This document shows, piece by piece, positions 1 through 64,000 of a stretch of 64,000 nucleotides of DNA; position 1 is the first letter of the stretch, and every line of letters starts with the position of its first letter. Both the position numbers and the translations under genes were made by a program. This DNA is from Buchnera aphidicola (Macrosiphum gaurae) (lineage in GTDB: Bacteria; Pseudomonadota; Gammaproteobacteria; Enterobacterales; Enterobacteriaceae): assembly GCF_005080965.1 (NCBI RefSeq), contig NZ_CP034867.1, forward strand, positions 372,001-436,000, given 5' to 3'. The notes under the pieces were generated by a model, which made no database searches, was not told the DNA's origin, and saw only the letters and a list, made by a program, of their open reading frames with translations.

Positions 1-154
1 TATCTTTATTAAAGGGATATTCCTTTTTAAAAAAAATGTTTAATTGTTTGTTTAAGTCGAAAAAATTAAATTTTTGTACATTTGAACTGGCAGAATTAAC
101 TGTAAAAGATATAAATAATAAAAAAAAATAAATCATCATCTTCATTATTATCAT
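1..154 (-). CDS. flgA: FlgA, flagellar P-ring assembly chaperone (5' part only)
   Basis: N-terminal 51 codons of a minus-strand gene that runs off the left edge. The start at 154 has AAGGA about six bases upstream; an alternative ATG at 145 is in frame. The first 25 or so residues form a hydrophobic Sec signal (IYFFLLFISF followed by Ser/Ala-rich VNSASS), as expected of periplasmic FlgA, which helps FlgI polymerise into the P ring. The identification rests mainly on position: flgA is divergent from flgB in E. coli and in other Buchnera. The visible part is too short for domain-level confirmation. Confidence 0.7.
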   Translation of the reverse strand, partial: MIIMKMMIYFFLLFISFTVNSASSNVQKFNFFDLNKQLNIFFKKEYPFNKD

Positions 155-206
155 TCTTTTCCTTAATTTATGTTCATTAAATGATTTATAAATGTAGAAT
201 TTTAAG

Positions 207-230
207 AACATTTTCTTGATAGAAAATGTT
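207..230. repeat. Perfect inverted repeat in the flgA-flgB divergent spacer
   Basis: AACATTTTC and GAAAATGTT pair perfectly over 9 bp around the 6-base loop TTGATA. It lies about midway between the divergent flgA and flgB starts. It could be an operator-like palindrome or a 5'-UTR hairpin. No U-tract follows on the plus strand. Its function is unknown. Confidence 0.5.
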
Positions 231-404
231 TAATAAAGGTATAATATGAATATATTTATATTTTTAAAATTTTTTATTTTTAATTTTATTAAAATTTTTC
301 ATAAAAAAATAGATATTCCGAAAAAAACAAAATAAGATGTTATTTATTTGTAACGATATTTTCTTTAAAATAATTTATCATATGTAAAATTAAAGGATAA
401 AAAC

Positions 405-815
405 ATGTTTGATAAAATAAATCAAATTTTTGATTTTAATCAAAAAGCATTAAGCCTTTATTCTAAAAGACAAGAAATATTATCCGCCAATATTGCTAAC
501 TCTGATACACCTGGATATAAATCAATAGATATTAATTTTAAAAACGAACTAAAAAAAATGCTAAACAAAAAAAATGTAAAAAATACAAGCATTTTTTTAA
601 AAAAAACGTCTCCTTACCATTTAGATGCAAAAAACAAAAACGTTTTTTTATTAAAAACTATTCCTGTCATTACTCATCAAATGAAGGAAGACGGTAACAC
701 AGTAAATATGGATAGAGAAAGAATTGAATTCATAAATAATAGTTTGAAATATCAATCAAGTTTAGTATTCATGAAAAATGAAATTAAAAATATGATGCAT
801 GTTTTAAAAGGATAA
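405..815 (+). CDS. flgB: FlgB, flagellar proximal rod protein
   Basis: Structural subunit of the proximal rod, exported by the flagellar type III apparatus and assembled in the periplasm next to the MS ring. The N-terminus carries the rod/hook-family helix motif (SANIANSDTPGYKS, about residues 28-41), and the C-terminal helix (about residues 105-136) is the partner D0 helix. Length 136 aa matches the usual 138. The start is preceded by AAAGGA. It is the first gene of the plus-strand flg run, with flgC 8 bases downstream. Confidence 0.96.
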   Translation: MFDKINQIFDFNQKALSLYSKRQEILSANIANSDTPGYKSIDINFKNELKKMLNKKNVKNTSIFLKKTSPYHLDAKNKNVFLLKTIPVITHQMKEDGNTVNMDRERIEFINNSLKYQSSLVFMKNEIKNMMHVLKG

Positions 816-823
816 TATAGATT

Positions 824-1234
824 ATGTCTCTGCTAAACATATTTAGTATTGCAGGTTCAGCAATGACTGCGCAGTCACAAAAAATAAATGTAATTGCTAG
901 TAACTTAGCTAATATGGATAGTACAATATATAAAAATGGAAAATTTTACCCATATGTTGCAAAAAAAGTTATTTTTGAATTGGATGCATTGAAAAATTCA
1001 AAAATAGGTGGAGTAAAAATATCTGGTATAGTAGATGATCCTAGTCCTATGAAGTTGATATACGATCCAAATAATCCATTAGCTGATAATAAAGGATATT
1101 TTGTAACATCAAATGTAAATCCTATTACAGAAATGGTAAATAATATCTCGGCAGCAAGAAGTTATCAGGCTAACATAGAAGTATTAAAGACAGCTAAAAC
1201 TATGATCATAAAAACATTAACAATCGGTGAATAA
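824..1234 (+). CDS. flgC: FlgC, flagellar proximal rod protein
   Basis: Rod subunit of the basal body, secreted by the flagellar export apparatus. It has the N-terminal flagellar rod motif (ASNLANMDSTIYK, about residues 25-37) and the C-terminal conserved stretch with ITEMVNNISAARSYQANIEV, the typical FlgC/FlgE/FlgG-like D0 helix. Length 136 aa compares with 134 in E. coli. It sits tightly between flgB and flgD, the FlgD ATG lying just past its stop codon, so it is surely co-transcribed with them. Confidence 0.96.
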   Translation: MSLLNIFSIAGSAMTAQSQKINVIASNLANMDSTIYKNGKFYPYVAKKVIFELDALKNSKIGGVKISGIVDDPSPMKLIYDPNNPLADNKGYFVTSNVNPITEMVNNISAARSYQANIEVLKTAKTMIIKTLTIGE

Positions 1235-1244
1235 GGAAAAAAAA

Positions 1245-1916
1245 ATGAGCGTTATTAATATTCATTCACCAACAAATTTTATTGAAAAAGATCATAATAA
1301 CTTACCAAGTAACACTGATTCATTAAATTTACAAAAAAACTTTTTAACCTTATTAGTTGCACAAATTAAAAATCAAGATCCTACTAATCCTATTAAAAAT
1401 TCTGATTTAACATCACAATTAGCTCAAATTAATACAACAAATGGAATTGAGAAACTAAATAATATTGCACTTCAATTTGCGAACCAAATGAGCAAAAATC
1501 AAAGTATTTATTTGTCTTCATTAATTGGGCGTCATCTTATAATACCTAATAAAAAAATAATACACACTAAAGATACTGAAACAAAATTTGGAATACAATT
1601 GTTTGAAAATGCGACTTTAGTGAAAATAAAAATTACAGACGAAAAAAATAAAGTTTTACATGTAAAAGAAATAAAAGATATAAAATCTGGCATATATACT
1701 TTCGTATGGGATGGAAAAGATTTAGATAATAAAAATGTAATGACTGGAAAATATAATATATCAGTGATAGCTAAAAACCAAGATAAGGATGTTCCCGTTA
1801 AAAGTTTAAGTGAAGTTGTAGTTAATAGTATTATTATGTCTGCTAATGATCCTATTATCGATTTAGGAGACGCAGGAAAAACAACAGCTTCAAATATTTG
1901 TGAAATTCTTAAATAA
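1245..1916 (+). CDS. flgD: FlgD, flagellar hook-capping scaffold
   Basis: Caps the growing hook and guides FlgE polymerisation, leaving when the hook is complete. I chose the ATG at 1245 (MSVINIHSP), preceded by AAGGA, over an in-frame ATG at 1227 that would overlap flgC. The N-terminal hook-cap signature LLVAQIKNQDPTNPI is clear (about residues 35-50), and the C-terminal part has the FlgD Ig-like fold signature (GIYTFVWDGKD, MTGKYNISV). Length is about 223 aa, close to 231 in E. coli. Confidence 0.95.
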   Translation: MSVINIHSPTNFIEKDHNNLPSNTDSLNLQKNFLTLLVAQIKNQDPTNPIKNSDLTSQLAQINTTNGIEKLNNIALQFANQMSKNQSIYLSSLIGRHLIIPNKKIIHTKDTETKFGIQLFENATLVKIKITDEKNKVLHVKEIKDIKSGIYTFVWDGKDLDNKNVMTGKYNISVIAKNQDKDVPVKSLSEVVVNSIIMSANDPIIDLGDAGKTTASNICEILK

Positions 1917-1955
1917 AATAATGTTTTCTTTAAAACAAAGAACAGGAGTAAATTT

Positions 1956-3179
1956 ATGCCTACTATGGGAGCTGTAAGCGGCTTATTAGTTAACAATGAC
2001 TATATGAATATTATATCAAATAATATTGCTAATGCATCTACTATAGGATACAAATCTAGTAGACCTATTTTTTTTGATATGTTCACTCATTCATTTTATT
2101 CAAATGTTGGTAAAGGATATGGTGTAGGGATTTCAAATATTGTACAGAACTTTAACAACGGAATGTTAGTTGAAACTGGTAGAGATTTAGATTTAGGGAT
2201 TGCAAAAGACGGATTTTTTCGTGTTTTAGATAACCAGGGTAATGTACATTATACAAGAGATGGTCAATTTTCGATCGATAAAAATGAGAACATTATTAAT
2301 ACGCAAGGAATGTATCTAACTGGAAGAAATAAATCTTGTTCACAAAATACTTGCGATAGTAAATTTAATTTAGAACCTATTAATTTACGCAACGCTCGTA
2401 TACTAAAAAAAAAATCTACTTCTGAAATAAAATTAACAGCCGTTTTAAACGGTAATTCTGATACAATTACAAATACAGATGGTTTTGATAATAAATTATC
2501 TAAATCAGAAAACGCTGTCACTTATATTGATATATATAATAAACAGGGTGAAAAAGAACAAATTAAAATTTCTTTTAGTAAAAAAGAAAAAAACAAATGG
2601 AACGTTAATGTAGAATCAGAAAATTCTAATAATCCAAAAAGCATAAGTGATAATTTTGATTTAACATTCAATTCTAATGGTGAATTAACTTCTAATACAA
2701 GTTTAAACATTCAGTCTAAAAACCCTGAAAAATATGAGAATATCACTCTTAATTTAGCTGGTACTACAGAACAATTTAATACTCATAATTCTTTTGAAAA
2801 CACTTCTCAAAATGGATATCCTCAAGGTTCTCTACAAACATTTAATGTTTTTCCAAATGGTGATATTATTGCAATTTATTCAAATCAGAAAGAGCAAACA
2901 GTAGGTCAAATACTATTATCAAAATTTATTAACCCTGAAAAATTAAAACCTGAAAGTGGTAATCTATGGTCTGCTACTTTAGAATCAGGTGAAGAAGTGA
3001 TAGGAACAGCTGGTGATCAAGGATTCGGAAATCTACATGATAAAATGTTGGAAACATCAAACGTAGATTTAAATAAAGAACTAATAAACATGATCATCGC
3101 ACAACGTAATTATCAATCAAATGCTCAATCTTTTAAAATGGAAGATAAAATAATTAACACATTAATAAATTTGCGATAA
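1956..3179 (+). CDS. flgE: FlgE, flagellar hook protein
   Basis: Main subunit of the curved hook. It has the N-terminal D0 motif ([16 protein letters not shown], about residues 21-36), a central variable D1/D2 region (residues 90-340) rich in Asn, Lys and Ser, and the C-terminal helix ending [20 protein letters not shown]. Length 407 aa is near the E. coli value (402). An AGGAG lies 8-12 bases before the start. Conservation of both terminal helices means a hook can probably still polymerise. Confidence 0.96.
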
Positions 3180-3206
3180 TCTATATAAATAGGATTGAAG
3201 AATATA

Positions 3207-3965
3207 ATGGAGAACGCGGTATATAAATCTATGATTGCTGCTAATCAATTATTAGAAAAACAAACTGTTATTGCTAATAATCTAGCAAATATTTCAACTA
3301 CTGGTTTTAAAGAGAAGTTTATTTGTGCAATACAAAACCAGAATATAAAAAATTTATATAATAATTATAATACAATTATAAAAGAATATCATAATCTTTC
3401 TTCAGGAATATTAAATCACACAAGAAGAAATTTGGATGTATTTATTAAAAATGACGGTTGGTTAACAGTCAAAGACCTTGATGGTCAAGAAGCATACACC
3501 AAAAATGGTCATTTAAAAATTAGTTCAAACAAAAAACTAACTATTCAAGGCAATGAAGTAGTAGGAAATAATTGCAATATAGAAATACCAAATAATATCA
3601 CTTTAAAAATTTTATCTAATGGAATAATTACATCAACAATAAAAAAAAATAAGCATATTATTGAAAATAAAATAGGGTCATTAAAATTAGTACGTATTCC
3701 TTCACAAGATCTTATTCAAAAAGAAAATGGATTATTTTACATAAGAAAAAATTATGACTCACTTAATAAATATCATCAAACTATAAATCATAATAATGAA
3801 ATACGTATACAATCAGGCATGTTAGAAGAAAGCAATGTGAACGCTTCTCAAAATATGATAGAAATGATATCGAATGCTAGACAGTTTGAAATGCAAATGA
3901 AAATGATATCTATGTGCGATCAAAACGCAGAATATGCAAATCATCTAATCAATATTAACAATTGA
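3207..3965 (+). CDS. flgF: FlgF, flagellar proximal rod protein
   Basis: Rod protein. I place the start at the ATG at 3207 (MENAVYKSM), which matches the family start; a TTG at 3195 is in frame but adds four unconserved residues, and AGGATTGAAG just upstream of the ATG is the likely ribosome-binding region. The N-terminal motif [15 protein letters not shown] and the C-terminal segment [20 protein letters not shown] are the flagellar basal-body rod signatures. Length is about 252 aa, the family norm. It lies between flgE and flgG. Confidence 0.95.
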
Positions 3966-3984
3966 TAATAAACAGGATAAAAAT

Positions 3985-4767
3985 ATGATTGCTTCTTTAT
4001 GGATTTCTAAAACTGGTCTTGATGCCCAACAAATTAATATGAATGTTATTTCTAATAACTTAGCTAACGTTAGCACGAATGGATTTAAACGATCTAGAGC
4101 AGTTTTTGAAGATTTAATGTATCAAACAATTCGAGAAGCAGGAACGAATTCATCACTCGAAACAAATTTGCCATCAGGATTACAGTTAGGAACTGGAGTA
4201 AGACCTGTTTCTACTGAAAGAATTCATAGTCAGGGTAATCTTTCGAAAACAGAAGCTGAAAAAGATATAGCTATTCACGGTTCAGGATTTTTTCAAGTAC
4301 AATTACCCGACGGAAATATGGGATATACGAGAGATGGATGTTTTCAATTAGATCAAAATGGTCAATTAGTAACGAATAGTGGCTTTCCTGTTGTACCTGA
4401 AATTAATATTCCGCCTAATTCCACAAATATTAATATAGCAAGAGATGGTCTTATTAGTGCTACTGTTCAAGGACAAACACAACCTATTTTAGTTGGTCAA
4501 TTAAATCTAATCACCTTTGTTAATGATGCTGGATTAGAAAGTTTAGGTGAAAATTTATATCAAGAAACTCAAGCATCAGGAGTTCCTATTGATACTGTTC
4601 CAGGTTTAAATGGTTCAGGATTATTATGTCAAGGGTATATTGAAACTTCTAATGTTAATGTGGCTGAAGAATTAGTTAATATGATTCAAACACAAAGAGC
4701 CTATGAAATTAACAGTAAATCTATTAGTACATCAGATCAAATGTTACAAAAACTATCACAATTGTAA
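3985..4767 (+). CDS. flgG: FlgG, flagellar distal rod protein
   Basis: Distal rod (drive shaft) subunit. The N-terminal motif [16 protein letters not shown] and the C-terminal run [20 protein letters not shown] are nearly identical to enterobacterial FlgG. Length 260 aa equals the E. coli protein. It is the best conserved of the rod genes here. An AGGAT precedes the ATG. A gap of 84 bases separates it from flgH. Confidence 0.97.
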
Positions 4768-4851
4768 TAATTGAATTTTATAATATGTTCATAAAAATAT
4801 TTTCGAGAAAATTTTATATACTAAACGTCTATTATTAAAGGTAACTTTTTC

Positions 4852-5568
4852 GTGATAAAGTTATTTATTAGTCAAATAAAATATTATTTAATGGCTATTT
4901 TTTTATTAACAATTCAGAGTTGTGCTAATGTTGAATACAAACCTTTAGTAGAAGGCAATACAACTGCCGTAGCACCTAATATATGGCCAAAAGTAATTAA
5001 TGGTTCTTTGTTTCAAGAAAAAATACCTCTAAATTATGGATATCAACCATTATTTGAAGATCATCGTCCACATAATATTGGAGATACAATAACTGTTGTA
5101 TTACAAGAAAATATCAGTGCTAGTAATAGTTCCGCTTCAGATATGAGTAGAAACGGAACTACTAACCTAGGAATAAAAATGACACCTGGACAATTGAATC
5201 CTATGTTAGATATTGATGTGAAAGATAATACAACAAGTTTAGATAGTACGGGAAGAAATAATTTTTCTGGAAAAGGTAGTAACTCAGCTAAAAACAAATT
5301 TACCGGGCTTATTACCGTTACTGTAAAAAAAGTATTTTCTAATGGAAATTTAAAAGTTGTTGGAGAAAAACAAGTTGCTATTAATGAAGGTACAGAGTTT
5401 ATTCGTTTTTCAGGTGTAATAAATCCTAATAATATTAATAAAAACAATTTGATTGCATCCACTCATATTGCTGATGCACGTATTGAATATTTAAGTCATG
5501 GACGTATTAACGACATTCAAAAAATGGGTTGGTTGCAAAGATTTTTATTAAAAATTTCTCCTATATAA
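4852..5568 (+). CDS. flgH: FlgH, flagellar L-ring lipoprotein
   Basis: Outer-membrane L-ring subunit. It uses a GTG start with AAAGG about 8-10 bases upstream. The lipoprotein signal is [20 protein letters not shown] then IQSC, with lipidation at Cys24. Conserved blocks are [39 protein letters not shown] and the C-terminal MGWLQRFLL. Length 238 aa compares with 232 in E. coli. It is followed not directly by flgI but by a 227-base gap with a strong hairpin. Confidence 0.95.
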
Positions 5569-5640
5569 ATGTATATTTTAAAATGGAATAATTTTAAAAA
5601 AACTATCAGGAAATTATATTTCTTCTAAATTTAATTAAAT

Positions 5641-5671
5641 CTCATAAAGAATGTTGTTTATTCTTTATGAG
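5641..5671. terminator. Strong hairpin in the flgH-flgI gap (possible terminator)
   Basis: CTCATAAAGAAT and ATTCTTTATGAG form a perfect 12-bp stem around a 7-base loop. On the plus strand it is followed by AAAAAATTATTTTTTT, a delayed U-rich run. It may end or attenuate the flgB-H transcript, with flgI read from its own promoter in the very AT-rich 5700-5790 region. It could also be an RNA processing site. Confidence 0.55.
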
Positions 5672-5795
5672 AAAAAATTATTTTTTTAAAAACAACTAAA
5701 AATAAAGAAAGTTTTTATAATTATAATATTTTTATAAAATAACATATTTATATATACTATAACATTTTTTTAAAAGCACATGGATAAAGGTTTTT

Positions 5796-6917
5796 ATGTC
5801 TAAAAAAATATTATTATTGATGAAATTAATTATATTTGTATTTGTAATTTTTTCATCACCTTCTTTATATGCTGAAAAAATACGCGATTTAACTAGTATT
5901 CAAGGAATTCGAGATAATCCGCTTATTGGTTATGGTTTAATAGTTGGTTTAGATGGAACAGGTGATCAATCAACACAAGCTCCATTTACTAATCAATCAC
6001 TAAATAATATGTTATCACAATTAGGTGTCAGTGTTCCCTCAAATACTAATATGCATCTGAAAAATGTAGCAGCAGTAATAGTTACAGCAAACTTACCAGC
6101 ATTTAGTCATACAGGCGAAAAAATAGATGTGGTGGTCTCATCTATAGGTAATGCAAAAAGTCTCAAGGGAGGAACACTTTTAATGACTCCTTTAAAAGGT
6201 GCTGATAATCAAATTTATGCTATTGCTCAAGGTAATATATTAGTATCTGAAAAAAATAACCAAAAAAACAGAATCCGTTATCTTTATGCGAATCAAGTTA
6301 ATTCGGGAAAGATTCATTGTGGTGCAACAATTGAGCGTGAAATAATCAATAACTTTGGAAAACAAAAAACAATAAATTTACAGTTAAATCAAGAAAACTT
6401 TAGTACAGCACAACGTATTAGCGATATGATTAATATAAAATATCCAGATACAGCTACTCCTGTTGATTCTAAAACAGTACAACTGAATACTTCAGCCAAT
6501 AATGATGTACAAGTACACATGCTATCTAATATTCAAGATATAGATATTTCTTTGCCATCACAAGAAGCTAAAGTTGTAGTAAACTCTCGTACTGGTTCGA
6601 TTGTTATTAATCAATCAGTAAAATTAGGATCATGTGTCGTTTCAAATGGTAATATGTCTATAATAGTACATGAAATTATAAATAAAAAAAGAGATCTAAA
6701 TTTTTTAAAATCATTTAAAAAAGTTCAAAAAAGAGATAAATCTACAGAAGATATGGTTGATAAAAATTATATGGACGATATTTACAAAAATAGAGAAAAT
6801 TTACATAATATAGTTAGAGCTTTAAACACATTGGGTACTAAACCTGATGAATTAATGTCTATTTTACAATTAATGAAAAGTGCTGGTTGTCTTAACGCAA
6901 AATTGGAAATTGCTTAA
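5796..6917 (+). CDS. flgI: FlgI, flagellar P-ring protein
   Basis: Periplasmic P-ring subunit around the rod. The signal peptide spans residues 1-26 (hydrophobic IIFVFVIFSS, cleavage after LYA). The mature protein starts EKIRDLTSIQGIRDNPLIGYG, a family hallmark; GLDGTGDQS follows, and the C-terminus keeps LNTLGTKPDELMSILQLMKSAG. Length 373 aa compares with 365 in E. coli. Its TAA stop directly abuts the flgJ ATG, so translation of the two is probably coupled. Confidence 0.96.
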   Translation: MSKKILLLMKLIIFVFVIFSSPSLYAEKIRDLTSIQGIRDNPLIGYGLIVGLDGTGDQSTQAPFTNQSLNNMLSQLGVSVPSNTNMHLKNVAAVIVTANLPAFSHTGEKIDVVVSSIGNAKSLKGGTLLMTPLKGADNQIYAIAQGNILVSEKNNQKNRIRYLYANQVNSGKIHCGATIEREIINNFGKQKTINLQLNQENFSTAQRISDMINIKYPDTATPVDSKTVQLNTSANNDVQVHMLSNIQDIDISLPSQEAKVVVNSRTGSIVINQSVKLGSCVVSNGNMSIIVHEIINKKRDLNFLKSFKKVQKRDKSTEDMVDKNYMDDIYKNRENLHNIVRALNTLGTKPDELMSILQLMKSAGCLNAKLEIA

Positions 6918-7232
6918 ATGAACGATAATTTATTATTATTTAAAACATCAAATTATAACATGCAATTTATCAACGAACTTAAATACCAAGTTCGTCTCAA
7001 TCCCAAAAAATATGAATTAAAAACAGCTAGGGAAGTAGAAGGTATCTTTATTCAATTATTAATTAAAAATATGAGAAATTCTTTATCAAAAGATAATTTA
7101 TTAGATAATAATCAAAGTCGTCTCTACACTGATTTTTATGATCAACAGTTGTCTCAAGACGTTAGTAAAAAAGGTATAGGATTATCCGATATTATTTTAA
7201 AACAAATTCAACTACAAAATAATATCATATAA
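6918..7232 (+). CDS. flgJ: FlgJ, rod-cap domain only (muramidase domain lost)
   Basis: Only 104 aa, against about 313 in E. coli. What remains is the N-terminal rod-capping domain: REVEGIFIQLLIKNMRNSL and YTDFYDQQLSQDVSKKGIGLSDIIL are the Rod-binding signature. The C-terminal peptidoglycan hydrolase that opens the wall for the rod is absent, and no continuation is seen in other frames before flgK at 7281. It is translationally coupled to flgI (TAA-ATG abutting). Short FlgJ fits a thin or altered wall in the symbiont; that link is inference. Confidence 0.9.
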   Translation: MNDNLLLFKTSNYNMQFINELKYQVRLNPKKYELKTAREVEGIFIQLLIKNMRNSLSKDNLLDNNQSRLYTDFYDQQLSQDVSKKGIGLSDIILKQIQLQNNII

Positions 7233-7280
7233 TAAAAAATATATTTTAAGATAAATATCTTATAAAAATAAGGACAAAAA

Positions 7281-8924
7281 ATGGGTTCTATATTTAATAC
7301 TGCTATTGCTGGAATTAATGCAATGAAGGTCATGATTGATGACACTGTTGATAAAATTAATAATCCTACTAGAAAAAACTCAGGGAAACGTCTGGTTGTA
7401 GAAAATACTGTGCAAGATTCAAATATAAACACTACAGTAAAAGTAAAAGAAATATATGATAATTATAATGATTTTATTGTAGAAGAAAAACGTAAAACCG
7501 ACGTACAAGTTCAAGATGAACAAACTAAAATTGAACAATTATTAAAACTTGAAGATTTATTATGTGAAAAATCAAATATTTTTAATGAATTAATAAATGA
7601 TTTATATAAGCAAATAGAGAAAGAGATTGTTTTAGATAAAAAAAATATTTTTAATGAAAATATACAAAATAGATTAAATAATATAGTTCATCAAATAAAA
7701 GATTTTGATAAAAAATTAAAATTTTTAGAAAAAGATATTAAAGAGTTGGTTATAAATAAAATACAAAAAGTGAATGCTTTAATTGATGAAATTCATAATA
7801 TTACTATAGATATTCATTATTTTCCTATTTTAAATTTTTCTGATAGAACTGATAGAACTGATAGTCTCATAGAAAAAAGAGAGAATCTAGTAGACGAGTT
7901 AAATAATTTAATTGGAGTAAAAGTTGTCAAAGATCATGATAATTATAAACTTTATTTAAATAATGGAATAGCTGTCATAGATAATAATCAAAAACAAAAT
8001 TTAATTCCACTAACATCTAAAACAGATGATAGATATATCAGTATAGGATATATTGATAATAATGATAAAATAGTAAAAAAAATAGAAGATATGATTCCTA
8101 GTGCTACTTTAGGAGCACTTCTTAAATTTCGAAGAGAAGAACTAAGAAATACAAGAAATAAAATAGGGCAAATAACAATTAATTTTGCTGACAGTATAAA
8201 TTCATATCATACATTAGGATATGATATGTTTGGAGATGTTGGTAAACAAGTTTTTAACATTGGTCAACCAGAAGTAGTATCTAGTTTCAGCAATCATTCA
8301 CATCCTGCAATATCTGCAAAATGGTTGTCTACTACCAGTGATGCAAAAGACACTGATTATCTTGTATTTTTTAAAAATAACAATTGGACAGTAACAAGAC
8401 TTTCAGATCATACTATAGTTCAACCGGAAATAGATAAAAAAAACAACAATGTATCAATTACCTTTGATGGAATTAAACTTTCAATACAAGGTGAAACTTC
8501 TGATGGTGATATTTATATGATTAAACCATATTCTAAAACATTAGAAGAATTACAATTACTGATTAATAAAAATGAATTATTTGCATTTTCAACAACAAGT
8601 GACTCAAATTATCCAAATAGAAATAACGCTATGATAATAGATAAATTATATCAAGGCTTACTTGTTGACAATAAATATACACTGGATCAAGCTTATCAAA
8701 ATTTTTCTCAATCTATAGCTCATAAATGTAATGCACTAGAAGAAGAACTACCTTTTAAGAGAAACATGATTGACATACTTAAAAATAAAAAAATGTCTAT
8801 GTCTAATAACATTGAAGAAGATTACCAAGATTTAAACTATCAACAAGAATGTTATCTTGCAAATGTTAAAGTTTTACAAACAGCAGAAAAAATTTTTAAT
8901 GAAATAATCGAACGTTATAGTTAA
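7281..8924 (+). CDS. flgK: FlgK, hook-associated protein 1 (divergent)
   Basis: Hook-filament junction protein. The start ([16 protein letters not shown]) aligns with family N-termini, and the C-terminus ([26 protein letters not shown]) is the usual D0 helix. Length 547 aa equals E. coli FlgK. The usual N-terminal NNIAN.NTPGY motif is degraded to [12 protein letters not shown], unlike the intact motifs in FlgB/E/F/G. A 9-bp unit GATAGAACT is tandemly repeated from 7842. AAGGA lies before the start. flgL, which follows flgK in E. coli, is absent, so FlgK may cap the hook rather than join a filament. Confidence 0.88.
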
Positions 8925-8953
8925 TTGTATTTTATTTGAGACTTATAAAAAAT

Positions 8954-8980
8954 AAAAACTTACTTTGAAAGTAAGTTTTT
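8954..8980. terminator. Bidirectional terminator between flgK and rne
   Basis: AAAAACTTAC and GTAAGTTTTT pair perfectly around TTTGAAA. On the plus strand it is followed by ATTTTTTATTTT, a good U-tract, so it should end the flg transcript. A-rich sequence on the left gives a U-tract on the minus strand, so it may also serve the convergent rne transcript. Confidence 0.8.
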
Positions 8981-9089
8981 ATTTTTTATTTTAATAAATT
9001 ATTTAATAAATATAAAATATTACATATATTAAAAAGATTTAATAGTTAAATTCTTTTTTAAAAATACTTTTTTTATATAAAAAAATACT

Positions 9090-11807
9090 TTATTTAGGTT
9101 TTGAAATAGGTGAATTAGAAAAATTTGTGGCAGAATGTGCTCCTGCAGAATTTTTTTTTCTAAAGTTTAATTTCATGATTAATAAATTTAAATTAAACAT
9201 TTTTTCTTTTTTTTTGAAATATAAATTTTCAGAAATTTGCGTTACCGGTGCACTTGATTGATTTTTTTGATTTTCTCTAACATGTATTTTTTTATGAAAA
9301 GAATTTTTCTTGTCTGAAATAAATAAATCTTTTTTTTGATTTCTTTTTTGAAATTTATATTTTGCAACTCTTTGAGTTAGAGGATTACTACTTATAGATT
9401 TTTTAAATGAATACATTTTATTTTTAGTCTTTTTGATATCAAAAAAATCATTATTTTTAAAAATCCTATTTTTTTCGAAAATAGAAGATATATATAACTT
9501 TTTCTTTTTTATAGCTTTTTTTTGATTTTTTACTGCATCTGGTATGATAGTCAAATACTTAATCCGAACTTTTCCTGATGCTAATTCTAATGAAAATACT
9601 GAAGATAATATTAATATTGGAGATTTAACAGGATAACAATGAAAAAATTTATTATATAAATTTCTATTTTTATCAGTTTCAGAACTATTAAAAAATTTAT
9701 AAAATATTGTGTTATTTTTAACAATGTCGATAGAATTATGTTTATTTATTAAAATGTTTTTTAAAGAAACATTATCATCTATTTTTTTTTGTATTAATTG
9801 AAATTTTTTTATAATATTTTTTTTATGAAAATTATTAGATGTTGTTAAAGAAACATCGTAATAGTTTTTCACTAATTCAGAATTATTATCTCTTAAAGAT
9901 CTACTTTCAATCTTTTTTTTAAAAAATTTAGATAAATCTATCGTCTGTTTTTGATCAGAATTTTTTTTATGTGAAGAATAATGTTTTTTTTTTAAAAAAA
10001 TATTGCTTTTTTTTTGAAAAGTGTTTTTTTTAATAACCTCACTTTTAATCAAAATATGTTTAATTAAAAAAGAGTTCTTAAACCAATCTATCATTTTAAA
10101 AATAAAATTACTATTGTTTGACAGAATTTTTAAAAACGCATTGTGACAGTTATTTTTTTTTAAAATATTTTTTTCTGTTTTTATTTTTTTATGATTATTA
10201 TTAGATAAACTAAAATTATTAAATTCTAATTTTTTTTTCTGTTTTTTTTTCAATATATTTTCTTTTAGAAAATTTCGGATTTTGTTTTTTCTGATATTAG
10301 AAAGACCATAACTTGTAGAATTTATACTTTCGCCTTTTCTGATCCTAGAAACAGAATAATGCGGAGTTTTCATTTTTTTGCTTGGAATAATAACAGTTTT
10401 TCCACCAGCTTGACGTTTTTCAATGGCATGAACTGCCTCTCTTTTTTCATTTAATAAATAACAAGCTATTTCTACAGGTACAATAGCACGTACTTCATAT
10501 GTATTTTCTTTTAAAGCTTCTTCTTCAATCAAACGTAAAATAGATAAGGATAAAGATTCATTATCTCTAATTGTTCCTGTACCTGTACATCTAGGACAAA
10601 CATGATGACTAGATTCTCCTAAAGATGAACTTAGTCTTTGTCGAGACATTTCTAATAAGCCAAATCTAGAAATCTGTCCAATTTGAATACGTGCTCTATC
10701 GTCACGTGCAATTTCACGTAATCTATTTTCAATAGCTCGTTGATGACTAATAGCTGACATGTCTATAAAATCAATTACTATTAAACCGCCTAAATCTCGT
10801 AGACGCAATTGACGGGAAATTTCTTCTACTGCTTCAAGATTGGTATTAAATGCTGTAGATGCAATATCTGTCCCACTTGTGGAACGAGAAGAATTAATAT
10901 CAATAGCAGTTAAAGCTTCTGTACTATCCACCATAATTGAACCGCCAGAAGGCAATCTCACCTTTCTTTGAAAGGCAGAATTGATTTGTGTTTCAATTTG
11001 AAAATAACTAAATAATGGAATTTCTCCACTATAAAGCTTGATTTTGTTGGCAAAATCTGGACGACCTAAAAAAGTAATATGTTTCCGCGCTGAATCTAAT
11101 ACTTCAGGATTATCAATTAAAATTTCTCCAATATCTTGACGTAAATAGTCTCTAAAAGCACGAACAATGATATTGCTTTCTTGATGAATTAAAAACGGTG
11201 CAGTTCGACTTTTTGCTATTATTTGAATTGTATTCCAATGCTGTAATCTAAGAGACAAATCCCATTTTAATGATTCTATAGATTTTCCAGCACCAGCCGT
11301 ACGAATAATTAAACTCATATTTTCAGGTAATTTTAATAACGTTAGCAATTCCTTTAGTGCTATTCTGTCATTTCCTTCAATTCTTCTAGATATACCACCA
11401 GATTTAGGATTGTTAGGCATAAGAACTAAATAACTTCCTGCCAAGCTAATGAATGTTGTTAAAGCAGCACCTTTAGTACCTCGTTCTTCTTTACTTATTT
11501 GAACGATAACTTCTTGCCCTTCTTTTAAAATATCTTTTATATTAAGATCTAAGGGATAAATATTATTTTCTGGAAAATAATTTTTAGATATTTCTTTTAA
11601 CGGTAAAAAACCGTTTTTTTCTTCACCATAATCTACAAAAGCAGCTTCTAAGCTAGGTTCTATACGAGTAATTTTTCCTTTGTATATATTTGATTTTTTT
11701 TGTTCTGATCCAGAGTTTTCTATGTCAAGATCATATAAGCGTTGACCGTCAACAAGAGCAACACGCAACTCTTCCTGCTGAGTTGCATTAATTAACATTC
11801 TTTTCAT
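9090..11807 (-). CDS. rne: RNase E, degradosome endoribonuclease
   Basis: Essential endonuclease for mRNA decay and rRNA/tRNA processing. I start at 11807 ([14 protein letters not shown], identical to E. coli), not at an upstream in-frame ATG that adds 47 unconserved residues. The 905 aa comprise an S1 domain (about 35-125), the DNase I-like catalytic part with the Mg-binding aspartates in TAIDINS and VIDFID, and the Zn-link CPRC. The C-terminal half is Lys/Asn-rich, yet keeps an amphipathic segment ([10 protein letters not shown]), an enolase-site-like block (725-751, [11 protein letters not shown]) and a PNPase-docking-like tail (852-905). A 7-bp hairpin lies about 15-33 bases before the ATG. 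It contains an in-frame A10 tract (sense strand, 9984-9993). Confidence 0.97.
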
Positions 11808-12153
11808 TGTAACTTTTTCTCTCTTATTTTTATAAATAAGTAAATACATCAACAGGAAATATAAACTATTAAAAAATGAATTTTTTATGATCATATTATG
11901 ATTTTTACTTAAAATATCTATAAAAATAATTTTTTTTAAAAATTTCAAATTTAAATAAACTTAAAAATATAAATATATAATTAATAATTATATATAAATA
12001 TATATAAAAATATTTAAAATTATTATATAAAATATAATATAAAATTTTTTATATTATATATTTTAACAAATAATTTATTTAATATATTTATAAAAATAAT
12101 TATATTATAATAAATAAAAATTAAAAAAATTACTTAAAATAGAGATTTTTTTA
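11808..12153. other. Non-coding divergent spacer between rne and rluC
   Basis: No gene is seen. The region 11950-12120 is almost entirely A and T, with long alternating TA runs. It must hold the divergent promoters of rne and rluC. CTTATTT/AAATAAG at 11823-11840 forms a small hairpin just upstream of the rne start. In E. coli the rne leader mediates autoregulation; I see no convincing counterpart beyond this hairpin. Confidence 0.6.
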
Positions 12154-13098
12154 ATGAAACATACAATACTACCTATATCTATTATATATATTAATAAAGA
12201 TATGCTAAATCAAAGAATAGATAATTTTCTACATAGTAAGTTTAAAAATGTACCTAAAAGTATGATTTATCGCATTATAAGAACAGGAAAGATTCGAGTT
12301 AATAAAAAAAGAATCAAACCACATTATAAATTAAAAATTGGAGATATGCTGAAAATTCCACCAATAAAAATTTCATATAATGTAAAAAATAATTTCTTTC
12401 CCTTAAATCATGCTAAAAATTTGCTAAATAGTATTTTATATGAAGACAATCATTTGCTAATTATTAATAAACCTTCAGGAATCGCAGTGCATGGTGGAAG
12501 TGGATTAAGTTTTGGAGTTATAGAATATTTTCGAAAATTACGTCCACTAGATAAATTTCTTGAACTCGTGCATCGTATTGATCGTGAAACATCAGGTATT
12601 CTAATATTAGCAAAAAAACGCACATCTTTAGCATCACTACACGAACAATTACGCGAAAAAAAAATTAAAAAAGAATATATAGCATTAGTTCATGGATTGT
12701 GGCCTCTTCATATACAAAAAATTTCAGAACCTCTTTTAAAAGTTAGATTAAAAAATCAAAAAAAAATAGTTTTAATTGATCCAAAAGGCAAACCTTCAGA
12801 AACTTGTTTTCAAATCAAAAAAAAATTTTCTTCTTCAACTTTACTATCAATTATACCTAAAACCGGTCGAACACATCAAATTCGTGTTCATGCTTTATAT
12901 GCAGGACATCCAATATTATTTGATAAACGTTACGGGAGAAGTAATTTAGATGCTAATATAAAAAATGAAAAAAATATTAATAGATTGTTACTTCATTCTT
13001 CTGGAGTCCATTTTATTCATCCAAAAAATGGCAATAAAATTTATATACAAGCGCCATTAGATATAGATTTTAAAAATTATCTAAATAATATGATATAG
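12154..13098 (+). CDS. rluC: RluC, 23S rRNA pseudouridine synthase (955/2504/2580)
   Basis: Converts three uridines of 23S rRNA to pseudouridine. An N-terminal S4 RNA-binding domain (residues 18-75) precedes the RluA-family catalytic domain, whose signature HRIDRETSGILILAKKR contains the catalytic aspartate (Asp142). PKTGRTHQIRVH is the second family motif. Length 314 aa compares with 319 in E. coli. It is divergent from rne as in E. coli and is followed by rpmF after 79 bases. Confidence 0.96.
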   Translation: MKHTILPISIIYINKDMLNQRIDNFLHSKFKNVPKSMIYRIIRTGKIRVNKKRIKPHYKLKIGDMLKIPPIKISYNVKNNFFPLNHAKNLLNSILYEDNHLLIINKPSGIAVHGGSGLSFGVIEYFRKLRPLDKFLELVHRIDRETSGILILAKKRTSLASLHEQLREKKIKKEYIALVHGLWPLHIQKISEPLLKVRLKNQKKIVLIDPKGKPSETCFQIKKKFSSSTLLSIIPKTGRTHQIRVHALYAGHPILFDKRYGRSNLDANIKNEKNINRLLLHSSGVHFIHPKNGNKIYIQAPLDIDFKNYLNNMI

Positions 13099-13177
13099 TT
13101 TATTTAAAACACAAGTTAATAGAAAAATATTATTTTTATTAAACTACTTTTCAACATATTGAATAGAGAAATGTGAT

Positions 13178-13342
13178 ATGGCCGTTCAAAAAAACAAACC
13201 TACTCGTTCCAAAAGAGGCATGAGACGTTCTCACGACTCTTTATCAGCACCTACTTTATCCATAGATAGATTTTCTGGAGAAACACATATCCGACACCAT
13301 ATTACTAAGAATGGTTATTATAAAGGCAAGAAAGTTATTTAA
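13178..13342 (+). CDS. rpmF: 50S ribosomal protein L32
   Basis: A 54-aa reading frame, [20 protein letters not shown]..., ending [15 protein letters not shown]. The N-terminal block is the bL32 signature. It is slightly shorter than the 57 residues of E. coli. Position after rluC matches E. coli (where yceD lies between). A clear terminator follows immediately. In E. coli rpmF leads into plsX-fabH-fabD; here plsX and fabH are gone. Confidence 0.97.
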
Positions 13343-13356
13343 AAAAAATATTCTAA

Positions 13357-13384
13357 AAAATGGTGCTTTTAAAAGTACCATTTT
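13357..13384 (+). terminator. Terminator after rpmF
   Basis: AAAATGGTGCTTTT and AAAAGTACCATTTT pair over 14 bp with a single G-U, forming a near-perfect palindrome right after the rpmF stop codon. It ends in TTTT followed by ATT. Confidence 0.75.
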
Positions 13385-13720
13385 ATTAAATAAAATATAA
13401 ACATAAAATTTATTCAATAAATAAAAAAATTATTGTAAAAACTAATAAAAAATATACCACATAAAAAATTTTATTTCATTAATACAATTGTTTATTAGAA
13501 ATTTAATTTTTATATATGTTAATAAATAAAATATATTTTTTTAATTAAAAAAATAAATTTAACATAAGATAATTAATATAAAAAAAAATATTTTAAATAA
13601 TACGAATCTATTATATTCAAGATATTTATAAAATGTAAAAATCTATAAAATTAATAAAATAAGTTAAGAAAATATTTTATAAAATATTGCAAAATTTCAT
13701 TTTAAAAGAAGGAAATTATA
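13385..13720. other. Non-coding spacer where plsX and fabH stand in E. coli
   Basis: 336 bases with no credible reading frame. It is extremely AT-rich, with no detectable similarity by eye to plsX or fabH, so those genes are fully eroded rather than recently broken. The last 20 bases carry GAAGGAAA, the ribosome-binding site of fabD. A fabD promoter must lie within. Confidence 0.6.
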
Positions 13721-14676
13721 ATGACTTTATTCGCAATGTTATTTCCAGGACAAGGTTCTCAATATATAGGTATGTTATCTTCATTTTTCTATAAAAATAA
13801 CAACATTATTCAAAAAACTTTTGATGAAGCATCAGAGCACATTCAGATTAATTTACTTAAATTAATACAAGAAGGACCTAAAATAAAACTAAATAAAAGT
13901 CAATATACGCAAGTAGCAATATTAACTGCATCAGTTTCAATTTATCGTTTTTGGAATGAACAAAATGGAAAAAGTCCATCATTTATGTTAGGTCATAGCC
14001 TTGGTGAATATTCTGCTTTAGTATGTTCTGGTGCAATAGAATTTTCTGATGCATTAAAGATTGTTTTTTTACGTGGTCAACTTATGGAAGAAGCAACTAT
14101 AAACAGACCTACTTCAATGCAAGCCGTTATTGGAATAGATGAAAAACAAGTTCAAATGGCATGTTTAGCATCATCAAAAAAAAAATTGTTTCTTTAGCAA
14201 GTATAAATTCTCATAATCAAATTGTAATTTCAGGAGATAGATCTTCTGTATATGAAGCTAGTTTAAATTGTAAAAGACTAGGTGCTAAACATATTTTTAA
14301 ACTTAAAAATAAAATAGCAGCTCACTCTGAATTAATGAAACCAATATCTGAAAAATTGAAGAAAATATTAAAAATTATTACTATAAATCCACCTAAAATT
14401 CCAGTTATTAATAACGTTGATGTAAAATTTGAAAATACTAGTAAAAATATTAAAAAAGCATTAATTAGACAGATCTATAATACTGTAAGATGGAAAGAAA
14501 TTATAGATTTTATAAAATCAAAAAAAATTTTCGTAATGTTAGAAATTGGACCTAATAAAATATTAACTAATTTAAACAAAAAAGATAAAAATATTATTTC
14601 ATTAAGCTCAAATAATTTAAAAAATTTTTTAATAGCATTTAAAAAAATTAACAAAGGAAAAAATGAACGAAAATAA
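13721..14676 (+). CDS. fabD: FabD, malonyl-CoA:ACP transacylase, split by a frameshift in an A10 tract
   Basis: Loads malonate onto ACP for fatty-acid synthesis. The first part (13721-14197) carries FPGQGSQ and the active-site GHSLGEYSALV (Ser93). It goes out of frame at ten consecutive A (14176-14185) and stops at 14197. The second part, read -1 relative to it from the tract onward, continues exactly where the homologue should (IVSLASINSHNQIVISGD), with the catalytic-histidine region AAHSELMKP and VINNVDVKFE, to 14676. One extra A, or two fewer, restores a full protein of about 318 aa. RNA polymerase slippage on poly(A) is documented in Buchnera, so the gene is probably functional; a sequencing error or a true pseudogene are alternatives. 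It overlaps fabG by 14 bases. Confidence 0.85.
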
Positions 14677-15397
14677 AAAAACTGCATTAATAACAGGTGC
14701 AAATCGTGGAATAGGAAAAGCAATTGCTAAAAAATTAATACAAAAAGGGATTCAAGTTATTGGAACATCTACTACTAAAGATGGAGTAAATTCTATTAAT
14801 TCTTATTTAAAAGAAAATGGATTTGGTTTAATTTTAAATTTAAACAATACTGATTCTATTAGAGAAAAAATTCAAGAAATTTATAAAAAAAAAATATGTA
14901 TTGATATATTAATTAATAATGCTGGAATCAGAGAAGATAATTTATTAATAAAAATGAAAAACAAAGAATGGGAAGATGTAATAAAAATTAATTTATCATC
15001 AGTATTTTATCTTGTGAAATCTGTTATTCGATCAATGATTAAAAAACGACAAGGCAGGATTGTTACTATTAGTTCAATAATTGCTTATACAGGTAATAAA
15101 GGACAAGTCAATTATAGTGCTTCAAAGTCAGGACTAGTTGGATTTCATAAATCACTAGCATTAGAAGTGGCTTCTAAAGGTATTACTGTTAATATTGTAT
15201 CACCAGGTTTTATTAAAACAGATTTTACTAATACATTAAATTTAATTCAATATCAAAAATATTTATCTAATATTCCTATGAAAAGATTAGGAAAAACAGA
15301 AGAAATAGCAGATGCTGTTATTTTTTTAACTTCAAATGAATCATCATACATAACAGGCCATACATTGCATGTAAATGGTGGTATGTATATGATATAA
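14663..15397 (+). CDS. fabG: FabG, 3-oxoacyl-ACP reductase
   Basis: NADPH-dependent reductase of the fatty-acid elongation cycle. It is a classical short-chain dehydrogenase: cofactor motif TGANRGIGKAIA at the N-terminus, NNAG (about residues 85-88), and the catalytic Ser...YSASKSG with Tyr and Lys. Length 244 aa equals E. coli. The AAAGGA site lies inside the 3' end of fabD, and the ATG overlaps fabD, so initiation may depend on translation of the frameshifted upstream gene. It contains an in-frame A10 tract (14885-14894). Confidence 0.97.
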   Translation: MNENKKTALITGANRGIGKAIAKKLIQKGIQVIGTSTTKDGVNSINSYLKENGFGLILNLNNTDSIREKIQEIYKKKICIDILINNAGIREDNLLIKMKNKEWEDVIKINLSSVFYLVKSVIRSMIKKRQGRIVTISSIIAYTGNKGQVNYSASKSGLVGFHKSLALEVASKGITVNIVSPGFIKTDFTNTLNLIQYQKYLSNIPMKRLGKTEEIADAVIFLTSNESSYITGHTLHVNGGMYMI

Positions 15398-15442
15398 TAT
15401 ATTGATTACATAAATTTTTAAAATACTAAGGAAATAATAAAA

Positions 15443-15685
15443 ATGAAAAATATTGAAAAACGTATAAAAAAAATCATTATTGAAAAATTAGATATAAAAG
15501 AAGAAACGATTTTTAACGAAGCATCTTTTATAGATGATCTTGGTGCAGATTCGCTTGATACAGTAGAATTAATTATGGCTTTGGAAGAAGAATTTGATAT
15601 TGAAATATCAGATGAAGAAGCAGAAAAAATTAACACAGTACAAAAATCAATTGATTATGTTAAAAATCGATATTCAAAAAAATAA
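15443..15685 (+). CDS. acpP: Acyl carrier protein
   Basis: 80 aa, acidic, four-helix carrier protein. The phosphopantetheine attachment serine is Ser37 in [24 protein letters not shown] precedes the ATG. In E. coli fabF, pabC and mltG separate acpP from tmk; none is present here, tmk starting 113 bases later. FabD, FabG and AcpP are thus the only fatty-acid genes of this locus. Confidence 0.97.
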
Positions 15686-15798
15686 ATAATATTTATCTTA
15701 TTTAAGAAAAAAATATTAAATATTTCCATTTTTTATAAATACAAATTTAATACAAATTACACATCAACATAATTAAATAATAAAAGTTTTACAAAACA

Positions 15799-16437
15799 AT
15801 GATAAAAAATAAATTTATTGTAATCGAAGGATTAGAAGGTGCAGGTAAAACTAATGCATGTGTATGTATTAAAAATATATTAAAAAAAAATAACATTAAA
15901 AATATACTGTTAGTACGTCAACCAGGCGGTACACCTATTGCTGAAGACATAAGAAAATTAATAAAAAAAAAATTTAATACTGATAATCTTATTAAAGAAA
16001 CTGAATTATTATTAATGTATGCTGCAAGAATACAATTGGTTGAAAAAAAGATAAAACCTGCATTAAAAAATGGAGAATGGGTAATTTCTGATCGTCATGA
16101 TTTATCTTCTTTAGCTTACCAAGGCGGGGGTTTAGGTATCAAAAAAGCAAAAATTACTAAATTACAATCTTTATTTTTGCACAATTTTATTCCAGATTTG
16201 ACTGTTTACTTAGATGTATCTCCAAAAATTGGTTTGGAAAGAGCTTTAAAACGCAATACATTAGACTTAATTGAAAAAAGATCTTTAAAATTTTTTAATC
16301 AAACTAGAAGATGTTATTTAAAACATGCAAAATTAGATAACAACATCATAACAATCAATGCTAATTTAAATATTAAAAAAGTAACTCAAAACATTAAAAA
16401 AAAAATATGGGATTGGCTTAATAAACAAGTGATATGA
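15799..16437 (+). CDS. tmk: Thymidylate kinase
   Basis: Phosphorylates dTMP to dTDP. The P-loop is GLEGAGKT (residues 10-17), followed by the substrate-binding RQPGGTPIAE (DR/RQPGGT motif) and SDRHDLSSLAYQGGG, the enterobacterial form. Length is 212 aa (213 in E. coli). There are two A10 tracts (15963-15972 and 16396-16405), both in frame. Its end overlaps the holB start by four bases (ATGA), so the two are coupled. Confidence 0.95.
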   Translation: MIKNKFIVIEGLEGAGKTNACVCIKNILKKNNIKNILLVRQPGGTPIAEDIRKLIKKKFNTDNLIKETELLLMYAARIQLVEKKIKPALKNGEWVISDRHDLSSLAYQGGGLGIKKAKITKLQSLFLHNFIPDLTVYLDVSPKIGLERALKRNTLDLIEKRSLKFFNQTRRCYLKHAKLDNNIITINANLNIKKVTQNIKKKIWDWLNKQVI

Positions 16438-17423
16438 AATTATACCCCTGGTTAATAAAACCATATAATAGTATTATACGACAACATCAAACAAAAAAAG
16501 CTCACCATGCAATCTTGATAAACTCTCCAAGAGGCATAGGAGCATCATTATTAGTTTGGTTTATTAGCAAGTGGCTATTATGTCTAAAACCTGTAGGAAT
16601 AAATTTTTGCAATAAATGTCATGGATGTAAATTAATGTCATCAAATAATCATCCAGATTGGCATAATTTTATAGCTGAAAAAAATAATATATTTAGTGTT
16701 GAAAATATAAGAAAAATTAATAAAAAAATATTTAAATGTGCTCAACAAGGCGGTTCTAAAATCATTTTTTTATCAGACACTGAAAAATTAACGGAATCAG
16801 CAATTAATGCTTTTTTAAAAACATTAGAAGAGCCACCTAAAAACACGTGGTTTTTTCTTGTAAATTATAAAAAATTAGCTTTACATTCTACACTTAATAG
16901 TCGTTGTCTTATCTATAAATTATTTACTCCAACAGAAAAATCTAGTTTAAAGTGGTTGGAAATAGAAAACATAAAAAAAACTAGATCAAATTTAACAGCA
17001 CTACGTATAAATCAAGGTTCTCCACTATTTGCAAAAAAATTCCTTAATAGCAATTTATGGATGGATAGAATAAATTTTTATAAATGTTTATGTGATGCTT
17101 TTAAAAATAAAGATTTATTAAAAATATTGCCGCTACTACAAGAAAAAAACAACATTATTAAAATTGATTGGATATGTTTTATATTCTTAGATTCTATTAA
17201 ATTTAATTTTAATGAAAAAAACTATTTCACTAATTTTGATCAAATAGAACTTATTAAATTTATTGCGTGTAATTACACAAATATTATTTTAGATGTTAGC
17301 ATTCGGACTTGGATACATTGTAAACATAGGTTATTAAATATACCGGGAATTAATCATGAATTATTATTATTAGAACAATTGCTAAGATGGGAAAAAATTT
17401 TAAATTTTACATCAGCAACTTAA
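16434..17423 (+). CDS. holB: DNA polymerase III delta' subunit
   Basis: Clamp-loader stator subunit. It is an AAA+ fold with a degenerate P-loop (NSPRGIGASLL), as is normal for delta', and a zinc module (CLKPVGINFCNKCHGC, four cysteines). The SRC arginine-finger-like motif (TLNSRC) is at about residues 154-159, and LKTLEEPPKNTWFFLV is highly conserved. Length 329 aa (334 in E. coli). It starts within the tmk stop overlap. Confidence 0.94.
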   Translation: MKLYPWLIKPYNSIIRQHQTKKAHHAILINSPRGIGASLLVWFISKWLLCLKPVGINFCNKCHGCKLMSSNNHPDWHNFIAEKNNIFSVENIRKINKKIFKCAQQGGSKIIFLSDTEKLTESAINAFLKTLEEPPKNTWFFLVNYKKLALHSTLNSRCLIYKLFTPTEKSSLKWLEIENIKKTRSNLTALRINQGSPLFAKKFLNSNLWMDRINFYKCLCDAFKNKDLLKILPLLQEKNNIIKIDWICFIFLDSIKFNFNEKNYFTNFDQIELIKFIACNYTNIILDVSIRTWIHCKHRLLNIPGINHELLLLEQLLRWEKILNFTSAT

Positions 17424-17447
17424 TTTTTATATAAAAGAGAAAAGATT

Positions 17448-18242
17448 ATGTTCTTAATTGACTCACATTGTCATCTTGATAGATTAAATTATCATTTATT
17501 ACATAAAAATATAGATGATGTAATAAAAAAATCTTATAAAAATTATGTAAAAAATTTCTTGACAGTATCTACTTCTATAAATAATTTTTATACAATTATA
17601 AAATTATTTAAAAAATACAAATTTATTTTTTATTCTTGTGGTATACATCCCTTAAATTGTCAAAAAGAACTTGATGCTTTTCATAGAATAGAAAACTTAT
17701 CTAATAAAATAAAAGAATTGTCTTTAATACAACGTGTAATAGCTATAGGTGAAACTGGTTTAGATTATTATTACTCATATGAAACTGAAAAAATACAAAA
17801 AGATTTTTTTCGAGAACATATTAGAATTGCAATAAAATTAAAAAAACCTATTATAGTGCATTCTCGTAATGCTATGAATGACACCATAAAAATATTAAAA
17901 GAAGAAAACGCATATAAATGCATCGGAATATTACATTCCTTTACCGGAAATTGTGATTCCGCATTTAAATTATTAGATATGGGTTTTTATATTTCCTTTT
18001 CTGGCATAATTACGTTTAAAAATTCTACAGAACTTTGTGATATAATAAAAAAAATACCATTAGATCGTTTATTAATAGAAACAGATTCACCATATTTATC
18101 ACCAGTGCCTTATCGAAGCAAAGAAAACCAACCTGCATATTTATTTAATATAGCAAAAAAAATTTCTATATTAAAAAAAATAGACATAAATATACTCGCA
18201 AAAATTACAAAAAATAATTTTTATACGTTATTTAATGTATAG
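17448..18242 (+). CDS. ycfH: TatD-family metal-dependent hydrolase YcfH
   Basis: Predicted metal-dependent nuclease/hydrolase with a TIM-barrel amidohydrolase-like fold. Metal ligands are visible in DSHCHLD (residues 5-11), [10 protein letters not shown] (about 100-109), IVHSR and [11 protein letters not shown]. Length 264 aa, as in E. coli YcfH. AAAAGAGAAAAG precedes the ATG. The tmk-holB-ycfH order is the E. coli one. The biological role in E. coli is uncertain; DNase activity is known for relatives. Confidence 0.93.
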
Positions 18243-18364
18243 TAAATTTAATATTTAATCTTACGCTTAATATGAAATAAGTTTTTCAAAAAAAATATAA
18301 TATATATTATATAGAATAGAATCCATCTAAAACAATTTTATATATAATTAGGAGTTTTTTTTAT

Positions 18365-19804
18365 ATGTTTAAAAATGTATTTGCAAACCTTCAAAAGGTT
18401 GGTAAATCACTAATGTTACCTGTTTCAGTATTACCTATTGCAGGAATACTTTTGGGGATAGGATCTGCGCATTTTAGTTTAATACCAGAGGTTCTTTCTC
18501 AAATTATGGCTCAAACAGGAGGTTCTGTTTTTAGCAATATGCCATTAATTTTTTCAATTGGTGTTGCTCTCGGTTTTACTAAAAATGATGGTGTTGCAGC
18601 ATTAGCTGCGGTTGTATCTTATGGGATTTTAATACAAACATTAACTTCAATTGAACCAATTGTTTTACATACAACTATTGATGTGATTAAAAACAAACAT
18701 CTTTCTGATACTGGTATATTAGGAGGTATTATTGCAGGTGCAATTGCAGCATATATGTTCAATAAATTTTATCGTATTCAATTACCTGAATATTTAGGAT
18801 TTTTTGCTGGAAAAAGATTTGTTCCTATTATTTCAGGATTATCTGCAATATTAATCGGTGTAATATTATCTATTGTTTGGCCTCCAATAGGTTATGGAAT
18901 ACAGATTTTTTCTGAATGGGCTGCTTATCAAAATCCTATCCTGGCTTTTGCTCTATATGGATTAGTCGAAAGAGCATTGGTACCATTTGGATTGCATCAT
19001 ATATGGAATGTTCCATTTCAAATGCAAATTGGAGAATATACTAATTCTATAGGTCAAGTATTCCATGGAGATATTGCTAGGTACATGGCAGGTGATTCTA
19101 CAGCTGGAAATTTATCAGGAGGTTTCATTTTTAAAATGTACGGTCTTCCCGGTGCTGCATTAGCAATTTGGCATACGGCTAAAAAAGAAAACAAAACCAA
19201 AATAGGTAGCATCATGATTTCAGCCGCATTAACTGCTTTTTTAACTGGAATCACTGAACCAATTGAATTTTCATTTATTATTGTTGCACCAGTATTATAT
19301 ATTATTCATGCATTGTTAGCTGGATTATCTTTTCCATTATGTATTTTTTTAGATATGCGCGCAGGTACTAGTTTTTCACATGGTTTTATAGACTTTATAG
19401 TATTAAGTGGAAATAGTAATCATATATTTCTTTTCCCAATTGTTGGTATACTTTATGGATTATTATATTATATTTTATTTTATTTATTAATTATGAATTT
19501 TAATTTAAATACACCAGGACGAGAAGATATTAAAAATAATATACTGAAAAAAAATAATAATGAAATCGCACCGTATATCATCACAGCATTAGGTGGAATA
19601 AACAATATTAAAAATCTAGATGCTTGTATTACTAGATTAAGAATTACAATTTTAGAAATATCTAAAGTAAATCAAAAAGATTTAAAAAATATTGGGGCAG
19701 CAGGAGTAATAATTGCAGGTTCGGGAATACAAATTGTGTTCGGAACAAGATCTGAAAATATTAAAACAGCAATGGATGAATGTATAAAAAAAATGCAAAA
19801 ATAA
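18365..19804 (+). CDS. ptsG: PTS glucose permease EIICB
   Basis: Inner-membrane enzyme II that imports and phosphorylates glucose. The EIIC membrane domain (residues 1-385) has about ten hydrophobic segments and the conserved [10 protein letters not shown] sugar-binding motif; the EIIB domain (390-479) carries the phosphorylated Cys421 in [11 protein letters not shown]. Length 479 aa (477 in E. coli). AGGAG lies before the ATG. The spacer 18243-18364 is very AT-rich and should hold the promoter. It is followed after 12 bases by hinT, with which it is probably co-transcribed. Confidence 0.97.
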
Positions 19805-19816
19805 GGAATTTTAATT

Positions 19817-20161
19817 ATGCACAATCATTTAATTTTTAAGAATATCATAGAAAAAAAAACACCAGCAAGTATTATTTATCAAGATGAAACAATCACTGCC
19901 TTTAAAGATATACAGCCCAAAGCACCAGTACATATATTAATCATACCTAATTTTTTTATTGCATCATCAAATGATATCAATAAAAAAAATAAATGGATTA
20001 TAGCAAATATGTTCGAGATTGCTGTTCATATTGCAAAAAAAGAAAAAATTAGTCAAGAAGGATATAGAATTATTATTAATTGTAATAAAAATGGAGGACA
20101 AGAAATCAATTATCTTCATATGCATTTACTAGGAGGCAAAAAACTTAAATCATTTTTTTGA
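19817..20161 (+). CDS. hinT: HinT, HIT-family nucleotide hydrolase
   Basis: Purine nucleoside phosphoramidase family. 114 aa with the N-terminal [18 protein letters not shown] and the C-terminal HIT block. The usual His-x-His-x-His is changed: here it reads YLHMHLLGG, so the first histidine is Tyr99 while the nucleophile (His101) and third histidine (His103) remain. The C-terminus is a few residues shorter than E. coli HinT (119 aa). AAGGA precedes the ATG. Confidence 0.92.
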
Positions 20162-20221
20162 TTTTTTTATTTTAAAACCTCTAAAAAAATATTATTTATT
20201 TTATAAATTGAAGGATAAAAT

Positions 20222-20749
20222 TTGAGTAAAAATTTACTATCTATATTATTTTTTATATTTTTCATACATGGTTGTAATTTTTCCAAAGAAATCAAGAAAG
20301 ATTTTACAAAAACAAAAACATTAAATTTTACTTTTTTAAACTTTGACTCAACTACAGAAAATATTATTTCAGAAATATTAAAATCTAAAAATATATTTAT
20401 TGCTAATAATACATTATTTTTTATTGATTTACTAAAAAATGAAACTGATATGTTTATAGATACAAAAAAACTAACAGATTCAATTAAAAATAAAATTATT
20501 AAAAAAAATCATACAATTAGTTTCCTTAAAAAAGAAATAATCGAAAAAAATAAAAAAGAATTGGGCGTATTAAAAAATAAAAATACACTAGATACTAGTA
20601 CTGCACTTTTGTTATCTCGGAATAACCATGCAAAATATTATCTTTATAGCTGTATTTCCGGTAAAAATAAACTTTTTTCATTAGAAATAAAATTAATACT
20701 AGTTAAAACAGGAGAAATAGTATTTATGAAAAAAGAAAAATTATATTAA
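20222..20749 (+). CDS. lpoB: LpoB-like outer-membrane lipoprotein, PBP1B activator
   Basis: Likely activator of the peptidoglycan synthase PBP1B. A TTG start follows GAAGGA. The lipoprotein signal ends in IHGC (Cys18). The C-terminal part matches LpoB: KELGVL, NHAKYYLYSCISGK, and LILVKTGEIVFMKKE. The long proline-rich linker of E. coli LpoB that spans the periplasm is missing, giving 175 aa against 213. It follows hinT as in E. coli (ycfL lost). Overall divergence is high, so the function is inferred. Confidence 0.8.
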   Translation: MSKNLLSILFFIFFIHGCNFSKEIKKDFTKTKTLNFTFLNFDSTTENIISEILKSKNIFIANNTLFFIDLLKNETDMFIDTKKLTDSIKNKIIKKNHTISFLKKEIIEKNKKELGVLKNKNTLDTSTALLLSRNNHAKYYLYSCISGKNKLFSLEIKLILVKTGEIVFMKKEKLY

Positions 20750-20872
20750 TAAATATATTACATATAAAACATGTTTTAAAATTATTTTTTTTATATCCTA
20801 AAAATTAATTTTATTGTTGTATAAAAAGATTGAGAACTAGTTTTTTAACAAGAAATAATATTTCCTCTCAAT

Positions 20873-20980
20873 AAGAGTAGCCCTTTCTACTGAAATTTAT
20901 ATAATTCAAAAAATTAATTATTTTTTGAATATAAAAAATAGATTTATCTATTTTTATAGCAGTAGAAAGTTCTAGCTCTT
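20873..20980. ncRNA. Multi-branched inverted-repeat element between lpoB and the porin gene (candidate structured RNA)
   Basis: The outer stem pairs AAGAGTAG + CTTTCTACTG (20873-20892) with CAGTAGAAAG + CTAGCTCTT (20960-20980), about 18 bp with a 2x2 internal loop and one bulge. It encloses two perfect hairpins: TTCAAAAAA/TTTTTTGAA (20905-20929) and AAAAATAGAT/ATCTATTTTT (20934-20955). The outer arms are richer in G and C than the surroundings. It sits in the convergent spacer after lpoB (+) and the porin (-). It could be an RNA gene, a shared terminator, or a decayed element; it does not fold as a tRNA. Confidence 0.4.
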
Positions 20981-21035
20981 AATTATTATTAAAAAATTTT
21001 AAAGTAATTTTAAAAAAATATATATTTTCAAAAAA

Positions 21036-22175
21036 TTAGAAATGATAAACTATTCCAGCACCAATAGTGTTGTCTATAGGATTCTTAGTTTTTTTCATAG
21101 AATCATCACCTTTTAACAAATTAATTTTATAATTCATATATGTGGAAATATTTTTATTAAAATCATAACGAGTAGAAATATTAATTTGTCTTGCTAATTC
21201 TAAATCTGAATGATTAGATGAATCTTTTGTGTTTGAATTTTGTCCCTTAGAATCTAAATAACTTAAGGAAGGATGAAAACCAGAATGAAAATCATATTCT
21301 GCAATAGCTTCAATATTTTGTGTTTTATTGATATATGGTTGTTCATTAGGTGCATTATTTTGATCAATAGATGATGTTTTTAAATTACGTGATTCACCAT
21401 AAAAAGCTGCGATATATATATCGTTAGCATCATATTTAAAACCTAATCCATATGCTCCTACAGAAGGAAGTTTTTCATCTTGATTGCCTTTGTTATCAGA
21501 TGCAGTTCTTTCAGAAGAAAAACACGAACCAATAGCAGTTAATCCAACATCAGTTTCATACTTTAAAGAAGCACCCCAAACAGTACCATTTTGCTGAAGT
21601 TCTGCTCTATTTTTATCTTGATTTTTATACTGTAATGCAAAACTAACTCCATTAACCAAACCAAAAAGATTATTATTTCGATAAGTAAGTAAGCTATTAT
21701 TTCTTCCTATCATATAATTATCATTATAAGAAAATACACTATCTTTATTAATATATGGCGTATGATTAGTTAATGATTGCACATCATGAAAAATACCATA
21801 ATTACGACCATAATCTATCGAACCCCAATTACCATATTTAAAACCAGCATATCCTAATCGTACAGTATTAGACTGTTGTTTGTTTAATAGTTCTTCTGGT
21901 GCGGAAAAATCAGTTTTATATTCAATAGTAGCATAACTTAATAATTCATCACTAATATTTATTTCTCCTGAAAGACCTAAAATAGCATTTGTATTATCGT
22001 TATGAGATGTAACTTTAGTCGATAAAAAACCATGAGATAACTCATGATTAGGATTAATACTACCATATAATTTAAGTTTATTACCGTTTTTATTAAATAT
22101 ATCCAAGGCATTAACTCCATTACTAGCAGCTAATAACATTGGTATTAAAATTGCTAAAGATTTATGATTTGTCAT
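21036..22175 (-). CDS. ompF: OmpF/OmpC-type trimeric porin
   Basis: Outer-membrane diffusion channel. The signal peptide spans residues 1-24 (LAILIPMLLAASNGVNA). The mature part starts LDIFNKNGNKLKLYGSI, the classic enterobacterial porin start, and the chain ends in YHF with the C-terminal aromatic needed for assembly. Conserved blocks are RLGYAGFKYGNWGSIDYGRNYG and GLGFKYDANDIYIAAFYGE. Length is 379 aa. In E. coli ompF is next to asnS and pncB, as here, which supports the ompF name; some annotations call it ompA-like or ompC. Confidence 0.93.
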   Translation of the reverse strand: MTNHKSLAILIPMLLAASNGVNALDIFNKNGNKLKLYGSINPNHELSHGFLSTKVTSHNDNTNAILGLSGEINISDELLSYATIEYKTDFSAPEELLNKQQSNTVRLGYAGFKYGNWGSIDYGRNYGIFHDVQSLTNHTPYINKDSVFSYNDNYMIGRNNSLLTYRNNNLFGLVNGVSFALQYKNQDKNRAELQQNGTVWGASLKYETDVGLTAIGSCFSSERTASDNKGNQDEKLPSVGAYGLGFKYDANDIYIAAFYGESRNLKTSSIDQNNAPNEQPYINKTQNIEAIAEYDFHSGFHPSLSYLDSKGQNSNTKDSSNHSDLELARQINISTRYDFNKNISTYMNYKINLLKGDDSMKKTKNPIDNTIGAGIVYHF

Positions 22176-22319
22176 AATTTTTTATACTACCTTTTAGTAA
22201 AAATAATTTAAATCAAGATCAATATATTATTAAAAAATAACTATGAATTTTATATATTCTGTATTTTTATGTAAATACTCAAATAAAAAAATTATTTAGT
22301 AAATATTAAATATTTTTAT

Positions 22320-23720
22320 TTAAAAATGAGCATTATTAACAGTACGTGGAAATGGAATAAGATCTCTTATATTTGTTACTCCAGTGACATAAGAGATTAA
22401 TCGTTCAAAACCCATTCCAAAACCTGAGTGCGGCACCGTACCGTATCGACGAAGATCTCTATACCACCAATAATCTTCTTTTTTTAATCCCAGTTCTAAT
22501 AAACGTTCGTCTAAAATTGAAATACGTTCTTCACGTTGAGAACCGCCTATTAGCTCACCAATATTAGGAACTAATAAATCTATTGCTGCAACAGTTTTTT
22601 TATCGTCATTCAATCTCATATAAAATGCTTTTAATTCTTTGGGATAATTTTTTATTATTACTGGAATTTTAAAATGCTTTTCTACAAGGAAACGCTCATG
22701 TTCAGAAGACAGATCAACGCCTAAAAAAACAGAGTTGTTAAATTGCATTTTAGAATCAAGTAAAATATTTATAGCTTCTTCATAATCTATACGTATAAAA
22801 TCTACTAATAATATTTTTTCTAGACGGTTAACTATATCATTATCAATATAAATTTTAAGAAAATTAATATCTGACATACAATTTTTTAAAAGAGATTTAC
22901 AAACATATTTTAACATATACTCAGCAAAATCCGATATATCATTTAAATTAGCAAAAGCTGATTCTACTTCTAGCATCCAAAATTCTGCTAAATGACGACT
23001 AGTATTAGAATTTTCAGCTCGAAAAGTAGGACCAAAAGTATAAACTTTAGATAAAGCACAAGCATATGTTTCTATATTTAACTGCCCCGAAACAGTTAAA
23101 AAAGACTCTTTTCCAAAAAAATCTTTTTTAAAATCAACGGATCCATCTTCATTTTTGGGAATATTTTTCATGTCTAATGTTGAAACACGAAACATTTCTC
23201 CAGTGCCTTCAGTATTTAAACTAGTTATAATAGGTGTTGGAACCCAAAAATAATTTCTCTCATAAAAAAAACGGTGTAATGATTGTAATATATGATTTCT
23301 TATTCGTACTATTACACCTATTAAATTTGTTCTAGATCTCAAATGTGCAACTTCTCTTAAATATTCTGTACTGTGTTTTTTAGCAGATATTGGATAAGTC
23401 TCTGGATTTTCAATCCAACCTAAAACTTGAATTTTTGTTAACTGAATTTCATATTTTTGTTTATCTCCAATGGATAACACTAATATACCGGTTAGTATAA
23501 CAGAGCATCCAATGGTTAAATGTAATATTTCTTTGTAATAATTGGGTAAATTATTATTCGCAATCGCTTGTATCGAATCAAAACATGAACCATCATAAAT
23601 TGTAATAAAAGAGAAACCAGATTTTGAGCTTCTGCGGCTCCTGACCCATCCACATACAGTAATAAAACTATTTACCATAATATCATCTTTATATATATCT
23701 GATATTGATACTGTGCTCAT
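22320..23720 (-). CDS. asnS: Asparaginyl-tRNA synthetase
   Basis: Class II synthetase charging tRNA-Asn. An N-terminal OB-fold anticodon domain (about 15-100) precedes the catalytic core: motif 2 [20 protein letters not shown] and motif 3 [15 protein letters not shown]. The C-terminus [11 protein letters not shown] is nearly identical to E. coli. 466 aa, same as E. coli. GGGAAG lies upstream of the start. It is transcribed towards the porin gene, with a 144-base AT-rich spacer between them. Confidence 0.97.
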
Positions 23721-23871
23721 AAATTCTTCCCTTTTATACTTATTACTTATTTTTTAAAATAGACTATTATAGAAATAAATTTTTAAAATAGTAAAAATTT
23801 TTTTATGTTTAGAAAAAACATGAATCAATAATCAAAAAATTTAAAAAATAATAATATAGAAAAATCATAAT

Positions 23872-25071
23872 TTATCTATTTTTTAATGGTACATTGAATA
23901 CTTTACATAAATGTTGTAAAAAATTATAATCCAAACAAAATGTTTTTCCTGGACTATCAGATATTTTAGCAACAGGTTTTCCATTGCATTTTACTAATTT
24001 AATAACAATATTTAATGGTTTTACATATGGAATATCACAAGTTAATTTTGTTCCCATTCCAAAAATAACATTAATTCTTTTATTAAATTTTTTATACAAA
24101 AATATAATTTTATTAAAATTTAAATTATCAGAAAATAATAATGTTTTAGTACAAGGGTCTATTCCTAATTTTTCATAATGCTTTAGAGCTTTTTCACCCC
24201 ATTCTACAGGATCTCCTGAATCATGTCTGATCCCTTTATAAGCAGAAGTAAAATATAAATTAAAATCTTGCAAAAAAGCATCCATAGTAATTGAATCTGT
24301 AAGAGCAATACTTAGATGATTCTTGTATTGATATAACCATGTTTGTAATGCTAAGATTTGACTATCCTGTAAGTTTTTTCCAATTTGTTGATGTGCTTGA
24401 AACCATTCATGAGCTTGTGTTCCAACTGGCTTAATCTTTAATACACGAGCTATATGATAATTACTAGATCCAATTAAAAAAGGAAAATTCTTTTTTAATC
24501 TTTTAACAACAGAATACTGCACATCATAAGAAAATCTTCTTCTTGTACCAAAATCAACAATTTTCAAACGAGATAAATCTATATATTTAGTATGTTTGAA
24601 AAATTTTATCAGTTTATTATCTAAATATTGTACAGCAGATTTAGAACTAATCTCTGGAGAAAAATTTCCATGAAAAACTTCACTAATTAAAGCTAAAATT
24701 GGGACTTCCCATAATATTACTTCTTTCCACAGTCCACTTATGCGAATATGTAATTGACCTTGATAGTTATGAATTTTTACTTGTGAAACATTATAACGAA
24801 ATTTTTTCAACCAATGTAAATATTCTTTCTTAAAAAATGGGAAAGAGGTCATGTAAGTATATTCTTCATGACTTAAAGACAAAGATCTCATCATATCAAT
24901 CTGTTCTAACAAAACATTTGAATAACAACCTAAAAAATTATCTCCTCTACAAAGAAATTCAGCAACTACGTCTACATTTTTATAATGATAAAAAACAGCT
25001 TGTTGCATATGAAGCTTATATGCATCAGTATCAAGCAATGTTTTTACTATTGGATAATCATATCTTTTCAT
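23872..25071 (-). CDS. pncB: Nicotinate phosphoribosyltransferase
   Basis: Makes nicotinate mononucleotide from nicotinate and PRPP in NAD salvage. Conserved blocks: [75 protein letters not shown]. The phosphohistidine (the His of AHEWF) is present. 399 aa (400 in E. coli). It is the first gene of the minus-strand pncB-asnS-ompF group, which has the E. coli order. Confidence 0.97.
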
Positions 25072-25355
25072 AATATTCGTTTATTTTTTATTCTATTTTT
25101 TTTCGTCTGCAATAACTATATATACGATAATCATTATAATTATTTTATGTTTTAATAACATAAAAGAATTTAAAAGAAATATTATTCAAGTCTTTTATAA
25201 AAATATAACATAAATAAAAAAGTTATCAATTTTTCAAAAAAATAATATCTTTTAAAAAAATAGCATATAAAATAAAATTATTTCAATTTATATATTTATA
25301 AAATATATTTACTATAGTTTTTTAGTATTTTATCCCATATCAAAAAGGAATTATA
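25072..25355. promoter_or_regulatory. Divergent pncB-pyrD promoter region
   Basis: 284 bases of AT-rich sequence between the divergent pncB and pyrD. No reading frame is seen. It must carry both promoters. CATAAAA and similar AT blocks are too unspecific for me to assign -10 or -35 boxes. AAAAGGAA just before 25356 is the pyrD ribosome-binding site. Confidence 0.5.
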
Positions 25356-26369
25356 ATGTTTTATTATTTAATTCGTAAACTGTTATTTTTAATAGAACCT
25401 GAAAAAGCTCATTTTTTAACATTAAAATATCTCAATATTAAAAATTTTCTGCTCTTTGATTTTTTTTTTTATAAAACTAAGATGGCATCAAAAAACATTC
25501 AATGCATGGGTTTAACTTTTAAAAATAAACTTGGTACTGCAGCAGGAATAGATAAAAATGGAGAATACATACATTCTTTATCAAAATTAGGATTTGGTTT
25601 TATTGAAGTAGGTACTGTGACTCCTTTACCTCAAATTGGAAATCCAAAACCTAGAGTTTTTAGATTGATTCCCATAGAAGGCATAATTAATAGAATGGGA
25701 TTTAATAATCTAGGAATAGATAATTTAATTGATAATATAAAAAAATCGAATTTTAAAGGAATCATAGGTGTTAATATTGGAAAAAATAAAAATACTAGAA
25801 TTGAACATGCAGTTAATGATTACCTGATATGTATAGAAAAAGTTTATTGTTATGCTAGCTATATTGCAATTAATATTTCTTCACCAAATACTCCAAATTT
25901 AAGAAATTTACAATACGGAATTCTTTTTAAGAATTTATTATATAAAATAAAAAAAAAACAAAAAGAACTCCATAAAAAATATTTAAAATATGTTCCTATA
26001 GCAATCAAAATTTCACCAGACCTATCAAAAAAAGAATTAATTTATATTTCAAAACAATTGATTCAATATAAAATAGATGCAGTCATTGCAACTAACACGA
26101 CATTAGATCATTCATCAGTATCTGGACTAGAAAATAGTTTGCAAAAAGGAGGATTAAGTGGATTTCCTTTACAAAAAAGAAGCACTGAGATAATTTCAAT
26201 ATTATCAAAAAATTTACAAAAAAAAATTCCTATTATTGGAGTTGGTGGTATCAATTCTATAAAATCAGCTAAAGAAAAAATTGCATCAGGAGCTACTCTA
26301 ATACAAATGTATTCTGGGTTAATATATCATGGTCCAAAACTAGTACAAGAAATTATTAATAAAGCATAA
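25356..26369 (+). CDS. pyrD: Dihydroorotate dehydrogenase (class 2, quinone-linked)
   Basis: Fourth step of pyrimidine synthesis, at the inner membrane. An N-terminal amphipathic extension typical of class 2 enzymes is present ([18 protein letters not shown]). Further motifs: [22 protein letters not shown], the catalytic Ser in [14 protein letters not shown], and the FMN-phosphate site IIGVGGI. Length 337 aa (336 in E. coli). It contains a T11 run (25460-25470) and an A10 run (25949-25958), both in frame. Confidence 0.97.
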
Positions 26370-26559
26370 AATTTCTATTAATGATTTCTTACAGTTAAGT
26401 TTTTTAAATCTAAAACAATTAATTAAATTTTATAAAAAACTTTAAATAAATATAATTATTCATTTAACTATTTAGTTAGCGTATATTATATATCTAAAAA
26501 TATTAAATATGTTACTAAAATAGTTTTTAATTGCATACAACTAATAATAAAAGATAAAA

Positions 26560-28662
26560 ATGAATAATTTATTTGCAAGTACAAATTTTGGAACTGAAAA
26601 ATTATTAGAAAAAGAACTTTTATCTTTAGGTGCTAAAAACATAAAGATAATAAGTGGAGGAATTTATTATCAATCTGATGATTTATTATTATATAAAAGT
26701 TTAATGTGGAGTCGAATTGCTTCACGTATTTATTTATGTATAAGAAAATTTACTATAAAAAATAGCGATGATCTTTATCATAATGTATATAATATTAATT
26801 GGACTGAAATTTTTTATATAAAAAATACTTTCTTAGTTGATTTTAAAGGGACCAACGATACTATTCGTAATAGTTTATTCGGAGCACTAATAACTAAAGA
26901 TGCAATTGTTGACCAATTCCAAAAAAAATACTCTTCTCGTCCGAGTGTAAATCTTATTAAACCTGATATTAGAGTCAAAGTATTATTAAATGATAATACA
27001 TCAAATATTATGTTAGATCTAAGTGGAGAATCTTTAAATAAAAGAGGATATCGTGAATTTTGCAATTCTACTCCTATTAAAGAAAATTTAGGAACAGCAA
27101 TTGTATTAAGTTCAAGTTGGAAAAAGAATACACCTATGATAGACCCTATGTGTGGCTCAGGAACACTTTTAATTGAAGCCGCTATGATCGCTTCTGATAG
27201 AGCTCCGGGATTAAAAAGATCAAAATGGGGATTTCAATCATGGAGAAAATACAACAAAAATATATGGAAAGAGGTTGTCAAAGAAGCAGAAGAAAGATTT
27301 AAAATTGGAATAACAAAATGTGTGAAAAATTATTTTATAGGATATGATTACAACTCTGAAATTATAAAAAAAGCTAAAATAAATGCATTAAATGCAGGCG
27401 TATTAAACATAATTCAATTTTCAACGAAAAATTTAAATGATTTAAAAAACATTTATAATAAAGAGCAAATAGGAATTATATTAAGTAATCCACCATATGG
27501 AGAAAGATTTCAAAATGAAAGTCAGTTAGTAGGTTTGTATATACAATTAGGTGTTATATCAAAAAAACATTTCAAAAATTGGAAATTATCAATATTTAGT
27601 TCATCAATATTTTTATTAAAATTTCTACAAATGCAATCATATGAAGAATATTGTTTTAGAAACGGATCATTACATTGTTTTCAAAGAAATTTTTCAATTT
27701 TTTCAAAAAACTCAAATATTAAAAAAAATGAATTTAAAAATAGATTAAATAAAAACTTTAAAAAATTAAAAAAATGGGCTAATCTAGAAAAATTAGAATG
27801 CTTTCGTATTTATGACGCAGATTTACCAGATTATAATATAATAATAGATATTTATCATCAATGGATAGTAATTCAAGAGTATAAAGCACCAAAATTAATT
27901 AATTATAACAAAGCATTTAAAAGACTATGCCATGCTATTTATTATACTAAAGAAACATTATCTATTTCTATAAATAATATTATATTAAAAACTAGACAAA
28001 AGAATAAAAATAAAACGCAGTACAACAAATTATTTAATAGTAATAATTTTATTACTGTTAAAGAATATCATGCAAAATTTTTAGTAAATTTGACAGATTA
28101 TGTAGATACTGGTTTATTTTCAGACAAAAGACTCGTAAGAAAATTATTAGGACAAATGGCTAAGGGAAAAGATTTTCTTAATTTATTTTCATATACTGGA
28201 ACTGCTACTGTGTATGCTGGATTAGGAAAAGCGAATAGCACAACTAGTGTAGATATCTCTAATACTTATATAAAATGGTCTATGCGTAATATGTCTCTTA
28301 ATAATTTAACAGGTTCTCAACACTATTTTATTCAATCAGATTGTTTGACATGGATTAAAAAAACTAATCAAAAATTTGATTTAATATTTATAAACCCACC
28401 TACTTTCTCTAATTCTAAAAAAACACAACAAGATTTTGATTTAACGAGAGATTATTTAGATATAATAATCAACTTGAAAAGAATTTTACGTTATAATGGT
28501 GAAATTATCTTTTCAAGTTCTACGCGAAATTTTGAAATTAATTTTGATTATATTAAAAAAACAAAATTATATGTACAAAAAATTACGAAAAAAATACAAT
28601 CAAAAGATTTCTTTAAAAAATCAAATATTTACCATTCGTGGTCGATAAAACATGCAAAATAA
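26560..28662 (+). CDS. rlmL: RlmKL, bifunctional 23S rRNA methyltransferase (m7G2069/m2G2445)
   Basis: Two methyltransferases in one 700-aa chain (702 in E. coli). The N-terminal THUMP region and RlmL domain have PMIDPMCGSGTLLIEAAMIA and the SNPPYGERF catalytic motif; the C-terminal RlmK domain has FLNLFSYTGTATVYAG for AdoMet binding and DLIFINPPTFSNSK. The 190-base spacer after pyrD holds no gene. Its end overlaps an in-frame upstream ATG of uup, but the real uup start is 20 bases further on. Confidence 0.95.
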   Translation: MNNLFASTNFGTEKLLEKELLSLGAKNIKIISGGIYYQSDDLLLYKSLMWSRIASRIYLCIRKFTIKNSDDLYHNVYNINWTEIFYIKNTFLVDFKGTNDTIRNSLFGALITKDAIVDQFQKKYSSRPSVNLIKPDIRVKVLLNDNTSNIMLDLSGESLNKRGYREFCNSTPIKENLGTAIVLSSSWKKNTPMIDPMCGSGTLLIEAAMIASDRAPGLKRSKWGFQSWRKYNKNIWKEVVKEAEERFKIGITKCVKNYFIGYDYNSEIIKKAKINALNAGVLNIIQFSTKNLNDLKNIYNKEQIGIILSNPPYGERFQNESQLVGLYIQLGVISKKHFKNWKLSIFSSSIFLLKFLQMQSYEEYCFRNGSLHCFQRNFSIFSKNSNIKKNEFKNRLNKNFKKLKKWANLEKLECFRIYDADLPDYNIIIDIYHQWIVIQEYKAPKLINYNKAFKRLCHAIYYTKETLSISINNIILKTRQKNKNKTQYNKLFNSNNFITVKEYHAKFLVNLTDYVDTGLFSDKRLVRKLLGQMAKGKDFLNLFSYTGTATVYAGLGKANSTTSVDISNTYIKWSMRNMSLNNLTGSQHYFIQSDCLTWIKKTNQKFDLIFINPPTFSNSKKTQQDFDLTRDYLDIIINLKRILRYNGEIIFSSSTRNFEINFDYIKKTKLYVQKITKKIQSKDFFKKSNIYHSWSIKHAK

Positions 28663-28681
28663 ATTCAAGAATAAAAAATTT

Positions 28682-30472
28682 ATGTCTTTAATTAACATTC
28701 AAAATGCTTGTCTATCATTTAGTAATTTAGAAATATTAAAAAATAGTACACTATATATCAACGAAAATGAAAGAGTATGCTTGATCGGTAAAAATGGTGC
28801 TGGAAAATCTACTTTATTAAAAATTATAAATAAAAAACAAGAATTAGATCATGGAGATATTATTTATAAAAAAAATATAAAAACAGCTTATTTACCCCAA
28901 GAAAATCCCAAAAATCTTAATATTTCTATATATGATTTCGTTAGTTCGGGATTAAGTAGATATAAAATAAGTAAAAAAAAAAATATAAAAGAAGTTGTGA
29001 AAATAGAAAAAATAATTGAAATTATCGAATTAAATAAAAACACTTTATTGTCTCATCTATCAGGAGGTCTATTAAGAAAAGCTGCATTAGGTCGTATTTT
29101 AGTCAAAGAACCTGATATACTATTGCTTGACGAGCCTACAAATCATTTAGATATTAACACCGTGAAATGGCTTGAAAAATTTTTAAAGAAATTTTCCGGT
29201 AGCATATTATTCGTATCACATGATAGAAATTTTATTCAAAACATATGTACACGTATTATAGATCTTGATCGAGGAAAACTAATTTCTTGGCCAGGTGATT
29301 ATAAAAATTTTATCAAACTAAAAAATGAAAGTAATCGTATTGAGAAAATACAAAAAAAACTATTTGATAAAAATCTAGAAAAAGAAGAGAAATGGATTAG
29401 AAAAGGTATTAAAGCACGTTCCACTCGTAATGAAGGAAGAGTAAAAAGTTTAAAAATATTACGAAAAGAATATGAAAATTATACAAAAGTAGAAAAATTA
29501 AATGATATCAAAATTAACGAATCTAAAAATTATTTAGGGAAAATACTATTCAAATTAGAAAACATAGATTTTTTAATTAAAAATAAAGTTATTATAAAAA
29601 ATTTTTCATCAACTATTCAACACGGTGATAAATTAGGATTAATTGGTAACAATGGGTGTGGAAAAAGTACATTAATTAAGATTATCATAGGGGAATACGA
29701 ACCTTATAAAGGCAAAATTTATACAGGTACAGGATTAAAAATATCATATTTCGATCAAAACAGATCTATACTGGATCCAAATAAATCTATTTTGGAAAAC
29801 ATAGCTTACGGAAAAGAAAAAATCATATTAAATGGCAAAGAACAACATATAATCGGGTATTTAAAAAACTTTCTCTTTAAACCTAATCAATTACAATCTT
29901 TAGTAAAAACACTATCAGGTGGTGAGTGTAACAGATTACTTTTAGCTAGATTGTTTTTAAAACCAAGTAATATTTTAATTCTTGATGAGCCTACAAACGA
30001 TTTAGATTTAGAAACTCTACAATTATTGGAAAAAATTATTATTGATTATCAAGGTACTGTTATAATTGTTAGTCATGATGAAACATTCATCAATAACACA
30101 GTAAAAAAGTGTTGGTATTTTGAAGGAAATGGATTAATCAATACCTATTTTGGAAATTATGCCGATTTAAAAAAAGAAAAAAATAAATTAAAAAATAAAA
30201 AAATAACAAAAAACAAACTAAAAACAAATCTAAATATCAAAATTAAAAATAATTTCAAAAAAGAAATTGATATAATATTATGTACAATAGAAAAAATTGA
30301 AATTAACATCAAAAAATTACAAAAAAAAGTAAATGAACCCGATTTTTTTAAAAAAAAATTAGAAGAAAAATTGCCAATTCTAAAAATGCTAGCTCAACAA
30401 GAAAAAAAATTAGAAAGAGAAATACTATTTTGGGAAAATTTAGAAAAAAAAATTATAAATACTAAAAAATAA
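28682..30472 (+). CDS. uup: Uup, ABC-F family ATPase
   Basis: Soluble ATPase with two ABC domains, implicated in ribosome function and, in E. coli, in suppressing precise transposon excision. I start at 28682 (MSLINIQNACLSFSN), which matches E. coli, not at 28652. Walker A motifs are GKNGAGKSTLLK and GNNGCGKSTLIK; signatures LSGGLLRKAALGR and LSGGECNRLLLAR; Walker B LLLDEPTNHLD and LILDEPTNDLD. A C-terminal coiled coil (about 525-596) is Lys-rich. It contains an A11 tract (28973-28983) that is in frame. Confidence 0.95.
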   Translation: MSLINIQNACLSFSNLEILKNSTLYINENERVCLIGKNGAGKSTLLKIINKKQELDHGDIIYKKNIKTAYLPQENPKNLNISIYDFVSSGLSRYKISKKKNIKEVVKIEKIIEIIELNKNTLLSHLSGGLLRKAALGRILVKEPDILLLDEPTNHLDINTVKWLEKFLKKFSGSILFVSHDRNFIQNICTRIIDLDRGKLISWPGDYKNFIKLKNESNRIEKIQKKLFDKNLEKEEKWIRKGIKARSTRNEGRVKSLKILRKEYENYTKVEKLNDIKINESKNYLGKILFKLENIDFLIKNKVIIKNFSSTIQHGDKLGLIGNNGCGKSTLIKIIIGEYEPYKGKIYTGTGLKISYFDQNRSILDPNKSILENIAYGKEKIILNGKEQHIIGYLKNFLFKPNQLQSLVKTLSGGECNRLLLARLFLKPSNILILDEPTNDLDLETLQLLEKIIIDYQGTVIIVSHDETFINNTVKKCWYFEGNGLINTYFGNYADLKKEKNKLKNKKITKNKLKTNLNIKIKNNFKKEIDIILCTIEKIEINIKKLQKKVNEPDFFKKKLEEKLPILKMLAQQEKKLEREILFWENLEKKIINTKK

Positions 30473-30570
30473 AAACTAATTTTTAGAACATATAAAATAT
30501 ATTAAATAGATTAATAAAGGAGTTAATTTATAAAAAATGCCTCTTCAAAATTATCTACGTATAGATCATG

Positions 30571-31506
30571 TTATATTTTTTCCATACAGTTTAAAGAACA
30601 GCAATTTTTAAAATGAATAGAACATTTTGCACATTGAATAAACAGAAGATGACACGAATTGTACTTACAATTAACATAAGTATCAGAAAGTTGATTGCAT
30701 TGTTTGCAAAATGATATTATTTCATCTGAAATTTTTTCACCCATTCGATTATCAAACACAAAATTCTTGCCTTTAAAAAGAATTGGTAATCCATTTTTTC
30801 GAGCATCATGCACATAACCAATAATACCTCCTTCTATATGATAAATATGTTTAAAACCATTAAAACGCATCCAGGCACTAGCTTTTTCACATCGGATACC
30901 ACCTGTACAGTACATAACAATTTTTTTATTTTTAGCATACTTCATTAATGGTACTAATTTTTTTAATTGTTCTCTAAAAGTTGAGCTTTTAATTTCTATC
31001 GCGTTTTCAAAATGACCAATAGCATATTCATAAGAATTTCTCATATCAATAAATATTATTTTTTTATCACTTAACATTGAATTGACTTTTTTTGATTTAA
31101 TATAAGTCCCAACATTTTTAGGGTCAAAAAAATCTTCTTTAATTCCATCTTGTACGATTTTCTCTCTCACTTTGACTGAAAGAAACCAGAAAGATTTTTC
31201 ATTATTATTTAATGATTTATTAATACGTAAATTTTTTAACTCTGAATCAAAATTATATAAAAAGTTTTTTAGAAAAAAATAGTTTTTTTTTGGAACACTA
31301 ATTTGTGCATTAATACCTTCAGTAGCTATATAAATTCTCCCTAAAACATTATATTTATTAAAATTTTTATAAAATTCATGATGATACTCTTGAGTGTTTT
31401 TAATGGGAAAATACTTATAAAAAGACAAGGTTAAACGTGGTTCTGTTTGAGAAAAAATACGTTTTTTTAGTTCTTTCTTTGAAATGAGATTATATAAAAT
31501 CGACAT
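30571..31506 (-). CDS. trhO: TrhO, tRNA uridine-34 hydroxylase (rhodanese family, YceA)
   Basis: Makes 5-hydroxyuridine at U34 of certain tRNAs, using oxygen. An N-terminal acylphosphatase-like part is followed by a rhodanese domain with the catalytic-loop MYCTGGIRCEKASAWM, then a Cys-rich tail (CKQCNQLSDTYVNC, CAKCSIHFKNCC). Length 311 aa against 350 in E. coli, shortened at the C-terminus. The start at 31506 is preceded by AGGAAA. It lies downstream of valS on the same strand and converges with uup. Confidence 0.93.
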   Translation of the reverse strand: MSILYNLISKKELKKRIFSQTEPRLTLSFYKYFPIKNTQEYHHEFYKNFNKYNVLGRIYIATEGINAQISVPKKNYFFLKNFLYNFDSELKNLRINKSLNNNEKSFWFLSVKVREKIVQDGIKEDFFDPKNVGTYIKSKKVNSMLSDKKIIFIDMRNSYEYAIGHFENAIEIKSSTFREQLKKLVPLMKYAKNKKIVMYCTGGIRCEKASAWMRFNGFKHIYHIEGGIIGYVHDARKNGLPILFKGKNFVFDNRMGEKISDEIISFCKQCNQLSDTYVNCKYNSCHLLFIQCAKCSIHFKNCCSLNCMEKI

Positions 31507-31567
31507 GTTACATTTCCTATAATTACTATAAATAAAAAATAATACACATAAAAAAATACTATAAGCA

Positions 31568-34435
31568 TTATTTTTTTTTAGATGAATCTGTCAAAATTTT
31601 TATTTGTTCGGATAATTTGATGTATATTTCATTTAATTTTAATAACTTGTTTTTTTCTTGAATTACTATATTTTTTGGAGCGTAATCTAAAAAATCTTTA
31701 TTTAATATTTTATTTTTTATTTTTAATATATTAATTTGTATTTTTTTTTCTTCTTTTAATAATCGTTTTAATTCCGCCTCTTTATCTATTAATTTTAGCA
31801 TAGGAATTAAAATTTCAGCTCCATCTATTATTTCTTTTATGCATAAATCTTTATCATATTTTTGAGACAGTATTGTAATACTATCTAAAAAAGATATTTT
31901 TTTTATCAGTAAAATATTTTCTTTAATAATCTTGTTTTGTTCAGAAGTAGTATTATATAAAAATAACGGTAACAATTTTTTAGAACTAATATTCATATTA
32001 ATCCTAATATTCCTTAAGAAAGTAACTATTTTTTTAATCCAATTCATATTAATAAGTGTTTTTTTGTCAAATAATTCCGAGTTATATTTCGGAAAAGATT
32101 GTAACATGATTGTATCTTCTTGAATATTTTTAACTATTTTAACACGTTGCCAAATTATTTCTGTAATAAAAGGAATAATAGGATGAGCTAATCTTAGAAG
32201 CAATTCCAGAATATGTAAGAGCACATTTTTAGTAAAATGTATTTCTTCAGAAGAACTCGTTTTAATAATGATTTTTACAAATTCTAAATACCAATCACAA
32301 AACACACTCCAAATAAAGTCATACAAAATATTAGCTGCAATATCAAAACGATAAGTGTCTAATGACTCACGATATAATTTTACTGTGTCATTAAATTCTA
32401 TTAAAATCCATTTATTTATTAACAACATTTTATCTTTTGTATTAAATTTTGAAAAATTATGATGTTCTGTATTAATTAAAACAAAACGACTAGCATTCCA
32501 AAGTTTATTGCAAAAATTACGATACCCTTTTAATCTATTCATATCCCATTGTATATCGCGCGTACTAGATGCTAATGCAGAAAAAGTAAACCGCAATGCA
32601 TCTGTACCAGTAGCTTTGATGCCTTCGGGAAATTGTTTAATAGTTCGTTGAATAATTTTATTTGATAAATTTGGTTGTAATAAATTATTGGTTCTTTTTT
32701 TGATTAATTCGTTTAAAGAAATTCCATCTATCATATCTAAGGGGTCAATTACATTGCCTTTTGATTTAGACATTTTTTTTCCGTATTCATCTCGAATTAA
32801 TCCGGTTATATAAACATTTTTAAATGGTATTTCAGGATTATTATGTGTATCTTTAACAAAATACATTGTTAACATAATCATTCTAGCAATCCAAAAAAAA
32901 ATGATATCAAAACCGCTTACTAAAACATCAGTAGGATGAAAAAGTTTTAAAAATTTAGTTTTTTTAGGCCATCCTAATGAAGAAAAAGTCCATAATCCAG
33001 AAGAAAACCAAGTATCTAATACATCATTTTCTTGTTCCAATAATGTATTATCTGATATTGAGTATTCCTGACGTATTTCTTTTTCATTTTGACCAATATA
33101 TATATTTTTTTTGTTATCATACCATACTGGGATACGGTGACCCCACCATAATTGACGAGAAATACACCAATCTTCAATATTATTCATCCAAGATGTATAC
33201 ATACTTTCATACTGTTCTGGTATAAATTTAATTTTTTTATTTTTTACAGCATGTAAAGCTACTTTAGCTAATTCTGACGTTTTCAAATACCATTGATTTG
33301 TAAGCATTGGTTGAATAATAACACCACTTCTATCACTATAAGGAATAGTGATATTACATTCTTCTATTTTTTCTAATAACCCTAATTTTTTAACTTCTTC
33401 AATAATTTTAATTCGCGCAGAAAAAATATCTAATTTTTGAAATTGATATGGCATGAATGTACTATATTCATTAGATTTCTTACCTTTATAATTATAAATT
33501 TCAAAAATAGAATTAATTCGTCCATCAAAAGTAAAAATATTAATCATTGGTAATTTGTGATAAAATCCTACTTTATAATCGTTGAAATCATGTGCAGGAG
33601 TAATTTTTACACACCCAGTTCCCTTTTCTGTATCAGCATATTTATCTCCAATAATAGGAATTCTCCTATTTATTAAAGGGCATATAACAGTCCGTCCAAT
33701 ATATTGGTTATATCTATTATCCTTAGGATTTATAGCAATAGCTGTATCTCCTAATAAAGTTTCAGGACGAGTTGTAGCGACTACTAAATATTTTAATTTA
33801 TTTTTCGAACAACTATTATTTTCAAGGATAGGATAACGAATAAACCATTTTTTTCCTTTTGTTAAACGATGTTCAACTTCTAAATCTGAGATTACAGTTT
33901 CTAATTTTGAATCCCAATGTACTAATTTTTTTTTCTGATAAATTAAATTGTTCTTATAAAATATAATAAAAGCTTCTCTAACAGCAATAGAGATATCAGG
34001 ATCTAATGTGAATTTTTCACGATCCCAATCGACAGATACTCCTAAACGTCGCATTTGTTTTGTAATAATATTGCTAGATTTTTTTTTCCATGTCCAAATT
34101 TTTTTGACAAAATCATCTCTACTATAATCTTTTTTAGTTTTTTTTTCTTCTAAAAGAATTTGACGTTCAACTAAAATTTGTGTTGCTATTCCTGCATGAT
34201 CTGTTCCGACTTGCCAAAATGTATTCTTACCTTGCATTCTATGATAGCGAATTAATATATCCATAATTGTTTGTTGAAATGCATGACCCATATGCAGGCT
34301 TCCCGTAATATTAGGCGGAGGCATCATCATGCAAAAAGTTGATTTTCCTGAATTATTGGGTTTAAAATAACCGTTTTCTTCCCAAAAACTATATAAAGAT
34401 TGTTCAATATTTTGAGGGTTATAATTTTTTTCCAT
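31568..34435 (-). CDS. valS: Valyl-tRNA synthetase
   Basis: Class I synthetase with editing domain. The HIGH motif is in PPPNITGSLHMGHAFQQT; KMSKS is in YGKKMSKSKGNVIDPLD. The editing (CP1) domain contains TTRPETLLGDTAIAINP. The C-terminal coiled coil (about 885-955) is present. 955 aa (951 in E. coli). It is 85 bases downstream of pepA; holC, which lies between pepA and valS in E. coli, is missing. Confidence 0.98.
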   Translation of the reverse strand: MEKNYNPQNIEQSLYSFWEENGYFKPNNSGKSTFCMMMPPPNITGSLHMGHAFQQTIMDILIRYHRMQGKNTFWQVGTDHAGIATQILVERQILLEEKKTKKDYSRDDFVKKIWTWKKKSSNIITKQMRRLGVSVDWDREKFTLDPDISIAVREAFIIFYKNNLIYQKKKLVHWDSKLETVISDLEVEHRLTKGKKWFIRYPILENNSCSKNKLKYLVVATTRPETLLGDTAIAINPKDNRYNQYIGRTVICPLINRRIPIIGDKYADTEKGTGCVKITPAHDFNDYKVGFYHKLPMINIFTFDGRINSIFEIYNYKGKKSNEYSTFMPYQFQKLDIFSARIKIIEEVKKLGLLEKIEECNITIPYSDRSGVIIQPMLTNQWYLKTSELAKVALHAVKNKKIKFIPEQYESMYTSWMNNIEDWCISRQLWWGHRIPVWYDNKKNIYIGQNEKEIRQEYSISDNTLLEQENDVLDTWFSSGLWTFSSLGWPKKTKFLKLFHPTDVLVSGFDIIFFWIARMIMLTMYFVKDTHNNPEIPFKNVYITGLIRDEYGKKMSKSKGNVIDPLDMIDGISLNELIKKRTNNLLQPNLSNKIIQRTIKQFPEGIKATGTDALRFTFSALASSTRDIQWDMNRLKGYRNFCNKLWNASRFVLINTEHHNFSKFNTKDKMLLINKWILIEFNDTVKLYRESLDTYRFDIAANILYDFIWSVFCDWYLEFVKIIIKTSSSEEIHFTKNVLLHILELLLRLAHPIIPFITEIIWQRVKIVKNIQEDTIMLQSFPKYNSELFDKKTLINMNWIKKIVTFLRNIRINMNISSKKLLPLFLYNTTSEQNKIIKENILLIKKISFLDSITILSQKYDKDLCIKEIIDGAEILIPMLKLIDKEAELKRLLKEEKKIQINILKIKNKILNKDFLDYAPKNIVIQEKNKLLKLNEIYIKLSEQIKILTDSSKKK

Positions 34436-34520
34436 TTTATTTAACTATTTTTTAAAAAAAGGCGATATTGCCATGTTGCAAAGATAGTATTTTGATTAAA
34501 AAAAAATTTATTCAATAAAA

Positions 34521-36020
34521 TTAAGAATAAATATAATTTGACTGATTTAATAAAAACTGACATAACAATTCAACAGGACGTCCTGTCGATCCTCCATTTT
34601 TTCCAGATTTCCATGCAGTTCCAGCAATATCTAAATGTGCCCAATTATATTTTTCTGTAAATTTAGAAAGAAAACAAGCTGCAGTTATAGCACCTGCTTG
34701 GCCCTGTCCTACATTAGAAAAATCTGCGATATTAGAAATTATTTTTTTTTGATATTCTTCAAATAATGGTAAAGACCATATTTTATCATCTGTTTCTTCT
34801 GAAGCATGAAGCAATTGGTTTGCAAGTTCTTGATTGTTACTAAAAAGGCCACTTACTGATTCTCCTAACGCTGTAACACATGCCCCAGTTAATGTGGCAA
34901 TGTCAATTACTACATTTGGAGAAAAACGTTCTAAATATGTTAACGAATCACATAAAACTAAACGTCCTTCAGCATCAGTATTTAATATTTCCACCGTTTT
35001 ACCGGACATAGTAGTTAAAACGTCTCCAGGTCTAAAAGCATAACCTCCTGGCATATTTTCACAACCAGACAAAATTCCTATTATTTTTAAAGGTAAATTT
35101 AATTCAGCTGCCATAATTAAAATGCCATATACTGCTGCAGCACCACACATGTCATATTTCATTTCATGCATATTAAATGAAGGTTTAATAGATATACCAC
35201 CAGAATCAAATGTCAAGCCTTTTCCTACAAAAGCAATTGTTTTATTATTAATGATATTATTTCCAGAATATTTTATTACAGACATAAATGGCTTATTTTT
35301 TGCACCATCTCCAACTGCTACATAAGCATTCATTCCTAATTCTTTCATTTTTTTTATATCAATTACTTCAACAACAATATTATTTTTATATTTTTCAGCA
35401 AGTTCTTTGGCCTTAGAAGATAAATATAGAGGATTACAAATATTAGGTGGTAAATTACTTAAATTTTTTGCTGATGTAATAGCATAATCAATTGCTAAAG
35501 CATGTTTTAAAGCTATTTTTGCTATAAATAAATCATGTTTTTTTGAAATATCTAATATAATATAATCTATATTAATATTATCTACATTGGTATTATTTAT
35601 TTTCATAACTTTATATAAAAATTCTTTTATTGAAAGTACAGCTACTCTAGTCATCCAATATATATTATTAATATTTAGTTCAGAAAAAGAATAAATAATA
35701 TTTTTTATGGAAAGTTTTTTTAAAATATTTATAGTATTTTTAAATATTTTTTTAAAACGTACTTTATTTATTTCATCTTTTTTTCCACAACCTACTAGCA
35801 ATATTCTTTTTGAAAAGATTTTAGGAACTTTATATAAAATCAATGTGTCTCCTATTTTTCCTTGAATATCACCTAATTTTATTAGTGAGGTTATATAACC
35901 ATTACTACATTTATCTAAATAACAAGCAGAATGAGATAGTTCACATAAATCAAAAACAGGAACTACTATACAGTCAGTTTTTTCTTTATCTAATTTGCAA
36001 TTTTTTATAAAAAAATTCAT
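34521..36020 (-). CDS. pepA: Leucyl aminopeptidase (PepA)
   Basis: Zinc/manganese M17 aminopeptidase. The metal-ligand signature NTDAEGRLVLCDSL and the upstream FVGKGLTFDSGGISIKP (Lys and Asp ligands) are intact. 499 aa (503 in E. coli). In E. coli PepA is also a DNA-binding co-factor in Xer recombination and carAB repression; the N-terminal domain carrying that role is present but divergent. It is divergent from argI across a 268-base spacer. Confidence 0.96.
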   Translation of the reverse strand: MNFFIKNCKLDKEKTDCIVVPVFDLCELSHSACYLDKCSNGYITSLIKLGDIQGKIGDTLILYKVPKIFSKRILLVGCGKKDEINKVRFKKIFKNTINILKKLSIKNIIYSFSELNINNIYWMTRVAVLSIKEFLYKVMKINNTNVDNINIDYIILDISKKHDLFIAKIALKHALAIDYAITSAKNLSNLPPNICNPLYLSSKAKELAEKYKNNIVVEVIDIKKMKELGMNAYVAVGDGAKNKPFMSVIKYSGNNIINNKTIAFVGKGLTFDSGGISIKPSFNMHEMKYDMCGAAAVYGILIMAAELNLPLKIIGILSGCENMPGGYAFRPGDVLTTMSGKTVEILNTDAEGRLVLCDSLTYLERFSPNVVIDIATLTGACVTALGESVSGLFSNNQELANQLLHASEETDDKIWSLPLFEEYQKKIISNIADFSNVGQGQAGAITAACFLSKFTEKYNWAHLDIAGTAWKSGKNGGSTGRPVELLCQFLLNQSNYIYS

Positions 36021-36288
36021 AATGTTTGCTCTGTTTTAAATAAAATTGATTAATTTATATAATAAAAAATATTTAATATAAAAAAAATATTTTCATATTG
36101 CTATCTTTTTATTAAATGCACAATATTTATTTATGCATATTGCTGTATATATACTAAATTTTCATTACTTTTATTAACAATAATGATAATTTTAAGTTTA
36201 GTTCAAAATATTATATACTATAAAAATGCTTTTTCTTCAATTTTCAAATTATGAAAAATATGTTTTTATTTGATGCTGAGACTTTAAT

Positions 36289-37305
36289 ATGAATAATCTT
36301 TATCAACGCGATTTTTTGAGACTATTAGATTTTACTTCTTTAGAACTGCAAAATATAATCACATTAGCGCAAAAACTTAAAACATACAAAAAAAATAATC
36401 AAGAAATTCAATTTCTTAATAAAAAAAATATTGCTTTAATTTTTGAAAAAGAATCAACTCGTACAAGGTGCTCTTTTGAAGTAGCCGCATTTGATCAAGG
36501 AGCTAATGTTACGTATCTCGGTCCTGGTAGCACACACCTTGGTACAAAAGAATCAATCGAAGATACAGCAAAAATACTCGGACGTTTGTATGACGGAATT
36601 CAATATCGAGGTCATAATCATAAAACAATAGAAATTTTAGCTAAATATTCAAAAGCGCCAGTGTGGAATGGTTTAACTGAAAAATTTCATCCCACACAAT
36701 TGCTTGCTGATTTACTTACTATAAAAGAAATTTTTCCAGAAAAAAAATTCGATAAAATAAAATGTGCATATGTTGGAGATGCACATAATAACATGGGAAA
36801 CACTTTATTAGAAGCTGCATCATTGTTTGGATTAGACTTACGTTTAGTTGCTCCCAAAGAATGTTGGCCTGACAAAAATCTATTTAAACTTTGTCAAGAA
36901 CAAACAAAAAAGAAAAAAGGAAACATAATATGTACTGAAAATATTGTCGAAGGAGTTAATAATGTAGATTTTATCTACACTGATGTTTGGGTTTCTATGG
37001 GAGAATCACAAAAAGTATGGGAAAAAAGAATTAAATTATTAAGTTCTTATCAAGTAAATCGTTCAATGTTGAATATGACGAATAATCCAAAAGTAAAGAT
37101 TTTACATTGCCTTCCAGCTTTACACGATCAAAAAACTTGTATTGGTGAATCTATATTAAAAAAATATGGTTTTGAAAATGGCATGGAAATAACAGATGAA
37201 GTCTTTCAAAAAAACGAAAAAGTTATTTTTGAACAAGCGGAAAATAGATTGCATACTATAAAAGCTATACTTGTATCTAGTTTATTAAAAACGATTAATT
37301 TTTAA
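36289..37305 (+). CDS. argI: Ornithine carbamoyltransferase
   Basis: Makes citrulline in arginine synthesis, an amino acid that Buchnera supplies to its host. The carbamoyl-phosphate site is STRTRCSFE; others are [22 protein letters not shown] and LHCLPALHD. 338 aa (334 in E. coli). I call it argI because pepA/valS and pyrB flank it as in E. coli. I find no clear ARG box in the upstream spacer. Confidence 0.96.
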
Positions 37306-37421
37306 ATAAATATAATAAATTATTTTAAATAATTATGAAAAACTCAATATTTTTTAGTTTCTTTATACTGTTGAGAAGCATTTAATATTATCTTTTCTTC
37401 AATAATCAAGGAAAATAAAAT

Positions 37422-38354
37422 TTGAGAAATTCTCTATATAAAAAAAATATCATCTCAATTAATGATCTTCAACGTAACGAATTAGAATTAGTTTTAAATA
37501 AATCTGCAATGCTTAAGAAAAAACCGCAACCTCATTTGTTGAGAAACAAAATTATTGCTAGCTGCTTCTTTGAAGCTTCAACTCGTACTCGTTTATCATT
37601 TGAAACTGCGATTTATCGTTTAGGAGCTTCAATAGTAGGATTTTCTGACGGCAATAACATTTCTTTGAAAAAAAAAGGGGAAACATTAGCAGATACTATT
37701 TCAGTTATTAGTTCTTATGTAGATGCAATTATTATTCGACATCCTCAAGAAGGATCTGCACGTTTAGCTGTAGAATTTTCGAATAAAATACCAATATTTA
37801 ATGCAGGAGATGGAGCAAATCAACATCCTACACAAACACTTTTAGATTTATTTACTATACAAGAAACTCAAGATAGACTTACTCATTTAAATATAGCTAT
37901 AGTCGGAGATCTTAAATATGGAAGAACAGTACATTCATTGACACAAGCATTAGCTAAATTTAATAACAATAAATTTTATTTCATTTCACCTGATGCTTTA
38001 AAAATGCCAAATTATATTAACAATATGCTCGATAAAAAAGAAATTTATTGGAAAAGACATAAAAATGTTGAAGAAATAATTTCTGAAATTGATATTCTTT
38101 ATATGACTCGAATTCAAAAAGAAAGATTAGATTCTACTGAATATGCAAATGCAAAATCAAAATTTGTACTACATGCTAAAATTTTAAAAAATGCACGTAG
38201 TAATATGAAGATATTGCATCCTCTTCCTCGTATAGATGAAATAGACCGTGATGTTGACTACACACCTTATGCTTGGTATTTTAAACAAGCAGCAAATGGA
38301 ATTTATGCACGTCAAGCACTTTTATCTCTAGTACTAATAGAAAAACACTTATAA
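37422..38354 (+). CDS. pyrB: Aspartate carbamoyltransferase, catalytic subunit
   Basis: First committed step of pyrimidine synthesis. It starts with TTG at 37422 after AAGGA. Motifs: [64 protein letters not shown]. 310 aa (311 in E. coli). pyrI begins four bases after the stop codon, forming the pyrBI operon. I see no pyrL leader peptide and attenuator in the 116-base spacer from argI. Confidence 0.97.
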
Positions 38355-38357
38355 AAA

Positions 38358-38822
38358 ATGGAAATAAACAAACTTCAAGTAGAAGCTATAAAATCTGGTA
38401 GTGTTATTGATCATATTCCCGCACATATTGGTTTCAAATTACTATCTTTGTTTAGATTTACTGAAACAGAAAAACGCATTACTATAGGTTTCAATTTACC
38501 TTCTAAAAAATTAGGAAAAAAAGATATTATAAAAATCGAAAATACTTTTCTCAGTGACGATCAAATTAATCAATTAGCAATTTATTCTCCACACGCTACT
38601 GTAAATTATATTCATGCATATAATCTAGTAAGAAAAGTGTTTCCAACTTTACCTGATAAAATTGATAGAATTTTAATTTGTCCAAATAGTAATTGTGTTA
38701 GTAATCATAATCTTGTATCTTCCAGTTTTATTTTTAAAAAAGATCAATTTTTCAACATGAACTTAAAATGCAAATATTGCGAAAAAGAATTTTCCAAAAA
38801 CATAGTTTTATCATGTCAATGA
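38358..38822 (+). CDS. pyrI: Aspartate carbamoyltransferase, regulatory subunit
   Basis: Allosteric CTP/ATP-binding subunit of ATCase. 154 aa (153 in E. coli). The N-terminal nucleotide-binding part contains [17 protein letters not shown]. The zinc site has four cysteines in CPNSNC and CKYC, needed for holding the catalytic trimers together. Keeping pyrI suggests this enzyme is still allosterically regulated, unlike PheA in this window. Confidence 0.97.
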
Positions 38823-38865
38823 TATTTTCAAACGTATAAGTAATTAAACATATAAGCGACATTTT

Positions 38866-39252
38866 ATGAATCATATAATTAATGCCACAAATGCTCCTCA
38901 ACCTATTGGACCCTATTCCCAAGCTGTTCAATTTGACAATTATATTCTATTATCAGGACAAATACCTATTGATGTCATATCTAATCATATACCAGAGAAT
39001 ATCGCAGAACAAACATATCTTGTATTAAAAAATATAAAATCAATTTTATTTCATATAGGATTTCAAGTAGAAAACATTATAAAAACTACAGTTTTTACTA
39101 CTAATTTAAAAAAAATTGATATTATTAATGAAGTGTATAAAAAATTTTTTATCGATCATAATTCAAAATTTCCTGCTCGATCTTGTATTGAAGTTCAAGC
39201 ACTGCCTAAAAATGTAAAAATAGAAATTGAGGCTATCGCATATAAGAAATAA
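38866..39252 (+). CDS. ridA: RidA, enamine/imine deaminase
   Basis: Hydrolyses reactive 2-aminoacrylate-type intermediates released by PLP enzymes. 128 aa, as usual for the family. Conserved blocks: NAPQPIGPYSQAVQ, LSGQIPID, and PARSCIEVQALPKNVKIEIEAIA with the substrate arginine. It follows pyrBI as in E. coli (yjgF). Confidence 0.96.
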   Translation: MNHIINATNAPQPIGPYSQAVQFDNYILLSGQIPIDVISNHIPENIAEQTYLVLKNIKSILFHIGFQVENIIKTTVFTTNLKKIDIINEVYKKFFIDHNSKFPARSCIEVQALPKNVKIEIEAIAYKK

Positions 39253-39308
39253 TCTTATAGGTATTATCAACTGAACAAATTATTTGATTTGAGATAAAAT
39301 ATATTTAA

Positions 39309-39327
39309 TATGCCGCAACGCGGCATA
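39309..39327. terminator. GC-rich hairpin between ridA and deaD
   Basis: TATGCCGC and GCGGCATA pair over 8 bp around AAC, in the convergent ridA/deaD spacer. It is strikingly GC-rich for this genome. The following plus-strand sequence is A-rich, while the minus strand continues TTAAATATATTTT. It is most likely the terminator for deaD and perhaps for the pyrBI-ridA transcript. Confidence 0.6.
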
Positions 39328-39339
39328 AAAACGAAAAAA

Positions 39340-41142
39340 TTAAACATTTCTACGACGGAAAGAAGATGATTTAAGTTCATTTTTTTTAGATGTATGAGAT
39401 TTATTCAAACTATTTTCAGAAACACGACGATTGCTATTTTTATCTCTATTAAATACAGAACGATTGAACATCTGAGTTTCATAGCTTCTTGAATCTCGCA
39501 AAACTTTCATATTAATTGGCTTATTCAAAATTCTAGTACGAGTGAAGCTTGGTAATAAATCTTTAGAAATTCCTTTAGGCAATTCAATTGTTGAATAAGA
39601 AGAAAAAAGTTTTATATTACCAATATTGCGACTATTAATATTGCCTTCATTAGCAATTGCACCAACAATATGACGTACTTCAACCCCATCATTACGACCT
39701 ACTTCAATACGATATAATTCTATTTCTTTACTATCACGACGTTCACGACGTGCTCGACTATTTCTATTATCTTCACGTCGACGGTCATCTTTAAAAAACA
39801 CATCTCGAGGTTGACGCTTTATTAAATCTGGTTTAATAATTAGAGGACGTTCGCCTTGAGCCATTTTTAATAAAGCAGCTGCCAAAGTTTTTATATCTAA
39901 ATCATCTGTAGAATATAATTTATCTAATAAAGCACTGTATTCATCTAAATCACGACTTTCTAATTGTTGTTGTACTTTTTTAGCAAATTGTTCAAGACGT
40001 CTTTGACATAATAATTCTATCTTAGGTAATTGAACTTCTGGTATAGACTGTTTTATAGTACGTTCTATGTTACGCAATAAACGACGTTCACGGTTTTCGA
40101 CAAATAATAATGCTCGACCTGCTCGACCTGCTCGACCTGTACGACCTATACGATGAACATAAGATTCTGAGTCCATAGGAATGTCATAATTAATAACAAA
40201 ACTAATACGATCAACATCTAAACCTCGTGCTGCAACGTCTGTAGCAATTAAAATGTCTAATCTACCATTTTTTAATCTTTCTAAAGTTTGTTCTCGCAAT
40301 GCTTGATTCATATCTCCATTTAATGCTGCGCTATTATATCCGTTTCGTTCTAATGCTTCAGAAACCTCTAAAGTTGCATTTTTTGTTCTAACAAAAATAA
40401 TTGTAGCAGAAAAATCTTCTGCTTCTAAAAAACGAATTAATGCATCAGTTTTTCGACCATATACCATCCAATAACTTTGTTTAATATCTGGTCGTGTAGT
40501 AACATTAGATTGTATTTTTATTTCTTGAGGATTCTTCATAAATCGTTTTGAAATACGTCGAATTGCTTCGGGCATTGTTGCTGAAAATAATGCAGTTTGG
40601 TGTTCCTTTGGAATTTGGGCCATAATTGTTTCTACATCTTCTATAAATCCCATACGTAACATTTCATCAGCTTCATCTAAAACTAATCCATGTAAATTTG
40701 AAAGATTAAGTGTTCCTCTTTTTAAATGATCTAACAATCGACCTGGTGTTCCTACAACGATTTGAGGTCCTTGTCGTAATGCACGTAATTGAAGTTCATA
40801 CCTTTGACCACCATATAAAGGTAAAACCTGTATTCCAATCATATGTTTAGAAAAATCTGAAAATGCTTCTGCTACTTGAACTGCTAATTCTCTTGTAGGA
40901 GCTAACACTAATATTTGAGGCGCTTTTAAATTAATATTAAGATTATGTAATAGTGGTAGTGAAAAAGCAGCTGTTTTACCACTTCCAGTTTGCGCCATTC
41001 CTAATACATCTCGTCCTTCTAAAAGCAAAGGGATACAAGCTGCTTGAATAGGAGAAGGTTTAACATATCCCATTTCAGTTAAAGATTGAATTATAAAAGG
41101 ATTTAAACCAAGAAAAGAAAATGTGCTTTCAATATGAGTCAT
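39340..41142 (-). CDS. deaD: DeaD/CsdA, DEAD-box RNA helicase
   Basis: ATP-dependent RNA helicase of ribosome assembly and the cold degradosome. Motifs: Q-motif region, [11 protein letters not shown] (I), PTRELA (Ia), [16 protein letters not shown] (II), SATMPEA (III), and [14 protein letters not shown] (VI). The C-terminal RNA-binding domain (about 480-560) and a basic tail rich in Arg/Ser follow. 600 aa (629 in E. coli). nlpI, which lies between pnp and deaD in E. coli, is missing. Confidence 0.97.
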
Positions 41143-41523
41143 GCAGTAGATATGCCTTTTAAGTTACAGCAGCCAGTCTACGTAGCTCATTATGAAAATA
41201 TTTATTTATTCTCATTGAAAAATGTGAACCGGCTCAAATTAAATGATCTAAAAAATAAAAAATTGAAATTTTTAAGAATCAATCATAATATTTATTAGTT
41301 ATTGCTAATGTTTTTTTATATATTAAAATGTTCATAAAAAACAACATTAGCAACTTATTGAAGTTTATTTTTTTAAAAATTATATGTCTATATTATATAA
41401 TGATTATAGTAAAATAAAATGAATTAATTTTTATATTGTTTCTATTTATATGGTACTATTTGAAAAGATATAAATCTATATTTTATTAAAAAATATAAAT
41501 AATTTCAAACTGAAATAATTATA
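41143..41523 (-). promoter_or_regulatory. Long deaD leader / pnp-deaD spacer
   Basis: 381 bases without a gene. The part next to deaD (41143-41245) has islands of higher GC, such as CAGCAGCCAGTC and GTGAACCGGCTC, unusual for a non-coding stretch here. At 41302-41353, TTGCTAATG and CATTAGCAA pair over 9 bp, extended inwards by T-rich and A-rich runs, to give a long imperfect hairpin. E. coli deaD has a long structured 5' leader, so this may be a regulatory leader. It also replaces nlpI. Confidence 0.5.
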
Positions 41524-43647
41524 TCAGATAATAGTATTATTTATTGATTTATTAGAAACAACAGAATCATCTATTTCTTTAATGCTCAATCTTAAACGAC
41601 CTTGACGATCTATTTCTAAGACTTTTACAGATATCATTTGATCAATTTTTAAATGATTAGATACTTTATCTACTCTTTTATTAGAAATTTGTGAAATATG
41701 TACTAAACCTTCTTTGCCTAAACCAATAGAGACAAAAGCACCAAAATCAACAATACGAGTGACTTTTCCAGAATAAATACGACCTACTTCAATTTCTGCT
41801 GTAATTTCTTCAATTCTGCGGATAGCATTCTTTGCTTTTTCTCTAACAGAAGATGATATTTTTACTGTTCCATCATCTTCAATTTCAATGATAGTTCCTG
41901 TTTCCTCAGTCAGCATACGAATGACGGAACCTCCTTTTCCTATAACATCTTTAATTTTCTCAGGATTTATTTTGATAGTATGAATACGCGGTGCGAATTC
42001 AGAAATTTCACTTCTAGATTGATTTAATGCTTGATTCATTACATTTAAAATATGTAATCTAGCTAATCTGGCTTCATTTAAAGCTGAATGTATAATTTCA
42101 TTAGTAATTCCTTCTATCTTCATATCCATTTGTAAAGCTGTAATTCCTTCTTCTGTACCAGAAACTTTAAAATCCATATCACCTAAGTGATCTTCGTCAC
42201 CTAAAATATCTGAAAGTAACACATATTTATCTCCTTCTTTAACTAAACCCATCGCTATTCCAGCTACAGCAGATTTTATAGGAACTCCTGCATCCATTAA
42301 GGCTAAAGAAGCACCACAAACAGAAGCCATAGAAGAAGAACCATTAGATTCAGTAATCTCAGATACCACTCGAATAGTATAGGGAAAATTATCTAAGTTG
42401 GGCATGACTGCTAGAAGACTTCTTTTTGCAAGTCGACCATGACCGATTTCTCGTCTTTTAGGCGAGCCCACCATTCCTATTTCTCCAACAGAATAAGGGG
42501 GGAAATTATAATGAAATAAAAAATTATCTATTCTATCTCCTAATAACTCATCTAAATTTTGTGCATCTCGAGATGTTCCTAAAGTCACAGAAACTAAAGA
42601 TTGAGTTTCTCCTCTAGTAAATAGAGCAGAACCATGTGTTCGAGGTAAAATACCAGTACGAACATCTAAAGCACGAATCATGTCTTTTTCACGCCCATCA
42701 ATACGTGTTTGATTACTTAATATACGTTTTCGAACAATTTCTCTTTCAATTTTTTGAAAAATATCTTCTATTTCTAATATATCTATATGTGAATTCTCTT
42801 CTGAAAATAATTTAATTATATTGTCTTTAAGATTATTTAATTTTTCAACTCTTTTTTGCTTATCAAAAATAAGATAAGCATTGCTTATATCTTTTTCAAA
42901 TAAATTAATTATTTTCGATTCTAATGTTTTATTTGTTTCTGGATAAGACATAACCCAAGGTAACTTGCTAGCTTCATTTGATAAAGAACGAATGTTGTTA
43001 ATTACTACTTGTTGTTGTTGATGACCAAATACAATGGCTCCAAGAATTTTTTCTTCACTAAGTATTTTAGACTCAGCTTCTACCATAATGATAGCGTTTT
43101 GTGTCCCTGAAACTACTAAATCTAAAGAACTATTTTTCATATCATCGCTAATAGGATTTAAAATGTATTGATTGTTGATGTAACCTACTCTAGCAGCACC
43201 TACTGGACCATAGAATGGAATTCCTGATAAACTAAGAGCTGCAGATGCACCTATAATTGAAATTATATCAGGATTAATCTGAGGATTGACTGATACTACT
43301 GTAGCAATTATTTGAATTTCATTAAAAAAATTTTTGGGGAATAATGGACGAATAGGTCGATCTATTAATCGAGCTGTTAATATTTCATTTTCACTTGGTC
43401 GTCCTTCTCTTCTAAAAAAACCGCCAGGTATACGACCTGCTGCATATGTGCGTTCTTGATAATTAACAGTAAGTGGAAAAAATTTTTGTCCTATATGCAT
43501 TTTTTTTTGTCCTACAACAGTTACAAAAACTGCTGTATCATCCATACTAGCCATAACAGCAGCTGTAGCCTGTCGAGCAATCACCCCGGTCTCTAAAGTG
43601 ATTGTATGTTGCCCATATTGAAATTTGCGTACAATTGGATTTAGCAA
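41524..43647 (-). CDS. pnp: Polynucleotide phosphorylase
   Basis: Phosphorolytic 3'-5' exoribonuclease of the degradosome. Two RNase PH-like domains (about 1-215 and 305-530; [29 protein letters not shown] is the second core), a KH domain ([20 protein letters not shown]) and an S1 domain ([18 protein letters not shown]). 707 aa (711 in E. coli). It lies downstream of rpsO after a terminator, as in E. coli. Confidence 0.98.
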
Positions 43648-43761
43648 AATAATATCCTTAACATGAAACTAATTTTTCAATAAAATAAACTACATTCTTA
43701 AAATTTTTTTGAACGATAAAAAATTAGCATTTAACCAAAAAATTTAAATAAAATTGTAAAA

Positions 43762-43782
43762 AAAGGGCTAACAAAGCCCTTT
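43762..43782 (-). terminator. Terminator between rpsO and pnp
   Basis: AAAGGGCT and AGCCCTTT pair over 8 bp around a 5-base loop. On the minus strand the stem is followed by TTTTTTT, so it is a standard intrinsic terminator for rpsO. E. coli has a terminator in the same place. pnp, 114 bases downstream, must be read by read-through or from its own promoter. Confidence 0.88.
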
Positions 43783-43843
43783 GTAAAAAATCTATTTTTT
43801 CATTAATATAAAATTTTTAATTTTATCATTTTATAGAAATTAT

Positions 43844-44113
43844 TTATCGTCTTAAATGTAGATCTTCAATTAAAGCAGTATAGCGAGATATATTTTTTCT
43901 CTTTAAATAATCTAATAACTTACGACGTTTTGATACCATATTTAAAAGACCTCTACGACTACAATGATCTTTTTTATGTTCAGAAAAATGTGTTTGAAGA
44001 TGATTAATTTGATTTGTTAACAAGGCAACTTGTACTTCTGTCATTCCACTATTATGCTCAGATTTTCCATATTTTAAAATAATTTTTTTTGTGTCTAGTG
44101 TAGATAAAGACAT
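43844..44113 (-). CDS. rpsO: 30S ribosomal protein S15
   Basis: 89 aa, same as E. coli. I start at 44113 ([10 protein letters not shown]); an in-frame ATG at 44128 is part of the GGAG ribosome-binding region. Signature: [19 protein letters not shown] and HSRRGLL-like [20 protein letters not shown]. Second last in the infB-rbfA-truB-rpsO-pnp string. Confidence 0.98.
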
Positions 44114-44216
44114 ATAATAAGACTCCATATATTTAAAACTATATTAAATCATTTTCAACTTGATTAAGTAATTTTAAAATAATATCATGCTAATCTTAAA
44201 TTTAATAGTGAATAAC

Positions 44217-45155
44217 TTAATTAGTAAATTCAGAAATTAATCGGTATGGAATTAATAATTTCCCCATATTAATTTTTCCTAAACCAATAAATTTTTTATT
44301 TTCTTCTTCTATTACACGAACTAAACTATTTTTTATAGTAGAACAAAAATGTACTATTTGTCCTAATCTAAAATTATATGATTGTTTAGAAGAAAGATGT
44401 ACTTTAGGTAAAAAAGATACAGGACTATCTACTGGCATTAATAAATCATCTATATTCTTAAAAGGATTGAAATTATTTATATTTTTTTTATTGAGTAATT
44501 CATATAAATGAGAAATTGTTACTAATTGAGTATAAGGATAGGAAGCTACTTGTAAACGCCGTAAAAAAATAACATGAGCACCGCACCCTAATTTTTCTCC
44601 TAAATCATCAATTAATGTACGAATATATGTTCCTTTTGAACAGAATATTTTAAATTCAATTAAATTATTTTCCTGATATATAGAATATATATCATAAACT
44701 GTCACTTTTCTGCTATTACGTTCAATATTTACACCTTGACGTGCATATTTATATAACGGTATACCATTATATTTAATAGCTGAATACATTGAAGGAATTT
44801 GTTCAATTGGGCCAATTAATTCTTTAATTGATAAATCAAGTTTGTAAGAAGTAAATAAAATAGGACGTTTTTTTATGACAATTCCATCGGAATCAGATGT
44901 AGATGTTTTTTCACCTAATTTAGCAATGACATGATATCGTTTATTAGATCCTGTTAAATAATGTGCAAATTTTGTACATTCTCCAAAACAAATTGGCAAC
45001 ATGCCTGTAGCTAAGGGATCTAGAGTACCAATATAACCTGCTTTTTTTGCATTAAAAATAATTTTAACTTTCTGTAAAGCGTTATTAGAAGAAATACCTT
45101 GAGGTTTATCTAGTAAAAATAATCCATGCACACTGCGTTTTTTATAAAAAAACAT
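44217..45155 (-). CDS. truB: TruB, tRNA pseudouridine-55 synthase
   Basis: Makes the universal Psi55 of tRNA. The catalytic Asp46 is in GYIGTLDPLATGMLPICFGE; KGTYIRTLIDDLGEKLG is the second family motif. A C-terminal PUA-like part is present (about 250-312). 312 aa (314 in E. coli). It is 38 bases downstream of rbfA. Confidence 0.97.
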   Translation of the reverse strand: MFFYKKRSVHGLFLLDKPQGISSNNALQKVKIIFNAKKAGYIGTLDPLATGMLPICFGECTKFAHYLTGSNKRYHVIAKLGEKTSTSDSDGIVIKKRPILFTSYKLDLSIKELIGPIEQIPSMYSAIKYNGIPLYKYARQGVNIERNSRKVTVYDIYSIYQENNLIEFKIFCSKGTYIRTLIDDLGEKLGCGAHVIFLRRLQVASYPYTQLVTISHLYELLNKKNINNFNPFKNIDDLLMPVDSPVSFLPKVHLSSKQSYNFRLGQIVHFCSTIKNSLVRVIEEENKKFIGLGKINMGKLLIPYRLISEFTN

Positions 45156-45193
45156 CTATTTTCCTTATATTTTATTGATACAAAATATATTTT

Positions 45194-45556
45194 TTACTCT
45201 TTTTTTGCTAAATTTTCTAAAATAAAAGAAATTTTATTTCCTTTTAAACACGAATCATCATGATAAAAAATAATATTAGGAATAATTCTCAATCTCATTT
45301 TTTTACATAACAACCTACGAATATAACCAGAAGATTTATTTAAGATCATTATTTTTTTTTTTATATTTAATTTATTATAACTTTTTAAAAAACTAACAAA
45401 TATTTGAGCATGAGATAAGTCTTGAGAAACCTGTACGTTAGAAACTGTTATAATCGTTTGAATACGCGGATCTTTAAGTGAATACTGTATAATTAAAGCT
45501 ATTTTTTTTTGCAATTCTTGAGCGATACGAAGAGATCGATTAAAAAATTTTTCCAT
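45194..45556 (-). CDS. rbfA: RbfA, 30S ribosome-binding factor
   Basis: KH-like 30S maturation factor. 120 aa (133 in E. coli), shorter at the C-terminus. Motifs: RSLRIAQELQKKIALIIQ and the conserved LRIIPNIIFYHDDS. In operon infB-rbfA-truB. Confidence 0.95.
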   Translation of the reverse strand: MEKFFNRSLRIAQELQKKIALIIQYSLKDPRIQTIITVSNVQVSQDLSHAQIFVSFLKSYNKLNIKKKIMILNKSSGYIRRLLCKKMRLRIIPNIIFYHDDSCLKGNKISFILENLAKKE

Positions 45557-45601
45557 AACTGTATTACCAAATTAAATATTTTATAAAATATATATTTTAG
45601 T

Positions 45602-48238
45602 TTATAATATTCTTTTGACTTCTTTAACTTCAAAAACCTCTATAATGTCTCCAATACGTATATCATTATAATTTTTTATCCCAATTCCACATTCTAATCC
45701 ATTACGAATTTCATTTAAATCTTCTTTAAAACGACGTAATGATTCTAATTCACCTTCATATATTACTATATTATCTCTGAGTATACGAACAGGATTGCTA
45801 CGCTTAATTATTCCCTCTATCACCATGCAACCAGCAATCAAACCAAATTTAGGAGATTTAAATGTATTTCTCACTTCAGCTAAACCAATAATATTTTCTT
45901 TGTATTCAGGTGATAAAAGACCTGTCATAGCAGATTTTACTTCATCAAGTAAATCATAAATCACTGAATAATATCGAAGATCTAAATGTTCTGAATTAAT
46001 TATTTTTTTCGCAGAAGAATCTGCACGAACATTAAATCCTAAAATAATAGCATTTGAAGCTAATGCTAAAGAAGCATCTGTTTCTGTAATGCCTCCAATA
46101 CCCAATCCTATTATTTTTATTTGTACTTCTTTAGTAGATAATTTTAATAAAGCTCCTGAAATGGCTTCTAAAGAACCTTGTATATCAGATTTAAGAATAA
46201 TTTTTAATTCAGAAATATTATCTTTTTTTATATTATCAAAAATATTTTCTGATTTTATTCTATTCTGATTTGATAATTTTATTTCACGTGATTTCTCTTT
46301 ACGATAAGACGCTACTTCTCTTGCCTTTTTTTCATTGCGAACTACAGTAACTACATCTCCTGAAAAAGGTACTTTAGATAATCCCAGAATTTCTACTGGT
46401 ATAGATGGTCCAGCACTTAAGACTTCTTCTCCACTTGCGTCACGCAAAGCTTTAATACGACCATATTCAAAACCACATAATATGATGTCTCCTTTGTTTA
46501 ATTTTCCCTTTTTTACTAAAACAGTAGCTATTGGACCTCGACCTTTATCTAGAAAAGACTCTATAACAACACCTTCAGCCATACCGGTTGGTACTGCTTT
46601 TAGTTCTAACATTTCTGCTTGTAATAAAATTACATTCAATAATTTATTGATACCTTTTCCAGTTTTTGCGGAAACAGAGACAAATATATTTTCACCACCC
46701 CATTCTTCTGAAAGAATGTTATATTTTGTTAAATCATTTTTTACTTTATCAATATCAGAATCTATTTTATCAGTTTTATTAATAGCCACTATAACTGGTA
46801 CACCAGCTTCTTTTGCATGTTGAATAGCTTCAATTGTTTGTGGCATTACTCCATCATCTGCTGCTACAACTAAAACAACAATATCAGTCACTTGAACACC
46901 ACGAGATCTCATTGCGGTGAATGCTGAATGTCCAGGTGTATCTAAGAAAGTAATTGAACCCAAATTAGTCTTTACATGATAAGCACCAATATTTTGTGTA
47001 ATCCCGCCAGCTTCATGAAATGCTGTTTTTGTTGAACGAATATAATCTAACAATGATGTTTTTCCATGATCAACATGTCCCATTATAGTTACTACCGGTG
47101 CTCTAATAATAGGGACGTTGTTTCCTGTATCACGATCTTTCATGATTAATTCTTCTAATGCGTTTTCTCGATGTATAATGACTTTATGACCCATTTCTTC
47201 TGCAATAAGCTGAGCTGTATCCTGATCAAGAATATGATTAATCGTACCGGTAATTCCCATATTCATCATATTTTTAACAACTTCAGCACTTTTGATAGCC
47301 ATTTTATTTGCTAAATCAGATACAGAAATTGCATTGCTAATAACAACATCTCTATTTACAATAGATTCAGGTTTTTGAAAAACTTGTCGCAATAAAACAG
47401 GTTTATTTTTTTGTTTGTTATTTTTTTTATTGCGATTAGAAATACGTATTTCTTCTTTATAGTATTTCCCATTATGATAATTTTTATTATTTTTTCTTTG
47501 ACGATGATTTTTCAAAACTCGACCATGATTTCTTTTATCTGTTTCTACTTCTCTATCATTGTCATCTTCAGCTTGACGTGCATGTAAAAATGTTGTTAAA
47601 TGATAATCTTTTTTCTCTTCTTGATGAGAAGACCAAATCTCTGCATTTTCTTTAATTCTTTTTTTATTGTTTAATTGAAAAGAATTAGATTCTACCTGTT
47701 TTTTAGATTTCTTATTTTTTTCATCTTTTTTTAAAATTTTTTCTTTATTCAGTTTTTTTAAATTAAAAGATTTAAAATCGGTTTTATTTGATTCTGCTTT
47801 TTCAAGATTATTTATATTTTTCTTCTCTTTATCATTATTTATAGTATTTTTCTTAAAAATTTTTTTTTCTTTATCTTCGATAGGTAATATTTTTTTTATC
47901 GAAGGCTTAATTTCTCTTTTTATATTCAATAAAGATTGAGTTTCAAATTTATTATTTTTTATATAAGTTCTGTTTTTTCTAACTTCTACTTGTATGGACT
48001 TATTTTTTCCTCCAATAGTTGAAACACTCAAAGTACTCCGTGTTTTTCTCTGTAGAACTAAAGTATCTAAAGAATATTTTTTTTTAGATTGTAAATGTTT
48101 TAATAAAAGATTTTTTTCAAGTAAATTAATATAATTATCTGGAGTTTTCACTATACCGATATTAGATAGTTCTTTTATTAACTCATTAATTGAAATTTTT
48201 ATTTCATTAGATAAAACTTTTAAGCTTATATCTGGCAT
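45602..48238 (-). CDS. infB: Translation initiation factor IF-2
   Basis: GTPase that brings initiator tRNA to the 30S subunit. I start at 48238 ([10 protein letters not shown]), preceded by AGGAAG; an ATG at 48274 would overlap nusA. The N-terminal IF2N domain (1-50) is followed by a long Lys/Asn-rich linker (100-290), then a second IF2N motif. G-domain motifs: [23 protein letters not shown]. Domains III-IV follow (about 640-878). 878 aa (890 in E. coli). Confidence 0.97.
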
Positions 48239-48254
48239 GCTATTCTTCCTATTA

Positions 48255-49748
48255 TCAGACTTTATTATTACCAAACCAACAAATATTACGAGCAGTCATA
48301 ATTAATAAACCAGCTTGTTCAGCATTTAAATTCTTAATATCAGTTAAATCATCTATTCCCTGATCAGCTAATTCTTCTAAAGTAAATATATTTTTTTCAG
48401 CTAATTGAAAAGCTAGTGCTGTATTCATACCATTAATTCTTAATAAATTATCTGCCGTTTTTCTTTCTTTAACTATGCTATTTTTTTTGCTCGATTCTAT
48501 TAAGAACAATCTATTTTTTGCTCCTTCACGTACTAATTTTGCTTGATCCTCAGTCAAATTTTTAATTTCTAATAATTCATTAAATGGTATGTAAGCTAAT
48601 TCTTCAAGAGAAGAAAAACCTTCTTTTACTAAAACATTAATAATATTTTCATTTATATTTAAATTTTCTTTAAAAAAATTAAAAGCAGCATGAGCTTCTT
48701 CTTGGTGTTTAGAATGAAGATCTTCTGTAGTCATAACATTTAATTCCCAACCACTAATTTGAGATGCTAAACGAACATTTTGACCATTTCGACCAATTGC
48801 TTGTGCTAAATTATTTGTATCTACTGCTATATCCATAGTATGATGATCTTCATCTACAACAATAGAAGCTACGTCAGCTGGAGCCATAGCGTTTATAACG
48901 AATTGAGCAGGATTATCATCCCATAAAATAATATCGATGCGTTCTCCACATAATTCGCTAGATACTGCTTGCACTCGAGCTCCTCTCATACCTACACAAG
49001 CTCCTACAGGATCAATACGTTTATCATTAGTTTTTACTGCAATTTTAGCGCGAGAACCTGGATCACGTGCTGCAGCTTTTATTTCAATGACTTCTTCTCC
49101 AATCTCAGGAACTTCTATTCGAAACAATTCAATGAGCATTTCAGTTTTTGAACGACTTATAAACAACTGAGCACCGCGAGCTTCTGGATACACTCCATAT
49201 AAAATACCACGAATACGATCGCCAGGACGAAAGTTTTCTCTAGGTAACATACCTTCACGTAAAATTAATGCTTCAGCATTATTACCTAAATCTAACATTA
49301 TGTTATCTCGATTAATTTTTTTAACTATACCAGTAATAATTTGACCGAGATATTTGCGAAATTGTTCAACTAACATTGCACGTTCTGCTTCACGTACTTT
49401 TTGCACAATTACTTGTTTGGCAGTTTGAGTTGTTATTCTATCAAAATCCACAGATTTAATCTGTTCTTCTATATAGTCGTTAATATAAACTTTTTCACCT
49501 TCAAAACATGCTGCTTCTAAAGTAATTTCTCTTGTTGGTTGAGTAACTGTTTCTACGACCATCCAACGTCGAAAAGTAGTAAAACTACCAGTCTTACGAT
49601 TAATACTCACTCTTATATCAATTTCTTGTTCATGTTTTTTTTTAGTTGCTGTTGCTAATGCGATTTCTAAAGCTTCAAAAATTTTTTCACGTGGGAGAGA
49701 TTTTTCATTAGAAACGGCTTCAACAACAGCTAAGATTTCTTTGTTCAT
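48255..49748 (-). CDS. nusA: NusA, transcription elongation/termination factor
   Basis: Binds RNA polymerase and modulates pausing, termination and antitermination. I start at 49748 ([20 protein letters not shown]), as in E. coli; the longer frame adds 15 unconserved residues. The N-terminal domain, S1 (about 135-200), two KH domains ([34 protein letters not shown]) and two C-terminal acidic repeats are all present. 497 aa (495). rimP and metY, upstream in E. coli, are missing. Confidence 0.98.
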
Positions 49749-49776
49749 CTTAGAGAACCTCAAAATAAAAATTTTT

Positions 49777-49801
49777 AAAATGAGTAATTGCAACTCATTT
49801 T
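49777..49801 (-). promoter_or_regulatory. Hairpin in the nusA leader
   Basis: AAAATGAGT and ACTCATTTT pair perfectly over 9 bp with a 7-base loop, ending 28 bases before the nusA ATG. On the minus strand it is followed by AAAAATTTTTATTTTG, so it resembles a weak terminator or attenuator. NusA autoregulates its operon in E. coli; this element might serve that role, but it is inference. Confidence 0.5.
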
Positions 49802-49945
49802 ACATGTATTAATTACAAAAAAATTAATTATGAAATTAGATAATTAATACACTAATTTTTATTAATCAAGAGTTTATATAATTAATTATTATTTAACATT
49901 TAAAAACGAATTAAGCTATATAATTGAAATAAATATTCTAATAAA

Positions 49946-49967
49946 AAACCCCGAAAATTCGGGGTTT
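49946..49967 (-). terminator. Terminator after tRNA-Leu
   Basis: AAACCCCGAA and TTCGGGGTTT pair over 10 bp (effectively 8 bp plus a tetraloop-sized turn). On the minus strand the stem continues into TTTTTTATTAG. It is 119 bases downstream of the tRNA-Leu gene and separates it from nusA. The spacer 49749-50085 otherwise holds no gene; GGTG-CTAT-CACC at 49970-49981 is a small extra hairpin. Confidence 0.88.
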
Positions 49968-50085
49968 CAGGTGCTATCACCCTATATATAAAATTATTTT
50001 TGATAAATTTTTTATATATTAAATATTTGAGTATTATCAATTTAAAACTTAATATAATTACCTAAAAAAACTAATGGCACCTTAG

Positions 50086-50168
50086 TACCGAGAATGGGAT
50101 TTGAACCCATACGCCTATTCGGCACTATCTCCTCAAGATAGCGTGTCTACCAATTTCACCATCTCGGT
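50086..50168 (-). tRNA. leuU: tRNA-Leu (anticodon GAG)
   Basis: Class II cloverleaf. The acceptor stem is ACCGAGA with TCTCGGT, discriminator A. The D arm has GGTAGACAC, the anticodon stem CTATC/GATAG encloses TTGAGGA (GAG), a variable arm GCC-GAATA-GGC follows, and the T arm is ATGGG-TTCAAAT-CCCAT. The 3' CCA is not encoded (CTA follows). secG-leuU-nusA order is as in E. coli. Confidence 0.96.
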
Positions 50169-50217
50169 AAAAATTTGTTATACGATTATATATTTTTTTA
50201 TACGAAAAATCTGATAA

Positions 50218-50547
50218 TTAATTAGGTATATCTGAACTTAAAATTTTTTTATTTAAAAGATGTTTCTTCGTTACAGTTTTTTGATGATCATTTTCCCAAA
50301 AAAAATCTGAATCAATTTTTTTTCTATGAATATTACATAAGATAATACTTGTTGCTAAAAATAAAAAAGACAGAATTCTAATAATATTAGTTACAAAATT
50401 ATTTGTTCCTACGCCACTGAAAAACTTACTATTATTTTTTGTATTTAAATGAATTGTATTATTCAGACCCTTTCCTGGCTGCAGTAAAATAAAAAAAATT
50501 AAAGAAATTGAAACGAAAATAAAAAAGATTAAAAAAAATAAATACAT
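50218..50547 (-). CDS. secG: SecG, preprotein translocase subunit
   Basis: Inner-membrane SecYEG component. Two hydrophobic segments (residues 2-22 and about 54-72) around LLQPGKGLN. The C-terminus ends SDIPN as in E. coli. 109 aa (110 in E. coli). It is upstream of leuU on the same strand, the tRNA lying 49 bases after its stop. Confidence 0.94.
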
Positions 50548-50653
50548 AAAAAATTATTTCCTTATTTCATATAATATTATTATTTATAATACATTCATTT
50601 TTCAATTCAATACATAATGTTCATTATTAAAAAATTTTTTCTTTCTGATAAAG

Positions 50654-50683
50654 AATTTATATGTAAACTGTTACATATAAATT
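50654..50683. repeat. Perfect 13-bp hairpin between glmM and secG
   Basis: AATTTATATGTAA and TTACATATAAATT pair perfectly around ACTG. It lies in the 185-base spacer between glmM and secG. No immediate U-tract follows on the minus strand (CTTTATCAGAAAG comes next), so it is not a standard terminator. Possible RNA processing, stability or regulatory element. Confidence 0.5.
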
Positions 50684-50732
50684 ATCTATTTTAAAAATTT
50701 ATCATAACTTGCATTTTTATGAAATACATAAA

Positions 50733-52067
50733 TTAAAGTAATTGAATAGTTTCTTTAATATCATTAGCTAATTGGTAAGCTTTTAAATAATTTTCACTTT
50801 CTACCATAATTCTAACACATGATTCTGTGCCGGATTTACGAACTAAAACACGACTGTTTTTACCTAAAATATTTTTATATCGTAAAAGAATATTTTTTAT
50901 TTTTAGATCTTGTTCTAAATTTTTATCTTTTTTTAAAAAAACATTTAACAAGACTTGAGGAAAAAGTTTTATTCGATTTGATAAATTATATAAAGTCATA
51001 TTATTATTAATCATACTTAATAAAACTTGTAAACTAGCAATAATTCCATCACCAGTAGAGTGTTTATCTAATAAAATAATATGGCCAGATTGTTCAGCTC
51101 CTAACATCCATTTTTTTTCTTTAATTTTCTCACATATATTACGATCTCCGACTTCTGTAGCATAAAAAGGAATTCCAAGTTTTTTTAAAGCCAAAATCAC
51201 ACCCGTATTAGTCATTAAAGTTCCTACCACACCACCTTTTAATTTCTTTTCTTTTAAATATTCCTTGGCAATAATATAAATTATTTGATCTCCATCAACT
51301 CTGTTACCTAAGTGATCTACCATAATCACACGATCTCCATCACCATCAAATGCTAAACCAATATCAGCTTTTTCTAATAGAACTATTTTTTTTAATTTTG
51401 CAATATCAGTTGATCCTGAATTTTGATTTATATTAATTCCATTGGGATGAATAGAAACTGTGATTACTTTCGCGCCTAAATCTTCAAAAAGTTTAGGTGC
51501 TATATTAAAAGTGGAACCATTAGCACAATCTAAAATAATAGTAAATTTTGATAAATTTAAATCTTTAGGAAAAGTATCTTTACAAAATTCAATATATTTT
51601 TTTTCGGGATTTATAACGTTATTTGAACAACCATAATTTGTATAATGAGAATAAAAAAAAGTATGTTGTATTTGTTGTTCGATAGAAAATTCTATTTTTT
51701 TAGTAATTTTAATTCCATTTTTATAAAAAATTTTTATCCCATTATCATAAAAAAGATTGTGAGAGCCTGAAATGACAATTCCTGCAGAAGCATTTAAAAA
51801 TTTAGTAAAATATGCAATTGCTGGAGTAGGTATACAGTTAGCTAATAAAGTAGATACACCTGCAGACAAAATACCAAATTCTAAAATAGACTGTAACATA
51901 GATCCAGAAACACGTGTATCTCTTCCAATAATAATTTTTTTTGTTTTATCTTTACCTAAAACTGTTCCAATAGACCAGCCTAATTTTAATAAAAAATTTG
52001 GTGTGATTGGATTTATACCTACTTTCCCGCGTATACCATCTGTTTTAAAATATTGCAAAAAAGTCAT
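50733..52067 (-). CDS. glmM: Phosphoglucosamine mutase
   Basis: Converts glucosamine-6-P to glucosamine-1-P for UDP-GlcNAc and wall synthesis. The catalytic phosphoserine Ser102 is in VISGSHN; the metal loop is DGDGDRVIMVDHLG; sugar recognition GAEQSGHI; phosphate-binding RKSGTESCVRIMVE. 444 aa (445). folP, which lies between ftsH and glmM in E. coli, is missing. Confidence 0.97.
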   Translation of the reverse strand: MTFLQYFKTDGIRGKVGINPITPNFLLKLGWSIGTVLGKDKTKKIIIGRDTRVSGSMLQSILEFGILSAGVSTLLANCIPTPAIAYFTKFLNASAGIVISGSHNLFYDNGIKIFYKNGIKITKKIEFSIEQQIQHTFFYSHYTNYGCSNNVINPEKKYIEFCKDTFPKDLNLSKFTIILDCANGSTFNIAPKLFEDLGAKVITVSIHPNGININQNSGSTDIAKLKKIVLLEKADIGLAFDGDGDRVIMVDHLGNRVDGDQIIYIIAKEYLKEKKLKGGVVGTLMTNTGVILALKKLGIPFYATEVGDRNICEKIKEKKWMLGAEQSGHIILLDKHSTGDGIIASLQVLLSMINNNMTLYNLSNRIKLFPQVLLNVFLKKDKNLEQDLKIKNILLRYKNILGKNSRVLVRKSGTESCVRIMVESENYLKAYQLANDIKETIQLL

Positions 52068-52146
52068 GATGATTTCATTCCTATATTATTTAAAAATAAT
52101 TATATTTTGCAATAGATTGTAATGCATTATTTTTTCTATTAAAAAC

Positions 52147-52181
52147 AAGATGAAGTTATAATAATTTTATCACTTCATCTT
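52147..52181 (-). terminator. Terminator after ftsH
   Basis: AAGATGAAGT and ACTTCATCTT pair perfectly over 10 bp around a 15-base loop. On the minus strand it is followed by GTTTTTAATAG, so it ends the rlmE-ftsH transcript before glmM. The rest of the 226-base spacer holds no gene. Confidence 0.7.
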
Positions 52182-52293
52182 ATTTTAAGATACATTAAAT
52201 GAAGGAATGTTAAACATTATAAAATTAATATTTTTTAAAATAAAATTTTTGCAAAATATACAAAAATATATTTGTATTTCTAAATTAAAGAAA

Positions 52294-54138
52294 TTATTTA
52301 TTTATATCTGTCTCGATCCATCCCTTTGGTTTTCGTACTTCTTTTCTTTTCATTAAATCGTCAATTTGAAATGCATCAATAGTCTCATATTTTATTAAAG
52401 CTTCTTTCATAGCATGTAATATATCAATGTTTTCATTTAAAATATTCCTAGCTCTACTATAATTAATTTCAATTAATAATTTTACTTCTTCATCAATAAT
52501 TCTCGCTGTTTCATCAGACATGTGCTTTGCTTTAGCTACTGAGCGTCCCAAAAACACTTCTCCTTCTTCTTCAGCATATAATAAAGGACCTAATTTTTCT
52601 GAAAAGCCCCATTGAGTGACCATATTTCGCGCTAAGCTTGTAGCTATTTTAATATCATTATAAGCACCAGTAGAAACATTCTCAGCACCATAAATAATTT
52701 CTTCTGCTAAACGACCACCATATAAAGTAGATATTTGACTTTCTAATTTTTGACGACTTATGCTAAGAGTGTCTGATTCAGGTAAAAAAAATGTAACCCC
52801 CAATGCTCGCCCTCTAGGAATAATAGTTACTTTATGTGCAGGATCATGATCAGGTACCAATCTTCCAATAATAACGTGGCCAGCTTCATGATATGCTGTA
52901 GACTCTTTTTGAAAATCACTCATAACCATCGATCTTCTTTCAGAACCCATCATCATTTTATCTTTAGCTCTTTCAAATTCCAACATAGAAACTACACGAT
53001 TATCGAGTCTAGCTGCAAAAAGGGCTGCTTCATTGACTAAATTCGCTAAATCAGCACCTGAAAAACCTGGTGTACCGCGTGCAATAATCATGGGATCTAC
53101 ATCTTTAGACAAAGGAACTTTTCTCATGTGTACTTTTAAAATTTGCTCTCTTCCCCGAATATCTGGTAGTGCTACAATAACTTGACGATCAAAACGACCA
53201 GGACGCAAAAGAGCTGGATCTAAAACATCAGGTCTATTAGTTGCTGCTATTAAAATAATACCTTCGTTACCGTCAAAACCATCCATTTCCACTAACATTT
53301 GGTTAAGTGTTTGTTCTCTCTCATCATGTCCTCCACCCAATCCAGTACCTCTTTGACGTCCTACAGCATCAATCTCATCAATAAAAATTATACATGGTGC
53401 AGATTTTCTCGAATGTTCGAACATATCTCTTACTCTTGAAGCACCTACTCCGACAAACATTTCAACAAAATCAGATCCAGAAATAGTAAAAAAAGGAACT
53501 TTCGCTTCTCCAGCTATTGCTTTAGCAAGTAATGTTTTACCAGTACCAGGTGGTCCAACCATTAATATGCCCTTAGGAATTTTCCCTCCTAATTTCTGAA
53601 AACGACTAGGTTCTTTAAGATATTCTACTAATTCACTAACTTCTTCTTTTGCTTCATCACATCCCGCAACATCTGCAAAGGTAGTTTGAATTTGATCTTC
53701 TGATAGCATACGAGCTTTACTTTTTCCAAATGACATTGCACCTTTTCCACCACCCATTTGCATTTGACGCATAAAAAAAATCCAAACACCAATAAGTAAT
53801 AACATCGGAAACCAAGATATAAGAATTGAAATCAGAAGACTTGGTTCTTCAGGTGTTGCTCCAATAATTTTAACTCTTTTTGTTAAAAGATTATCTAAAA
53901 GTTTAGGATCATTAACAGGAATATACGTAGTGTATTTACTACTATCTTTTTTCGTAACACTAATCATACGTCCGTTAATATATGCTTCACGGACCTGATC
54001 CTGATTTACTTCTGATAAAAAAGTAGAATAATCAACTCTATGATTATTTATATCATTAGTATTAAAATTTTGGAAAATAGACATTAATACAACTGTGATA
54101 ACTAACCAGAAGATCAGGTTTTTAACCATGTCACTCAA
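52294..54138 (-). CDS. ftsH: FtsH, membrane AAA+ metalloprotease
   Basis: Inner-membrane ATP-dependent zinc protease for quality control. Two membrane segments (about residues 8-24 and 103-122) flank a periplasmic loop. Walker [14 protein letters not shown], Walker [35 protein letters not shown], and the zinc site HEAGH are intact. 614 aa; the tail is about 30 residues shorter than E. coli. Cotranscribed with rlmE. Confidence 0.98.
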
Positions 54139-54194
54139 AGGAACAACCTCTCATTGAATCTATATTTTAAAAACAACACAGACTATTATAATTT

Positions 54195-54815
54195 TCATCT
54201 GGTTGCTAGAATGAATATCTCTCGAGATCTTGTTCGAGAAGTTTTAGGTTTACAAATTTTAATTTTTGTAAATAACATTTTAATTTCTTTATATAATTCA
54301 TTAAAACCTTCTCCCTGAAATGATTTCAACAAAAAAATACCATTTTTAGATAACAAGTAATTTGATATTTTTAATGCCAACTTACACAAGTCAATAATTC
54401 GCGGCATATCAATAGAAAAATTTCCCGTTATATTAGGAGCCATATCTGACATTACCAGCTGAAATGTAGTGTTTCTTACAGAACTTAGCATTAAATTTAA
54501 TGTTTTTTTATTACGAAAATCTCCTTGAAAAACATTAACACCTTCTATAGGTCTTATAGGTAATATATCACAAGCTATAACACGTCCTTTTTTACCTATT
54601 CTATTAACAGCGTATTGTGACCAACTTCCAGGAGCAGCACCCAAATCAATTACACTCATACCAGTTTTGAATAATTTATTACTTTTATCTAATTGTTCTA
54701 ATTTAAACCAAGCTCTTGAACGTATATTATTTTTTTTCGCATCCTTGACATATTGATCTTTAAAATGTTCTAATAACCAACGATTAGAACTACTTGTTTT
54801 TTTTTTGGATATCAT
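54195..54815 (-). CDS. rlmE: RlmE (FtsJ), 23S rRNA Um2552 methyltransferase
   Basis: Methylates the ribose of U2552. The AdoMet site is VIDLGAAPGSWSQY, with MSDMAPN and LLKSFQGEGF carrying the catalytic Asp and Lys. 206 aa (209 in E. coli). It lies 56 bases upstream of ftsH, the E. coli order. Confidence 0.96.
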   Translation of the reverse strand: MISKKKTSSSNRWLLEHFKDQYVKDAKKNNIRSRAWFKLEQLDKSNKLFKTGMSVIDLGAAPGSWSQYAVNRIGKKGRVIACDILPIRPIEGVNVFQGDFRNKKTLNLMLSSVRNTTFQLVMSDMAPNITGNFSIDMPRIIDLCKLALKISNYLLSKNGIFLLKSFQGEGFNELYKEIKMLFTKIKICKPKTSRTRSREIFILATR

Positions 54816-54894
54816 GTCTTCACTATTTTAAAATTAATTTTTTAATCAAAAATTTCACAAAAATTTCAATTATCTTAAGTTTTAAATTTAAAAA

Positions 54895-55374
54895 TTATAT
54901 ATAATTTATCTTTAAAATCTTATATTCAACATCACCGCCTGGTGTATGTATAATTACAGTATCATTATTATTTTTCCCAATGAGACCTCTTGCTATTGGA
55001 GAATTAATAGAAATTAAATTTTTTTTAAAATCAGATTCATCATCACCTACAATTTGATAAATAAATTTTTCGTTATTTTTTATATTTAAAATTTCAACAG
55101 TAGAACCAAAAATTACTCGACCATCATTAGATATTTTCGTGATATCTATAATTTGAGAATTAGATAACTTAGACTCAATTTCTTTAATACGTCCTTCGCA
55201 AAAACTTTGTTCTTCACGAGCAGAATGATATTCGGCATTTTCTTTCAAATCACCATGTTCTCTAGCTTCTGCTATCGCACTAATAATACGAGGACGTTGT
55301 ATGCTTTTTAATTTTTCAAGTTCTTGACGAAGTTTTTCTGCCCCTCTTACAGTCATTGGAATTAAATTAATCAT
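54895..55374 (-). CDS. greA: GreA, transcript cleavage factor
   Basis: Rescues backtracked RNA polymerase. N-terminal coiled coil (1-75), with the acidic tip [16 protein letters not shown]-terminal FKBP-like domain ([23 protein letters not shown]). 159 aa (158). It is 79 bases upstream of rlmE; yhbY, which lies here in E. coli, is absent. Confidence 0.97.
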
Positions 55375-55894
55375 ATAAATACTCCACTATTTTATTGTGT
55401 AATTTTTAAAAATAATTCTTTAAAAAATAAAAAATATTTTTAAAAATTTAAAAAAATGTTAAATTATATTTTTTATTTAATCGCATTATATTTTATAGAA
55501 TTTCTCAAATATCAATATTTTTATATTATATCTCTTACTAAAAATTTTAAATTAAAGATTCCAAAAAAAGAACGTTTTCTTAATAAAATTTAATTAAATT
55601 TTATAGATAATAAAAATATAAAAAAATAAAAATGTTAAATTTATTCAACTAATTTCTTAAAAAGAGTTTTTTATTCAATCTGATGTTTTTTCAAAATATA
55701 TATTTTAATATTAAAATATATTCATCTATTTTAAAGTAAAAAATAAAATTTATCAAAATTTTAAAAATTTAGTTGCATATATTTATATATTCTTAATTAA
55801 CTTAATTAATAACATTTTTAATTAATAAAAAATGTTAATTCTTGTTCAAGATTTTAATACGACATTACATCTCTAATTAAAAGTACACTAAAAA
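55375..55894. other. Non-coding divergent spacer between greA and ibaG
   Basis: 520 bases, the longest spacer in the window. No credible reading frame or RNA gene is seen. It contains AT palindromes such as TTTTAATATTAAAA with ATATA flanks (near 55697-55725) and AACATTTTT/AAAAATGTT (near 55811-55836). Such repeats are expected by chance at this composition. It should hold the promoters of greA and of ibaG-murA and probably marks deleted genes. Confidence 0.6.
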
Positions 55895-56164
55895 ATGGAA
55901 AATCAAGATATAAAATTATTACTTTCTACAAAATTAAATCTAAAAAAAACTTATATTACAGGAGATAGAAATTTTATTAAGATAACTGCTATAGGAGACA
56001 TTTTTAAAGGTAGAACTCAAGTAAAACGACAACAAATAGTTTACACTCCTTTAATAAACATGATCAAAGAGAAACATATTCATGCTGTATCTATTACGGC
56101 TTATACGCCTGAGGAATGGGAAAAGAATGATAAGAAAAACAATTCTGATTATCTATTAAAATAA
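55895..56164 (+). CDS. ibaG: IbaG, BolA-family protein
   Basis: Small BolA-like protein linked to iron-sulfur/acid stress functions through glutaredoxin partners. 89 aa with GDRNFIKITAIGDIF..., RVKRQQ-like TQVKRQQIVYTPL, and the conserved HAVSITAYTPEEW with its histidine. It lies 35 bases upstream of murA, as in E. coli. The ribosome-binding site is weak. Confidence 0.93.
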   Translation: MENQDIKLLLSTKLNLKKTYITGDRNFIKITAIGDIFKGRTQVKRQQIVYTPLINMIKEKHIHAVSITAYTPEEWEKNDKKNNSDYLLK

Positions 56165-56199
56165 AAAATTATATTAATATAATAGAGATTGATTGATCT

Positions 56200-57450
56200 A
56201 TGGATAAACTGCACGTACAAGGAAATAAAAATTTAAATGGCAATGTTGTTATCTCAGGTTCTAAAAACGCAGCATTACCTATTTTATTTATGACTATATT
56301 AACAGAGGAAAAAGTTGAAATTAGTAATGTTCCAAATTTAACTGATATTAATATAGCACTCAAATTACTTATATATTTAGGCGTAAAAATAAAATATAAA
56401 AAAATATTATATATCGATGCAAGCTCAATAAATATTTTTTATGCTCCATATCATTTAATTAAAAAAATTAGAGCATCTATTTGGATCTTAGGTCCTCTTT
56501 TAGCACGCTTTGGCAAAGCTAAAATATTTTTACCAGGAGGATGCAAAATTGGAAGCAGACCTGTAGATTTACATTTAAATGGTTTAATACAGTTAGGAGC
56601 TAAAATTAATTTAAAAAATAATTGCATTAATGCTTCTGTGAAAGGTCGTTTACAGGGAAAATATATTTTAATGGAAAAAATTAGTGTCGGTGCTACTATT
56701 ACAATTATGAGTGCTGCTACTTTAGCTCAGGGTTCTACAGTAATTGATAATGCCGCTCGCGAACCAGAAATCGTTGACATTGCAAAGTTTTTAAATACCA
56801 TCGGAGCCAATATTATTGGTGCAGGTAGTAATAAAATATGTATTCAAGGAGTTTCAAAATTAACTGGTGGTGCACATCGAGTAATTCCAGATAGAATTGA
56901 AACAGGAACTTTTTTAGTCGGTGCAGCAGCTTCTCAAGGCCACATTATTTGTCATAAAACTGAACCTAAACACTTACAAAGTGTATTAATAAAATTAACT
57001 GAAGCTGGAGCAAAAATTAAAACAGGAAACGACTGGATTAAATTAGATATGAGAGGGAAAAGACCTAAGTCTTTGAATATTTGCACTTCTCCCTATCCGG
57101 GATTTCCAACAGATATGCAGGCTCAATTTGCTTTATTGAATACTATTTCTGATGGCATAGGTACTATAACCGAAACTATATTTGAAAATCGTTTTGTTTA
57201 TATATCTGAATTAATTAATATGGGTGCCAAAATAAAAATTAAAAATAATACCATTATATGTTATGGGATACCTAAATTAATATCTTCTAATGTTTTTTGT
57301 AGTGATTTAAGAGCATCAGCAACATTAATATTAGCAGGATGTATTGCTGTAGGTTTAACAATAGTAAATCATACTCATCATCTTATTAGAGGATATGAAT
57401 CATTTCCTAATAAATTAAATAAATTAGGAGCTGATATTAAAATTATATAA
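56200..57450 (+). CDS. murA: MurA, UDP-GlcNAc enolpyruvyl transferase
   Basis: First committed step of peptidoglycan synthesis and the target of fosfomycin. The catalytic Cys115 is in [24 protein letters not shown] lies at the N-terminus and the loop FPTDMQAQF is conserved. 416 aa (419). Retained with glmM and lpoB, which implies a functional, if reduced, wall pathway. Confidence 0.97.
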
Positions 57451-57569
57451 TTTTAATTAATTTTTTCTGTAATATGTAACTAACTCTTATCAAAAGAAAA
57501 TTTTATAAAATTTAATTTTTTTATAAAAAAATCATAAAAATAGAAAATGTTAAAGAACCGGAGTGTTTT

Positions 57570-57896
57570 ATGTATGCAGTTTTTGTAAGCGGTGGAAAAC
57601 AATATCGAGTAATTAAAAACCAAGTGATTAGATTAGAAAAATTAAAGAATCTATTGGGGGAAACTATAGAATTTGATAAAATTCTCATGATTTCTGATAA
57701 AGATTCAATAAAAATTGGAACTCCTTTTATAACAGGTGGGGTAATAAAAGCTCATATTCAAAATCATGGTCGTCTTAAAAAGATTAAAATTATTAAATTC
57801 AATCGTCGCAAACATTATAAAAAACAACAGGGTCATCGTCAGTATTTCACTGATATAAAAATCATAGATATTAGTAATATCACAGGAGAAATTTAA
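57570..57896 (+). CDS. rplU: 50S ribosomal protein L21
   Basis: bL21. [14 protein letters not shown] at the N-terminus and [18 protein letters not shown] are the family signatures. 108 aa (103 in E. coli). CCGGAG before the ATG is the ribosome-binding region. Forms a unit with rpmA four bases on. ispB, divergent from rplU in E. coli, is missing. Confidence 0.97.
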
Positions 57897-57900
57897 ATAA

Positions 57901-58155
57901 ATGGCACATAAAAAAGCTGGTGGTTCTACTAGAAATGGACGCGATTCTAACGCTCAAAGACTAGGAGTTAAATGTTTTGGCGGCCAATTAATTTCAGCAG
58001 GAAGTATAATTGTCAAACAACGTGGAACAAAATTTCATCCGGGTAAAAATGTAGGTTGTGGAAAAGATCATACAATTTTTGCTGTTGTACAAGGAAAGGT
58101 GGAATTCAAAAAAAAAGGATTAAAAAAAAGAACATACATAAATATTATTAATTAA
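57901..58155 (+). CDS. rpmA: 50S ribosomal protein L27
   Basis: bL27. 84 aa with the N-terminal [20 protein letters not shown] and [17 protein letters not shown]. Its N-terminal tail reaches the peptidyl-transferase centre. A terminator follows. Confidence 0.98.
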
Positions 58156-58176
58156 ATAAGTCATTTATATATGAAA

Positions 58177-58195
58177 AACCCCTATGCCAGGGGTT
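58177..58195 (+). terminator. Terminator after rpmA
   Basis: AACCCCT and AGGGGTT pair over 7 bp around ATGCC, followed on the plus strand by CCATATTTTTTATA. A good intrinsic terminator ending rplU-rpmA; obgE, next, thus needs its own promoter or read-through. Confidence 0.85.
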
Positions 58196-58268
58196 CCATA
58201 TTTTTTATAAAATATACAAACTAATTAATTTTATTAATAAAAGCGTAAAATATTAAAATACTTGCTAA

Positions 58269-59303
<1,035 letters not shown>

Positions 59304-59306
59304 AAA

Positions 59307-59340
59307 AAGAACTCGGTCCATCAAAAAAACCAAGTTCTTT
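59307..59340. terminator. Bidirectional terminator between obgE and rpsI
   Basis: AAAGAACT-C-GGT and ACC-A-AGTTCTTT form an 11-bp stem with one mismatch. On the minus strand it is followed by TTTTTTTATT, a strong U-tract for the rplM-rpsI transcript. It probably also ends obgE. Confidence 0.85.
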
Positions 59341-59366
59341 ATAAATCAAAATCAATTATGCTCAGT

Positions 59367-59759
59367 TTAGCGTTTAGAAAATTGTGGACGCTTTCTAGCT
59401 TTTCGAAAACCAACTTTTTTACGTTCAACTTGACGTGAATCACGTGTTACAAATCCAGATTTTCTTAATTCAAAACGTAATAATTGATTGTATTTAATCA
59501 AAGCACGAGTAATACCTTGACGAATTGCACCGGCTTGACCAGAAATGCCTCCGCCTTTTACTGTAATATAAATATTAAATTTATCTGCCATATCAACTAA
59601 TTCTAATGGTTGACGAACAATCATACAAGAAGTTTCACGACCAAAATACTCATTTAAAGAACGTTTGTTCACCATAATTTCTCCATTACCAGATCTAAGA
59701 AATACTCTAGCAGAAGAGCTTTTACGACGACCAGTACCATAGTTTTGAATCTGAATCAT
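59367..59759 (-). CDS. rpsI: 30S ribosomal protein S9
   Basis: uS9, 130 aa, same as E. coli. [16 protein letters not shown] at the N-terminus and the basic tail ending RKRPQFSKR, which contacts P-site tRNA. Follows rplM by 19 bases. Confidence 0.98.
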
Positions 59760-59778
59760 TTATTTTATATACCTTTTA

Positions 59779-60207
59779 TTAAATATTAAGAAATTGAGGA
59801 CATTGTGCTGCATGTCCATGATGTTCATTAGAAAAAACCTTTAATTTTTTGAACATGGAACGTCCTAAGGGACCTTTTGGAAGCATACCTTTTACTGCAA
59901 TTTCTATCACTCTTTCTGGATGACGAGAAATCATTTCTTCAAATCTAGATTGTTTTATACCACCGACGTAACCCGTATGATGATAATAAATTTTATCAGT
60001 TTTTTTATTTCCTGTGACTAATATTTTCGAAGCATTTATGACTATAATATAATCACCAGTATCAAGATGAGGTGTGTATTCAGATTTATGTTTTCCTCGA
60101 AGATAAAATGATAACACACTTGCTAATCTACCCAATATTTTATTAGTTGCATCTACATAATACCAATTTCTTTTAATATTACCTGATTTAAGTGAAAAAG
60201 TTTTCAT
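59779..60207 (-). CDS. rplM: 50S ribosomal protein L13
   Basis: uL13, 142 aa, same as E. coli. Signatures: [20 protein letters not shown] and [19 protein letters not shown]. First gene of rplM-rpsI, divergent from pheA across a 222-base AT-rich spacer that carries both promoters. Confidence 0.98.
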
Positions 60208-60429
60208 ATAGAACCTATTTTAAAATAATTATTTATACAGAAAATAATACTATGATTGAGATTAATAATATATAGTAAACATATTTTACTAAAAATATAT
60301 TTTATAGTATTTTTTATATTTTTTGTGAAATTGAATTAATTGTATCAATCATATTTTTTGAGAATTTTATCTAATTTGCTATATTTATTTTATATTCAGA
60401 AAAATTATATCTTTTATAGGTAATAAATT

Positions 60430-61587
60430 ATGCCTACTCAAAATTCTTTGTTAATATTTCGTGATGAAATTAACAATATCGATAAAAAAATAGTAAAATT
60501 ATTAGCAGAAAGAAAAAAATTAGTCTTTAAAATAGCTCAATCTAAAATAAAAAATAATCAAGCAATACGAGATCTGGAACGTGAGAAAAAAATGTTACAA
60601 AAATTAACAATTTTGGGCAAAAAAAATCATCTTACGTCTGATTATATAAATAGATTATTCCAGTTAATAATTGAAGAATCTGTTTCAACTCAAAAGAAGT
60701 TGTTAGAAAAATTTTGTGATAATCATAAATTAGTTCCTGCTCATTTTTCGTTTCTCGGACCTAAAGGCTCTTACTCACATATTGCTGCTTGTGAATACGC
60801 AAATCGAAATTTTCAAAAATGCATTATAAATGAATGTGCAACATTTGAGGAAGTGATTTTATCAGTTGAAAACAATGAAGCAGATTATGCGATTTTACCT
60901 ATTGAAAACACTTGTTCTGGCTTTATTCACGAAGTTTTTCATATCTTAAAAAATACTAATTTATTTATTATTGGAGAAATTAACATTTTTATCAATCATT
61001 GTTTGCTTGCTCTTGAAAAAACTGAATTAAACAAGATTACAACAGTATATAGCCATCCTCAACCCTTTCAACAATGTAGTAATTTTATTAAACAATTTCC
61101 AGAATGGAAAATTAAATATACTAAAAGTACTGCAGATGCAATGAAAAAACTTACTAAATATCATAAAACAACTAATGCAGCATTAGGAAGTGAAATAGGA
61201 AGTAAAATTTATGGTTTAAAAATTTTAACTAAAAATTTAGCAAATAAAGAAAAAAATATCACAAGATTTGTTGTATTAAATCGAAATTCAATAGAAATTT
61301 CTGAAAAAATACCAACTAAAACAACATTAATATTTAGTGTAGAACAAGAATCAGGAGCACTTGATAAAGTTTTGTTAATATTGAAAGAAAAAAAAATAAT
61401 TATGAAAAAATTAACTTCCCAAATATTATATAAGAACCCATCGGAAGAAATATTTTATATTGATATCGAAGTCAATATATCATCAGTACTAATGCAAAAT
61501 ATTCTTAAAAGAATTAAAAAAATTACTAAATTTATAAAAATTTTAGGCTGTTATCCCAATGAAAATGCATATCCAATAACACAATAA
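60430..61587 (+). CDS. pheA: PheA, chorismate mutase / prephenate dehydratase (feedback site altered)
   Basis: Bifunctional P-protein for phenylalanine synthesis, 385 aa (386 in E. coli). Chorismate mutase (1-90; DKKIVKLLAERKKL, RDLEREKKML), prephenate dehydratase (105-285; FLGPKGSYSH, PIENTCSG, TRFVVL) and ACT regulatory domain (about 299-385). In E. coli GALV (309-312) and ESRP (329-332) bind phenylalanine; here they are GALD and TSQI. Catalytic parts look intact, so the enzyme is probably desensitised, as reported for other Buchnera. No leader peptide or attenuator is evident upstream. Confidence 0.97.
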   Translation: MPTQNSLLIFRDEINNIDKKIVKLLAERKKLVFKIAQSKIKNNQAIRDLEREKKMLQKLTILGKKNHLTSDYINRLFQLIIEESVSTQKKLLEKFCDNHKLVPAHFSFLGPKGSYSHIAACEYANRNFQKCIINECATFEEVILSVENNEADYAILPIENTCSGFIHEVFHILKNTNLFIIGEINIFINHCLLALEKTELNKITTVYSHPQPFQQCSNFIKQFPEWKIKYTKSTADAMKKLTKYHKTTNAALGSEIGSKIYGLKILTKNLANKEKNITRFVVLNRNSIEISEKIPTKTTLIFSVEQESGALDKVLLILKEKKIIMKKLTSQILYKNPSEEIFYIDIEVNISSVLMQNILKRIKKITKFIKILGCYPNENAYPITQ

Positions 61588-61782
61588 AATTTTTAAAAAT
61601 GTATTATTTTTAAATGTAGAATTTATACCTTTCATATTTAAAACTAAAAAATAATTTTAAATATTTTTTTCAATTTTTTTAAAATATAAAAAATAATTAG
61701 TTGTTAACTAATAAATATTATATTTTAAAAATAATTATTATTTTTGATAATTTTTTAGGAAATGTAACGTGAGTAATAAATA

Positions 61783-63138
61783 ATGTTTGAAAATTTAACG
61801 CAACGTCTTTCAAATAGTTTAAAGAAAATTATAAATAAAGGAAGACTCACAGAAGAAAATATCCAAGACACGATAAGAGAAGTTCGAAAAGCATTATTAG
61901 AAGCAGATGTGACATTATCAGTAATCAAAAAATTTATAGAAAATGTTAAAAATAAATCAATTGGTAAACAAATAAATAAAAGTTTAACTCCTGGACAAGA
62001 ATTTATAAAAATAGTTAAACATGAATTAATTTTAGCAATGGGTGAAAAAAACAATTCTTTAAATTTATCTATTAAACCACCAGCAATTATATTAGTAGTT
62101 GGTTTACAAGGATCAGGCAAAACTACTAGTTTAGCAAAACTAGGACAATGGATTAAAAATAAATATAAGAAAAAAATATTAATCATGTCTACTGATATTT
62201 ATCGTGCAGCCGCTATTAAACAACTTCAAATATTATCTCAGCAAATCGAAGTAGATTTTTTTATATCTGGTGAAAATGAAGAACCAATAGAAATAACTGA
62301 AAAAGCAATAAAACACGCGCAATTAAAATTATATGACATTTTATTAATTGATACAGCAGGACGTTTACATATTGATACAAAAATGATGCATGAAATCCAG
62401 AAAATACAACATGTATCACAACCTATTGAAACACTATTAGTAGTAGATTCTATGATGGGCCAAGATGCTATAAATATGGCAAAAACATTCAATGAGCATC
62501 TATTAATATCTGGTATCATATTAACTAAAACAGATAGTGATTCCAGAAGCGGAATTGCTTTATCTATGAGATATATTACTGGAAAACCTATCAAGTTTAT
62601 AGGAACAGGAGAAAAAATGACATCTTTAGAAGCATTTTATCCTGAAAGAATAGTTGATAGAATTCTGGGAATGAATGATATTATATCTCTTATTGAAGAT
62701 ATTGAAGAAAAAATAGATCAATCACAACTTCAAAAATTAACAAAAAAATTAAAGAAAGGTCATGATTTTAATCTAAATGATTTTTTAACACAAATTAAAC
62801 AAATGAAAAAAATAGGAGGTTTAAATTATTTTATAGACAAATTTTCTATAAATCATCAACTATCTAATAGTATATCATTGTTAAATACAGACAAAAATAC
62901 TTTAAATAAAGCAGAAGCAATGATATGTTCTATGACACCTAAAGAAAGAAAAAAACCAATGATTATAAAAGGTTCAAGAAAACGTAGAATAGCTTTAGGT
63001 TCTGGAACAAAAATACAAGACGTAAATAAACTATTAAAAAATTTTGATGATATACGAAGAATTATGAAAAAAATTAAAACTGATGGAATAACAAAAGTGA
63101 TGCGTGGAATAAAAAACATGCTGCCTAAAAATTTTTAA
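61783..63138 (+). CDS. ffh: Ffh, signal recognition particle protein
   Basis: SRP54 GTPase for co-translational targeting of membrane proteins. N domain (1-85), G domain (GLQGSGKTTSLAKLG, DTAGRLH, TKTD), and the Met-rich M domain (about 300-451) with the 4.5S RNA-binding GSRKRRIALGSG. 451 aa (453). The 195-base spacer from pheA holds a small hairpin (ATTAGTT/AACTAAT, 61696-61712). Confidence 0.97.
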   Translation: MFENLTQRLSNSLKKIINKGRLTEENIQDTIREVRKALLEADVTLSVIKKFIENVKNKSIGKQINKSLTPGQEFIKIVKHELILAMGEKNNSLNLSIKPPAIILVVGLQGSGKTTSLAKLGQWIKNKYKKKILIMSTDIYRAAAIKQLQILSQQIEVDFFISGENEEPIEITEKAIKHAQLKLYDILLIDTAGRLHIDTKMMHEIQKIQHVSQPIETLLVVDSMMGQDAINMAKTFNEHLLISGIILTKTDSDSRSGIALSMRYITGKPIKFIGTGEKMTSLEAFYPERIVDRILGMNDIISLIEDIEEKIDQSQLQKLTKKLKKGHDFNLNDFLTQIKQMKKIGGLNYFIDKFSINHQLSNSISLLNTDKNTLNKAEAMICSMTPKERKKPMIIKGSRKRRIALGSGTKIQDVNKLLKNFDDIRRIMKKIKTDGITKVMRGIKNMLPKNF

Positions 63139-63260
63139 AAAATTATATTATAAAAATATATATTTAATGTTTTTCTTATGCTTTTTAATCACAAAATATA
63201 ATTTTTTCAATTGATTTAAAACAATCCTTTTAATCTAACAACTTTTAAGAAGAAAAAAAT

Positions 63261-63509
63261 ATGGTAAAAATTCGTTTAGCTAAATATGGGACAAAAAAAT
63301 GTCCTTTTTATAAGATAGTAGTAGCAGATAGTCGTTTTTCTAGAAACGGCCGTTTTATTGAACGTTTAGGATATTTTAATCCTATTGCTAGAGGAAAGTC
63401 TGAAGCACTAAAATTAAATTTAGAACGTATTAAATACTGGACTAATCAAGGTGCTCAAATGTCAGAAAGAACTAAAAAATTAATAAAATTACTAAATAAG
63501 AAGAGGTAA
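63261..63509 (+). CDS. rpsP: 30S ribosomal protein S16
   Basis: bS16, 82 aa, same as E. coli. [25 protein letters not shown] is nearly the E. coli sequence. AAGAAGAAAAAA precedes the ATG. First gene of rpsP-rimM-trmD-rplS, of which rimM begins right after it. Confidence 0.98.
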
Positions 63510-63510
63510 G

Positions 63511-64000
63511 ATTATCAATATCAGTATTAATATACCAGAAAAACCATTATTAGTAGGAAAAGTTGGAAAATCTTATGGCATATTGGGCTGGATACACATT
63601 TTTTCTTTCACAGAAAAAAAAGACGCAATATTTAATTATCTTCCATGGTTTTTTTTAAAAGAGAAAAAATGGGAAAAAATTGAAATTGAAAATTGGAAAA
63701 AATATAAAGATCATTTCATTGTCAATATAAAAGGCATTTCCAATCGCTCAATAACTGAAAAATTTACTAATTCAGAGATAATTATTAGTAAAAATACATT
63801 GCCTTTATTAAAAAAAAATGATTATTATTGGCATGATATTATCAACTACAAAGTATTTAATACAGATCAAAGTTATTTAGGAACTGTAATTAATTTAATA
63901 AGAATGAAAAATAATGATGTTCTTATAATAAAAAATAAATCAGATGTATTTAAAAACAATATATTAATTCCATTTATCGAGAACGAAATAATTAAAAATG
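63511..64000 (+). CDS. rimM: RimM, 16S rRNA processing factor (5' part, non-standard start codon)
   Basis: 30S maturation factor. The frame reads IPEKPLLVGKVGKSYGILGW, then FNYLPWFFLKEKKWEKIEIENWK, NDYYWHDIINYKVF and LIPFIENEIIK, all matching RimM; it runs off the right edge. No ATG, GTG or TTG exists in frame between the upstream stop (63493) and the conserved core. The likely start is ATT at 63511 or ATC at 63514, just after GAGG (63503-63506) at the end of rpsP. Confidence 0.9.
   Translation, partial: MINISINIPEKPLLVGKVGKSYGILGWIHIFSFTEKKDAIFNYLPWFFLKEKKWEKIEIENWKKYKDHFIVNIKGISNRSITEKFTNSEIIISKNTLPLLKKNDYYWHDIINYKVFNTDQSYLGTVINLIRMKNNDVLIIKNKSDVFKNNILIPFIENEIIKN

Follow-up and report, generated by a model that had tools for sequence, protein, structure and literature searches.

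The fabD gene of Buchnera aphidicola (Macrosiphum gaurae) is frameshifted at ten consecutive adenines and is probably rescued by slippage

The fabD gene of Buchnera aphidicola (Macrosiphum gaurae) appears to be functional even though a run of ten adenines puts its DNA out of frame by one nucleotide. Protein-level constraint on its second half, despite the break, is strongly supported by comparison of coding sequences across the genus, and the cell very probably restores the reading frame as it expresses the gene, since the second half stays constrained. Slippage of RNA polymerase is the best explanation of this restoration and a fairly probable one: products would be mixed, the fraction of transcripts with one A gained (or two lost) would yield full-length malonyl-CoA:ACP transacylase, and selection would act on this frame-restored fraction, a partial yield of FabD presumably being sufficient.

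The symbiont genome comprises 654,448 bases in three contigs, and the stretch of 64,000 nucleotides analysed here (the window) lies within its 643,561-base chromosome. Positions 14176-14185 of the window (+ strand) are exactly ten A's, at which the two halves of fabD meet; the letters and the reading frames thus bear out the original prediction that the gene is interrupted there. The first half (13721-14197, + strand, frame 0, 158 aa) begins with the ATG at 13721, includes the GHSLG serine motif and ends in a TAG (14195-14197, + strand) shortly 3' of the tract. The second half (14186-14676, + strand, -1 frame) belongs to an open reading frame (14161-14676, first ATG at 14161) that is open from 5' of the tract to the TAA at 14674-14676 and includes the histidine of AAHSELMKP (xxHSxLMKP). 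This division of the essential motifs between the halves, also predicted, was confirmed in the translations; we take the GHSLG serine and the AAHSELMKP histidine to be the catalytic residues of FabD. The halves are offset by -1, which confirms that one extra A or two fewer (+1 or -2 nt) joins the frames. The TIGR00128 fabD profile (length 290) matches the two halves collinearly (3-150, 177 bits; 150-285, 122 bits), neither alone reaching the cut-off of 260.9 and the two together spanning the profile, and PF00698 likewise matches both (3-134 and 143-273). By homology, both pieces are FabD (ACP S-malonyltransferase), transacylase activity being predicted for the product; the FabD of L007, a relative in which the gene is intact, aligns with FabD chains of the PDB.

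Upstream, fabD is separated from rpmF (named by gene order) by a spacer of about 380 bp (13343-13720) with no plus-strand open reading frame of 50 aa inside, presumably the place of plsX and fabH in E. coli. Downstream, fabG (14663-15397, + strand, above the cut-off of TIGR01830) starts 14 nt before the end of fabD and has, by eye, an AAGGA-like stretch of its own just 5' of its start. The suggestion that slipped transcripts tune fabG translation found no support in this arrangement, consisting of only a 14-nt overlap and a separate AAGGA-like stretch.

Comparison with fabD of related Buchnera, proposed as a check of the original prediction, agrees with it. A genus search covered 36 genomes including the present one (G000), all of which possess fabD; frame state was scored with intact FabD as the query, and breaks were located before run lengths were looked at. 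The gene is in a single frame in 26 of the 36 species and in two frames in 10, and all ten broken genes break at an A run of at least 9 nt. Eight are broken at the same tract as the present genome, which is A10 in G000, G011, G006, G002, G030 and G012, A12 in G034 and A11 in G009; those of G017 (A9) and G025 (A10) break at another run, 30-40 nt upstream of the main tract. Eight of the ten require +1 nt (-1 geometry) and two, G011 and G034, require -1 nt (+1 geometry), so that the direction differs between sister species (G000/G011, G034/G012). No additional stop or shift was detected in fabD in any of the 36 genomes, the first half being stop-free and the second open to near the reference C-terminus; starts were examined in part, with an ATA at the matched start in G019 and matches beginning at residue 3-4 in G022 and G033. 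At the main tract, 8 of the 11 species with at least ten A's are out of frame, versus 10 of 236 other A runs of this length in the surveyed coding spans (Fisher p ~2e-8, ignoring shared ancestry and with the total of 247 runs approximate).

Similar breaks were identified in other genes. A survey of 44 genes in the neighbourhood of fabD, which yielded 1567 gene instances across the 36 genomes (17 were missing), flagged 48 gene-genome pairs as frameshifted, of which 37 passed, 8 were excluded (lpoB of G019 and G021; rlmL of G003, G020 and G029; pncB of G019; pyrB of G029; pyrD of G019) and 3 fabD genes (G002, G006, G034) were restored because the check had run two codons past the natural stop. 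A clean break was defined by an A or T run of at least 9 nt at the break, so that, fabD excepted, the long runs are there by construction. The 40 clean breaks are in glmM (13), pyrD (11), fabD (10), holB (2), murA, rluC, rrmJ and nusA (one each, that of nusA, in G027, being weak and near the C-terminus). Of these, 35 require +1 nt and 5 require -1 nt, counts that do not represent independent events, and the run is longer at the five -1-nt breaks (mean 11.0 versus 9.7 for the others, rank test p 0.004, ancestry ignored). A deletion bias of DNA at runs could be the source of the 35:5 excess. Identities were checked for glmM, pyrD, holB, murA, rluC, rrmJ, fabG and acpP; the remaining gene names of the survey are presumed.

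The glmM gene, intact in the window (50733-52067, - strand), is out of frame at A9 or A11, near aa 43-48, in all 13 species of one Buchnera clade, which includes the symbionts of Aphis fabae, A. glycines, A. nasturtii, A. helianthi and Schizaphis graminum; parsimony indicates a single origin (G005, G019 and G025 treated as unknown). The dN/dS of its C-terminal part is 0.13-0.31 in seven within-clade pairs versus 0.16-0.31 in four pairs whose glmM is unbroken, and that of its short N-terminal part is 0.09-0.61 in the seven within-clade pairs; by these ratios, both sides of the break are apparently still constrained. Breaks in pyrD occur at T9 or T10 near the N-terminus in G002, G004, G007, G011, G012, G021, G028 and G030, always requiring +1 nt, and pyrD of the window has an in-frame T11 at 25460. 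The sister species G017 and G020 have a common A11 frameshift in holB (L134, L135), with both halves open. In contrast to the clean breaks, many stops are found in pncB, pyrD and pyrI of G019, in rlmL of G020 and G029, and in lpoB of several species, and rlmL of G003 is shifted once, at a place that has no long run.

The second half of fabD evolves as a protein on the broken lineages. In a two-omega MG94 model of 18 taxa, with nine broken tips (G025, the tenth broken species, was left out) and several fits ending at the limit of 80 iterations, second-half omega is 0.066 on the G000 branch (lnL -3907.56, versus -3918.42 at omega = 1, neutrality costing 10.9 units), 0.054 on G000 and G011 together (-3904.71 versus -3937.28, 32.6 units), and 0.128 on the nine broken tips versus 0.175 elsewhere (-3907.62 versus -3999.10, 91.5 units); outside the tested branches, the three fits give 0.16-0.18. 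The broken tips are neither more relaxed nor clearly more constrained, since separating them gains only 1.5 log-likelihood units over a single shared omega for the second half; first-half omega is also alike on broken tips (0.157) and the rest (0.167). For the present genome and its nearest relative G011, which is also broken and shares 89% identity with it over the first half, pairwise NG86 (17 rows) gives a dN/dS of 0.073 for the second half, compared with 0.263 for the first and 0.183 for fabG. The second half is also the lower in G034-G012 (0.186 versus 0.254) and G000-G006 (0.164 versus 0.211), and the higher in G000-G002 (0.248 versus 0.181) and G002-G030 (0.281 versus 0.162). The original prediction, which took the second half to be still under selection and hence the frame to be restored, thus gains from dN/dS far below 1 and from the rejection of neutrality; elevated dN/dS in the second half, named there together with cDNA of only ten A's as a counter-indication, was looked for and not seen, the G000 value being the 0.066 given above. 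If the break in G000 is recent, the omega of that branch would carry less weight.

RNA polymerase slippage is favoured as the restoring step because G011 and G034 have to be shifted the other way, and ribosomes slipping by -1 cannot supply that. In PMC5574713, 151 of 157 transcriptional insertions in Buchnera, versus only 16 of 57 deletions, fall within homopolymer runs, mainly of A or T, with rates that rise with run length; the paper also reports that no transcription error restoring a frame was found in Buchnera LSR1. Corrected transcripts of 12-50% are cited in the review PMC5009743, and of 30% in PMC3017870, so that published transcript data on frame correction are in conflict. The polymerase slippage of the original prediction therefore stands in part: it is the best mechanism and accommodates both shift directions, but the present genome would obtain an identical protein from a -1 slip of the ribosome, and the transcript literature is split.

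Programmed -1 ribosomal frameshifting of the dnaX type uses an A_AAA_AA. heptamer, and the fabD junction likewise contains an in-phase slippery heptamer (TC A_AAA_AAA in frame 0, within 14176-14185). Unlike dnaX-type sites, fabD has no stable 3' structure that could be found (the RNA 3' of the tract does not exceed shuffled sequences in stability, z 0.28 and -0.07, pseudoknots being outside the model), no Shine-Dalgarno-like stretch 5' of the tract by eye, and no conserved -1 geometry (two of the ten broken genes are +1, and 26 of 36 genes are in frame). A dnaX-like ribosomal signal was rejected on the lack of structure and the variable geometry of the relatives.

Simple -1 slippage of ribosomes on A_AAA_AAA, which would rebuild FabD from ordinary A10 mRNA, is the strongest competitor of polymerase slippage and still rather unlikely. 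It is consistent with the heptamer of the present genome, with the -1 geometry of eight of ten broken fabD genes and of 35 among the 40 clean breaks of the survey, and with the absence of restoring transcripts in PMC5574713, but it does not account for the +1 geometry of fabD in G011 and G034 and of three glmM genes, it would have to operate without the structure and the Shine-Dalgarno-like stretch just mentioned, and it would require slips on UUU at the T9 and T10 breaks of pyrD.

The alternative that fabD is dying, with repeated hits at a mutational hotspot and no restoration, is improbable. A runs are indeed indel hotspots, true pseudogenes are present among the neighbours in some species (lpoB, rlmL, pncB, pyrI), and fabD is listed as lost in Buchnera of Phyllaphidinae together with fabB, fabZ, fabI, fabG and acpS (PMC11188193, Table 2). 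Against it, neutrality 3' of the break is rejected, and none of the 36 fabD genes has a second lesion, whereas real pseudogenes nearby have many stops. Unlike the joint loss in Phyllaphidinae, the elongation-cycle partners appear to remain in the present genome, which has open matches to one ketoacyl synthase, one FabA/FabZ-type dehydratase, two SDR reductases (one of them fabG) and one AcpS, along with an intact acyl carrier protein gene, acpP (15443-15685, + strand, above the cut-offs of the NCBIfam acyl carrier protein models). A match to AccA was looked for in the genome and not found, and a search of the genome with PF00698 for a second acyltransferase yielded nothing beyond the two fabD halves. 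We infer that this Buchnera needs FabD, presumably with malonyl-CoA supplied from elsewhere; as the search turned up no other acyltransferase, an error-prone step probably underlies its fatty-acid synthesis. PMC3890641 places fabD among the genes with a predicted deleterious substitution in Buchnera of M. persicae.

Less probable again is an assembly error or a polymorphism at the DNA level, with in-frame copies present in the cells. Homopolymers are prone to error, the A10 of the window's own genome comes from one assembly, and some single-base indel polymorphism in Buchnera cultures is described in PMC3164680; but ten species are concordant, and the split is repeated in other records for several of them. 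When the read-through protein was compared with 5.8 billion proteins clustered at 90% (7998 candidates scored), all 26 intact species found their own full-length FabD (96.6-100% identity per half) among the best 120 of 6180 hits, whereas within those 120 all ten broken species matched only full-length FabD of other species (68-88%), the top one for the present genome being 78% identical. Searches half by half found half-length entries that match broken species, among them halves identical to those of G006 (pointing to A. lactucae), G034 (Hyperomyzus lactucae) and G009 (Brachycaudus cardui). Records beyond the 36 genomes are included: an entry identical to the second half of G002 (P0193, from A. 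caraganae, longest contig 642,370), and split halves close to G011 (P0121, 98.6%, on a 645,910-base contig), G030 (P0124, 99.3%, on a 641,716-base contig) and G017 (P0130, 97.2%). There are also split copies whose identity to each of the 36 is below 86%, such as P0126 and P0195 (common longest contig, 11,369 bases). Some split entries are carried by several sources and may reflect one shared assembly. The assembly error that the original prediction itself named as a danger is thus made unlikely by the relatives and by the other records that repeat the split.

It is scarcely credible that FabD is made as two associating polypeptides, the second starting at the internal ATG at 14161: a second-frame ATG does lie 15 nt 5' of the tract in the present genome, and ATG precedes the tract in five of the ten broken species, as GTG/TTG does in G030, but four of the ten have no start 5' of it (the ATG of G017 and the TTG of G034 lie behind the tract, the first start of G011 lies about 100 nt behind it, and the searched stretch of G025 contains no start), no Shine-Dalgarno-like stretch is seen by eye before the ATG at 14161, and this ATG arises from an Ala-Cys codon pair.

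The break itself may be old. A tree of ten neighbouring proteins (3468 columns) needs six changes between the in-frame and broken states of fabD, compared with an average of 8.9 for shuffled labels (six or fewer in 1.05% of 2000 shuffles); parsimony with three states gives 8 changes. Two-state Mk models reconstruct as broken (P at least 0.93) the ancestor of G000 and G011, their ancestor with G006 and G021, and the ancestor of these with G002 and G030, and under the ancestral-state models the in-frame gene of G021 is a later return. The out-of-frame state most likely dates from an ancestor that this Buchnera has in common with the symbionts of A. pisum and A. kondoi, and the tract would since have moved between frame states. 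Because the ancestor with G002 and G030 is reconstructed as broken and the split of A. pisum and A. kondoi is put at 27 +/- 8 million years in PMC3164680, the break may be at least 27 +/- 8 million years old, a model-dependent age in which the ancestral state derives from the two-state model and parsimony.

Rescue of this kind is already known in insect symbionts, and fabD is one case of a broad pattern. Genes of Buchnera and Blochmannia that have a frameshift in poly(A), with correction at the transcript level, were reportedly described by Tamas and co-workers in PNAS in 2008. They and fabD have in common a single A-run frameshift, halves that are otherwise open and a long-term insect symbiont; the evidence for them is from cDNA, whereas for fabD it is from selection and phylogeny. 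Two features of slippage-rescued poly(A) frameshifts are found in fabD, a run of at least 9 nt in an otherwise open gene and constraint past the break.

Earlier papers have described homopolymer frameshifts in Buchnera, their recurrence within one gene and their long-term retention in Blochmannia (PMC3164680, PMC3017870 and PMC3890641). In PMC3890641, Buchnera gene models split at poly(A) were joined on the ground that conservation was apparent on either side, and PMC3164680, which covers four host species, describes convergent homopolymer frameshifts in Buchnera of Aphidinae, with murF as its example, which it counts as inactivations while calling regulation by slippage plausible. The frameshifts of PMC3164680 resemble that of fabD in host subfamily, type of lesion and repetition in one gene, and fabD may already be among the genes that paper lists. 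The passages of PMC5009743, PMC3017870 and PMC3890641 on such genes that were examined do not name fabD as a transcript-corrected case. The disagreement between reports of corrected transcripts and the null result of a transcriptome-wide study of errors is directly testable at fabD, which suits this purpose because its -1, +1 and in-frame relatives are natural controls.

As judged from comparative data, it is possible, if on balance doubtful, that certain A and T runs of Buchnera are long-lived frame switches tolerated by selection, and that the 35:5 excess, with the longer runs at the five exceptions, is the imprint of a machine that adds nucleotides more readily than it drops them. If so, fabD would have drifted among in-frame, -1 and +1 states under constraint on the protein, the glmM break would have been kept throughout its clade, and comparative genomics alone would show the slippage spectrum of the restoring step, whether of polymerase or of ribosome. 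A gene like fabD is readily annotated as a pseudogene; should its frame be restored in expression, reduced genomes would need correction both in their gene counts and in their metabolic models.
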